Source: Nautilus pompilius (lineage: Eukaryota > Mollusca > Cephalopoda > Nautilida > Nautilidae). From it: a stretch of DNA of 64,000 bases. The position numbers were made by a program, and so were the translations under genes. The stretch spans positions 1,017,001 to 1,081,000 of the forward strand of contig JACATO010000307.1 in the NCBI GenBank assembly GCA_018389105.1, given 5' to 3'. The notes under the pieces were generated by a model. The model saw only the letters and a list, made by a program, of their open reading frames with translations. It did no database searches and had not been told where the DNA came from. Position 1 is the first letter of the stretch. The number at the start of each line of letters is the position of its first letter. Of the stretch, positions 1-64,000 are shown in pieces.

Positions 1-3000
1 ATGAGAGCATAGATAAAATAGCATAATTATTTAACTGTAGTATCGAAGAAATTTTTCCTTGCCTAAATTTATAATATCAGATAAATTTTACTTAACAGAT
101 AATTTTCCAGAATTAAAACCTGTTTATTTTGTCAATTATTGTCTTTTGACCTTTTATTTAAATAGTAGCCCCCTAAAAAAATCAATCAACTAGAAATCAA
201 TTTCATTTGTAGAAAAAAAAATTGTAAATCATTTAGTATGTTGACTTAATAAAATTATTTCTTTCACTAATAAGATCACATGCAGAACAATTGATAAACA
301 GATATGGATAAAGTGTGTGATAATGATTTAACACTGTCATTTGGAGAATTTTACCAAATTTCACAAGTAATGGAATTATATTAGACTTCCCACCAATCTA
401 ATATCCTCAAAAAAAAAAAAAAAAATTAAAGTCACAGTCACATCAATTGTAAACTGACTTGACATTAGAATTTTATGTATGTTGTTTTTCCCTTCAGTGC
501 AGAAGTATGAAAAGAATGTAAACATTCTATACCTGTGAGCAAGCACAACCTTATGTGATGACTGACCAGTGATTAATAGTAATAATGTGAATCAGTAAGT
601 CTTGCTGGGCACTGTAAGCCTAATAACTGCAGGCAACAATCCTTCATTTGTGTATAAATACTACCTATGACAAGCACTGACTAGTAAGTACTTAAGTACT
701 TAAAGATCTGATAGTCTGGGCATTTATTGATTGCACTGATTTAAATGGTGTGTGACTATCATTTCCTAGTAACCAGTGAACAGCTTCCTGCCAGGCCAAT
801 TATTTATTATAGCAGAGCCATTTCTCTAAAAGTTCCTGCATATAAAATAGTTCTTTAGGAAAAAGAAAAATTATAAGTGCATGCAGTTACCAACAAGGAT
901 GGGATAACAGGAAAACTGGTGATGGGTGCATATGAATGACAAAAACACCAGCATGTTCCATAAACAAGAATGAGATAACTTTAAAATGAATAATTGAATA
1001 TATATATAAAACTTTCATTAGGCTAAAGCCTCCATTGAGCTATTTTAAGACCAAGTCAATATATTCCTGTTTGTTTACTTCATATTTAAAGAGTAAAATA
1101 AAATTTCACAGTTTCACCAAATATTTAATAAACTTTTGAGTTTAAACATTAGTCAAAATAATAAAAAAAAAAAAAATATATATATATAACTTATAATTTT
1201 CAATAGACTGCAAGAAGAAACTGAACAGACAGTAATATTTGTATCATCTACCATAATATGTGATTTTACCAACATAGTTGTCTTTTGCACATTTGTAAGC
1301 AGGTTGATCAATCTTTCTCCATTGTTCAATGGTAAAATAGGGTAGTATGAGAATTTTGTGAATTTAAACTAACAAATAAATGTCTTTGATGTTATTACAT
1401 TTAATGTCAATTAAAAAATTATGCCAAATAATTTTGATATCACTACTGAGATAAGCAACTGTCATAATTTAAGGATAACCAACACCACCACCTAATGCTA
1501 GACAAAATCTGCATAGGTGCTGACATGACCCTCAACCTTTTATTGAATGACTTTGAGAGTGGAAGACTTTCAGAAAGAATGGTTCATTATATAAACTCCT
1601 GGTAATGATAGAAAAAAAAAAAGTCAAATTTTCTTTCTGAAAGCAAAATCTTTGCTTACTCTCAAATGAGTCAAGTCTATAAGTTAGAAAAATCAAAAGA
1701 AATTCTTGTGCCATTTGACCAATCAAACAATATTCCTGAATCAGCAATATGATTTGGGTATACTATTATCCAAGAAGTACAGCTTTAAGCCTTTATATAT
1801 TCTTTTCAGGAAAAGAGCTGTCATTAGTCCAATCCTTTCTGCATTACATGTTGTTTTTAATGATACAGTGCATAATTTCTTATTCAATATATAAAATGTA
1901 TATTTAGTTTAAAACAATCTACTTTTCATTCATTATGAGTAAATAAATTTTTGTTAAAAAATATTTTAATTCTTAGGTGCAAAATAGCAACATTTTTTTT
2001 TTTTTTTATTATTTAAATGTTTTGAGGTCTGTCAACAAACTCAGAACTCTAGTTACCGTCTTCCACTTGCTTCAGTACCCTAGTGTGGCAGAAATTAAAC
2101 ATGACAGAGATTTCTACATAATTATTAAGGTATATAGCAATAACAAGTAATATATAATAATTTCATAAATAGGTTATATAACCTCAAGTCCATTTGCATT
2201 TTAAACAAGAAATACCTGAATAAATGAAATAATATCTTACAATAACTTAAAATGTTTTTTTTTTTAAACTAATAAAAATGATAAATAAAGAATAATTTAT
2301 TCACAAAATTATTTATAAAACCAAATATTAAAAGTTTTTATTTACATGAAAATACAATCCAATGTCCTGATATATTCAGTCATTTGGAATCTGTAGTATA
2401 ACACATAATCCTGAAAAACAAAGCTATCCTTTAGATAACACTACAATAATTAATATGACAATTAATTAAAACAGAGAAACAAAAAGTTAAAATTCTATTG
2501 ACTTAATAGCATAAAAAACTACTTGATCAAAATAGTTCAGCTTTAATGACTATGATTGTTTTTAAAAATTTAAATTATAGCATAGCAGACATAATAAAGT
2601 AGTATTTTCTGTAGCTAAAACTTGATAGACCACTGAGACTATATACAATGAGAGCAAAGATGCAAGGTGAATTGACTCCTATATCAGAAATTTTCAGAAA
2701 TCAAATACATTTTATTTGCTGTAATTTTCTTTACTTATCTTGTGAAAATAAGATGGTTTAGCATTTTTTTTTTTTAGATATAACTTTTAGATAAATGTTC
2801 TCAGATTCAACTTCATTTTAACATGGAACAAGAGGAAAATGTTAATCTAAAAACAAAATTGAAATTTTTTTTACCTCACTTACATTAAGTAAACAAAACA
2901 ATGTTTTATTTAAAAAAAAAAAAACAACAGGACATTTTCTTCACAGCTATAGCCTATATTTTTCATTGCTGTATGCATCCCTGGTGCAAATATACTAAGT

Positions 3001-4890
3001 AGATTGTATAACCAGTTCTCAGCTTGAGAAGCCATGAGAAAAAGTCATTACCAAAACTCTTCATTTCATTTTCAGATGTAGAAAGAAAGCAGAAAAAACA
3101 ACAAAAAAAAAACAACATTGCTGGCTAATGAAGAAAGGGGAAAAGAAACCATGTGAGGCAGGTATACAAAACTGAGCTAGTCATGACTGGAATTTTAACT
3201 CAGGCCCTCAACCTTAGCAGTCCAATAGTCAAATCATTGCACCATCCACAATATACATTACAAAAAAGAAATTAACAAATGCATTATTTGCCAGTGCAAA
3301 CTTCTAGAAATTAATATTGGGACTCTACCAGTTATTTCAATCAAAATCTGCAAGTTGATGTCCACATATCCCAGTCTTCAATAAATATATCATAGTGATG
3401 TTGTTTGTTTTCTTCTTTACACTCATTGCATTATCAGAACAAAAACAAATCTCTTTTAAAATAAAAAAAAAAACAACTTTTGACCTTATAGTATCAAAAA
3501 GTAGGAATATGAGAAGGAAAAAGAAGCATCAAGCTGCAGTGTTACTAATTTTCTGTTATCAAGCATTACTGAATATGGCATTGCATTATTATTATTAAAA
3601 GTGCAAAGTTTTCCAACAAGAGAGGTTGGTTGGTTAGTTGGTTATCATATTCTCTAGTGTACTCTAATGCATTATTTAAATTTAGTATCCAGAACATTAA
3701 CTTTGTAAGGAAAGAGTTGCTTGATAACAGAAAGAAGAATAATTTCTACTAGTTCTGTACATACCGAGTTTTATTTAATACTTTAGAAAAGTATTTAATC
3801 AAATGTTTTTGTTACCTACAAACCACTTTCACAATAATTAGATGACTATAAGTTTTACATGTGTACAGTTATTGTGTAATGTTTGTACAGTAACTGTTTA
3901 TAAAGTTATGTTCAGTATTTCTAAAAAGAACCTCTTGAATAATGAAGTGCTTGCAAATGTCTAAGCATGGAACCTGTGTGGTTATCATTGGTGAGTTGGT
4001 CCAATATTTTCTCTAGACTTACAGTTCCTTCAAATTTCTTGGTTATTTGCCTTTATTTATCTATTAAAATGCCTCCATAGATGCTAATCTGGGTTCGTAT
4101 CCAAGTTCTTTAAGACCCAGAAAAGCAACTGTAACCAATTTTGTCTCTCCCAACTTCCAAGTAGTAACGGTTTAGATGCAGCATGTTTTGCTATCTCCAT
4201 GTTTAATATGGTGATTACAGTAGATAATTTCTTGAGCAAACATAGGCAAAAGGTCAATCTCAAAAAGATGGATATGTAACCTGAAAAAAATGTAGCTATC
4301 CATCAACGAAAGCAAGATGTGATTTACCCACACACCAAATCTCTGCCTACATACATCACTGCTTTAAAATTGCATGTTTAATAGTTGGTTGTAAAACATA
4401 CTGAGTCAAAAGTTTTACCAACCTTTCTCCAGACCCATGTTATTTCAAATGATATGATACTGTGAATGTTTAACTCATCAATGACTGCCATTATACATGT
4501 TACACCAGTTAAGGCTTTACCTTTATTCAAATCTCTCACTATGATACATCATATAAACTGACTTTACATCAACCAAGTACTTGACCCCAGGTAGATAGGG
4601 AAATTTTTAGCACCTCATTTTCTAAATGATTATGGAAAGGATCTATATATTTGTTATCACATATGTTAACAGCATTTTTACATGAACTTAAGATTTGATC
4701 ATGTAATTTGATACACAGAGATCTCAATATGTAAAACTTTGTTAGACAATTTTTGTTTTGTGCAGAAGTGTGTGCATTGCCAAACATAACTATATTTTTC
4801 TGTGAAAAATGTGAATAATTACATATGCTTTAGCATAAAACCTCCAAATGCTACAATCAGAACAAGCAACTAGAGATCATTCATGTAAGT
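1..4890. other. AT-rich non-coding stretch
   Basis: No exon, RNA gene or recognisable transposon is visible here on either strand. The stretch holds A and T homopolymers (for example near 411, 1160 and 1993) and short TA runs. The small open frames have low-complexity composition and no splice-site context, so I treat them as chance. Confidence 0.6.
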
Positions 4891-4899
4891 TACATATTG

Positions 4900-5690
4900 G
4901 CTGTTTGTTCATGTTTCCACCATGAGTTGCCTTGTATCCCAAAATAAAGTTAGGCAGTAGCACATACAGGCCTGAGCCTGGCTGCCCCACCTGTTATCAT
5001 GCAGCAAGAAAGCAAATATATATATATGGCAATAAAATGTAGAGAATCATTATGTAACAGTGACTTAATACATCAATGACTAAGAAAATGACATGTTCTA
5101 GTGTAGCCAATCACCACAGGTAGGATCACATAGCATAAGATATAGGAGTCCATAACAGAGCAGAGACTGTACCAAACAGCACCGCTGTGAAATTTTCTCA
5201 GAAAAGTCACAATTCAGTTTGTTAGTTGCTGATGGCAGGGTCCAGGTTAACCCTTTCCATCATACTGAATGATGTACATGCTATTGCATCAGAATGATTT
5301 AGTCATGGCAGTGTCATAGTATGGAGTTTTATAAATACAAATTTTCATAGTCAGCTATAGTGGTGTATTCAACATACTGCACCCGGTTCTCCTTACAATT
5401 CTATAGTAATGTATATTGCAGTTGGTGTTTCAGCACAATGATCCTCTCATAGGACAAGGCTGACACAAACTTTTTAATGAAAAACAATGTCAACACACTT
5501 TACTAACCATCCAAATATGATAAGCTCAGTGCTGTCTGCAAAGAGTTAAGGCAGAAACTTTAACAGCATAATGTCATACTAGAGATCCATTAGCAAATTG
5601 TTGTAACAATGTGAAGTAGTAGAACAACATCCTTGCAGCCAAGATATGCCATAATGAAAGGTATACCAAATAACTGGCTTAGTGGAACCC
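4900..5690 (+). pseudogene. Ancient Tc1-like transposase relic
   Basis: A heavily decayed Tc1-type DDE transposase reads on the plus strand through stops and frameshifts. Around 5215-5255 the frame gives VADGRVQV, matching the strand after the first catalytic Asp of Tc1 proteins. Near 5430-5465 it gives FQHNDPL where FQQDNA is usual, so the second catalytic Asp is lost. At 5466-5590 NNVNTLY and LRQKL fall where the family has its NNVxVLPWP segment and the LRQAL helix. I see no inverted repeats or target duplication. The 5' limit is uncertain; the segment before 5200 is much less convincing. Confidence 0.6.
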
Positions 5691-5699
5691 TGGCAACAT

Positions 5700-7425
5700 T
5701 TGATGTTTATTACATTATTAAAGATATGATATTAAATACAAAGTATGTTATCATAAATGTTCAATAACATCTGAACTCCATTTCTGCCAATTTTCATAGT
5801 ACATAGTATAACAGCTAACTAAAGTAGTTGTTGCATTTTAAAAGTATTTGAACATATTTCATATACAGTGAAACCATATTCCAGAATAAACTTAACATTT
5901 TAGCAAAAAATGGGATTGACTTAAATCATGAACATCATCATCATCATTTAATAATTTGTTTTTTTTTTATTTAAAGCATTGGAAAAATCCTTTGGATTTT
6001 TCTTTTTTAGTGATTACTGCATTGTTCTTTGTAGTTTATGGCAAAGAAGTGACCAATAATGAAGTTACTATAATCTGTCAGAAAAGTTGTGCAGGTTAAA
6101 ACATTTCACAATATTCTAATTAAAAACTCATCAATTCTTCCCCTAGTAATTACTTTTTTTTACAAGCATGGTAAATTTTTAAACTATGACAGTTTGAATA
6201 ATTAAATTAATAAATTTATATAAATTGGAAGCTACTCCTAACAAGCAGTATAATTTTTTTTGAAAAAAAAAGAAAGAAGTTAATATTTTTTAAAATACTT
6301 CAGTGGATAAAGGAGAGGAAAAACTGAAATTGAATTACAAAGAAGTAATAATTTTTTTTTTTTAATGGGAGCTACAATCAAAATCTAACTTTACATCCTT
6401 AATGGGTAAAAAATATAATTTGTAGGTGCCATTTCTTAGCTTTTAGATGCATACTTACTTGGTTCATATTCAGTTGATATAGCTAAATAGAAACAGTGAA
6501 CATAAGTGGATGAAGTACAGATTCAACAGTACTATATCTATCTGTATTTCCTAATATATTTTCCTGAATATGGCATATTAATAATGTACATCATCATTTT
6601 CTGGCATGTGTAATTTTTTGGTTTTAATTCAAATTCCTTCAGATTTGGAATGTAGTCTAGCCATAGGAGGATGAGGTAATATCATAAGAACATTTTGTTT
6701 TCTACAATAGTTTGTAACTTCTGGCAGAATATGTCAGATGTGGTGATTTACAAAATGGTTTGAAAAAAAACATGAAAAATATGCAAAATCCACATGATGC
6801 TGCATTCAAGCAGATATTAGCATATATTAAAAAAAAAAACATTACTTAATTTTGAAAAACAGTTGAGAAAATGATGTCATATTCTATGAGCCTTCAAGAT
6901 TACCATGACTACCATAAAAATAAAAAGTTATTCACCTATGTATCATGAACTGGATATCAAATTCATTAAGAAAACAACATAAATTTTCTTTTAAGTTGAT
7001 TTGGAATTCCAAATATGAGAATTCCCAAAAAGATCCTTTAAATAAAACATATACAAAAACAATTAAGTAAATGAATAAAAAAACTAATAAAAATGCTTTT
7101 TATAATTTGAATTTAGAATTTCTATTGTAAATTTGTGAGAATACTAAAGACAATTAATAATATAATGATTAACACTTTTATTGCAACATTAAAAAAATAT
7201 TCTTAGCAAGAATTTATCATGAAAACAAACTTATTAAGACTGGATTCATTTTCTGCTATGGAAGTGAAAATGGACAACAGATGTGTCATGTTTTTTAATG
7301 TCTTACACTTTTCTTATTCTTTCAGATTGAAAATAAGTTTTACAGGTTAATTGAAAATTCTTAGAAGGTACATCTGATAAATAAAATTGACACAGGTATT
7401 GATAATGATCTACAAAATTTAGAAA
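5700..7425. other. AT-rich non-coding stretch
   Basis: Nothing recognisable apart from a short ATC-repeat run at about 5931-5949 and several A/T homopolymers. Confidence 0.55.
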
Positions 7426-7427
7426 TA

Positions 7428-7952
7428 CAGTGGACCATCCATCTAACAGACTATATTGGGGAAGAATGGTCTGTTAGATCTGAAACTGTCAGATTGAGGG
7501 AAAAAAGCACAGGTTAAATATAGAAACTGAAATTTAAAAAATTTAAAAAAAAATACAGTCTAACTTTTATTTTAAACATTACACTTCAGACTTACAAGTC
7601 ATTCTGAATCACTGTCCATTACTTGCAAGGGTGTTTCAGGAGTTATTGTATTTGTTTTGCTATGCTGAACTCCTCCATGACCATAACAAATCATAAACTA
7701 GCCTTTATTTTCACAACAACCTTTAATTTTTTCCCACAAACTTTGCATTTCCATTTAATTTCACTTGAGTTAGAGGATAGCTGAGAGGGCACAAAAATTA
7801 ATAATTCTGATGAAGAATTCACAGGAGCTCTTGATCATTTAGCTGTCAACTACCAACTGTTGACAGGGCTAGAAAAAAACATGGCGGTGCTGTCCAAGTC
7901 TATTAAATGAAATATCCATTAGATAGAGATCTGTTAGACCAAAGGTCTACTG
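7428..7952. mobile_element. Non-autonomous pogo/Tigger-like element
   Basis: A 525-bp segment begins CAGTGGACC and ends GGTCTACTG, with TA dinucleotides at 7426-7427 and 7953-7954 as a likely target duplication. The inverted ends are imperfect: CAGTGGACC...TCTAACAGA on the left against CAGTAGACC...TCTAACAGA on the right once complemented. The CAGTRGACC start and the TA target are typical of pogo/Tigger elements. The left end also contains an internal hairpin, ATCTAACAGAC followed by GTCTGTTAGAT about 20 bases later. I find no transposase inside, so it looks like a deletion derivative mobilised in trans. The inverted repeats are eroded, so it is old. Confidence 0.6.
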
Positions 7953-8169
7953 TATTGGAATTTTAAATCATATATTTAATTACACTAGTGAAGAAACATG
8001 TTATGTGATCAGGAATTATAGAAAAGAATATATTCCTTAACCAAATTAGCCCTTGTTTTCCATTACAGCACGTTAATGGAAAAGTGTTAACATAGTTTCT
8101 ACCAGCACCCAAAAGTAAAAAAAAAAAAAAAATCAAGAAAATTAAATTGGCATAATCAGCATTGAACAT

Positions 8170-8720
8170 GACTACCATAGTACTGCAAGCAGCTGACAGA
8201 TCATCTGAGCAAGCTTAGAGTAAGACATCTGATCAACCTATCTGATATTGCTTGCTACTCTTGGGTCATTGCAATGCTGAGGTTGAACAGATTGTGTGGA
8301 AGTGAATTCCTGAGCCTTAGCATCTGTAAGAGATACTCATGATCTGAGGACATGGCTGGCCAGTCAATTTTAGTGAAGTTTTTGGTTAAAGAAATGCAGT
8401 GATGATCCTTTGTGTCCTGGTAATTTTGACATGAAACATGAACTCTCAAGCCAATTGTTGATGAGGTACTTTTGACTACGCAATCTTGAACAATAGCAAA
8501 GGATTTCTGCCTAGCCATGATTCCTCATTTCATTACAGTAATGCCATGCTCTCTTGAATGCAGATACATAACCTGTCATCAGAAAAAATAAAAATTAAAT
8601 TAAATTTCATTGGAAAACAATGTCTTGAACCTTCCCCAAACTAACTGAGTATTGCAATGATTATTACTCACTGGCTCATAATCCTGCAATGGGAACCACT
8701 GTTGCTCACATCACCAGTCT
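8170..8720 (-). pseudogene. Ancient Tc1-like transposase relic
   Basis: On the minus strand a broken Tc1-type reading runs from about 8690 down to 8170. It includes LFSNE where LFSDE carries the first catalytic Asp (so Asp to Asn), then IDWPAMSSD near 8370, matching the WPAMSPDLNP motif that precedes the catalytic Glu. After that come NLFNLSIAMTQE and QAISDRLIRC, corresponding to the C-terminal helices. The NPIE motif that carries Glu is not preserved. Stops and frame changes show it is dead. No terminal repeats were found. Confidence 0.6.
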
Positions 8721-8724
8721 GGCA

Positions 8725-11700
8725 GTAAAATATATATAGTTTCCTAATGACTGATTGTACAACATTTCAAATTGCAACAATGTAAAACTGTATAATATCA
8801 TTTTTTGCTGATCTACTACAAAACATCACTGGTCATATGATGTCTACAAATTACCACTGAATTTTATTTCACAACTGATGTCAGCTACCCATAATAAGCA
8901 AGCATTTCAAAATTCACATTTTATACAGCAGACAAGTTTTAAGTTTTAGGTCAAGTTTATCTTGCAATGTTAATGAATGTCTAAGAACTGTGAAGTGAAC
9001 AGTTTGATGGTAAGCAAAAAGTTAATCCCTTTTTTAAATTAAGTCTCTTGATATTTCAATATCTTATCAAAGCCAATAAGACTTAGTTAACATAGAGGAA
9101 ATTGTTTTCGTAAGGGTAAGTATATCTTGGCAAAGTTATGATTATACCTCAGTAAGAAAGATTAGATATAACCTTAAAATACTTTAAAAAATCATAGATT
9201 CTACTGATTTAATTTTCTTTTATGCATTACTTTTTCAGACATAATTTTCTATACATTTATATCAGATTTTAACTGCATACTCCATTTTATTTAAGATAGG
9301 AGAAAACAGTCTAGCAATTTCTTAGTATGATCTACTAGACAACATAACAACGTTATATGTAGTATTTTTGTGACACCAAGAATTTATCTCACATGTGCTG
9401 CAATGATAACCACTTGGATGACAAAACAGAATGCTAAAACACAAACAAATCTTTAATAGCTAAAAGCACGAAAGACTATCCTGTATCAAAGGAGCTAACA
9501 TGTCAAGACATTATTCAGCATATGAAATCAATAACAGAAATTTCAGAGCCTGGCCTGTTAGCTAAAAAAATTTTTTTTACATGCATATGTATATGGGAAA
9601 GAAAGCACACATTACCTCAGAGATAATACTGCTATTGAAAAAACAATTCTTCATTCATGTTAAGATGATACATTCATCAAAACAACATTCTCAAAATGTC
9701 ATTAGCAGACATCAGATTTTTCAATACAGATAATTGTTTTCTCTAACTTCTTATGAAATGAAAAAGAAAAAAAAATAGTTGAACTTTTTTGTAAAAAAGA
9801 AATTGTCATTCAAAAGAATTTTTAAATGAATCTATATTTATTTCTTCTATGAATATAAATGAACTTAATGAAAAGGATACCAGGAAATGAGTCAATTTAT
9901 AGATTGCTTTATAAATTATATATATATACATATAATTTTTAAAAGATAAAAAATATTTTACAAAAAGACTAAATTAAATTCCATAATCTTAAAATAAAAT
10001 CAATATTTGTTCTTTAGTTAGTATTAAATAATTTTTTTTTCATTAAATTTATAAAGAAAAGTTTCACAATTACATTTTACTTGCACAAAATTATAATGAA
10101 GAGGTACATTAAAAAAAAGAAATATATATATATATATATATTAGCAAATTATGTACAGTGTATAACATTATTGCAAACTTCAGTGCAAGGAAGGAACATC
10201 AATTAATCATCAGGACATTAATGCAATAATTTAAAATCCTACACCATCATGCAAGAAATTTTTCTGTAGACAAAAGATTTAAGTTTTGGATTAGGATTTC
10301 ATATTGTGTACTAAGATAAGCAATAAGATTTTCTGACCCCAAAAAATTTACTTAAAATTAACCTGGATAGTTTAGGAAATAATGCTGGTATATACAATTT
10401 CCTAAGATGACAAAATAAATTTCATTTCCTTAAATCTCTAACCTAATGAACATTTTTGGAAATGTATTTAAAAAAACAACAAAAACATAATAAAAAGGAT
10501 ACAAATTGGTTAAATCAAGCAAAACAACAACTACAATTAAAATTAAAAAAAAAAAAAAACGAAAAAAAAAGGGGGAGGGGTTACTTTGATTTTATTGGAG
10601 TGGAGTATAAACAACAACAAAGCTGTGTTCCACTACTTAGTAACAACATAGAAATATGAAACCACCAATGTGATGATACATTTTTAAACAATTTTTATTT
10701 ATCTATTCATGTCACCATATTAAACATCACACTGTTATGTTTCCTTTTCCTCCTTTATTTCTTGTATTATCATCCATTTATTATTATAATGGCAATGTGT
10801 TTAGCACTAGATGGTTGACAATTCTGTATTTAGCTAATCAAAGATTAAGTAGCATGAACATAAACCAAAAATGCTGATTTTTTTTTTTTTTTAAATTAAC
10901 ACTTTTATATTCATACAGTAAATTAAAATGAAATATCTATATCAACAAATATGTAAAGCATCGTTAAGTAATAAAAACTAGCTTTTGTATCAAAATAATG
11001 TAGTTTTGTTTTGTTTTTATTTTAGTGGTGATGACAGTTAATTATAATAATAGATTTTATGTTGGAATACACAATTTGCTATCTAATTGCAAGACAGGCC
11101 AATCTTTATCACCACTGTGACCAAAATCTTTAATTAATCACAATGGCAATTCTTAATAAATGTGCCTACTTGATAAAAACACACATAAGAATGTAATCCT
11201 GTTACATTAGTTACAAAGCCTTCATCAATCAGCACATACAGCCTCAAGTACATAATTAATTGAAAAAAAAAAACTTGAAATTTTAATGTAATGACCGAAT
11301 TCTTTATCTGTAGCACCTGTAATTCAGACAGACTGGATGGACTAGCTACCCAATGAAATGAAATGGATGTCACATGATAAACAGTCTTTTCAGAATAAAT
11401 AGGCATTATGTACACTTGTTTGATTATACACAATGAACTGCTGCAATGTCAAAAATATCCCAGCATGCTTAAAATTTGTTTTGCTTGATTTAAACAACTT
11501 GGACTCTTTATTGAACAGAATTAAATAAATTTATATCAACAATAAAAATTTGATGTAGCCAAACTATCTAATGTATTAAAATGCGGCATTATACTTTCTA
11601 AACAATTCTAGTGCAATTTATGGACATTTTATGCATTGAATCATGATCTAAATTTACTACACAATTAAAATGTTTCTCAGCTACTTATACATTTAAATGC

Positions 11701-12978
11701 AGAGGCATGAAGGAAACCTGTAAATCTACAGTACTTATAGGAGAACCTGAAAAATTCATTCATAAATAATGTATGTTTAATGTATGTTGCAAATGAAAAT
11801 AACAACATATACATAAATGAAACATTGCAAATCTTTTGTAAGCAATAATGCATCAATGTGTGTAAATGATGGTGGCATATAACCAACTTTACTTCAACAA
11901 TAGAGAGTTCTCACCTGTATAGGTGTTGTTAGTTATATTCACATACTGGACTACTTTATCTCATATGGAACAAAGCAGGATGGCAACTGTATCAAAAGGC
12001 TTCCCTACCAAATAATATATATTTCAACTATGAAAAACCATCTTTTTAGATATTTCTCTTAATGTGAGCCAAAAGTTTTGTTTATATAGCTTACATCTTA
12101 TATGACAGAGCCTGTAGATTTCCACCACCACAAGTAACATTGTTCACAAATGTATTTTTAACTTTATGAAGTATCTGAAATTGAAAATATCTGTTATCAT
12201 ATTAAAGAAAATATCAAAGATATAAATATAATTTTGTTACAATTCAATTTTTGTACAAAGAAACAAATATAATCAATTTATAGCATTTTATACGACAGAA
12301 ATACAATGTAGTTTCAATAAATTTATTTTAAGTATTTATTCAAACAGAATGAATTTTGTAAAATATAATCTACATATAATATTTGCTTTATATTTGAGCA
12401 AACATATTTATGATGCTGCAAAAATTGTTGAATTTGATAAGAATATACATAATCTTCATAAATTAAAAAATTCCTTGTGATAAATTAGTTCTTTTGGAAA
12501 GTAAAACTGAGAGAAACTATCTAATTTCAGGAATGTAGTCAACTTGGTTTTTCTAAACAAACAAGTCTAAACGTTTTCATGTTAACCTGGTAGAGTCCCA
12601 TTATATTTTACCTTTTTGGATAAAATCATCATAAAAGGAATGATCAGACCCTCTTCTTTAGCATCAGTTTTCTGTGTGGAGTTGTAATTGATGGAATAAT
12701 CTCTACATCCTTTAGTAGCAAGCAGAAGAACCCACTTATATTATGCAACTATCTACAAGGATGGAATGTTCCATAACAGTATATCTTGATTAAAGCAAGA
12801 AAATGATTTTCATTGCATAAGCTTAGCCATTAAATTCACATATATAGCTTTATTGATTTGTTAACATGTTTTACATTTAAATTTCAAGTACTTCAAAGTC
12901 TAAGACTTCATAAGCTAAACTGCAGACTTAACTTGAACCATACTTTAATTGAACAGAATACAGAATATAAACACCTAT
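8725..12978. other. AT-rich stretch, possibly including a 3' UTR
   Basis: No coding sequence recognised. Because the terminal exon to the right is on the minus strand, the part nearest 12,978 is presumably its 3' untranslated region. The nearest AATAAA-type signal read on that strand is at about 12,849-12,854, with others farther left. I cannot say which is used. The 99-codon open frame at 11,134-11,433 shows no family resemblance and is probably chance. A (TA)n run lies at about 10,122-10,141. Confidence 0.45.
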
Positions 12979-13182
12979 CTAAATAGGCATGTAAGGAACT
13001 AATGCATGGTTTGGTTTCCTCTGGGCTCTCCAGGTTCCTCCTATATCTAAAACTGTAGGATTTTTTAATGCAGAAAGTAATGGCAACTCAACATGCCTCT
13101 CCTTGCCATAAACCATAATACAGTCTGCTGCATCAACATAATCATCAACCTCATGATGGATATTGGTCACAGACAGAAGGAA
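12979..13182 (-). CDS. Terminal coding exon of an unrecognised host gene
   Basis: This is the best candidate for a real host exon. Read on the minus strand it begins at 13,182, right after a pyrimidine-rich tract ending in AACAG (the CAG is at 13,183-13,185). It runs in one frame for 67 codons to a TAG at 12,979-12,981. The peptide is of ordinary, non-repetitive composition. It starts FLLSVTNIHHEVDDYVDAA, contains VELPLLSALKNPTVLDIGG, and ends KPNHALVPYMPI. It has no transposase, reverse transcriptase or low-complexity character, and its GC content is higher than the flanks. I do not recognise the family and assign no function. There is no in-frame ATG at the start, which fits an internal splice junction in phase 0. 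Upstream exons should lie at higher coordinates on the minus strand, and I did not find them in this window. Confidence 0.55.
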   Translation of the reverse strand, partial: FLLSVTNIHHEVDDYVDAADCIMVYGKERHVELPLLSALKNPTVLDIGGTWRAQRKPNHALVPYMPI

Positions 13183-13681
13183 CTGTTAAAATAACATACA
13201 AATTAATTTCTGCGAGCTTGTTACAAAATGTCATGAAGGTACTATATATTAAAAATTATCTGTTGCTGGGCAATGTCAGGAATATTTACTTCAATGGCTG
13301 GCATTCAAGGGCTACACAGCTGTTATTTTTAATTTGAATTTTTATTGAATTTCAGCTGTTGTTTGTTGGCTGATTTCCACTAGTGAGCAGACAGAGTTTA
13401 TACTTCATCAAAGTTTATACTGCAAAGAAAGCAGCAAGCATCCATTTTATAGCCAGTAGCTATATGGCTTGGTGCTGGCTGTTAATCCTAGTGAAACAGT
13501 CTCCACTAATTCATGAAATACAATTGAATAAATGCTTCATCATTTAAAAGAAAAAATATATAATGTATAGGAAACTCTTAAATTATCATCTACTAAAAAT
13601 AAAGCAAACATTTCACAGTGCAATGCAAACAAATGCTGATGCACCTTTTGCAAATGTTTTCCCAGCTGTTATATATATATA

Positions 13682-13918
13682 CAGGGTGTCCGTAAAGTTA
13701 CTATACAGTTTACCAGTTTACGATCACGTCCAAATTGAACCAGCCTGGAATAACTGTCTGGGCAGGAATATCGTCTGATGGAATTGTGGGTCCACAGTTC
13801 TTCGACGGAACTGTTACAGGAGAAAGGTACCTGGACAAACTGAGAAATGTCATCGTACCGGCATTGAAACAACGACCAGTAACTTGTAAGACTGTATAGT
13901 AACTTTACGGACACCCTG
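13682..13918. mobile_element. Miniature IS630/Tc1/mariner-type element with perfect inverted repeats
   Basis: A 237-bp element starts CAGGGTGTCCGTAAAGTTAC and ends in its exact reverse complement. The inverted repeats match over 28 bases (13,682-13,709 and 13,891-13,918). TA flanks both sides (13,680-13,681 and 13,919-13,920), which is the superfamily's target site, and the insertion lies within a longer TA microsatellite. The interior, on the plus strand at about 13,740-13,880, still translates as ITVWAGISSDGIVGPQFFDG and then VTGERYLDKLRNVIVPALKQ. This is a segment of an IS630/Tc1/mariner transposase catalytic domain. It is therefore an internal deletion product of a full element. The perfect repeats suggest a recent insertion. 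Confidence 0.85.
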
Positions 13919-13920
13919 TA

Positions 13921-13941
13921 TATATATATATATATATATAA
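13921..13941. repeat. (TA)n microsatellite
   Basis: A pure TA run adjoins the miniature element and continues the TA run found on its left side at 13,671-13,681. The element inserted into this microsatellite. Confidence 0.85.
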
Positions 13942-14456
13942 TTAGTCTTTGCAGCTATTTCTCTAAGGCAACATTTCGCACTTGTATTTACCCAAAATTT
14001 TTCTTCTTTTTATTTTTTTTACTAGCATTGCTTTTTAATCCACAATATTCAAGCTGCTACCATCACAAAGTCAGCAATAATCAATGCATAGTCAAATGCA
14101 TATAAAAATTTTTTCCATCAGATGATGCATCAAATGTTTTACGTCAACACATTTTCCACACAGAGCAACATTAAGATTCATTGATGTTTTTTAAAGTGGC
14201 CAAGAATGCAATTCACAGATGTTACTCAATAAATCACATTCAGTTAATAAACTTTCTATGGAGATTATATATATTATATTTATTTTTTAACTGCAGTTTA
14301 TGAAAAGTTTTTAATAGTTCTTGAATTAACTGAACATTGTTTCAAAGAGATAAGTACACATTAAACTCAAATGATCTGACTTGCTGATTTCTATTCTCTA
14401 TTGTTAACAGATACTAACACTCAGTAACTTGTGAACATAAATACTACTAAAAATTA

Positions 14457-16196
14457 CACTGGTCAACACAATATTTTTGGCAGGAAAAGTGAGACTGGTT
14501 TCTGGGGTTTTCAAGGGCGCTGAATCCGAATCTGACATTTGTTTTTTCAAGTTGGCTCTAGTTTTGGAGATATCACAGGGGGGTCGTTCGTCTGAAATCA
14601 CCCATTCGCGACCATAACTAAACGTACAAAAAACGGCTAAATAGTGCAAAAATGTCAGATATTGATTTTTATGATAATCCAAAACCACAAAGACAGTGTA
14701 AAATCTCAATCTAACAAGTTAAGTTAGATATAACATCATTTCATTTATTAATAAATGAACACTTTTCATATATTTCGAGAATATACAAAAAATTTGCTAA
14801 AAATTTGCTGAATTTTAATTCTCCAAGGGAAAAAAACATTTACATAATCAGTTATATATCATAAATTAATGCAAAGCATTATTATACACTAGATTCTTAG
14901 TTACAATGAACACACAAAACAATATTTTATTCACAAAAGTGAAATTGACGTTTATACGATTTTCGCTTGTGAGCAACTTTCGGGCAGTCTCTCAAAAGGT
15001 TCCAGCAGTAGTCTGCCATCATGTGCTCATCCCATTTGCCTTGATACCTCTCTTCCATTGTTTTGATGTCTTGATGGAATCTCTCTCCTTGCTCCTCACT
15101 GTAATCACCAAGATTACCAGGAAATCTGTCGAGGTGGCTAAACAAGAAATGAACTTTGATGCTCACATTTGCCCCTAGTTTTTCGTATGCAGTAAGCATC
15201 TTACGGACCAATTGCTTGTAATTGTCAGCTTTGTGATTTCCCAAAAAGTTTGTCACTACATCTGTGAAGGACACCCAAGCATTTAACTCAACCATGTTCA
15301 TATGATTAGTGAAGTCAGAATCCCTCATGAGCGTTCGAATCTGAGGTCCATCGAAGATGCCACCTTTAGCTTTTTCGATGGAAAGACCTGGAAATTGCCT
15401 GCATATGTACTTGAAGCAATCCCCATCTTTGTTCAACGCCTTAACAAACTGCTTCATGAGCCCTAGTTTTATGTGCAATGGAGGGAAGATGATTCTATCC
15501 CTGGGTACCAAAGGCTCATTGATGACGTTGGCTGTGCCGACTTCGAGACTTTCTCGTTCTGGCCAGTTCTCCCTTCTCCAGTGCTGGATTCTTGCTCTGC
15601 TATCCCACAAACAAAGAAAGCAGGGATACTTTGTGTACCCACTTTGCTGACCAAGCAGAAAATTCACCATTTTCAAGTCCACACAAATCAGCCATTTATG
15701 AGTGTTGTAATTTAGCTTTTCAAGAACAAATTGGATACCATCATACTCTTCTTTCATCTTGGTAGAATGGCCAAGTGGTACAGGAGCAAACTTATTGCCA
15801 TTATGCAAAAGTACAACTTTTAGACTTGCTTTCGAGCTATCTATAAAGAGACGCCAATCTGCTGGGTCATATGACGAGATCCCCATGCAGTTAAGAAGTG
15901 CAGAAACGTCATTACAAAAGATCAGGTCATCTTCTTTAGAAAAGAAACGAAGCAAGCTGCCTTCCCTTGTCCTATAGTATGTTACATATCAGAAAATTAT
16001 TATTTACTGCTTCTATATTGAAGTATTTCAGGGAGAATTTTAGCAGTTTAGGCTTATTTGAGGCTATCAATATCTTCTAAACTAGAGCCAATCAGACAAA
16101 ACCAATGTTATATTCGTAATCAGCGACCTTCAAAACCCCAGAAAACACTCCTAGATGGTCTGCCAAAGAAAAAAAATAAAAATTTGTTGACCAGTG
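14457..16196. mobile_element. DDE-like DNA transposon, putative CACTA/EnSpm relative (copy 1)
   Basis: A 1,740-bp element starts CACTGGTCAACA and ends TGTTGACCAGTG. TTA on both sides (14,454-14,456 and 16,197-16,199) gives a 3-bp target duplication. Beyond the terminal 11-12 bases, the ends stay complementary, with gaps, for roughly 120 bp. Shared blocks include TTTCTGGGGTTTT, CGCTGA, and TTGGCTCTAGTTT, each seen on the left and, complemented, on the right. The element carries one minus-strand ORF (14,927-15,955). The CACTG terminus, 3-bp duplication and long sub-terminal repeats resemble CACTA/EnSpm (CMC) elements; this assignment is inference. A second, diverged copy is at 49,110-50,475. 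Confidence 0.8.
14927..15955 (-). CDS. Putative DDE/RNase H-like transposase, uncharacterised family
   Basis: An intact 342-codon ORF occupies most of the element. Visible landmarks are a strand-like FIDSS with Asp39 followed by LKVVLLHNG, then ICVDLKMVN with Asp93. Next comes GYTKYPCFLC with Cys112 and Cys115, followed by His125, and a conserved PPLHIKLGLMK with His161. Last is EEQGERFHQD with Glu291. This D...D...CxxC...E order suits an RNase H-fold transposase; which acidic residues are catalytic is inference. The G-x-TK-x-PCxxC segment resembles the G-TKG-xCPxC segment of plant CACTA Tnp2 proteins. The first codon used is TTG. The frame is open for 11 more codons to a stop at 15,989, and TATAG at about 15,972-15,976 could be a splice acceptor. 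An upstream exon may therefore be missing or unrecognised. It lacks frameshifts, so copy 1 is younger than copy 2. I do not know a standard name for this family. Confidence 0.7.
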   Translation of the reverse strand: MLRFFSKEDDLIFCNDVSALLNCMGISSYDPADWRLFIDSSKASLKVVLLHNGNKFAPVPLGHSTKMKEEYDGIQFVLEKLNYNTHKWLICVDLKMVNFLLGQQSGYTKYPCFLCLWDSRARIQHWRRENWPERESLEVGTANVINEPLVPRDRIIFPPLHIKLGLMKQFVKALNKDGDCFKYICRQFPGLSIEKAKGGIFDGPQIRTLMRDSDFTNHMNMVELNAWVSFTDVVTNFLGNHKADNYKQLVRKMLTAYEKLGANVSIKVHFLFSHLDRFPGNLGDYSEEQGERFHQDIKTMEERYQGKWDEHMMADYCWNLLRDCPKVAHKRKSYKRQFHFCE

Positions 16197-16199
16197 TTA

Positions 16200-18620
16200 T
16201 TTCATAGCAGCATCCATACATTTTGTAATTAACATGTGAAGTATATAAAATATCTTTGTTAACAAAAGAAATGAGTTTTGTTTAAGGTCTGTTTAGAGAT
16301 CAAATTAATGATATCCAGTATTTCATAGAATACACTGACTACTGCCTAATGATAAGTTGTCAAAGATTGTATACTGAACATTCAAATTATTTTGTCAGTC
16401 AAAGGACAGATTAAAATGGTAAAGGCTGAGTGAGTACATAATCTCTTTAATATAGTTTACTGGTAATTTAACATCAACCATACAGAAATTGGCTATAACA
16501 CCCAACAACTTTACAATACCTCTCTAAACTTTTCTTATTTTTACATTGTTTATAAAAAAGTATAACAAATGGTAGATATGCTAATATCTTGTGATTTAGT
16601 TTAACATTATAACTTTTTACTAAATTTTAAAAATTAAATTAAAATTAATAAATTTATGTGAACCTCACAAAAGAACCCAATTCTCACAATTTCATATAGA
16701 TCATATTTAAAACATTAAGGTAATAATATTCATTTAATGTAATACACTGACTACCTGGTAAAATTTTAGTTATTAAACCCTACATTTTTCAAGTGAAATG
16801 TTTATTTTTAGTTTTGACTGATACATGTATAGTATATATTGTAATTCAATATTACAACAGAAATCACATTAGTGCATACACTATACTCTGGAATCACAGA
16901 CATATACATATGGTTTAGAAGGGAAGTTTAAAACTTATAGCCAAAATAACAACTTATACATTTTTTAAATTTGCTTTATGTAGAAATAAAAAAAAAAATA
17001 GAACAAAACATTGCCATAGAAGAGTATGTATTTAGAATCAAGTTCTACTGTCAATCATTGTGACCTCTAAATCTGAGATGGGTTAAATGTAAAACAAGGA
17101 AATTGGCAGTATACTGTGTGTTTTTGTGAGGAAATGCTAAACAACATGCTCTAAAATCATATTTATAAAATATATTGCTCTGCAAGGGTTAGCAAACTGA
17201 TCAGAAAGATAATTTTTGTAATGACAACCATCTATAGTAATGATATGAAGAAATCTGTACAGAATGACATGAAAGAAGTGTCAAAAGAAATCATTGAACT
17301 ATGATACTGGGGAATTATACAAGTTTACAGTTATTTTATTGCATACTAATTAAAGCTCAGATAAAACATGTGCATTTTAATTGAAGTAGAAAGTAAAGGA
17401 ATGCCAAAATTTTCTTCCTATATTATAACATTAGGTATTTGCATCTATTAATAACAGGGCAAGATCAAAAGATTCTATGAGCAAATGATTAGAATTGCAA
17501 TGATTTCAAAAGCTTTAATGAAATCAATAAATCTTCCAAACATTCCAGAAAGAATTATGACAGGATGTGGGATCAGCAGCAGTAACTTCAAAGTATACCC
17601 TTCTTCAACAGCTAGCAGTAAAAAAATGACACACTGCATAGTAGTATGCACTATAAGTGTTTAGAAAATATAATAGACAAAGCCACAAGTTAATCCTGTT
17701 AACAACATGGTAAGCACTGATTTCAGGTTATTCTATGTAATAATTTCTCTGCAATACAATAAAAATTCATGCCAAAATCAGATTGACAGTCCCACGATAT
17801 ATTTATTTAAAAGAAAACAAAAAAGTGTACCTAGAGAATGTTACAATTTAAAATAAGGTTTTAAATTTGATATTTCAACACTGATCACATCATGACCATA
17901 ATAATCAGATGCATACCATACAGGTCTTTTTTTGTTGTTGTTCAAAAGATTCAGCACCCTTGAATTATAAATTATAAACACAGCCTGGAAACAATATTTA
18001 AGTTTTGTACACTTAAAGCAAGTGTGTGCAATCTGAATATCTGCCAAACCTCACAAACTCATGCTTAGATTCTGATAATTGCCGACTGATTCCAAACATG
18101 TAGCTATCAAATCAATATGGCAGATGAATTAAAGAAAAAAAATACTAGAACATCTTGCCAGAAGGAAATCATGCTAAAAAAAAAAGGACAACTAAAAAAA
18201 TTAAGATAGCAAAGAAAAGTAAGTATCCTTAGATTTTTTTTGAGGATTAGAAGAAATTTTAATGACTACTACTTATGGGCAATTTTTTTAAAATTGACAT
18301 GGAAGACGTAAAAAAAAAAAAAATGGCTATAAAAAAAGTATCATTACATGTGAAAAGTGTCAGATAGACAACTCATCAGTATTTTACAATGAAAATGTTA
18401 GTTAATGTCTTGGAAGTCTAATCACAATGTCCAATATTACAAGTAACCTTTCTCTCTTTGTAAGGATGAATTCCTCACATCCCCTCACCATGCTGTTTAT
18501 AAGATATCAATTGCATATTTATTATGATATTTTTTGTCACTCCATGTGCAAAGCCTGAGTCAGTTCAGTAACATTCTAAATAGGACTCCTTCATACTATT
18601 CTTAATCTGATCCCAAAGAT
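16200..18620. other. AT-rich non-coding stretch
   Basis: No exon or transposon recognised. The minus-strand frame at 17,841-18,047 ends in a stretch of protein-like composition (RPVWYASDYYGHDVISVEI). It has no convincing splice acceptor and I could not match it to a family. Confidence 0.5.
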
Positions 18621-18629
18621 GGTCTAGTG

Positions 18630-19649
18630 CAGTGGTTCCCAACCTTTTTCTAAAAATGTTGCTTCGCGGTCCCCCTAGATTTTTTTTTACCCTTCGTGGT
18701 CCCCCATAAAATCAGCTCGACCTACTATATTATGTTATTATTATTATTATTTTAGCATGTCAAGGTTTTTGCTTCTATGTCGTCAAGCGAGTATTTCCCA
18801 AAATTTCAGAAACTTTTCTATATATATATATATATAAATCCACTCAGAATTTTTGAAAATATTCAAAAGTGTACTAAAAGCACTTATTCTAAACTGTTAG
18901 TCAATTTAAAAGTCTTAAAAAAAACTGTTGAATTAAAATTTATTCAAAATATGACAATTCTCGAAAATCAAATGAAGAAAAACTTCAATGAGAGATCTGC
19001 ACCTGTTTGGCCTTCAATATTTCATCAATGTTGGGCTGCATTTTTGAAAGAGCCACTCTCATGTCATGCATTACATCGAGTTTGTTTCTCGATCTGGTTT
19101 TGATTGAAACAAGAGTTGAGAACGCTGACTCACACTCATAGGTTGTTGCGAACAGAATCAGCAATTTGAGAGCCATCTTTGCAACATCCGGATATGATTG
19201 TACCATTTCAATCCAGAAGTCGCTGCAACGCATCTGGCGAAAAGCATTTTTGGCAGCTCCATCATTCACCAAGTCAATGAACTGCTCTTCAATGAGATGA
19301 TCTTCGGAAGGCAGCTCGCTGACGGAGATGGAGAATGGATTCAAGAGAAAGTTATAATACTTCTGAAAATTGTGAAGTTCAGGAAAATAGCCTGCAAGCG
19401 TGCAGAGAATATCAACATGATTATTCATCAACTCGAGAATACCAGAATCAACTGAGAGATTATTTTCATCAAGGAAAGCGTTGAGCTCCGGAAATGGTGC
19501 AAAATTCTTCCTTGTTAATTTTAAATGCCACAATTCCAGCTTCATCCTGAAAAAATTCATTTTTTCATGGCAGTGGAGCACGGTGACCTCCTTCCCTTGT
19601 AATGCCAAATTAACGCAGGGGACCGTGGACCCCAGGTTGAGAACCACGG
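18630..19649. mobile_element. hAT element, internally deleted, with 8-bp target duplication
   Basis: A 1,020-bp element starts CAGTGGTTCCCAACC and ends GGTTGAGAACCACGG. It is flanked by a perfect 8-bp duplication GTCTAGTG at 18,622-18,629 and 19,650-19,657. An 8-bp duplication and CAGNGGTT-type ends are diagnostic of hAT elements. The sub-terminal regions both contain GGTCCCC/GGGGACC-like blocks. Full hAT elements are usually around 3 kb; this one retains only the 3' third of the transposase gene, on the minus strand. The clean duplication suggests a relatively recent insertion. Confidence 0.92.
18985..19647 (-). pseudogene. C-terminal part of a hAT transposase (ZBED5/FAM200-like type)
   Basis: This open frame of 220 codons carries the C-terminal half of a hAT transposase. 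Residues about 17-50 (LALQGKEVTVLHCHEKMNFF, then LELWHLKL) match the helical insertion region of vertebrate ZBED5/FAM200-type domesticated hAT proteins. Residues about 145-200 (FWIEMVQSYPDVAKMALKLL, then ATTYECESAFSTL) are the hAT dimerisation motif, with its YxCESxFS signature. The N-terminal BED zinc finger and the first catalytic region are missing. The apparent start codon falls in the terminal inverted repeat, so the frame is open by accident of the deletion and is not a designed gene. It is free of stops, so a short dimerisation-only protein could be made if transcribed. Confidence 0.8.
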
Positions 19650-19659
19650 GTCTAGTGGG

Positions 19660-21480
19660 TTAAAATCCAATCTTAAACTGAGCTAAACAAGGAACTCACT
19701 TACATTGTTGCAGAGATACTGCATCACTGCAGCTATATAACAATGTCTTTCTATCTATGAATATTAGTCAAGTAGCAAAAAAATGGTTCAAAATGAGAAC
19801 AAAATGAGCTAAAAAATGTACTGATAGTACCTGTTTGAATTTAAGAAAAATCTGTTTCTGTAACATGATAAAGCTCACAATTATAATTTACAGGTTCCTG
19901 CACTATAATAGATCCAGTTAGACCCTAGTAATGTTCTTTGAAGATAAACTTTTCCCATGATGTACAACTCTCAATTCATCTTAAATGCTAACAGGATAAA
20001 AAACAACATTTATTAGAACAATACTTTCTCCTCCATGTCCTAAAATTCCACCAAAAACATTAATTATCCCAAAAAGTTTATCTTATTCCACTCTGAAACT
20101 TTTCATATTTCATAGAGTGATAGTTGTGGTAATCTAGTTCAATTAGTTGTCTGAACACTGTTCTGATGGAGGCTCTGTTGCTAGTTTGTGATACAAAGCA
20201 ACAAAACTGATAATAGAGTAGGGAATGCCAACTTGTCTATCAATGTCTCTGCAGGAAAGCATTCCATTATCTGCCAATACTGTGATTCTTTGGCTGCTAG
20301 AAACATCACAGCTTAACTAAACATTAATAATCTTTTTTATGTAGAAAAAGCAATTAATATTGCATGAAAACTATTTAACTCTGATTTAACCAAAATGCTA
20401 CATGAAAAATGATTCATATTTAAAAAATTATATTTGTCACTAAAGTTTTGAGGAAAAAAAATTATACAGCATTCCAGCAATGGAAATCCATCAGTTCTAA
20501 AAAGAAAAAAAATATTCCACATAAAAAATTCTTGGTAGGAATTGGATTTTTCCATCAAAATTTGAAGCTAAAAACAAAGTTGGTACACTTTCCTTGGTAT
20601 TCAAAAGAAATTTTTCTTGACTTTACATAAGATTTTGCATGTATTTTCAGACCTGTCTTGCAGCTGGATCCATACTATCATTGTATAAGATGCATATAAC
20701 AACTTCAGTCTGTCAAACTTTTAAATATATTCAGACATGAAGTCTCCACCATGGCCTTTTCTTCCGGCCTACACACCTAAACATATTTCTGACAGCAGCA
20801 TCTATTTTCTTAATATCTGCTGATTCATCTACTTGTGCCATGTACTGCATTCACATTCTGAAATCTACTAATTATCTAGTGTAATATTTACAAAATAATA
20901 CTTGCTAAACCATTACAAAATTAAAACAAAAATGTTCAAGATCAGCACATGTAATGCATAATATTAACAGGAACCTTCCATTTACCTTATTATAAAAGGT
21001 TATTTTATCTAAGACTTATCAGAAAACTTACTTTTAGTTCTACCTGCTCTATAGAATTTTTTTAACTTCATTTTTAAAACTTCTGCATTTGGAATTTAAA
21101 ACTATTTAAATTTGAAAATCTGAGGGATTCACATTTCTGGAACTTTTACTGCTTAGCACATGCATGGGTCATGTCGTCATGCATTAATTTTCTAAAGACA
21201 ACCCAACATGCTTCTGCAATAAAAATGTGCCAAATGCACATCTGTGTGAGAGTACTAACATCACAATCAAAGCTTAGAAACAATGTTACTTAACCATGAA
21301 AATGTTTTATTGTTCTCCAACATTCTACTTTTGGATCATATAAAGAAATGTCTGATGCTGCTTAAGTTATATTAAGATTTACATGCACTTTTTTTCCAAT
21401 GTTTTGCATGATGGATACATTCCTGTAAAAATGGTAGCTAGCCAAGAGAGAAGTTAAACCCTTCCTAAACTGTAAACTTC
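19660..21480. other. AT-rich non-coding stretch
   Basis: I see no exon or identifiable transposon. A slightly less AT-rich patch at about 20,640-20,870 has no family resemblance that I can support. Confidence 0.5.
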
Positions 21481-21481
21481 A

Positions 21482-22730
21482 CTAAAAATTTGGGTCCAAA
21501 TCCACCAGTGTCCATGTCAACTTGTCAGCTAATGAGAATAAGTTAACCAGACCCTTCATGGTCATTTCATGCACTTCCATACTAATCTTATCTTCCTCCT
21601 CTTCTGTCTGTCTCTCATGTGTTATTTCCTCCAAGTCCTTCACAGACAATTCCATCTGATCAGACCTGAGAAGCCTCATGATTTCCACCACTTTAGGGTT
21701 AAATTCCTAAATCTTGTGAAATTGCTGATACAATTCTTCCACATTTTTTCCTCCAAGCACCATTCTTGGCACAGGTCTGCACTCCATCCCATGTACTTTA
21801 GATGTTGTTAATAGTGTGTGAGATGTAACTTTTCCAGAATGCACAGACTGTTACCTTATGGGATTCATTTGTAGTATTCAGTAACTGAGATAATGTCAAT
21901 CTTAGATGATGAATTTAAAAAATTGATATGACAACTGATCCATTGGCTGAAATAAGGTGGTGGTTTTTGGTGGCAGCAATATCACTTTAACATTAGAGAG
22001 GAGAACAGGTAAGCTCACAGAATGCCCCAGGACATATCAATCAGTAGTAAAGCCCTGAAAGTTATGAGAAACTGAACAGTATTTTTCCTCCTTGCTATCA
22101 CCTGCAGCATTGCCACAAAACAGAAGAATTAATTCATCTTTCACTGACTTAAACCATGAAGCAGATTTCTCTTCCTTGGAAATATATGTTCTTTTATGTA
22201 TGTGGTTCCAAAATTGACCAATTTCATTAGCATTAATTTGTTGTGGCAAGCAGTCCTTAGCTTCTATGAAAGCCTTCAATTCATCTGGAAATGTAGCAGT
22301 TTCTCTCTAACTATGATGTTATGATCTTGGCAGTTGCTGAACCTACAAAAATAGCATTTATTTGGAAAGGTCCATCACATAAGAGTACCTTCATTTTGCT
22401 CTAAGCTCTGATAAAGCTTTAAAGCCTTTGCATGGCACACATATGAGCATAAATTCATGTTTCTGATTGTGATCTTCCACCTAGATCACCAACATATTTT
22501 TTCATTTTCTCAATCAAAGGATGTCTCACTCTTTCCATCATTCCAGCATTTAGTGAGCCTAACTGGGCCACAGTGTTTTCAATTTTCTTTGCACTCTTTT
22601 TAATTGTATGTAAGATAGATTTGTTCATGTTATACACACATCCAAGGTAGGCAGCAAAGAAAGACTTCCCACTCTCCTCAGACCATTTGGGAATTTCAAG
22701 TTTCATTTTCAATGTCAACATTACCTTTGG
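21482..22730 (-). pseudogene. Tigger (pogo) transposase relic 1
   Basis: A decayed Tigger/TIGD-type transposase runs on the minus strand in broken frames. From 22,721 down it shows the CENP-B-type DNA-binding region, including SILHTIKKSAKKIEN. At 22,279-22,037 comes a very typical block with HKRTYISKEEKSASWF and LLFCGNAAGDSK. Near 21,990 an out-of-frame segment gives LLPPKTTTLFQPMDQ, the family's PPNTTSLLQPMDQ motif. The C-terminal acidic region lies at 21,691-21,482. The first catalytic site reads NANE instead of NADE, so Asp is replaced by Asn. The middle of the catalytic domain is largely deleted. No clear terminal repeats remain, so the element's limits are unknown. Confidence 0.82.
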
Positions 22731-22734
22731 TTTC

Positions 22735-23585
22735 TTTGTGGTACCATGCTACAAGAATATAATCTAGAAAGTATGTAAAAGCACAATAAGTCCATGTAAA
22801 TTACAAGTATAGTGTATGTTTTGTGTGGAAGACACAGACTGACTCACAAGGCTGTTTTATATTTGCCACAAATGCCTTGCACCACAGTACTGATGTAATG
22901 AGAAGCAGTTCCATGTGGAGTTTCAGTTAAAATGAACATCTTTAGCAGAATCTGATATATAATTAAATGTTATTAATTTAGTGTTTGCCATAGGTAGATA
23001 AAAAAATAAAATCCGACTCTCCATACTAGAAGAGACAAACTCTTTTATTATAGGACCCTGAACTAAAAATTTCTTAAGAGGAAAAATTCATAACTAAGTA
23101 TGACTTTTCTGTTTTTTGTATAGTTTACAAATTGATTTTTTAAAAACTCTTTTGGTTCAAAATAGGACAAAAATTTTACCACAAAAGGAACAAAACTCAT
23201 TTTTGACTTTAAAAAATGTTTATAAAATAATTAATTCTACAAAGAGCCACAACTACTACTGATTTGAAAGCGATAACAGATATAGTGTAGTTTACTAAGG
23301 CATCCTTTAGTTTAAATGACTAAATAGAGATAAGCAATAGCTGAGAAAAAATTTTCTGAGTCATAATGGTTATGAAAATGCTGAAATGTTGTATGTATCA
23401 TGTATATGAGCAAACAGAGCAAAATAATCAAGTAAAATGGTTTTTTTTAAAAAAAAACAAATGATTTAAAATAATAAAAACATGAAGCAATGTATCCTAA
23501 AGAAAATAATTTATGATAATTAAGATAGATTCATACTTATAATTTTCATTATAAACTATTTATATAAGTCAGTTGGTTAGTTTGA
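22735..23585. other. AT-rich non-coding stretch
   Basis: Nothing recognised here. Confidence 0.5.
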
Positions 23586-23588
23586 GCT

Positions 23589-23670
23589 TTTCCAATCACT
23601 CTGTTTGTCGTAATACGATTAACTAATCCACCTATGGAAATCCTTCTCTGTTGGCATCATCAGGGTTTAG
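23589..23670 (-). repeat. Hammerhead-ribozyme-like repeat, copy 1
   Basis: This segment shares ordered blocks with 32,644-32,716: TTTCCAATCAC, ACCTAT, and GTTGnCATCATCAGGGTTTA, separated by variable spacers. On the minus strand it reads TAAACC-CTGATGA-TGCCAACA, a short hairpin, then ATA-GGTGG. CTGATGA is the invariant hammerhead core box. The flanking ACC and GGT could form stem I, and TGCCAACA could form a tiny stem II. The GAAA box is degenerate here (GAAG). This makes it at best a decayed ribozyme. Hammerheads of this compact type are known from Penelope-like elements; no reverse transcriptase was seen beside it. Confidence 0.4.
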
Positions 23671-23674
23671 TTCC

Positions 23675-25955
23675 AAAAACTGTTCTTTTTTGTACAATGC
23701 TATTTTTGCCGAAGCATATTTATTTGCCAGTCAGTAAAGAACTGATTAAAAGCAAGTGGCATTTAGTTAAAAAAATATATTAAAAGATGAAAACTAGATT
23801 TTTTCTAAAGTATGTGAAACCCTACCAAAAACTGAAGTCAAAGATAAATAATTGGTCAATAATTGAGAAAAACAGCTGATGAGTAGTGGATTAAATCTTG
23901 ATGTACACATACATCACATCTTTGAACACTGATTATAGGAAAAGACTCAACAATGTTTTACTTTAGTATCCTCAGTATAGTCCTGTAAGTTTACTTAGCT
24001 TTCTATTAAATTATATATGGCTGTTATTTTAGTAGTATCAACTACTTTACATAAATTTCCTGGAAAATATTTTCTATTATTTATTGTTGTTAATAAACAC
24101 ATTTGTTTACATGCTACTGGCATCAGTAAAGTTAAATGTTTGGATTTTTTGTATAAGATTAGTTTGCATCAGAAAACATTTATCAATCTTTTCTGGGGAT
24201 TTTAATTACAAAATAACATAGCTATGACAAATTGTATATATTTGGAACAAATTAATTATGTTTGCTACCAAATATTTTAAAATATAATCTGCAGTATTAC
24301 ATATATTTAAACAAAAAAACAGCTATAACAACAACCTATTGGACATAACATTTTGCACAGTGGCATGGCATATAATGTCTGTAACATATATCAGAAAATC
24401 TGTATATGTACATATAAACCATATAAGAAAATGTTACATTTTTGTTTTTTAACAAAACACTAGGCAGTAACAGAAATCTCTCATACATTTATAAATAAAT
24501 ACATGCTTATGATAAACTGCTCCAGATTAAATTTTTTTCATTTTCACTGGTCACTTTCACAACAATGGGATACAGTAAAAGGATGAACAGAAAAGGCTAA
24601 TTTTATTATTCATTTTAAAAAATTTAAGAAACCAAAAATTGTGAAGTGCAATTAAGAATAAAAATCTGAAGTCTAAATGAAATTTAGGTCATTCCTTTTG
24701 GCAAAAAAATACACCATAGTAGTTGGTTGGTGTTTTATAAAATAATTTAACAAGGTAGTCATAGATAATTTTAAAAAGTAACCAATCCACTTTTCTTGAT
24801 GCAAAGATAATTAGATCATTTCATCATAAAATGACAAAGTAATCCATGAAATAAATTAACTCAGCTGAATTACAAATGATTTGACAGTTTAGATAGTGCT
24901 GGTAAACATATGAGCTAAAAAAAAGGTTCATATTCAAATGGTCCTAAAGTTGCCTTTGAAAATTTTTGAACAACAAGAAAAACAAACAACAAACAGCGTT
25001 CAAATAATCGCAGTTTTCTCTAAGTGGTTCTCCCATATAAATAAATAATGATGACATAAAAATTCTTAAAATACTAAAAGATAACTATTAAAGCAACCCC
25101 CACAAAATTTGAGCATTGAGTGAATAAATGTTCACACAATGAATAAACCCAATTATCTTCACTATTTGTTTGTTTACATCAGAAGTTGGATGTTGATGAT
25201 AAAGTCTGATCATCACATCAGTGACACTTATCATATTTACTGCTGTCATCAAATTATTGAATTATTTGCATCACTCAGAAAACTTTCTGTATTGGCACCA
25301 TGATGCTGTTTACAGTTAAACTCAACATAAATCATCATCACCTACGGGCTGTTTAGATGGCAATATATCCAAATACAGTACTTCCTTTCTGGTGAACTAT
25401 CTTGCAGAGAATGTCCAGAAACTTCCAAAATGACTATTATTTATAATTATACTGTGAAATTCATCAGTATAAAGTAATTTTATATAGTTATGGTTATAGT
25501 TGTTAGACACAATGTTTGAAGTTGTCTCTGATCTCATTAAAAAACTTTTGTTATTTTAAAACCTGATGAAGTGTTTTTGAAATTCTCCACTAAATGTATT
25601 CATCTTGCTGAAAAATATTGTTCTGTGTAAACTATGAAACTACTCTTATTTTTTTTTTTCCTACACATCAAAATCTTTGTAATGTGTGATGTGCAAGAAA
25701 TGTGTACCTTGGGAGATGTGACTGAAATATGCAACTTTTCACACTCTTCACTGTTTCCATGAATATCTTAATGGAAACATCAAGAATCATATATGGACTG
25801 ACAGTTTACATAAGGGTAAGAAAACAACTAATTGTTTTGTTCTTACTATTCTATCTACCACTATCTCCAAAGCTATTTGCTTACCCACAATGTTTTTACA
25901 TCATGTCCCATTTTCAATTTCCTTTAAATGAGTGCTTTAAAATCCTGCAGGTTTA
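23675..25955. other. AT-rich non-coding stretch
   Basis: No feature recognised. The open frames here are short and AT-driven. Confidence 0.5.
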
Positions 25956-25959
25956 TTAA

Positions 25960-26534
25960 CCCTTTTCCTGCCAAAGTCTCATATCTCCAATCAATAATCA
26001 TATCACACTGATTGCCAAAATCGGAGAACACTGATCTAATGTAATTTTTGTGACACTCAATAGATGGCTGGTCAGTAATGCCAGATATTGTTAGTTTAAA
26101 CATTGACAAATGCCCTTGAAAGAATTCCAAATCATCTGATGATGTAAGTGTGAATCTGTTAACAGAAAGGACATTATTTCCTGGTTCAAAAATGGCAATG
26201 TCCATGAAGATAAGAGATTGATTTTCAGTGCAACAAGTTGTCAAAATTATCACTGATTCACACCCAGGAAGACAGCAGAGCATGCAAAAGGTGAGGATTT
26301 CACCATGATATACTCTAATGTTTTGTAAGTGCTGTAATGTGCCTCTCTATGACATGAATTAATTTGACATTTACCATTATGTGAAGAAGTATTACTGAAA
26401 GTACCAGATCAAAGATGAATAAACTGTTTTGTGTCAGTAAAGGTTGTTTATTTCTGCTAATAAAAAGTGTAAAACATTAAAAAAATTGGGTAGTTTAGGA
26501 GTATAAGCTAAAAAAATCCTTGTCAGGGAAAGAG
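25960..26534. mobile_element. piggyBac-type non-autonomous element
   Basis: A 575-bp segment lies between TTAA at 25,956-25,959 and TTAA at 26,535-26,538. It begins CCCTTTTCCTGCCAAAG and ends CTTGTCAGGGAAAGAG, an imperfect inverted pair. TTAA duplications and CCCTTTnCCTGnCA ends are hallmarks of piggyBac elements. Inside is a 119-codon minus-strand open frame (26,283-25,924) that runs through the left repeat and a little beyond. It shows neither the piggyBac catalytic DDD region nor its C-terminal cysteine finger, so I consider it a chance or captured frame, not a transposase. The element must depend on a transposase encoded elsewhere. Confidence 0.75.
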
Positions 26535-26539
26535 TTAAA

Positions 26540-27199
26540 AGAAGTATTTAAAGAGTAGAAGCATTAAAAACATTTTATATTAAATTACTCTATAACACAA
26601 TTGCCCTATTAGAATTCTTTCCAGCAGAAAAACTGCTGTTGTTATGATCTAGTAACAATTCTATTGCTCATCCTTTTACTGTATGAATACCTGGACCAAA
26701 TATATCTCATGTAAAAGATTTCCAGTAAAAATTTTTATTTCTCTGTAATGCTATCAAACCTTTGGATCTATTAGAAGTTTTTAGTAATGTAATAAAACAA
26801 AGTATTTCATGACTGCATTATCTCACAATTTTTGTTGCATATTCTTTACTTAAAGTCAGTCTAAAACTTCAAAATGACAGTAATAGTTTGTAATCAGTTG
26901 CACAATCAATTGAACAATATCACTTGTTGCAGATATAAAATAAAGCATAAACTATTTTGTATAAAAAATCATATTATATCATGAACTTAGATGAAAAAGT
27001 ATATAATTACTTTTTAAAAAAATACTATTGCTGTGAGTAGCTATCACATCATATCAAACTGGTACATCTTCACTAATCAACTAGGAATGATGCAAAACAA
27101 TGAGATAAAAGTAGAAAGAGGAGAGATAAAAACGTAATAAGCATTGGTACTATTTCTAGATTAATAGCAAAGCACTGACAATGGGTGGACATGACCACA

Positions 27200-27230
<31 letters not shown>

Positions 27231-27690
27231 AAGAGGGATGAAAGCAATGGCTGATTCTGATTCAGACAATAAAAGATTGATGCACCATTTTTAAAGAACT
27301 ACAAAGCAAACCTCATCAAGTTGAAGAAATGAAGATCTTAGATTATTAAGTACATATACTCAAGTCATCTTCACTATCTAAGCAAGAAAGAACTTAATTG
27401 ATTTATTTACATTGCAAGAAACAGTTAATTTTTTTTTTTTTGTATTTCATTTAAGGATATCATTAAAATTATTAGTTCAAGTAATTTTATTTATTAACCT
27501 ATAATTACTAGTTTCATACTACATTGAATAGTTTTCAGTACATTGCATTTCATATGTTTTAGTCATAGACCAAACATAGCTATATTATGTACGGGCTGCA
27601 AAAATCTAGAAATGTTTGAATTTGGAATTGTATAATTAATAAGCCCAAGTTAATAGAGAAATGATATCAGAATTTTTACCAGCAACATTG
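26540..27690. other. AT-rich non-coding stretch with a (TG)n microsatellite
   Basis: The only clear feature is the dinucleotide repeat described separately. Confidence 0.5.
27203..27230. repeat. (TG)n microsatellite
   Basis: A pure TG run of about 14 units. Confidence 0.95.
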
Positions 27691-27699
27691 AAGTTAAAA

Positions 27700-28110
27700 A
27701 TCACAAGACTGGCCAGTATTGAGTAAGACTACCTGGGAAGGTGAAGACATCTGATCACCCCATCTGGAATTACTTGTCACCACCAAGTTAACACTACATA
27801 GAGATCTTGTAGTTTCTGAAGTTCTAAAGCCATACCCATCTGCAAGAGATAATGGCAAAAGCTAAAAAATCTGGTGACTTTGCTGACCAGTCCATTTTAT
27901 GATGCAGAACAACACTAATAGAACCAACCTTTATCAGGAAACATTACTAGTTACTACTGAACCCTTATCTCAAACAATTTAAATATTACAGAAACTAATC
28001 AAGTATTTTTATACAAAAGAACCAACATATAAACATCTGCCACATAATCCTACAAGGTGAAGATGATTTCTGATGGTTTGTCTGGACAGCCAAGTCCATC
28101 TGGCTGACAA
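27700..28110 (-). pseudogene. Tc1-like transposase relic with deleted core
   Basis: Read on the minus strand, about 28,105-28,030 gives LSRQTIRNHLHLVGL, matching the SRQTVRNRLHEAGL segment that closes the Tc1 DNA-binding region. From about 27,895 it gives MDWSAKSPDF, matching the DWPAKSPDLNP motif before the catalytic Glu, followed by a stop-riddled C-terminus. The roughly 500 bp normally between these motifs, which hold both catalytic Asp residues, are reduced to about 130 bp. A weakly similar N-terminal piece may lie at 28,640-28,840, but I cannot support it. Confidence 0.55.
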
Positions 28111-28114
28111 GTAC

Positions 28115-31100
28115 CATATTTTTCAGCATATGGATACTTTTAATGAATTTAATGAATTTTTTTTAAAAATGATAAATTGTTATTTTCTGAAATAAACTGT
28201 AAAATTGCTCATTTAAAACAAACTACAGAAATTATTGCAGAGACATTTGTAGATTGGGTGAACAATTCACTGCTAATGCTCTCACAGAAGCATGCAAAAT
28301 TATCCAATCAATAACAAGTGCATGCTAACAAATTACGTTTTACCTATGCTTTGCAATCCTAATCATAGGTATAAATACTCTAACTCATGTCAAAGGAAAT
28401 GGTGGTACTATGGCCAAGCACAGGAAATACAATTTAGTAAGACTGAAAGGTAAAATAAATCACAACTGATGAGTGCTCTCTTTACATATTTTCCTATCTT
28501 TCTTTTGCTGGTATATAATATTCACCATGGTGGTTTCCCTGAAAATATGTATCATATTATCCAATCAAAGAAAAGAGAATGTTGAATTTATGAATTTGTA
28601 TGCTTAATATCTCATAATCAAGTAAAAGTATTGAAGATTAATAAAACTGACAAGTTTGGCTTTTTAAAGTAGGTGATTCAACACAGCACGAATGACACAA
28701 GATCACCTGATGATCACTAATGTCATGCAGTGACTTAGAACTGGGCTTTTGATACCAGAACTGATGATAAAATTTGCAGTGTGTTTCAAATCTCTCTCCA
28801 TGATTACAAACATGTTGAAAAACTATTGCAATACCCAATTTTGCAACAGATGAAGAATTTGAAGTATTGTTCTGACTATTTGAAAGTATGGCTAACTACC
28901 ATAATGATCTAGTCTTGTCTTATAATTCAAATAGACTTATCTATGAATGAAGAAAAATTGAAAAACTAGCCAATTCAACTTATACTCCACATCAACTTAT
29001 AGACTGAAAAATATGTTATGACTGCATCTGTGCAACAGTGGCTACCTGTTTTGTAGGTCCTTTCCTATAATTATCTATTCATCATGTTTGTACACAGGAT
29101 GAGCTCTGCTGAGTCTGTCATTGATGTAACTTATTTGGCAAAAGCATGTATACATTTGCTAAAGACTAACTGTGCAATGTTGTAATTTACATTGTGCAAC
29201 GTTAACCCCCCTGGAGGCATTTTACAAATGACTTACTCCAAAGTCTCTTTCGCCATCTGATGCATGTGTGGATTACCATTGTAAATTTTATTGAACTACT
29301 GATGATGTCAACCACATTGTGTCAATATCTTTATATCCATAAACATGTTTTTAAAATTTTATATTTTATGCACTATATGATCTTTTAGGTCAGTACTTGT
29401 TTTCAATGTTTTCTACATTTTACCTGTGAGTTGATGGTACCTTTGGGATGTCTACATTGATTACTTGTATTAATTTTGATAAAATGTACCATAAACTCCA
29501 ATATCCCTATATTTTTGTATCCTGTATAGTACAAAGTGCTCTGCACTATGCTACTAATGAGTCACTTATACATATTCATTTTAATCCAAGAGTTACAAAT
29601 ATCTGAAATGATTTTTGCCTTCTATATGCCAAAGTAAAAGCATTGTTTCCAGATTTTCAAAAAGCATGAAATCTTTTAAACATTTCTTTAATTGCCTACT
29701 GGATAAGTGAACTGAACTAAACAATGCATTTGTTGTAAATATATCTTAATCTGTATAGTACATACAATTAATTCTCTAGTCTGAGAAGCTAAAGGCAAAA
29801 AAAAAAAAGTGTGGTACTACTGTACTTAATTAATACCATATATACTTTTGCTTTTTAATAATAGCTTGATATTTAATCAGTTATCTTACTGAACCTCTAA
29901 ACCAAGATTATATCAAGCATAAGTTGAAATTGTCAATTTTTAAATAACAAGAGTCTCAACTTTTTGTATTTTCTTTGGATTTCTTTTCATTGTTTTTTTA
30001 ATGGAAGACAAGTAATTAGACTGCTGCTGTCTTTGTGATATATGTCATTCAGACTTTTAGCATCTGTGTTTGTCTGTGTTTAAGTATGAAATAAATTACT
30101 TTTCTTTTAGTAGAATCATATCCTCATAAATAAATATGCTTCAAGCTAGTTGAAAAATGAGTCTAAATCTAAATTTAAAATTTTCGTAAATAGAAATGTG
30201 ATGCAAACTTGTTTTTTGCCTAATCTGTTTTTCACAGTATAATGATACATTGCTAAAAGCAGTATAACTTTTATTTTCTTTTTTACAATGATTTCTCTCA
30301 TTTTCTTTCTTTCAAAGTTTAACTAGACATATTACTGGGAAAGGAAATAAGTTGGCTTACTTCAGCCCTTCTCCACTGATAAGACGAGTCAGAAACAACG
30401 ATAGATTCTGAACAAGCAAACCCAGAGGGCAAATGTGCTCTGTAACATTTGATATCCAACTACTAAATATATACAAGTTTTGGAATTCTTTCTTAAATTT
30501 TCTTATTTTTTAAAAAACTGTCTAAAAACTACATATAAATTCTCTCTTGGTTTTTAGAGTGTCACTACAGAATTATTGTTATAAGTTATTATAAACCCTG
30601 ATCTCAAAGACAAAACAATATTGTGTATATGGTAGGCATGATCAAGAAAATTGTCAAGGAGACAAGGGGGTATTCTCTAGATACTCCCTAGCAGAATCCT
30701 TAAAAATGAAAGTACCCAGAGGAAATCTCTGCATGTAAAGCATTGACTCTTAAAAAGCATTTTTGATTATTAATTGATAATTCATTATATTATATCCCAT
30801 AAATATGTGACAATGCATCAGATCCTTGGATATAATTTGTACTAATTATTTAATACTCAAATGTCTTGAAAATAAACCAGCTGCTGAAATGTCATGTTTC
30901 TGTGTAAGTGTGCATGAGGAGAGATAAGCAACTGTAATGCACATCTCTGAAGCTTCTTTTGAATAATTTCCATATAATGTACCTGTCTTTGTAAATACAA
31001 ATGATCAAGTTTATATTTTAAAATCTGCTGCAAAAAACAAAACAATAAATAAGAATTTAATGCTTGTATACATACATTACAATTCTGAAATATAAATACT

Positions 31101-31430
31101 GCTTTGATTTAAATAAACAATTTATTTTATTTTTTTATTTCTGTTATCAATTTGAATCAAAAGAGTCAATATCTTATAAAAACAGAAACATTTTTGTTGT
31201 TAATGTTTTTTCCACATCTTTCATTTGTAAAATTGAAAGCCATGATAAATTATCTTTTAATTAGATGCAAAAAACCACAGTAAAAATTCATTAAATATTT
31301 TAAAAAGTAAACAAAAAAAGCTATTTTCAAAATGTCTATAGCCTTAATTTTTTTATATTTTGAGTTGAATGTATAAATCAAAATTTCACATGCTAACTAG
31401 AGTTTTATTTTTTTGTTTTTTAAGAAAATA
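28115..31430. other. AT-rich non-coding stretch
   Basis: Nothing recognised with confidence. A lone CTGATGATGTCAAC at about 29,300 on the plus strand resembles the core of the hammerhead-like repeats but lacks their other blocks. Confidence 0.5.
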
Positions 31431-31434
31431 AAAT

Positions 31435-32250
31435 AGCCCTGGATAGATAGATTACAGAGAAGGCAGAACAAGGCCATGTGGGTAACTGAAGCAGCCAGGT
31501 CCACATCATGTTAAACACTCAGCAGTATCAGCAATAGACAGAAGCTCCTGAAGGTAATCACCACTGAACCAGCACTTGAGATTTCTTGCAGGCAAGAAAT
31601 GAAAACAGTCAAATCCTAGATTAAAAGAGCACATGAGTGTGTGGAGGGAGTTTGCCCTGTAAACAAAATCAAGAGCCAGGATGAATGGTGCTCAGCAGCT
31701 CAAATCTCAAAACATGAAACCTGGAGGGAAAGAAATGAGCAGTTGAATGAGGCAGAAATGAAGGAATAGTTGGAGGTAAAGAACCCCACAGTGATGATAG
31801 CAACAGATGGGTTCCTTAGAGAGGGTATCACAGCTTGAAAAGTAGTTTGTTGAGGTAGCAGAGTGTACTAAAAATGGTTAATGAGCATTTTAAGATTCCT
31901 TGACATGGACAATCAGTAATACTATGGTTATTGACAGAGTTGTATTACTAATGGACTCACTTAGCTGGTTAGCAGAATTGAGAGGAGCATGGTCAGCAAG
32001 GAGTGTGCTACAGCTTTGGAGAAATGGGAGGCAGTGGTTGAGGTTGGGTATATCCTAGTAAACATACACACAGTAACATATTGTACAATGAGAAGGAAAC
32101 CAGCTTGCTGACAATGCAGAGCTATTTAGAAACATGGAGTTGAAACCATTATTTGTGCTTATTTACCAAGTTGACAGAATTACAAAGGAGAAAGCAGGAG
32201 AAACAAGCAACTATGGAAATAGAGGGATGGTGCCAGATGCAAATTTAGGA
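31435..32250. other. GC-richer patch of unknown nature
   Basis: Composition shifts here to G/A-rich on the plus strand, with short clauses such as GGAGGGAGTTTGCCCTG. It has many stops in all frames. It looks like an old dispersed repeat or an eroded processed transcript, but I recognise no protein, tRNA-like promoter or terminal repeat. A 130-codon open frame from 32,134 overlaps its right end and runs into AT-rich sequence; I give it no function. Confidence 0.35.
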
Positions 32251-32643
32251 AAAGTGACCAACATGTTTTCAATCAGCATCAAACTAGGAGTCATTACCAC
32301 AGGGATTCATACTCTTCTAGAATCACTAGTTGAAGTCAATAGAATATTCATAATACATAATAATAAAAATTTTTCTTTAATATTTCTGTTAATTGTTAAT
32401 GATAATATAGTTTTTATCTCAGAATATTACATGTATCGATATAAAATCAAAACAGTGCTTACTATTGTCAGTGGATTTATACAGAGACAAAATATGGTTT
32501 TAATAATTGATTCCTCTGAAAACTAGACAGATGGGATGAAGTGTTTTTTCTTTCTTTCTTTTCCCCATAAGCAAAAAACAAACAAGAATTCCAAAAAGTT
32601 GTAAGTCAAAAAACTATAAAAATGTCAAGAATTAATTCAGGCA

Positions 32644-32716
32644 TTTCCAATCACCTTGTTGAAACTAATGAACCTATGTTTTAGCAATTTCCCGTGTTGC
32701 CATCATCAGGGTTTAT
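32644..32716 (-). repeat. Hammerhead-ribozyme-like repeat, copy 2
   Basis: On the minus strand this copy reads TAAACC-CTGATGA-TGGCAACACGG-GAAA-(11 bases)-TA-GGTTC. It therefore has both invariant hammerhead boxes, CTGATGA and GAAA, in the right order, plus complementary AACC and GGTT arms for stem I. TGGCAACA could form a two-base-pair stem II with a GCAA loop. Stem III is weak as drawn: one pair is clear and the next mismatches. Together with 23,589-23,670 it defines a small dispersed repeat family. Cleavage activity is unproven. Confidence 0.45.
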
Positions 32717-33099
32717 CTCTTATACCTTCCAATGAAATAATCTAGTCCTTCAAGACTAAATATGAACGGTGGTGACAGAGGCAGATCATCAAAAAGAATT
32801 TACTTATCTGTCAATAAAAATTGTGATATCTCTCCCTAAATAATAAAACAAAAGCAAATTTACATCATGTATAATGGTTTCCATTCACAGCATTATAACC
32901 CAGTGTATATCCACCGAATATATAAAAACATTTGGAATCTCAAAATTTTATGGAAATAAATGCAGCAGTTTTTTTTTTCTTTCTCTTTTGTTCAACAAGT
33001 ACCCTATTTTTCATCAGTAGCTTCTGAAAATCCTTTTTTTTTTTTTTAAGTATATCTGAGTAAATAACCATTAGCATGAAGACACTGAACATTTACATT

Positions 33100-33240
33100 C
33101 CATTATTTAAAGCTTTGGTTAGACCTCATTTAGAGTATGCACTCCAAACTTTGTGTCCATATTGCAATAGGGATGCTGACAGTCTATAAAATGTTTTACC
33201 AGAATGATTTGGGAAATATGAACTCACTCTGAACAATTAG
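33100..33240 (+). pseudogene. LINE reverse-transcriptase C-terminal scrap
   Basis: The plus-strand frame from about 33,110 reads ALVRPHLEYALQTLCPYCNR and then DADSL, with a stop soon after. This matches the LVRPHLEYxxxxWxP motif near the end of the reverse-transcriptase region of CR1/Jockey-type non-LTR retrotransposons. Only about 45 codons are recognisable. No target duplication or tail was identified, so this is a fossil fragment. Confidence 0.65.
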
Positions 33241-33244
33241 CAAA

Positions 33245-36200
33245 AAAAAATTAAACTTCCTGGTCTTGCATATTGAAAATTATGTAGGTATTCAAATATG
33301 ACAATTTTTTTTTTAAAAAGTAATAAGTAGACAATCTAATTTGTCTTATTATTATTTCTTGCTTTCAGTATAAAGGATTGTAACACAAAATTCCATAAGT
33401 GTCATAGTAGTTTAAGATCTAGGATTTATTTTTGACAATAGAGAAGTCAATATGTGGAAAATTTTCCAAGTACTGTTTAGTGTAGGTAACATAGACATTC
33501 TAGTAAAACTGTGTTTTGAAGAGATGATTTGAAATGATGTAGGGTTTTCCATAACTAGAAAGGTTTCCTGTTCTTAAAGTAGCAGGACAAACATATACTA
33601 GTTTTAAGTATGTAAAGATAAAAAGAAGTATGATTTCAGATTTTTTATGCATGTACTTGTGTATGTGTGCATATGTGAGTGCGCATATCTATGAGTGCAT
33701 ATACATATACTAAGGATATTCAAATGAACCCCAATTGATTACATTTACAGTGGTTCAATTTCAATCAGGTTTCATTCGAAAATCTCATATGTATTCATAA
33801 ATGTAATATACTGAATGCATAAAAGTATGTTTTGTGCAATGAAAATATCTCTTTTTATTATGTATAATATTTGTATATAAGCATGCGAACATAAAAGGTG
33901 AATAACAACCACTGATATCAGGTAATCTACATTTGAATGTTAAAAATGAAAAATAATGTTGCTCACACCTTAGTACACTTAGTGTATATATAGAATAACT
34001 TAACCTGTGTAGTCTAATATCATCCAAGCAAAAATAATTGCATAATTATAAAAATTAATTTACTGAACAAATTTCATCATAAAGAAAGCTAAAATTTTCC
34101 TCCATTTTGTTAATTAGATAGTTACACGTAATGATTTGTCAAAATGAAAATGTAAAAATAAACCAAAGAACAAATACACACAGAAGTATGGATTAACTTT
34201 TTGCACACTTTTTCTATAATACCAGCATACATTACAGTCAAAGGTATTGTATATACAGGAATTCCATAATGACTTCAAATAAACAGGATTTCAAGTTAAT
34301 GGTCATGGCATTATATTAAGAATACATTAAGTCACAACATGCCACAATTACTGGCAATGCATCAGAACTGCCTATGCCATCTGTTGCTTATTAACTACTA
34401 ATGTCAATTAGCAGAAACAGTGTTCCCAGCTGGTAAATAAATGGTCTGGAAATTACAGAAATATCACACAACCAAATCATTTATTTTCTTTACAGACAAA
34501 TATATTCATAACAACAAAGATGAATTTTATAAAGAATTAGGGAAACTATGATAAAAAAAACAATCAAACAAGCATTTTACTTAAAAATTTTAAAAACTGA
34601 TTTTTAATTCAATTATCCCTATATAGATATTATGATGGCACATTATGACTTCCTATAATTTTGATTTAGATGAAATCATTGTTAGTTTTCATCTCTCCTG
34701 TAATGATTTGCAAAGTATTAGTTTGGAAAAAATCAATATGAACATTATATATTAAAAATATATATCTTATGAATAAAATGGAGTCATATGTATGTGTTTG
34801 TGTGAGCGAGTGAGTTAGTTTTGGAAAGCTTGGTAGAACTTAGTTATTTTGCTCTTCAGCCTTTTTTTCCTTTCTAAAATTTTTTTCTAGGTATAGTGGT
34901 TATAACCCTAGTACAGAAGAAACGGTAAGTTTAGCTTACATAGTGAGATAGTGAGCTCACTCAGCATAGCAGTAGTCACAACTCTAAGGAAAAAGACTGC
35001 CTCTTGATTTAGGAGGTAGAAAAAGGCAATTATCTTAGGTAATTTTTTTGATAAAATCATCTCCATTTTAGACAAGTTTTGAAAGGTAAAGTTGAGGTGG
35101 GTGATCATCAGAATTGGAAAATTAATTGAAAATGTAATTTAATTCCCAATAATAATTTGTAAAATACAAGTTATTCCAGCATATACTCATAAATTATCTT
35201 TACCAACCCTGACCTTCCTGTTGTTTCAGCACCAACATCTTAAGGGATAAACAAATCTAGTAAAGCAACACACACACCTGGGTAATTTATATGGCTATTT
35301 TACAGGCATGGATACAGCAGCTTGCACCAAATGTACTGTACATATGACCAAACAAATAAAGATAACTCTATTGTAGTCATTGGATGTATAACTTCTAATT
35401 TCAAACCCATGGGAAGTAGAATTGTAAGGGAAATCTTATTTAGTGAATGTTAATTCAATTTGAACACCATTTACTGATAAGGCTTCACCTAAATTAGTAT
35501 TTTCAAATCTTCCCAAAGAACTAAGGCGTAAATCAGATGCTCACAGCTTGAACAAAACTGCATCTTAGTTATAAGAGTAATGACTGGCTAATGGGAGTAA
35601 TTAAAGCACATGAAAAATCTGTCTTGGAGGAAAACACTTAAATTGATGATATACAGCAGTGTGTCGCCAATTATTCAATAAAAAAAGACATCTACTAACA
35701 TTGAAATAAAAAGCGATAAAAGCCTTATTCAACCAAACCAACTTTCTTCTCAAAAAATAAATAAGTGAATTATGTATATATTATTTATTACATATATTAT
35801 TGGAATCTAAATACTAGCTAAAATTTTCTCGGTAAATAAATATACATTCTATACATTCCATGAATTAATATAGGAATGCATATATTCACTAATATAATAA
35901 GTATTCTATACATTCTCTAGTTTTGTCTGTCACCTTAAAATGTTGACAGATACTCTGAATTACATTTTAAATAAGCAAACATGTAACAGTGCTGACAGAC
36001 AATCACACAGAGAGTATCAAGATCATGAGAGATTATTTTTTTTTTACTGGCAGTCTCATATTATCTAGTCACTCTAACAAGGTCATCCAGCATAGAAATT
36101 TAACATCAGATGAGACTGCTTCTGATGCAATGCATTTAAGGCTTACATCCTCTATCTACAATACAGTTATTACATCAAACATCAGCACCAGTCACAATAC

Positions 36201-36475
36201 AGCCTAGACTTTATACATACACAAAAACACACACACACACAACTGCACACTATCAAAAAATTATGGAAAAATTCACAGGATATGCACAAATGAGTATTTT
36301 CAACTAAGAGACATATATAATACATACACAATGCATTCATACAGAAAATATACCAAAAAAAAAAAAAGAAAGATGAATACACTGTAAAGTGCATTAGAAT
36401 TTTGTATGTAAGGACTTTTGCTTTATATAAAGCATGCATAATGCCTTGTTTTCATTCTCCCATACAAGTTAACAG
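33245..36475. other. AT-rich non-coding stretch
   Basis: Apart from the (CA)n run at about 36,224-36,242 I see nothing supportable. A vaguely tRNA-like string near 34,895 was considered and rejected. Confidence 0.5.
36224..36242. repeat. (CA)n microsatellite
   Basis: A short CA run following an imperfect CA-rich lead-in. Confidence 0.85.
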
Positions 36476-36479
36476 TGTA

Positions 36480-37340
36480 TAACTATGGAATGGTGATCCA
36501 AATAACCTGTAGTACAATCTACAATTCATCCAAAGTGTTTAGTTGCCATTTGTCTTTCTCAGTAGCCATATAACTCCATGTAGCCTCAATGATATTCATA
36601 TTAAGACCTTCTGCATACAAAGGCAACTTTGTGAAGTGTTTCATCAACCTCTTTATGTTCCAGATAGTTTTTAGCTATATTAGTTGTATGCTTTGGGTCA
36701 TTCTGATGTTGGAAGATAAATCCTTGCCCAATGAGATGACTTCCTGAGAAAATGGCATGATGGATGAGAACCTGTCTATACCTGTCAGCAGTTAGTACAC
36801 CATTGATTTTATGCAAATCTATGACATTCTTGGTTGATACGCAACCCCAGTATTGTATTGATCCACCACTATGCTTCAATGTAGCTGTTGTACACTGACT
36901 ATTAAACCACTCCAATGTCTTCTTTCAAAGAAGTTGGCATTGGTTATTACCAAACAGCTGATACTTGGACTCACATGTAAAGCATAGTTTTCCAAGTTTT
37001 GTCATCGAACTGTTTCTTTTTTGTTGCTCATTTCAACCTTGCTGTTTGGTTGCCTTTTTACAGCAAGATTTTTGGTCAGCTACACATCCACTGAAACCAC
37101 TTCAGGCTAATGTGTATCTTATTGTTCTTGAAGAAATGTTAATAACCATATTTGCAGTTAGGTCATTCATAAGTTATCTACTGGTTTATCATAGATCACA
37201 TAGAGAACACATCCTGAAGCACTTAATGTCACTTTTGGAGAGTTTTGTCTTTCTTCCTCAATTGTATCTATTGTCAATAGTACCAGTTTCACATATCTTC
37301 CTCTCAGAGTCTTGCATAAAGCTCCCTTCTAAAACATGAA
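36480..37340 (-). pseudogene. Tc1-like transposase relic (TCB/Sleeping Beauty side)
   Basis: The clearest part is the minus-strand frame 36,915-36,601, with LKHSGGSIQYWGCVS, KINGVLTADRYRQVLIHHAI and FQHQNDPKHT. In living relatives the last motif is FQQDNDPKHT, so the second catalytic Asp is gone. Continuing down to about 36,485, a shifted frame gives MNIIEATWSYMATEKDKWQL, which retains the catalytic Glu and the C-terminal helix, followed by VLQVIWITIP. Upstream, 37,010-36,940 gives LFGNN in the position of the first catalytic strand; farther up only a stop-filled N-terminus is detectable. No inverted repeats were found. Confidence 0.75.
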
Positions 37341-37344
37341 GTCA

Positions 37345-38180
37345 AGCTGCATTTGACAATGATATCACTCTCTATATTTTTATAGTCCTTTTTCAAGTGT
37401 AGTACTTTAATTGCTTGCAAGATAGCCAATCACATTGTAGTATATCAACACATGACTGGACTATGGAGCATTTTATTTAGAAATGACATGTCTACCAGAA
37501 TCTGTTGCAAAAGCTATATCAATCATTTTCTGACAATTATAACCATTTCACAGAAACTGAAAGAAATTAATGGTAAAGTTTAGCATAACACACATGCATA
37601 CTCTTCAAAATGTTCCACTTCGTAACAAGGTCTTCCACATTAGAAAAGGAAGTTTTCTAAAACAAACAAATCAAAATGCCTGATTTATGTAGAAAAAAAA
37701 ACATTCTTACAGGCCAAAATCAAATGAGACTGAGACTTTCTTTGCATGTGTGTGTGTGCATGCGTGCATGTGGAAGGTTGTTAGCCTCTTGGTATTTTTG
37801 TGAACAACCTTTAAAAAAATAATCGAAAAAATGTTCCATTACTCTGTATTCTAATACTTTCTAAGTAAATCTTTACTTTTTTTTTATTTTACAGAAATCT
37901 CATGATGTTACTTATTGGCTCAAGCAAGCTACTATGCTAAAAAGTGAATAAAAAATGTATTTAGTTTGGCAATTTCTGAATACATTACTACGTCTAAATT
38001 TTAATTATTAAAAAAAAGAAAAATGTCAAATTTTCCCCTCCAGATGAAAACACCATCTAAATATACTGGTTTCCAAAAGTTAAACAAGAAACAAAAAACA
38101 AGAAAACAATATATTTCTAGAAAGATTAAGTATTCACTGAATAATCAACACAAACTCTTTATGTAACAACTTTCATCAAA
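37345..38180. other. AT-rich non-coding stretch
   Basis: Contains a short TG/GCATG-rich simple repeat at about 37,747-37,775. No gene recognised. Confidence 0.5.
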
Positions 38181-38186
38181 GGTATG

Positions 38187-39432
38187 TATGAGGTTGTTAC
38201 AGAAGTTTTGTCAGTTTTTACATTATGTTAATTTGGGGTTCATTTTTGCATGCTTGAGAAGGTGTTAGTAGATAAGTTATATGTTATTTTGTAGTGTGTG
38301 CTTTGATATACATTATGCACAACCTACGTTTTTATAAATCAAAATAGATATTTGTTTCATGGTTCTGAGTGAAGCATGGATAGAAATATTTTTCATGCCA
38401 TTTCGCTTCACGAGTTCAAACTAGGCCACAAAGCAAGCAAGGAAACTTGCAAAATTAAGCAAGTACGGGAGGAGGACACAGCAAATGAGAGTACAGTACA
38501 ATGATGGCTTGTGGTTTGAGTTTCGACCAGGAGATGTGAGCCTTGAAAATAGTTGGAAGGACGTCGTAGAGGACATCCTTCCAGCTGTGATGACAACCAT
38601 CTGAAAGTCTCAGTTGAAATCGATCCAAGAAAAGCAGTGCAAGAAATTGCTGGAGATTTTGATGTAAGCACTGCAACTGTGTCCTGGCATCTTGATGCAA
38701 TTGGCAAGGTGAAAAAGCTTGACATGTGGGTGCCTCATGATTTGAATGAACAACAACAAAACTGTCAATTGGACATCTGCTTGTTGTAAGAATTAAAAAC
38801 GATTTTTTATGACAATCACAAATGATCAGCACAGTGGATCAACAAAAACAAGGCACCTAACCACATTCTAAAACAGCCTCTACCCAAAGAAGATCATGGT
38901 CACTGTCTGATGGACTGTAACTGGTGTCATCCACTATAACTTCTTGCAACCTGAAAAAACCATCACAGCTGAAAAGTATTGTTTTGAATTAAGCATTTTT
39001 CATCAGAAACTCTCTCAACAACATTGGTGAACTGAAGAGACCCAATTCTGCTCCATGACAATGCTCATCCTTATGTTGCAAGAGTGACTCTTCAGAAACT
39101 GAACACTTTGGGGTACAAAGTTCTCCCTCACCAAGCCTATTCACTAGACCTTTCTCCAACATACTACCACCTTTCCAAACACCTTGACAGCTTCTGCATG
39201 AAATCCTTCTCCAACCAAGCAGCAATTGAAACTGCCTTCCAACAGTTCATTGACTCCAGAAATCCAGAATTTTTTGAAAATGGTATAAATGCACTTGTAA
39301 CTAGTTGGCAGAAGTATATTGATTGTAATGGAACTTACTTTGATTAATAAAATTCACATTCAGCAAAGATATGAAGTCTCATTGATGCAGTAAAAAACCA
39401 ACAAAGGTGTCCAGAATCTTATCCTAATAACT
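38187..39432 (+). mobile_element. Mariner element relic, cecropia/Hsmar1 (SETMAR-like) type
   Basis: About 1.25 kb is a dead mariner. The ends are eroded. A weak inverted pair is visible, with TTTTGTCAGTTTTTAC at about 38,204-38,219 and, complemented, TTTGTTGGTTTTTTAC near 39,390-39,405. The exact termini are therefore approximate. The coding content, described separately, is the best evidence for the family. Confidence 0.65.
38376..39347 (+). pseudogene. Mariner transposase pseudogene, cecropia/Hsmar1 type
   Basis: The plus-strand reading starts at an ATG at 38,376 and includes EDTANESTVQ followed by a stop. Frame changes then bring FRPGDVSLEN, the HTH-linker block AIGKVKKLDMWVPHDLNEQQ (about 38,699-38,758), and HYNFLQPEKTITAEKY. 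It continues with ILLHDNAHPYVARVTLQKLN (from about 39,043), YSLDLSPTYYH and a complete C-terminus ending CNGTYFD before TAA at 39,345. This order and the WVPHxLNE motif are those of the mariner part of human SETMAR. The segment carrying the first catalytic Asp is deleted. The second (HDN) and third (SLD) Asp residues remain. Multiple stops and shifts make it inactive. Confidence 0.85.
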
Positions 39433-39439
39433 AATTATA

Positions 39440-40020
39440 TTCAGGAAACCTGTCTGAAACTCAATGCAGGTCTATATGCAAACCAAATTATGGTCCAGAC
39501 CATCATATCTCCATCATCCAAGTGATACCTTTCCATGATGTTCATGGGATGGATGATTAAATGTTCCACGTTCCCTCAAGACGAGTATTAGCCATAAGTC
39601 ATGTTGAAGGTCTGATGCAATGGAGCCGCACTCCCATTGGCTAATGCCAATGGAGCCTGCAACTAAAAGACTCAGACCACGACGCTTGTGGTAGAATGCC
39701 ACAAGGACTGGACAGTGACTTTGGCCGGACACACACTAGCCAGCTTGGCTATAGGCAAACTTGGGCACCAACAAATTGGTGGAGGCTATAGGTCCAATGA
39801 GAGATTTACAAAGGCAGGCTAGGCTGGGCTGGGCCACTTTTCATAAAATGAGGGGGTTGTTACATTGAGGGCAGGCACAGGTGACTCAGTAGGTAGGCCT
39901 GGACCCACAATGCCCGCCCATGCTGCCAGGTGTGCTTGGAATTGCCTCCACAGATCAGAACCTACACTGTTTACATTTAGCCATTCCATCATCTAGTTCT
40001 GTGACTGTGTGGCCTCTACC
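39440..40020. other. GC-rich island, unclassified repeat candidate
   Basis: Composition jumps here, with GGGCTGGGCC, GGCCTGGACCCACAATGCCC and similar strings, then drops back sharply after 40,020. It directly follows the mariner relic. The minus-strand frame 39,732-39,514 is open for 72 codons but I recognise nothing in it. The abrupt edges suggest an inserted repeat. I see no terminal repeats, tRNA-type promoter or reverse transcriptase. Confidence 0.4.
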
Positions 40021-40024
40021 AACC

Positions 40025-41285
40025 AGCATATTTCCACATTAGAGAAACTTCCAAACAAGTAAGGCTACTCATTTGTAATGGTTCCCTTCAAAACACATCC
40101 TAAAAAAGCCAAAACTGATATGAACACAAGCTATTTTTAAAATGTTTTTCTACCAAAGCTAATTCACATGTTTTTACTAGAACATTTACACATTTTTTTG
40201 ATAAAAGGTATGTTACATGAAAAGGAGTTTGTGTTAAACATTTTTTAAAATAAAATTAACATTTTAAAAATGTGTTTGTTTGTATTTTGGAAACCAGTGT
40301 AAGAGATTGAGGTAAAATTACTTTCCCCAAACACTTAAGTCCACTTGATGAAGAAAAAACATTCCACTGAATCAGTTGATGTTTTCATGTAAAATCTCCA
40401 TAGTTATACTGAAAAGCCTAATAACTTTGCTAAAATTTGTAACAAATCTGTTTATTTGCAAAGAAATCAGACATTTAAACAACAAGCTTGTTAGTTTAGA
40501 AGTATAGAAAATTGATTATTTTTAATGGTCTAAAATGCTGCACAAATTTTATCCTTTAAACAAAAAAAGTTCACAGCTTCCATTTGAAAATATAAAAAAA
40601 CACTACAAATAGTAAACTAAAAGACAAATTTGTACATATTAACAGACTATATAATCTAGCATTTATTAGTGTACTCTAAATATTCCTGTTCAGTATTGCA
40701 AGGACTTTCGCATAATTTTTGAAGGAAAAAACCCTAGAATAACTTGGTTTGTAGAAGCTGCTAGGAATATTGCTTTCCTTCTAATAATTCTTGATACAAG
40801 TAAATTCAATCTGAGAATTTTGGCTAATGACTTAAAATAAACAATAAAATGAACAGATGAAGCAACAAATTGTAAAATGAGAATTTTATAAAAATTTCAT
40901 AAAAAAAAAAACAAACACTAAAGGATAGCATTTTTTCTCCAAAAACTGATTTAAAAAATATATGCAAAAATATATTCGAGAATGTTTATCTATGGTGGTT
41001 AAAGGGCCTTACTTATACTTCTTTTGTTGAATAATTCACAATGTTTTAATAGAAAACAAAAAAGAACATGATTAATATGGAAAAGCTGGTTGAAATTTGC
41101 AACTTTAAATGAAATGATGCATAGCAAACTCAACCTTTACATATACCTTATGATATAAATATGGTAAATGTTCTCATAAAAATATTAATTAAGTACCAAA
41201 AATTGTATTATTATAAGTTAAAATACAAACAAATAAGATAACATACATATAAATAAAAATGGTAGTTATTCAGATAGAGGCAGGA
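40025..41285. other. AT-rich non-coding stretch
   Basis: Nothing recognised. Confidence 0.5.
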
Positions 41286-41289
41286 TTAC

Positions 41290-42650
41290 CTGCTTCTTCA
41301 TCTGAGAGAAACTGTAGCCAACTTAATGCTTATCAGAGGAAGCTGGTTTTGGGCTCTTTTCTAGATGTTTAAAAAAACTTGTCCAAACATTGCTGGACAT
41401 CTTTCTTTTATTTTTGCTAGTATAGCTCCTTGTAGTGGTTAATGCCAATAATTATTACCCTGTTAACTACAGAACTTCAATCTTTGTTTGAATAATCCTC
41501 ACTGAAGATGGCCACTGCTGCTTCCAAAAACCTTTGATAATGCTTTTGAAGTTAATATTTGAGGAGCTGTTGATTCAATAGTTATAGCCTCTTCCTCAGC
41601 TTATTGTTATCTTAGCTCCATCTAATCCTCATTAGATGAGTCCTCTCTATTGGAATCAAGCAACTCCAACACATCCAGCTCCTCTTTGTCACTGAACACA
41701 ACTTGTTTGGCCATCTCCACAATGTTGCGCTTAATTTCTGGCACTGTCTCCACAAATCATAACATGTTTTGATACATTCAGACTAAAATTTTTGCCACAC
41801 ACCTTCCATATTTGATAATATAATCTCCTGCTATGAATCCCCAATGTTGTTAATGGATTTCATGATATTGTAGCCACACAAAAAGTCCCTTATTGTTGGC
41901 CTATTTCTACCATCTGTTTCCTGGATGAGCTGGGGGTGGTGACTTAAATGAGAGTTAAATGTGGCTAAAGCTCCTTGATCCATAATTTGCAGCAAATAAA
42001 TCATATTGGATGGCATAAAAATTACTTGAACATGTTCAAATAAGTCGTCAAGGTAGGCAAGATGACCTGGAGGAACGCCCAGGATAAGCAATTCCTTGTG
42101 TTCTAGCTTGTTTTAGGCAAAATATTCTTGCACAGCAGAGCGGAAATGCAAATTAAATTATTGTTGTAAAATTACCATTGATACCGAGGATATTTTGTTG
42201 GATCACCAAATAACAGGAAGATATTGCTTTGAAGAGTTTTTAGTGTCTTTGAGAGGTACACCATTAAGTGCTTATGCTTAAAATCTCCTGAAGCATTCCT
42301 ACCAGGAAAAATATCAGGTGATCTTTGGCTGATTTAAAACCTTGCATAGTCAAATCTTCTAATTTGATAACATCCCTGGAGGTGAGTACAAGTCACTTAT
42401 ATTATTCAAACTGCTACACTTCTTAAAATGTCCAAACTAATCATGAGTAGCACCAAAAGCTTCCATTTCTGAACTCTCAAAATATTCTTTCTTTAAGTTT
42501 TCAAAAAAACTTTCAGCCTTTTCCTGAATAACCATCAAACTACTCAGTACGTTAGTTGACTTGATCTTCAATCCAGATACTTAAAAAAACTATTTCCATA
42601 TTTTCCATAACTCCACTCCTGCTACAAGTTATTTTAGTAGCAGTTGAAAG
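41290..42650 (-). pseudogene. Tigger (pogo) transposase relic 2
   Basis: On the minus strand, about 42,550-42,400 gives EKAESFFENLKKEYFESSEM and FGHFKKCSSLNNI, the CENP-B-type second DNA-binding helix set. About 42,345-42,180 gives GFKSAKDHL and, in another frame, NASGDFKHKHLMVYLSKT, the family's NAAGDFKLKPLLVYHS block. At 42,091-41,831 a clean frame gives LILGVPPGHLAYLDDLFEHV and LLQIMDQGALATFNSHL, the LLLDNAPGHP and LLQPMDQG motifs. The catalytic Asp in the first of these is replaced by Gly. A poorly conserved C-terminus follows, including SFFKHLEKSPKPASS near 41,370. It is more complete than the relic at 21.5 kb but equally inactive. No terminal repeats were identified. Confidence 0.82.
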
Positions 42651-42654
42651 TTTC

Positions 42655-45600
42655 ACACTTTGAGCACATTTTTCAATTTTATCTACATTAACACATATTG
42701 TTTTAACAAGATAGGGGGCATCTTAAAACATCTAATTTTACTTCTAGATCAATACTTATCCTTTTCTGTTTCTTTTTTGTTAACCAGAGGCACAACTATC
42801 ACTTGTTGGGTATTTTATACTGATCTTATTTTTATAAGATTTTGATAAGGTTTAAATGATGAAATATGATGTTAAAAATTCACTCAAAACAAATAAGCAC
42901 AAACCAATTTGGCAAAACTGGATTGATGCTGAGGATACAATGAAGCAATTCAGGCTATTTGATACTATGAACATTATTACTCTTTGCATTCATGCATTGC
43001 TTAAAGTTTTTGAAAAAAAAATTTAGTCTCTTTACAAAATGGAATACATTCGCTAATTCATCATGACTTAAAATGTGATAATTTATAGTGAGGATTCACT
43101 GTATATAATATTTATGCTTGTAAAAGTCATAGTTGGTTTTATCATTTGCAAATTAAGTGAAAATTTAAAACAAGTAAATAAAGACATAACTGCAGGAAAA
43201 ATGAGTATGTAATTTCCATTCTCTTGACATCTCAGAAGCCAAAAGTATGATGTCAAAGCAATTACCTTGATCAATACAGAAATTTTTCCTTTAGCTGTTG
43301 AATCTAATCTAGGTTCATAGGTTAATAAGTACAAAAGTTATTAAAATTTCTTGCAATTACCTTTATGCACATTTGAAGAAAAGTCCAGCTACTATGTATA
43401 TAGTTAATGCATTTTGACTAACAAAACCTTTAAAAAAACATAATCAACTAATTGACAACTGCTAGTGAACTTGAAATGCATCTATATTTATGGACATTGC
43501 TAATGAAAGTAATATCCAGTTTCAGTACTAATTTCAAAGAGAATCAACTAACTGAGAAAAAGTGTAAAGATTAGCGTGAACCTTTAATGGTATCTGCTGG
43601 TATAACTAATAAAGCTCTCATGGCAAAGCTTAAGTTTCTTAAATCTGACAAATGTACAAATTAATACAAACTGATAAAACTTTCCATACACAGTTTAACC
43701 CACTATATCTGCTGCAGTGACAAACATATCTAACTTGCAAGTTTGTTATTATTGATTTTGATAATTTTCTTGAAAATCAAATATCCAACAAAATGTATGT
43801 ATTTTTATAACAGTTTTAATGTTAGCTTTTGAAGTATACACTGTTCATAGTATGAAGTGATTTGATTAAAGGATTAATAACTGTACAAAAAAAAAATAAA
43901 TGCAAAAATCTTCAGATTAATTTTCTATAGCCATGTGATTTCATGTTTTCAATGAGTCTAACAAAGTTATTAAAAACCAACATAAAGATACAACAAAATA
44001 TAAATAAAAGAGCCTATTTAAATGTTTATTTTTAAATTTTCTTAAAATCACTTTCATTCTAAAGAATGAAAATAAATACAAAAATCTGCTCCATAAGAAA
44101 TTGAACTCATTTCCTTGTTTTTCATCGTGTCCTATATCAGTACAGCAGATGCTACCATGAGTATATGCTATAAATTATGCAATCCTGGCTACATTAATCC
44201 TCCTAGAGATTATTTTTGTGGCTGATATGAGAGCATAACAGATGCACATCTTCAGTTGTGCTAGATCCAAATGTATAACTTGATAAGTGATATGACAGAT
44301 CACAACAACAAGCACTGGTAGATAGCCAATTTTAACTTCTAGCCAGAAACTGAATGACCATTGAAACTAGTGTTATAAATTACATTTGTTGAAGCAACAT
44401 CATTTGAAAATATTTTCAAAGTACAAACAAAACAAAAGCAGGTAGCTTCTGAACAGCTAAATTAACATTTTTTGTGGATAATACATATAGTATATTAAGC
44501 TACAAAACAAGGTCTTAGGTCAGTTCACTACTGTTTACATTTTTCTCCTGCTTACTTGAATCTGGACATTTCGCTACTTCGATGTTTCTCATGGATGTAA
44601 CTGAAGTCATCAACAAGGTTTTTTCCCCAGTATGTGATGAAGTGGTTAGTTGAGACATAATTGAAGTAGGGATACAAAAATTGGTTATTTCCAAAATTCA
44701 GAGAAACAATATACACATTCTTTGATGTACAATGTACAAACGGTAGCTAACCATGTCTTGGAATAAAGTCAGTCATATTTATTTCTGGAATCAGAAAAGC
44801 AGTCAGAGAAATAGTCAATATTTTGTCTATGAACATGATTCACATTACATGATATGCATAAATTTATATATTTATGTATTTATGAATGACATATTTATGT
44901 TTATATATTTACATATTTATGTTTAATATGACTGACGAATAGTGAAAAGCAGTAATACTGAAAAAAGAAAAGGAAACATTGGATGTTTTTTTACATCCTT
45001 AATTTTCGAGTAAAAAAACAAAAAAACAACAACAGTATTTCCTGAAGTAAAAACTGGTATTGAAATGACCCAGTAGCAAAATGTCCAGGATTGCAGCAAG
45101 CAGAAATGAAACATCCGACCACCACAAAACAATACTATAAAATTTGTAGTGCTCTTTTTTAAGTAAACCTATTTACCATTAGCAGAGAAATAGGCCCAGA
45201 TGTGGACACTTTTCTGGGTGTTTTTTGGTTGGTAAAATATAACAAATTTTTGTTCTGACTCTCAAACCACCATGGTTACCAAAAAAAGATTAAGGAACCT
45301 TCATCTTCAAATATCACCATGCTCAAATTTTCTTCTTGCCAATTTTGGTATTTCATACAAAATTAAAGTCTCTTTTTGTCTTTCATTTGCAGAAAGTTTA
45401 GTTTTTTTAACTTTGGATGTGTGATTTGAAGCACATGTTTACCAAATATTTAAAAGATCTATCCAATATTTTCTTAGTAATACTTTCTTTCAATTCTCTA
45501 GCTAATGTACCACTTGAAGTAAACCTATCCTTCTCTTAAAGCCTTGCTAAAACTTATTTGTTCCCTGTTGACAGTTTTCTTGTTGATCCACCTCCTTTTT

Positions 45601-48600
45601 TAGTAAAAAAACTGTCCAGTTTTCTGAATCATTCCAATAGTCATACTAGCAGTTTTTATTGTAAGATCAATTTTTTCAAAATTTTGAAATACAACGTATG
45701 AAGCAATCTATTTGTTTATCAAAATCATTTACACACTTTCCACACACATTTTCACTATTCAGAATTAGTATTTTTTGTTGAAAAACAGTGATTTGAGGTG
45801 CTGATGCATGGATGGCTATTTCTATATAAGGAATAGTTATGAAGAAATTCCTAGAAATCTTCAGAATTTTCTGTAATGAAAGAAAAGTTCTGAAAGTTTC
45901 CAGAACAAAACAAAAAAAAATAAAAGAAAGATCAAAACCATAATGGAAAAATCCAAAATATTCTGGTTGATAAAATTTTTTTTATTGTTGCAAATAATAG
46001 ATATTCAATTTAAAACTGCCAAATCTCATGTTTGGTATATAGTTTTACAAATTTTAAAATAATATAAATAGAAAAAAGTTTCATTGTGGGACAAATGCTG
46101 TATATCTAGATTGAAAACTTTAAGTCTAATATAAAAACATCATTTTAAGGAAGGGAAAGTCAGGCAAGTGGACTAAATGATTTCTCATGCCTTGCCTTTT
46201 CCATAAGCTAATGTTCTTAGCTGTCTCAATAAGTGGGAACTAAAGGATTCAAAAAAACATAATTGAAGATATATTAACAAGAACTGCCAAGGTTACCTTA
46301 AGGGGAAAACCTATGATGTAATAGTGTTTTTGCTTTTTTCTTGGTATGTATATTTCCTTATGCTAATAAACTGTAGTCAAGGTTAATAATAGCAACATTT
46401 GATTATCAGAACTTCAGCAGCTACAAATACTTTCTTTTGATACCTGGGCTGATATATTTAACCATAGCTACCTTCACAAGAAACTGTTTTTGGTATGCTG
46501 GTCAGTGAAAAAACTTAGGAGGATCAGCCCTGTTGGCTATGCAGGTTACCTCTATGCACATGGAAAATTTTGGGATTGAAGCTAGATGGTATTTAGCAGA
46601 ACATTCACGAAGATCCTCTTGCTGGTAAACACACTGGAAAGTTACTACTATAACTCCACAGTTTAGCTGAGGAAGTGAACTGGAATATCTGGAAAAATTC
46701 TAAGGTTCACCAAACTGAGTCGTTCCTCAGCATAGGGGAAACAAACACAGGCTCTCCCACCAAACAGCATACATTAAAGAGAGATCATTTAATAATGTTT
46801 ATATTAAACTTAAAATTTTAAAAAATGAACAATTAATAAAACTAGCCATTATAGCTGCACATAGTATATTTATTCAAAATACCTGATTCACTTTCTGCCA
46901 CTAACATTTATATCCAAATATATATTTGATTTAACTTACTTAGAAATCCAAAAAAATAAATAATGGTGACTTCAAATACCTTAGCTAATAGTTTGATTAT
47001 AAAAAAATTGCTAAGTGTATGTACTGTCGAATTCACATTTATTGAAATGTTTTCAAACTTCCATTCATTTGTGCAAAAATTAGTCTGGTTAATTTCTTTA
47101 GTAAAAGAACTATAACAAATGTAATAGCAGTGAAGGGAATTGGGGGAATAGAGATGTAAACTTTTGAATATATAAGGCACCAAACTTTGTAAAAGATTCT
47201 TTACTATAATAAGACTTAACTTCATTTTTATACAAACAGTAAACATCTTGAACAGAGAGAGCGATACAGCTGCAGACTATTTAAACTCAAAATGTTTATA
47301 TTATAGAAAATAAGAATTATAAAATTACTGCACTTATGTCAAATTTAAATTTACAGATTTTATAGAAATTTTTTCTTAATCTTTGAATGATGATGAAATT
47401 GTGATGGACAAATTTATAAACTCAACTGCATTTACAAATAAAATTTCAGAAGATGAAAATATATTAAAAGCTTATTCAGTCCAATTTAATGTACAATAAA
47501 ATGTCAAAAATGATAAATCTAAAACTTGAAATATTTAAATATTACATACGTTTATGTTTTCCAGTAAGTTTTTTTTAATAAACGAACTGTTGGGTAATCA
47601 CCACTTAGTGGCATTCATTAAAAAATAAAAACGTTCATTTTTAAATATTACATTTAATAATATAATGTAACTAGTACAGAGTATTGTTTACATAATTGAA
47701 AGAACAACAGAAAACAGTTGGATTACAAGTTTGAGCCTAAAAAAAAAATGTTACCAAGGATTAACATTTGATTTCCATTTACTATTTCCATTTATATTTC
47801 ATAACAACAAAACTCATATTTAATTTGCGTAGTGAAGCATTACCAGTTTTGCTGTAATATCAATTCAACTCGTGTCTTTTAATTGTCTAGAAATTATTTT
47901 GGAGTAATATCCCTTAATTGCAGAAAGATACACATGTAGTATATCCAAGAATTTAAGACAGTAAATGAATGTACTTTTAATACCTTTTGTAAAAAAGTAA
48001 AGGAAGACAGGTTCATATAATATCCTGATTAAGATCTGTATCTTATTGATTCCTTGAATCTAAACTGTCACAATAGATTATCTAAATAAATTAAAAATGG
48101 ATAATCAATATTTTCTTTAGTTTTAGTTACTGTAAAAAGTGCAAAGTATATATCTGAATATTAATTGCCTTAATAAAGTAGAAAAAAAGAAGCTATTTTA
48201 AGATGCTAAATAGCTTAATTTATATATATGTTAGATTTTAAAAAAATTTAAAAAAAGAGCAAGAAAAAATTTCCAAAAAAAAAGAAGGGTAAATCCTGGG
48301 AAAAAAAAAAAAAGTCTTTTTGGTTCTTTTAAGTGATAAATTTATTTCATGAAACTGTCAGTCAAAAATATCATTTCTACACAAAACATTTTATAAATTT
48401 ATTTGCCAATTTTCAAAAAAAAAAATTCTTGTGAAGATGATTTACTCAAAGTTTCTATATTTAGTTAATGCTAAATTTGAAATAAAAGCCCTTTATTATT
48501 TTTTCATCTTATTTTATTTTTTTTACTACTTCAGTGAAAAATTCAGGTCTCTTTGTAATCATCAAAGCTATCCATCAAACACTAGTCCTGAACTCCACAA

Positions 48601-49105
48601 TTTATGGGTCTACACATAGTTCTGTCCATATATGCATTTTCCTGCTCTAGCAGTCATGAGACTTTTACTTTTTTCCTTGATCACTTGGCCTAAAGTAAAA
48701 TGATATTCCTTTCATGTTGACCAAACGTTCAACACCATTAAATAAAGCCCTGATTAATCTGAAAAGAAGAGAGCAGCAAAGAAACTTTTAACTCAGCCAG
48801 AAACCAACCATTGTGGATGATACTGATTTCAGTAGGAATCAACTTGTGTTTAGTATTCGCTCAATCAATCACGTTCCCACAAGTCTTGGGGCTGTGTGTA
48901 AGGGAGGCAGAGACTGCACAACTGTGTTCTGGTTTCACAGCAAATCAACTCATATCTGATTTTGAATTCTAGTCTACTGTAGTTATTTAATAACACCACA
49001 AAACAACCAAGTCTCAATTCTGAGTATTTTTATCTTTAAATTCAAAATGTTGAAAATATTCCAATGTAATATAAACTTTTATTTTCAAATTAAGAACAAG
49101 CAAAC
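42655..49105. other. Long AT-rich non-coding stretch
   Basis: No exon, RNA gene or transposon recognised over more than 6 kb. It includes a local imperfect tandem repeat at 44,859-44,930 and a slightly GC-richer patch at about 46,480-46,770 that resembles an old insertion but has no readable protein. Confidence 0.5.
44859..44930. repeat. Imperfect tandem repeat of an ATATTTATGTTTA-like unit
   Basis: Variants of ATATTTATGTTTAT and TATATTTATGTATTT follow one another for about 70 bases, with no other signal nearby. Confidence 0.6.
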
Positions 49106-49109
49106 ATTA

Positions 49110-50475
49110 CACTGGTCAACACAATTTTTGCTGACTTATATCTGAGACATGTTTCTGACTAATTTTGGTGGGGGGGTTGAATTCAAATATCACATTGATT
49201 TTTGCCTATCACATCAAGTTTTAACTCTACAGCATACTCCCATTTTTGATCAATCACCATAAAAGAGTACCCAATTACAATGATTTCCACAATCACCTCA
49301 ATCCTATTCTTATTTTATTTAGAATACCATTCCAACAAACAATACCATGAATCAATTTTGAGATTAACAAATATATTGGTTAACTATGACATATCAGGTC
49401 AAAATATTGAAATAGAAAAATAATTGATGCTAGAACTGAATGAATTTTAGTCAAAAATTGGCACACACTAATCCAGAATATTCTTATCATTTCATTTAGA
49501 ATACCGTGCAAACAAAATAATGAGAGACATGGGTTTATTTACATTAACCAATATCAGTAAATGACACATTCTTCCTTCATGGATTAAATTTTTGTCTGTA
49601 GGCTTTCGTGCTTTATTTCCAGACGGTCTCTTTTAATACTCCAACAGTAGTCGACCATCATATGAGTATCTCACCTTCCTTGATATCGCTCCTCCATAGC
49701 TTGTATATCTTGATGGAACCTTTCACCTTGCTCATCTCTTACGTCACCTAGATTTTCAGGAAATTTATCAAGATGACTGTTGAGGAAATGAACCTTTATG
49801 CTCATGTTGCAACCCAGATGATGGAAATTCTTAAGCAATATTTGAATAAGATCTTTGTAATTTTCAGCTTTTTTGTTTCCCAGGAAATTTTTCACAACAG
49901 CCACAAAAGAATTCCATGCTCTTTTCTCCACATCATTCATGCAGTTTGTGAAATGTTGATCTCTCATCAGTTTTCTGATTTGTGGCCCATCAAATGCACC
50001 AGCTTTTATTTTTTCATAACTGAGGCTAGGAAATGTTGTGCATATGTACTTAAAACAGTCACTTTCTATGCTCAGAGCTTTAACATACTGCTTCATTAGA
50101 CCCAGTTTGATGTGGAGAGGAGGAAAGATGATTTTTACCCGATCTACTAGTGGTTGGTTTTTGATATTTGGTTCTCTGACATTTGAACATGTTCTCACCG
50201 GCCAGTTCTTCTGAGTCCAATGCTTGTCCTTAGCTCTACTATTTCACAGGCACAATAAACATGGATATTTCGTGTATCCTCCTTGTTGACCAAGTAAAAA
50301 GTTAACCATTTTAAGATCCTGTAGAACAAAAATTTGAACAAATGAAAATTCCGTAGAAAAACTTGATGTGATAGGCAAAAACCGATTTTATTTTTGAAAT
50401 CAGCACCCCAAAATTAGTTAAAACAATTGTCAGATCTTAGTCAGCAGAAAAAAGGTGAAAAAATGTTGGCCAGTG
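49110..50475. mobile_element. DDE-like DNA transposon, putative CACTA/EnSpm relative (copy 2)
   Basis: A 1,366-bp element starts CACTGGTCAACA and ends TGTTGGCCAGTG, with TTA flanks at 49,107-49,109 and 50,476-50,478. Its ends are complementary, with gaps, over about 110 bp. Shared blocks include CTAATTTTGG and, near the inner limit, TTTTTGCCTATCACATCAAG, seen on the left and complemented on the right. The terminal 12 bases equal those of the element at 14,457, although the rest of the DNA has diverged greatly. The matching ends, duplication length and protein show that the two are one superfamily lineage. The interior is shorter than copy 1 because the 5' part of the gene is missing. Confidence 0.8.
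49584..50321 (-). pseudogene. DDE-like transposase pseudogene, copy 2
   Basis: The minus-strand reading begins DLKMVNFLLGQQGGYTKYPC at about 50,320. It runs through a TGA just after the CxxC pair, then an open 175-codon segment (50,198-49,671) with PPLHIKLGLMKQYVKAL, FDGPQIRKLMRD and DEQGERFHQD. A second TGA follows after YQGR, then DTHMMVDYCW, and the frame ends at TAA (49,584-49,586). The Asp corresponding to residue 93 of copy 1, both Cys, His161 and Glu291 are kept; the portion carrying Asp39 is absent. Immediately before GATCTTAAAATGG is TTTTTGTTCTACAG, an excellent splice acceptor. The family may therefore have an intron here, and copy 2 may have lost its upstream exon by internal deletion. 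Confidence 0.75.
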
Positions 50476-50479
50476 TTAT

Positions 50480-51707
50480 TGATTTGGCAGTTAAAGAATT
50501 TAACTTTTTTTCCTATTTCTAGAAGTTTCACACACCACACACACACACATGCACACAGCAGTAACATTATAACAGAAGTTATTAATTACAATATATTAAC
50601 AACATTCTAGGAAAATTTACATCTAAAATGTTTAATCTGCAAAATATTTGTGTCCAATTGCAAAAAAAAAAATTTCAATACTTTTGGATATGTTTAAAGA
50701 TACATAAAATAAACAGTGGTAACTCAAAAGATTACTATTCCACCTTTTTTTGAAACTCTTTTACATTATATTTGTATTAATTTTGTTTTTTTATAAAAAA
50801 GTAATTTAATTTATACTGGACAAGAAGAGTCTTTAACATATCTTTAAACAAACATTATATAAAGTCCACTTTTTCAATAATTATTTCTTTAATGAATAAA
50901 AATAACTCTCAAAACTGTAAGAGAATTCAATAATTAAAATATCAATATTCCCTTTAATTAGCAAGAGAAAAAATAAATTCTTAAATTGTCAAACTACAGT
51001 AGCTTTAGTTTATGAAAACAAACTGTATACTATATGTAGTAGAGTAACTTTTCTTAGATCAAAAAGAAATTTCAAGGTGATAATAAGAACCCAATATAGT
51101 TTAAATAAGGATCTAAGGAATAATTTATGTGTATGTAATATCAGTCATAATATAAAGATTTTAAAGGTGTTCAACACACTCCTAAAAAATCTATAATAAA
51201 GGATTCCTGCATTGACATATAATATATAATATGGAATTTTGTATAAGTTTTATGAAAAAAAAAACTGTTATTTAAGTACCCAAAATTTCACAGCATAACT
51301 ATGCAGATAGAGGTTGCATGCATTTAACACAGAAATTCTGAAAGAAGTCATATTCATAGCTTCAAAGTTTATTGAATTCATCTCTTCAATTATGAAAGTT
51401 ATAACTTGTTTTGCTAATGTACAAAATCAGAGTCTTTCTAAGTGCTGTCAACTATGACCAAAATATTCTTGGCTTCCACAAAATTTTTTTTCCCCATTTA
51501 GTTCATTGTATCACTTACTAAATATAATAGCAATGATTTAAGCCCAAATAATCATGGCTAGAATAGTAAACAGAGCCATAATAATGGTAAAATTTACCAT
51601 GATGACTTCTTAAATATATTTAAATTTGAATTTGCTACTGCCATGGTAAATATCATTGTATTAGTCAATCTAAAATTATTCTAAGTGTGTTCACACACAC
51701 ACACACA

Positions 51708-51738
<31 letters not shown>

Positions 51739-54265
51739 TTTCTTGATTTTTACAGTCACTGTGAATTATTTTAAGTTAACATTTTCTACTGACTGTGCTA
51801 TGTAACAATTGTAAGATAATGTTAGTAATAACATTCCTGTTTAATTTCAGATAAACTAACTGTATACTGAATGTTTATGATCTGTTTGTTACATAAAAAT
51901 ATATAGGTAGTAAAAGCTGCTAGCCTAATATTTCATGTTCACACCAACGTTTAAAAGTATCATCATTTCACATTAAAGTCATTTCCAATGGGATACTGCT
52001 GTTATAAAACAGGATCTCAAGCCAAAGAAAAATCTAAATATATTGTTTTAATACTTCTACAACAAAACAATCAGCATAAACAAAATTATTTGCATTACAA
52101 GATAAAATATGGGCATTAAAAAGAATAAAAAAATTTTCCAAGGAAAAATAATTTATTCTCTGCAGGACAAATGTTTTTGAAATCCTAGGCTTTATAGACT
52201 TTCTGTCGACTTTGCTTTACTTAGCAATGTTTGAGAAAGTGAGAATTGATAACACCAACATCAATTTAGCAGCCATGCTCTGAGGGAGTCAAACAGAAAT
52301 AATAATCTAGATTACTTATTTACTAAAGAATCTTTTATTTTTATCTGAAAAATTAATTTAAATTAATGTGGTGCTACAAGGAATGACTTGATCAATATAA
52401 ATTCTAAAACCTGATGCCTCACATAATGTCAGCTCAACAAAATTACTTGCTTGAAAAAATTAATTTCAAGGGTTAAAAAAACAAAAACAAATGCATGGAA
52501 AGAGATAAGATTTTCTTGGTGACAGTGTTTAGTTTAGTGGCTATAAGGAGTCAGGTGCCATCAAATTGCATAATCACACATCTGTATTCTTTCCTAACCA
52601 AGACTAGTAAAAAAAGGCTTTGGTTAGCCAACCAAAATAAATAAATAAACTTTTTAACAGAATTTAAATTAACTTGGCATAACTTAAAACCGATAGTTTG
52701 GCTTAAAATTTTATTATTTACAGAAGATCATAATCATGATTACTGCATCATTAGTGTATTAAAATGCTTATAAAAATAAAACAAAAGTTTTGACAGTAAA
52801 TAATGAACTAAAGATTTTATTTATAGCATATTTTTTTCTTTTTTTTTCATCTCATAAATTTTATCTGCATATGCTTTCTTTTCTAGAACATTAAAGTAGG
52901 TGAACATACAAACAATATAAATAAATAAATAACAAAAAATGCCAAAGTTAATATGCTGAAATTTTATTTTGTTTTAGAAAAAATTTGTTATATCGAAAAA
53001 GCCAACAAAAACATATACAAGTAAGAAGGAAAAGATATTATTTGTATTCTTGACATTACTAAATTATTGCATATTACAGCAGGTAAAATGGATGTACCTA
53101 CACATGCTATGATTTTGTATGGTCACAAATGCCAAAATAAAAACAGATTTCACAAATTATCTTCTAATCATGTTGGTTTTCATATTGCAACAAGATTATA
53201 TACACAGCATAGTGAGTCACTAAAAAGATAAAATATTGTTTAATATAATCAATAATCCTAGAGGAATATTCCATCACTGTTAAAACACCTTCATTTTCAT
53301 TACAATGTAATTCATATTAAAGCAAACACATTAAACATCATCTAAATTTTATATTAACTGTTTTTCAAAGATAATTTTGACAAAAACTGTATATTACTAG
53401 ATGAATTCAAAAATATTAATAATGATTGGACAATAGGGTAAGATAATTCTACTGAAACTATCAGCTTTCTTTGTTTGCTGTTCTCTTCAAATATGTCCAC
53501 CAAACAAAGCATGATGTATCATGCTCATGCAATTAGTCCCAATTTGGTATTTATCATTGAAGATTTACTAAAGTTAACTGTTTTGTTTCATGTCTCAGCA
53601 CTTTCTAATATTGACATGCTACCAAATTATCAATTCACTAAATTTTAATGGTGGTTGTTAATTTTAACAATGCTTAAACTAGATTTGTAGATTCTAATAA
53701 CATGCAGGTGGTGATGCAAGGCATGGAATGCTCTAAAGATCAGCTTGGTATTCAATGAAACTAACTTCCATTACCCCTTTAAGTTGTTTGAATCTTAGCA
53801 ATTTTGAAACATGCCAGCTGCTGAGTAAAGGATGGTAAGCAGACAAGACAACATGAATGATGGTAGTAATTCTAATATACTGCCTAAATCTGAATTAAAA
53901 TCACAGGAATTTTATGAAACCTATGACCCCCAATAAAGATACAAGACCAAATAAAATGGTAACATGATGAAATTAAAAAAAAAAACAGTTCAGTTCTGTA
54001 AGGCTGCATTGCTCAAAACATCAAAATGCTGGTTGTACGACCCAGGCCAGGATATATTCTCTCTCTTCTCTTGCTAGTCTCCTAAAATAAGATCAAGGTT
54101 TTCTAGTGTTTAATTTGCTACAGAGCCAGTTTAATAAGTCAGATTTATATCTTATATTTGGTGAAGAGGATCTTTTGTCAGCTAAAGTAAAAAAATAGTC
54201 AAACTCCATATCAGAATACATTGCCATGTGCCATTGATAAACAAACAAAAACTATTCTTATAAGC
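50480..54265. other. AT-rich non-coding stretch
   Basis: Only simple repeats are evident, including a CA-rich run at about 50,531-50,556 and the longer (AC)n listed separately. Confidence 0.5.
51691..51738. repeat. (AC)n microsatellite
   Basis: About 24 AC units with one CC interruption. Confidence 0.95.
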
Positions 54266-54269
54266 TTTA

Positions 54270-55792
54270 CAGGTGCATCTCAAAAAATTAGAATATCATG
54301 GAAAAGTTCATTTTTTTCCGTAATTTAATTCAAACAGTGAAACTTTCATATATTCTAGATTCACTACACATAAAGTGAAATATTTCAAGCCCTTTTTTTG
54401 TTTTAATTTTGATGATTACGGCTTACAACTCATGAAAATCAAAAATCCATTATCTCAAAATATTAGAATATTTCATAAGATCAATAAAAAAAGATTTATA
54501 ATATAGCAATGTCAAACTTCTGAAAAGTATGTTCATTTATGCACTCAATACTTGGTTGGGGCTCCTTTTGCATGAATCACTGCATCAATGCGGCATGGCA
54601 TGGAAGGGATCAGCCTGTGGCACTGCTGAGGTGTTATGGAAGCCTAGGTTGATTTGATAGAAGCCTTCAGCTCGTCTATATTGTTGGGTCTGGTGTCTCT
54701 CCTCTTCCTCTTGACAATACTCCATTGGCTGGCCAATTAAGTACAGTAATAGTATACTCAGCAAACCAGTTAGTAGTAGTTTTGGCACTGTGGGTAGGTG
54801 CCAAGTTCTGCTGGAAAAGGAAATCAGCATCTCCATAAAGCTTGTCAGCAGACGGAAGCATGAAGTGCTCTAAAATCTCCTGGTAGACGGATGCATTGGC
54901 TTTGGACTTGATAAAACACAGTGGACCAACACCAGCAGATGACATGGCACCCCAAATCATCACTGACTGTAGAAACTTCACACTGGACTTCAAGCAACTT
55001 GGATTCTGTGCCCGTCCACTCTTCCTCCAGACTGTGGGACCTTGATTTCCAAATGAAATGCAAAATTTACTTTCATCTGAAAAGAGGACTTTGGACCACT
55101 GAGCAACGGTCCAGTTCTTTTTCTCTTTAACCCAGGTAAGATGCTTCTGACATTGTCTCTGGTTCAGGAGTGGTTTGACACTAGGAATGCGACACTTGTA
55201 GCCCATTTCCTGGACATGTCTGTGCGTGGTGGCTCTTGATGCACTGACTTCAGCCTCAGTTCACTCCTTGTGAAGCTCCTCCAAGTTCTTCAATCGACTT
55301 TGCTTGACAATCCTCTCAAGGCTACAGACATTCCTCTTACTTGTGCACCTTTTCCTACCACACTTTTCCCTTCCAGTCAACTTTCCATGAATATGCTTTG
55401 ATACAGCACTCTGCGAACAACCAGCCCTTTCAGCAATGACCTTCTGTGGTTACCCTCCTTGTGGAGGGTGTCAATGAGTTTCTTCTGGACAACTGTCAAG
55501 TCTGCTCTTCCTCATGATTGTGGTTGTGTGTACTGAACCAGACTGAGAGATTCATGGTATTTATACTGCATAAATAGTGATTTACTCGAAATGGAATATT
55601 GTAATATTTTGAGATGTTTTTCTATTTTTTTTTAGCTGTTGGTCATAATTATCAAAATTAAAATTAAAAATGCTTGAAACATTTTAGTTTACATGTAATG
55701 AGTCTAGAATATATACAATTTTCACTTTCTGAAATAACTGACAAAAAATATTGAACTCTTCCATGATATTCTAATTTTTTGAGGTGTACCTG
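54270..55792 (-). mobile_element. Tc1-like transposon, nearly full length
   Basis: A 1,523-bp element starts CAGGTGCATCTCAAAAAATT and ends, complemented, CAGGTACACCTCAAAAAATT. TA flanks it at 54,268-54,269 and 55,793-55,794. The inverted repeats match well for about 45 bp and continue with lower similarity to roughly 115 bp, including a second conserved block around ATATTCTAGA. Length, TA target and ends are those of Tc1 elements with long repeats. One transposase gene lies between the repeats on the minus strand. Confidence 0.9.
54545..55515 (-). pseudogene. Tc1-like DD34E transposase pseudogene
   Basis: The start ATG is at 55,515-55,513 and the final TGA at 54,547-54,545, close to the family's usual 340 codons. 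In order I see the N-terminal HTH region (AERAGCSQSAVSKHIHGKLT), interrupted by stops near 55,460 and 55,260. An open 176-codon segment (55,206-54,676) follows, with VLFSDESKF, the first catalytic Asp intact, and VMIWGAMSSAGVGPL. The second site reads QQNLAPTHSAK, with Asp replaced by Asn. After VLNWPAN the next dozen residues, normally SPDLNPIENLW with the catalytic Glu, are deleted and the frame shifts. The C-terminus (TPQQCHRLIPSMPCRIDAV, then HAKGAPTKY) survives in another frame. It cannot be active. Confidence 0.9.
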
Positions 55793-55999
55793 TAGTAGCA
55801 CAAGAGCATTGCTTGTTTTTAGTGCAGTTGTTTTACTAACAGGCTATTAAACAGGCTATATAAATACTGTACTGCAAATAAATACTGACTTTAAAAGACA
55901 AACAAAAACAGCAACATATCATTTCTAGATATGATAATCATAATACTACAACCTATTTTTTACTTGCATTCTTTGCTTCTTCTTTTTTTTAATATCTTT

Positions 56000-56400
56000 T
56001 TGTGGTGCTCGTGTGATGGTGTGTGTGAAAGTTCTTGTATGTGTGTGTATCTCCGAGGAGAAGGGAGTAGAGGGTGGTGTCCGAAACCCGGTGTGGAGGA
56101 AGCTCCTGTTAAGGCCTAAAAGGCCGGGTTGAGGCGTCGAAGCACCTCGTGTATCTGGCCACCGAGGCAGCCAGAGTTAGGGTCGCAAGCGCCCCATGTT
56201 AGAGTGACCGCTTCCCCAGCCAAAAACCAATCTTGGGAAAAAAGGCCTCAGCACGTCAAGTCCGAAACCAGATATAAGTCAGTTGGAAATGAACTGATGA
56301 AATGTATCATCATGCATTGGCTTTTGATATGTCTAATCTACAGAATGCACGAAAATCCCAATGCTGACTACATCAAGTGGCAAACTACCCTAATGTGAGA
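56000..56400. other. GC-rich patch, unclassified repeat candidate
   Basis: A sharp GC-rich interval contains the small palindrome AAGGCCTAAAAGGCC near 56,110 and GAGGCGTCGAAGCACCTCG nearby. CpG is much commoner than elsewhere in the window. Plus-strand frames are open across 56,129-56,398 and give basic, Ser/Pro-rich peptide with PPRQPELGSQAPHVRVTASP. That style would suit the 5' part of a retrotransposon, but I cannot identify a family. Confidence 0.4.
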
Positions 56401-56404
56401 ACAC

Positions 56405-57470
56405 TGCCATGTTTAGCCAATATATATATATTTTTTATGAGACTGATTATTATTAGAATGTTATATTTATAAGAAATTTGATCCTGACTCAAGCAAGATG
56501 CAAAAATTGTATCAGTGACAGAATGACAGTACAAATGCAACTCAGTGGATGATTAACCAAAAAAAATATTTCTAAAGTAAAACTTTTATATATGCATGAA
56601 GTAAGTGAAAACCCAAATTTGATGTGTCCATAAAAGCTAACTCTTTCTAATTTAAACATAATGTTCAGAGATATAGATTATTTTACAAAATAAGATCAGA
56701 TACAATGCATCATACAAAATGATAAAATCTGTATAAAAACTGATTATGATATTAAACAAAACATACCATCCATCTCCTGTGCCAGGAGTAACAATGGCCA
56801 AATTACAGCTAATTTTATTCTAATGAACAAGCATTAATCAGCTAAAAATATAAATACCAATGGTTAACCATCATCATCATCATCATTATATATAACATTG
56901 TTTTTACCTATATCTTAACAGAATTAATGAATCATTTTAAAAAGATCCAAAATTTATTAATTTAGAAATAGTAAAAATATTTTCAGTTTTACCAGAGTCT
57001 AAGCAATCGAGTCACTGTAGTTAATCAGAACTAAATCACTCCTCTTCATCACAACAAAGTACACATACTAATCAACTTATTAGCATGCTTCAATTTATGT
57101 TTCATTTTATTTATTTATATATAAAATGTATTAAATGGAAAATATTTATTGCAGTTTGTCTGTCTTATCTTCATTTAGGATTTTATCAATCATTTTTAAA
57201 AGTATTGTTTTATCAAGGGAACATATGAAGATATTAATAAATATAATTAAATGATCATGTCTGAAAGCACCCATGGGAAGAGGAAAAAATAATGTATACA
57301 GAAAAGTCATCATTGTAGAGAAAATGTGGTTACAGTAATAATTACTGTGTTGCAATAAATATCAGAGTTTTCTTTAGGTATTTTCATAAAATGTATAATA
57401 GAAACTAAAAGTTTCAAGTAGGTGATACTCAGTTTCCTAATATATTTACAACCAAGTGCTACATCTTAAG
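56405..57470. other. AT-rich non-coding stretch
   Basis: A (ATC)n run at about 56,869-56,887 is the only feature seen. Confidence 0.5.
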
Positions 57471-57474
57471 CTTA

Positions 57475-58777
57475 CGAGGTCTGTCCAAAAAGAAACCGAA
57501 CTTTTAAAACAGCGTGCCAACCAGCCGGTGCAGTGTGCTTGCGACTGCAGTGCTGTGTATCGGTGACCTTGACCTTCAGTCTAATAATAGCGACATCATG
57601 CCATGTCAGTTAGTCATCGATCTACACACACTAGAGTGAATATATGTTTAGTGCACTTGGCGATTTGTCGCAAGTTGAACAATGAAGGATCTTGAAGAGC
57701 AATGTGTTTGTGTGAAATTCTGTTTCATATTGGGAAAAACTTCTACGGAGACTTTTCTAATGTTGCAACAGGCCTATGGGGAGGGTTGTTTGAGCCATAC
57801 GAAATGTCACGAGTGGTACCAGCATTTCAAATTGGGAAGAACATCCACTGGAGACAATTCCAAATCTGGACAACCTTCCACGACAACAGGCGATGATCAC
57901 ATTGAGAAAGTGCGTGCTCTGATCTGTGGAAGTCGTCGCCTGACTCTCTCTGAAGTTTCCAAAGAAGTAGGCATCTGTAAAAGTTTGTGCCACATGATTT
58001 TAAAAGGAAAATTGAACATGCATCGTGTAGCCACAAAATTTATGCCTTGTCTGCTGACAGATGAACAAAAAGAGAACCGAGCCACAATCAGTCAGGAGCT
58101 CTTTGATCATTCGAATGCTGATGAAAGCTTTCTGAAAAGTGTCATAACAGGTGCCGAAATGTGGGTGTATGACTACGATGGTGAAACAAAAAGGCAGTCT
58201 TCGCATTGGGTTGGATCATCATCGCTGCGACCAAAAAACATGTCACAGTCACTCAAATGTGAAGGTGATGTTGATCATCTTTTTTGATTGGAAGGGCGTC
58301 ATTCATCATGAATTTGTTCCATGTGGTCAGACGATCAATAAAGAGTTTTACTTGGAAGTCCTGAGGCAGTTGAGAGAGGCAGTGTGAAGGAGGAGGCCTG
58401 AGGCATGGAAAAACAAAACCTGGATGCTGCACCCTGCAACACGTCACTCTTTATCTGTGACTTTTTTGCAAAGCATGAGACAACTCTCATCCCCAAGCTG
58501 CCATACTCTCTGGATTTGGCCCCATGCACACTTTTTTTTGTTCCCAAAGTTGAAATCCACCCTGAAAGGTAACCGATTTCAGACAATAGAAGAGATCGAA
58601 GAAAATTCGCTACGAGAACTGTAGACGTTCCAGGATGCATTCCAAAACTGGAAAAAATGTTGGGAGCAGTGTATCAAAGGAAGGGAACTATTTTGAAAGA
58701 GACAAGTCTGATTAAATTGTAAGTAAAGCAATAAATTTGTTTTTTAAAAAGTTCGGTTTCTTTTTGGACAGACCTTG
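57475..58777 (+). mobile_element. Full-length mariner element (irritans-like)
   Basis: A 1,303-bp element, the classical mariner length, is flanked by TA at 57,473-57,474 and 58,778-58,779. Its ends are CGAGGTCTGTCCAAAAAGAA and, complemented from the right, CAAGGTCTGTCCAAAAAGAA. The inverted repeats match over about 33 bp, through CCGAACTTTT, with one or two differences. The interior codes for a single mariner transposase on the plus strand, now broken. Confidence 0.93.
57682..58696 (+). pseudogene. Mariner DD34D transposase pseudogene
   Basis: The frame opens at ATG 57,682, giving MKDLEEQCVCVKFCFILGKT and TETFLMLQQAYGEGCLS, then the linker GRTSTGDNSKSGQPSTT and second HTH LTLSEVSKEVGICKSLCHMI. 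VITGAEMW (about 58,142-58,165) shows Ala in place of the first catalytic Asp. At about 58,215-58,250 the frame shifts; KVMLIIFFDWKGVIHHEFVP and GQTINKEFYLEVLRQL continue in the next frame. The second site is damaged, reading LHPATRHS where LHDNAPAH is expected, with a small deletion and another shift. PYSLDLAP, with the third Asp, survives out of frame. FKPKLKSTLKGNRF-like and ENSLREL segments lead to a TAG at 58,622. TFQDAFQNWKKCWEQCI ends at TGA 58,694. Length and order match the family; the gene is dead. Confidence 0.92.
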
Positions 58778-59079
58778 TATATACTTCAAGAAACAAATTA
58801 AATTTCAGAATTCTAAAATTTTTTAAGATTACAATAGCAATGTAAAAAAAAAAAAAATTCACAAGTTTATACATATGATAATCTTAATGTGAAAGTAAAA
58901 GAAAAGTACATATTTCAAAACCTGCTCATCATACAGTTGCATTTTAGTGTCGCTCAATTGGTTTTCCAAATTAAGTGTTGTTTATTCCATTTTTAGCTTG
59001 ATGTGCATAAAAAACAAAAAAAATCTATCTGAAACCAGCTTGACAAGGCATCAGAAACAATGACTTTTCTTTGTTTTTT

Positions 59080-59490
59080 TTTGTGTGATGCATAATTTTA
59101 TGCATGTACTGCTCCAAAGAGCTGAAGCAAATAGGATAACCAAAATCATGTTCAACTTCTCCTGCAAGCCATCCAGGGTCTCTACCTAGCTCAGTCCAAT
59201 AGGTTAATCAGTCAAGAAATGAAAGTTAGACAAGTCACGAATGGCAAGCTGTACCACATTTCTCACTGCTTCTTCAAACCTCCTTTTGTACTCAAAACAT
59301 CTACTCACCTCCATCATCACCAAGCTGATACTTGACCAATCTAGTCCTGATGGAAATTCAAAGTGAGGTGCATTCCTTATTGCAGCTTCTTAGCTGAGAA
59401 CCTATAATCACCAACAATGTTATGCAATTTACAGTATTTCTGTAAGCCATGAGATGCTGAGTGCTTGGATTTCACTCTATGAATGTTCAT
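59080..59490 (-). pseudogene. Unidentified broken coding relic
   Basis: On the minus strand three pieces in different frames have protein-like composition. They are ASHGLQKYCKLHNIVGDYRF near 59,440, then FEFPSGLDWSSISLVMMEVS with CFEYKRRFEEAVRNVVQLAI (59,360-59,230), and finally LGRDPGWLAGEVEHDFGYPI with CFSSLEQYMHKIMHH (about 59,190-59,090). The local GC content is higher than the flanks. I do not recognise the family. It could be a transposase or retroelement fossil, or a decayed host copy. Stops and frameshifts exclude a working exon. Confidence 0.35.
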
Positions 59491-61269
59491 GAGTTGCAAG
59501 ATAAATCACAAATAAGAATCTGGAAATACATATTATACATGCATATATGTAAATGTACCCATATAACAATTAATTAGAAACACTTGAAACAAGTTTATAT
59601 AAATTTTTAAAAAATGTAATAAAGTTTAAAACAATCAAATATACAATTCCTAGATGCTTGTATATTCTTATAACTAGAAATTTCACATTGTAAAGTAATA
59701 ATTATAGAGAATTTACTGTTGAAAAAGATTTTCATTAACATTTAATTATAATTTCCTAAATGTTCACAAACAATTCACAATACCAATCAAAACATTTTTA
59801 TTTCACATGCCCTTCAGTTATTTTGTAAAATAACAATGGATTAAGAAAGTTATTTTTAATTATTTAAGAATACTTTATGCATCCTGTCAACATTAAATCT
59901 CTCTTTTTTAACTGGTGCATGAATAATTCGTAAAAAAGAACAAAGTAATGAATTATGTTTTTGACAGAAACTTTTGTATTTTTTTAAAAATAGATGCGGC
60001 AACATCTGGAGTAGAGATGAAAGGGATTCTGATTTTACTCTTGCAAATTAAAAAAAATAAAAGTTTATTACTAAATACCTTGAAGATGTAATGTGACAAA
60101 ATTTTGAAAAAAATTTTAATATCTTTAAGTAAAATTTCACTTGTTTCAAAGATTCAATGAAATTATTTTTATGGTCATTTTAATTAGTTCTTTGTTATCA
60201 TCAAGGAAAAATGATTCTCTATCACAATTAATGAATATTTGATTTTAAGATCAGTGAATGTCATTATATTTATATAGTGCAAGTTTAAAAATAAAAAAAA
60301 AATATATATAAAACACAAGTGTGGGAGTAACAATATACATACCTAAAGGAAGTTTGCGATATGACCATTCAACTAGTTTCAGGTGCCCAATAAACAAAGA
60401 TTACATAATTACTATTTCTGAATCAGCACAGGACCTGACCAAAATCTTTATATGATTTATTTTAAATCTGTAACCTGCTACTGCTACCCTTATGTTTATG
60501 TTTTTTTTAAAATTAAAATGCTCTCACCAATCAACAACCCAACAACAAAAAATATACTGTAATGTTTGGATAAAAGCAAAGAAAGAAACAAAATGAGGTA
60601 GTGGAATGTTAAAATCTGTTAAGTAGGTGTCACAAAAACAAAGATGTACAGTTGTACCACATGATGTGATTCTAACTTAATCTTTTAGAACTAAAGTTGA
60701 ATATCAATATCAACTTGTTTGTTAAAATAGGGATATAACTAAAACAAGGTAGCAGCAGGTAGTTACAGACTGATGATAAGAAAAATATGTGTAAACAATA
60801 TTGATTCTACACAATTCTGATCAAAATGAAAAACTAATTTTAACATTACTAAAATGCCAAAAATAACAGTTAGGTTAAAATTGACTCATCTTAAAATATA
60901 ATAGAACATAACCTAAACAAACAAATACAATGTGAAATACAGTAATGCATAAATTTTTTAATTAGTTTTTGGTCAGAGACTAGCTAAAAAAACAAAAACA
61001 AATGTAAAAATTAATGCTTTATTAAAATGAAAGCTTGTTTCTATTATTTTATTATTATTAATGTTATTATTTTGGTTTGCAAAATGAAATACAAATTTTA
61101 GCATGAATAACAGTGCATATAAGACTTTCAGCTAATATTTGAGTCACACTAAAATGTCTGAAAAGAATGATTTCATATTTCTTGGAGAACCAGTATTCAT
61201 GATTTAGTAGGCAACAACTAATGCTTTCATTAAAACTAAATTTATTATTTTTAAAAATAGTTTTGTATT

Positions 61270-61322
61270 GAGAGAGAGAGAGAGAGAGAGAGAGTGTGTG
61301 TGTGTGTGTGTTTGTTTGTTTG
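61270..61322. repeat. Compound microsatellite (AG)n(TG)n(TTTG)n
   Basis: About 12 AG units pass directly into about 8 TG units and then TTTG units. Confidence 0.95.
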
Positions 61323-63222
61323 TCAGCATAGTTATAAAAGTGATAGGAATAATTTTTGTCAGTGTTGTATAATTAATAGTATTCAATAAAAGGATGGACC
61401 AGACTACACATATATAACTTCAAATGTCAGTGAAATTGTTATTGTTGAGGAAATACTCTTTCATAGGGCTAGGAAGAAGCCCAGCTCCTAGCCAAACCAA
61501 TTAAAATGTGTTTTAGTTTGCTTCTGTTTACACAGTAACACTGTCTTTGCAATCCAGAAAGTATACTAAATTTACTTCATAGAGAACAATAACTTTTTCC
61601 TGGAGAGCTAACATGACCTTGAATTAGTGAAGGGATAGACTGTTTGTAAGACTCTTCTTTGACAAAACAAAATCAAATTTCTTATAGCTTACAATCATCA
61701 TATGAAAGTCATTATAAAAATAAGTGCTTAATATCTTGTGCTTATGAGATCAACCTAATTCAGATAGACTGCCATATTAGGTTGTCTTTAGTCACAGATT
61801 AATTCCATTTTTTATTTTTATTGTTCAATTTACACAGATTATTGCAAAGTATTTTAGTAAATTTAATAATAGTTATGAATAAATGCATATTTAAAATGTA
61901 CTGACCATGCTTGACAGACTTTTAAATTATTAAATCCTAATAATACAGATATAATGTTATTTTTCTTAACCTTGGAGACTGTTTACATGGGGTAAGCTCA
62001 AATTTATACATTTCACTAGTTTCCACAATAATGTACAAATTAGAAGATTTTTAGTACATTACTAGACTTTAATGAATCACAAACAATTAGCACTCAAGTT
62101 ATTAGTTTAGAAAAACTAAAAAAAAAAAAAGAATTTTTAGGTTTTATTTTTTTTCCTTCTAATGGCTAATGATAATGTAGAAAACAGTGTTTGTAAAGCA
62201 AAAATGGGCTTTTTACCCTTTGTATTTACCTTTGCACAATTTATAGACATTCTCACAGCATTGCATTTTTGTCTTTTTATGATATCTGAAACCTTAAATG
62301 AACATTGAATGAAAAAGTAACTTCATCATCTGCATGTTTAATTATTTTGAAGACTGCAGCACCCTCTTTGAGCCATTATTAAAAATTGTGCTTACCTAGA
62401 AAATGATACTAGATTATGGAATTTAATGCTTTGATTAGTGCCATCCAAGATGTTGTTGTACTATAGTTCTTGGACTAATCAAAAAGTACTTTATTAGCCA
62501 TTTTGATACATATGAAATGTAAAGAACAAATTTAAATTGCTAAAGAATTCAGCCTACCATCCACTTTCTTCACTGCTAGCATTCGAAAGAAGATTCCATC
62601 AGCAAATGTTCATCCAAAAAAAAAAAAAAATCATGACTCTTGTAAGAAAGAAAATCTTTCCAAAATGTTTTAGTGGAGACTCTGTGAGAAAACATTTTGG
62701 CCACATATAAAACATTTTTCTGGTGCAATTCTACCAAAGAAACCAGAAATTTTTTTATTAGTATACCATAATTTACAATGAAGACCAAAATTTTTATGAA
62801 ACTTTTCTGTTCATAAATCAGAATAATATTTATTGCAGAATATTTTATTCTTGCTAGTGAAGGAAACCCCAGCATTTGAACACAATTTTGTTTTCCAGAT
62901 AAGGAACCAGATTTAAAGAAAATTAATTAATCTTTGAAAGAGTTTTCAAAAAAATTATTATTGTATACCTGGTAAGGGTATGTAGCTAACTTGAAACACT
63001 GTGCAATGATATCCAGTTTAAAGAATATTATTAGCATTAACAATAATTACAATTTTTACAATTTGTTTTTTTTTTCCTGGAAAAGAATAGAAATGTTCTT
63101 GATTAAGCATCAGATAATCTTTTGGGTTTTTTTTAAATAAATAAACATTTTATTTTAAAATAACTATAAGAAGTAATGATAATAGTAGATTATAGAAAAT
63201 GCAGATGAATTATTTGTATTTC

Positions 63223-63252
63223 CACATCATCATCATCATCATTATTATCATT
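63223..63252. repeat. (ATC)n/(ATT)n microsatellite
   Basis: A run of ATC triplets grades into ATT triplets. Similar short ATC runs occur at 5,931-5,949 and 56,869-56,887. Confidence 0.9.
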
Positions 63253-64000
63253 AGCAGCAATAAAGGTACTTCAATTCAAGTTATATTTATCATCCTCTTT
63301 CCTAGTTCTTTCATTTCTGTAATATCATTTTCCTCATGGTATCAGCTTATGCAGATCAGGTTAAATTCCCAGTGGATATTCAATTATTCTTAAGTTCTTC
63401 TTAAAGATCCACTGTGAAATTTGTCAAAGCCATCATATGCTATATGTTTAGGCAAAGTTAATTACAATGTTTAGAAAGTTTGAGAAACCAAACTAAAACA
63501 TTATTTTGTAAATAGATTTTTTTAAATTCCAATTTTTATTTTTTTATTATTTTTTTAAAAATTCCTAATTCCTTTAATTGTACTGAAAATCTCAAGGATA
63601 AAATACAAAAGCAACCTAGTGAGCAGCTTCAGTTTCTATAACTTTCAATTCACACAAGTTTGGATTATCATCTTGCAGGCCTTTATTATTCAGAAATTTA
63701 CACTTACGCATTTGCAAAAAAATAGTTAAAGAGAAAGAATCTGTAACACAAGAATAAAACAATATGCAAGTGCGAAATGGTAATGCTTGAGAAACAAAAT
63801 ACAGCATGTTATTGTGAAAAGTCATGTTAGTAACTCATGTTCATGTTAGCATTTACATAGACAGCACTGCAGTAGCACTTTCAAAACAATCTATTAATAA
63901 CAGCAACAATGAATATGTCATAATCGTGTTCTTGTTGCTTGTTTTTGAATAGTGCATAGTTTCATAAAAATAACAACTTTTAAACATATAATATGCACAT

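Follow-up and report, generated by a model that had tools for sequence, protein, structure and literature searches.

The window analysed here, a stretch of 64,000 nucleotides from the genome of Nautilus pompilius, carries an element that we assign, with a probability of about 0.87, to the Chapaev3 group of cut-and-paste DNA transposons (Chapaev-Mirage-CACTA), as a non-autonomous copy with an internal deletion, from a family that was active recently; the assignment was made by defining features taken from published descriptions, not by a tree. In PMC4079192, Chapaev transposons are described as having CAC/GTG termini and a transposase bearing the motifs C(2)C, LH and H(4)H; all Chapaev3 elements examined there have duplicated TWA, preceded by A and followed by T. 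The same paper describes a silkworm Chapaev3 element of 2289 bp with a 556-residue transposase, Chapaev3 genes that are mostly single-exon, and internal-deletion derivatives that have been amplified in the genome. The group had thus been described before, in that paper (2014) and in Repbase Reports of 2007 and 2008 as cited in PMC4411706, and our verdict is that the present family is a new one of an already described kind. The coordinates of the features are collected in Table 1.

Table 1. Features of the element, its flanks and an older relative, in window coordinates.
Feature	Position	Strand	Basis
Probable Chapaev3-type element, 1740-bp internally deleted copy	14457..16196	minus	exact ends, target site duplication, alignment to L032
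Target site duplication TTA, A before	14454..14456	no strand	sequence read
Target site duplication TTA, T after	16197..16199	no strand	sequence read
Left terminal inverted repeat, imperfect, outer 12 bp exact	14457..14580	plus	repeat alignment
Right terminal inverted repeat, imperfect, outer 12 bp exact; 5' side of gene	16073..16196	minus	repeat alignment
342-codon open frame, residues 221-562 of the 562-residue transposase	14927..15955	minus	ORF and full-length comparison
Internal deletion junction, position 211 joined to 988	15985..15986	minus	alignment to L032
Older non-autonomous relative, 1366 bp	49110..50475	minus	ends, TTA duplication, protein similarity

The element begins with CACTGGTCAACA at 14457-14468 and ends with the exact reverse complement at 16185-16196. 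Pairing of both ends over the terminal 125 bp gave 92 identities in 136 alignment columns and a score of 53, compared to a mean of -4.7 (sd 4.5) and a maximum of 9.5 for 500 single-base shuffles, and a second, separate repeat search found the same inverted-repeat arms of about 120 bp. An earlier note on this DNA had reported matched ends with a TTA duplication, both of which are exact in the window, and terminal repeats of about 120 bp, which the alignment bears out. In a genome-wide search for the empty site of the window copy itself, its joined flanks matched only their own two sides.

The ends were then counted in the assembly (728 Mb in 2558 contigs), where the 12-bp end occurs 2789 times exactly (1387 + 1402), a count which takes in older relatives with the same ends, compared to 83 times (53 + 30) for the reversed control, and chance ends are ruled out by this difference. 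TWA stands directly before 2346 (1164 + 1182) of the 2789 ends and before 0 + 1 of the controls. The genome-wide search for copies with the same ends that the earlier note had suggested as a check thus came out in its favour. Thirty loci (L009-L038), the best matches to the 342-residue query, were analysed further, one of which (L015) is the window copy itself. Exact CAC...GTG ends were found on both sides in all 30, matching TWA on both sides in 28, A before it in 28 and T after it in 26; in L010 and L011, the duplications do not match. The PIF/Harbinger superfamily likewise duplicates TWA, so that the duplications in 28 of the 30 loci would also suit an element of that type. Harbinger ends are G-rich, however, whereas the termini here are CACTGG; DDE_Tnp_4 is absent among the Pfam matches listed up to E 10. 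A PIF/Harbinger element would also have a second gene, for a Myb-like protein; the other frames of at least 100 codons in the two full-length copies are either antisense to the transposase (two, of 101-102 codons) or extend past one end of the element (a third, of 116 codons). We rejected a PIF/Harbinger-type element on the termini and the missing DDE_Tnp_4, and regard it as exceedingly improbable.

To compare occupied with empty sites, the flanks were joined for 31 entries with matching duplications, which represent 29 distinct insertions (L086 and L087 show the same one, as do L015 and the window). Within the collected loci, one of the 29, in L013, had a spanning match at another locus: its joined flanks match L019:660-1030, a paralogous empty site, with 346 of 382 columns identical, and this site shows TAA once, without a scar. 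For the L013 element, both the boundaries and the duplication are thereby fixed. Many copies of the family are also very similar to each other. In a protein search of the genome, 65 of the 118 matches scored, from 7206 candidates, were identical over all 342 residues, and in 19 of the 29 loci besides the window copy every aligned element segment was identical to the copy in L032; since the loci are the best protein matches, the latter figure shows the young end of the family and does not sample the whole of it. The genome also has diverged copies, of which some contain stops. The family is therefore real and was recently very active, and the view of the earlier note that this is a DNA transposon with a transposase-derived ORF, present in many copies with common ends, is supported.

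The frame of the window copy is only a part of the gene. It starts at TTG, its first in-frame ATG is codon 24, and from stop to stop it has 353 codons, being open back to 15988, which corresponds to residue 211 of the full-length protein. The loci L014 and L032 contain copies of 2516 bp, with 0 differences between them, in which a 562-codon ORF starts at an ATG; the transposase frame has 572 codons from stop to stop, all in one frame, and a non-coding 5' exon is possible. Compared to the copy in L032, the window copy consists of positions 1-211 and 988-2516 at 100% identity, i.e., 776 bp have been deleted, and with them the first 210 codons and the DNA upstream of them, while the putative catalytic half was kept. 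As only these two segments are present, the first 210 residues are missing. The earlier note had taken the 342-codon ORF to be intact: the frame is indeed open and uninterrupted, but it is the C-terminal part of 562 codons, and an intact window copy was rejected, given that the ORF is whole in L014 and L032 and lacks its first 210 codons here.

Deleted copies of this kind are common. Apart from the window type, the loci contain 1752-bp copies, in which about position 227 of the full-length element is joined to 989, and copies of 1.57 kb, in which about 208 is joined to 1153 (two elements, in L002/L003 and L006/L007). Counted genome-wide by their exact junctions, the window type occurs 12 times, the window included, the 1752-bp type 134 times and the 1.57-kb type 62 times. 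In a search with the N-terminal 219 residues, in which 150 rows were scored of 2900 candidates, seven rows matched over 200 residues or more at no less than 94%, two of them inside a 572-codon frame. Comparison of the junction counts with these two frames indicates that deleted copies outnumber whole ones. Such an excess, together with the open catalytic half which the deleted copies retain, could be read to mean that the truncated frame has been retained for its product, e.g., because it represses the full-length transposase in a dominant-negative manner. We consider this very unlikely: the frame has no ATG at its start and the first one only at codon 24, some diverged copies have stops, the identity of the copies is explained by recent amplification alone, and the counts are explained by ordinary deletion derivatives.

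A further feature of the full-length element is a perfect palindrome of 68 bp at positions 200-267, about 90 bp upstream of the ATG (the carrier copy is L032 1028-3543, minus strand). The left breakpoints of all three sampled deletion types (about 208, 211 and about 227) lie inside its 5' arm; these types are the ones in the loci fetched and not a survey of all derivatives. With uniform breaks assumed, and computed after the data were seen, the chance of three left breakpoints falling in a 34-bp arm within 858 bp is 6e-5. Since all three types, each amplified separately, start in the 5' arm, it is conceivable, if rather doubtful, that the palindrome is a built-in deletion hotspot, at which gap repair would be interrupted at a hairpin to give truncated copies with only the catalytic half, perhaps limiting the family. 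Ten loci of other families hold eight distinct elements, some of which are incompletely covered, and none of these contains a palindrome whose arms reach 12 bp; L001 has a palindrome of 24 bp, which lies outside its element. No title or abstract in the literature searched deals with palindromes in Chapaev elements, and the main text of PMC4079192 has no word beginning with 'palindrom'. In a family of about 50% identity, deletion derivatives in L008 (the same element in L066 and L067) and L078 keep the N-terminal Cys/His half and about the last 125-133 residues, unlike the truncation in the window.

To analyse conservation of the protein, relatives of 45-74% identity were collected within this genome, on the one hand with a degenerate pattern (20 loci, in which 74 open pieces were found) and on the other from loci sharing the ends, and rows were picked by hand for an alignment of the catalytic half (A2) and one of the N-terminal half (A3). 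Many rows are open pieces of decayed copies, ended at stops, and rows that share a locus, or that show one element in two loci, are non-independent, so the fractions that follow are to be read with this in mind. The acidic residues that the earlier note had named, D39, D93 and E291 (D259, D313 and E511 in full-length numbering), are conserved in 9/9, 11/13 and 14/14 aligned rows, respectively, and are proposed as the catalytic residues. The C(2)C motif is at C112 and C115 (PCFLC; 13/14 rows each), the LH motif at L160/H161 (PPLH; 15/15) and the H(4)H motif at H269 (17/18) and H274 (14/16) in the sequence HFLFSH. All exceptions to the motifs of the catalytic half are in copies that have stops or frameshifts elsewhere. 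In the N-terminal half, a set of Cys and His residues is conserved, namely C16, C19 and C95 (10/10), C60 and C63 (10/11), and H57, H91 and C98 (9/10). A complex zinc finger called 'Chapa' is described in Chapaev3, and as common to TransibSU and RAG1, in PMC4411706, and the N-terminal Cys/His domain is presumably such a zinc-binding domain, which would recognise the ends of the element.

The profile search of the ORF that the earlier note had proposed was made against Pfam. No model matched the catalytic half significantly, either as a single sequence or as an alignment, and the 562-residue protein had no significant match to a transposase. Among matches listed up to E 10, of which weak ones above about 0.1 were mostly filtered, Transposase_21 was absent, as was any Chapa model. 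The full-length protein showed only a hint of zf-AD, below the cut-off (12.9 bits against 28; E 0.14), which also matched in 6 of the 11 rows of A3, with a best E of 0.00029. Searches of solved structures with sequences and profiles of both halves returned no DDE transposase and no RAG1 or Transib chain up to E 10.

The lack of a significant match for the catalytic half suggests a lineage that seems to have no Pfam model there. Taken together with CACTG ends and the 3-bp duplication, this could indicate a CACTA/EnSpm element proper, or an undescribed lineage of Chapaev-Mirage-CACTA beside Chapaev3, either of which we find unlikely. The absence of Transposase_21 among the listed matches argues against it, as do three traits that PMC4079192 gives for Chapaev3: the A-TWA-T target, a single-frame protein some 560 residues long, and the presence of C(2)C, LH and H(4)H. 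CACTA/EnSpm elements likewise have CACTG-type ends and a 3-bp duplication, and belong to the same assemblage (PMC4079192), but the element here is a small one with a single gene, without a Transposase_21 match and with a TWA target, and CACTA in the strict sense was rejected on the profile, the target and the motifs. The claim of the earlier note that this was a poorly described CACTA-like lineage in animals thus holds broadly, in that the element belongs to Chapaev-Mirage-CACTA; its features point to Chapaev3, which has been described, and it is non-autonomous.

Within Chapaev3, the families named in PMC4079192 (Merrow, Garfield and Conan; Chapaev3-n in Repbase) likewise have CAC/GTG ends, an A-TWA-T target, a length of about 2.3-2.5 kb, a transposase of about 560 residues with C(2)C, LH and H(4)H, and amplified internal-deletion derivatives. 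Compared to these by description, the present family is a separate one, with its 68-bp palindrome upstream of the gene. The Chapaev3 MITEs of the same source are generally shorter than 600 bp, whereas the derivatives here are 1.57-1.75 kb long and keep the catalytic half. The order of motifs, D, D, C(2)C, H(4)H, E, is shared with Transib and RAG1. In RAG1 the order is the same, and the target duplication of Transib/RAG1 is 5 bp, in contrast to the 3 bp found here.

Structure prediction, another check that the earlier note had asked for, gave little. AlphaFold with the full-length protein alone reached a mean pLDDT of 32; this run, like the full-length Pfam and structure searches, used a 563-residue reading that includes the codon preceding the ATG. 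With 31 alignment rows, the window frame reached a mean of 54, with the catalytic core mostly below 50 and confidence mainly in a helical stretch at about residues 160-260. Foldseek with this low-confidence model found no match at E <= 0.001 (best E 1.5). The weak model places D39 in a strand, followed by a strand, a helix, a short strand before D93, a helical insertion and a helix with E291, an order that is compatible with an RNase H core and proves nothing.

The window contains other elements. The older relative (Table 1), probably also of Chapaev3 type and belonging to an older family, has the ends CACTGGTCAACA and CACTGGCCAACA (one mismatch), TTA at 49107-49109 and 50476-50478 with A before and T after, and 60% identity to the 562-residue protein over residues 274-550. 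Judged by eye, a 224-codon frame at 18985-19659 (minus) is like the C-terminal part of a hAT-type transposase, and 54676-55260 (minus) and 57679-58287 (plus) are like broken Tc1-type and mariner-type transposases. Genome-wide, the search that scored 150 rows of 2900 candidates found many relatives at about 50% identity, of which 15 rows, at 49-54% identity, have no internal stop and open frames of 570-634 codons; other families of the group may therefore have whole copies in this genome. A viral_contigs scan found no relatives.

In the mechanism that we propose for the Chapaev3-type family, the 2516-bp copy would encode a transposase of 562 residues with an N-terminal Cys/His domain and a C-terminal DD-E domain in which C(2)C and H(4)H would form a zinc site, the metal binding being predicted from the conserved residues. 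This protein would bind the terminal repeats of about 120 bp through its N-terminal domain, and the putative DD-E site would catalyse cutting at the CAC/GTG ends. Insertion into A-TWA-T sites that have been cut with a 3-bp stagger would then leave the TTA or TAA duplication that is observed. Incomplete repair of the gap left by excision, which the palindrome may stall, would give rise to internal deletions such as the one seen at the junction in the window, and the deleted copies would spread in trans. The window copy was probably itself moved in trans by a full-length copy.

These results show that a Chapaev3-type family has very recently spread on a large scale within one animal genome, in which two identical copies with a whole frame stand beside many truncated ones. 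Because the catalytic half has no significant Pfam match, genome annotation will probably label copies of the family as uncharacterised proteins. The family would suit a test of activity for the little-studied Chapaev3 group.
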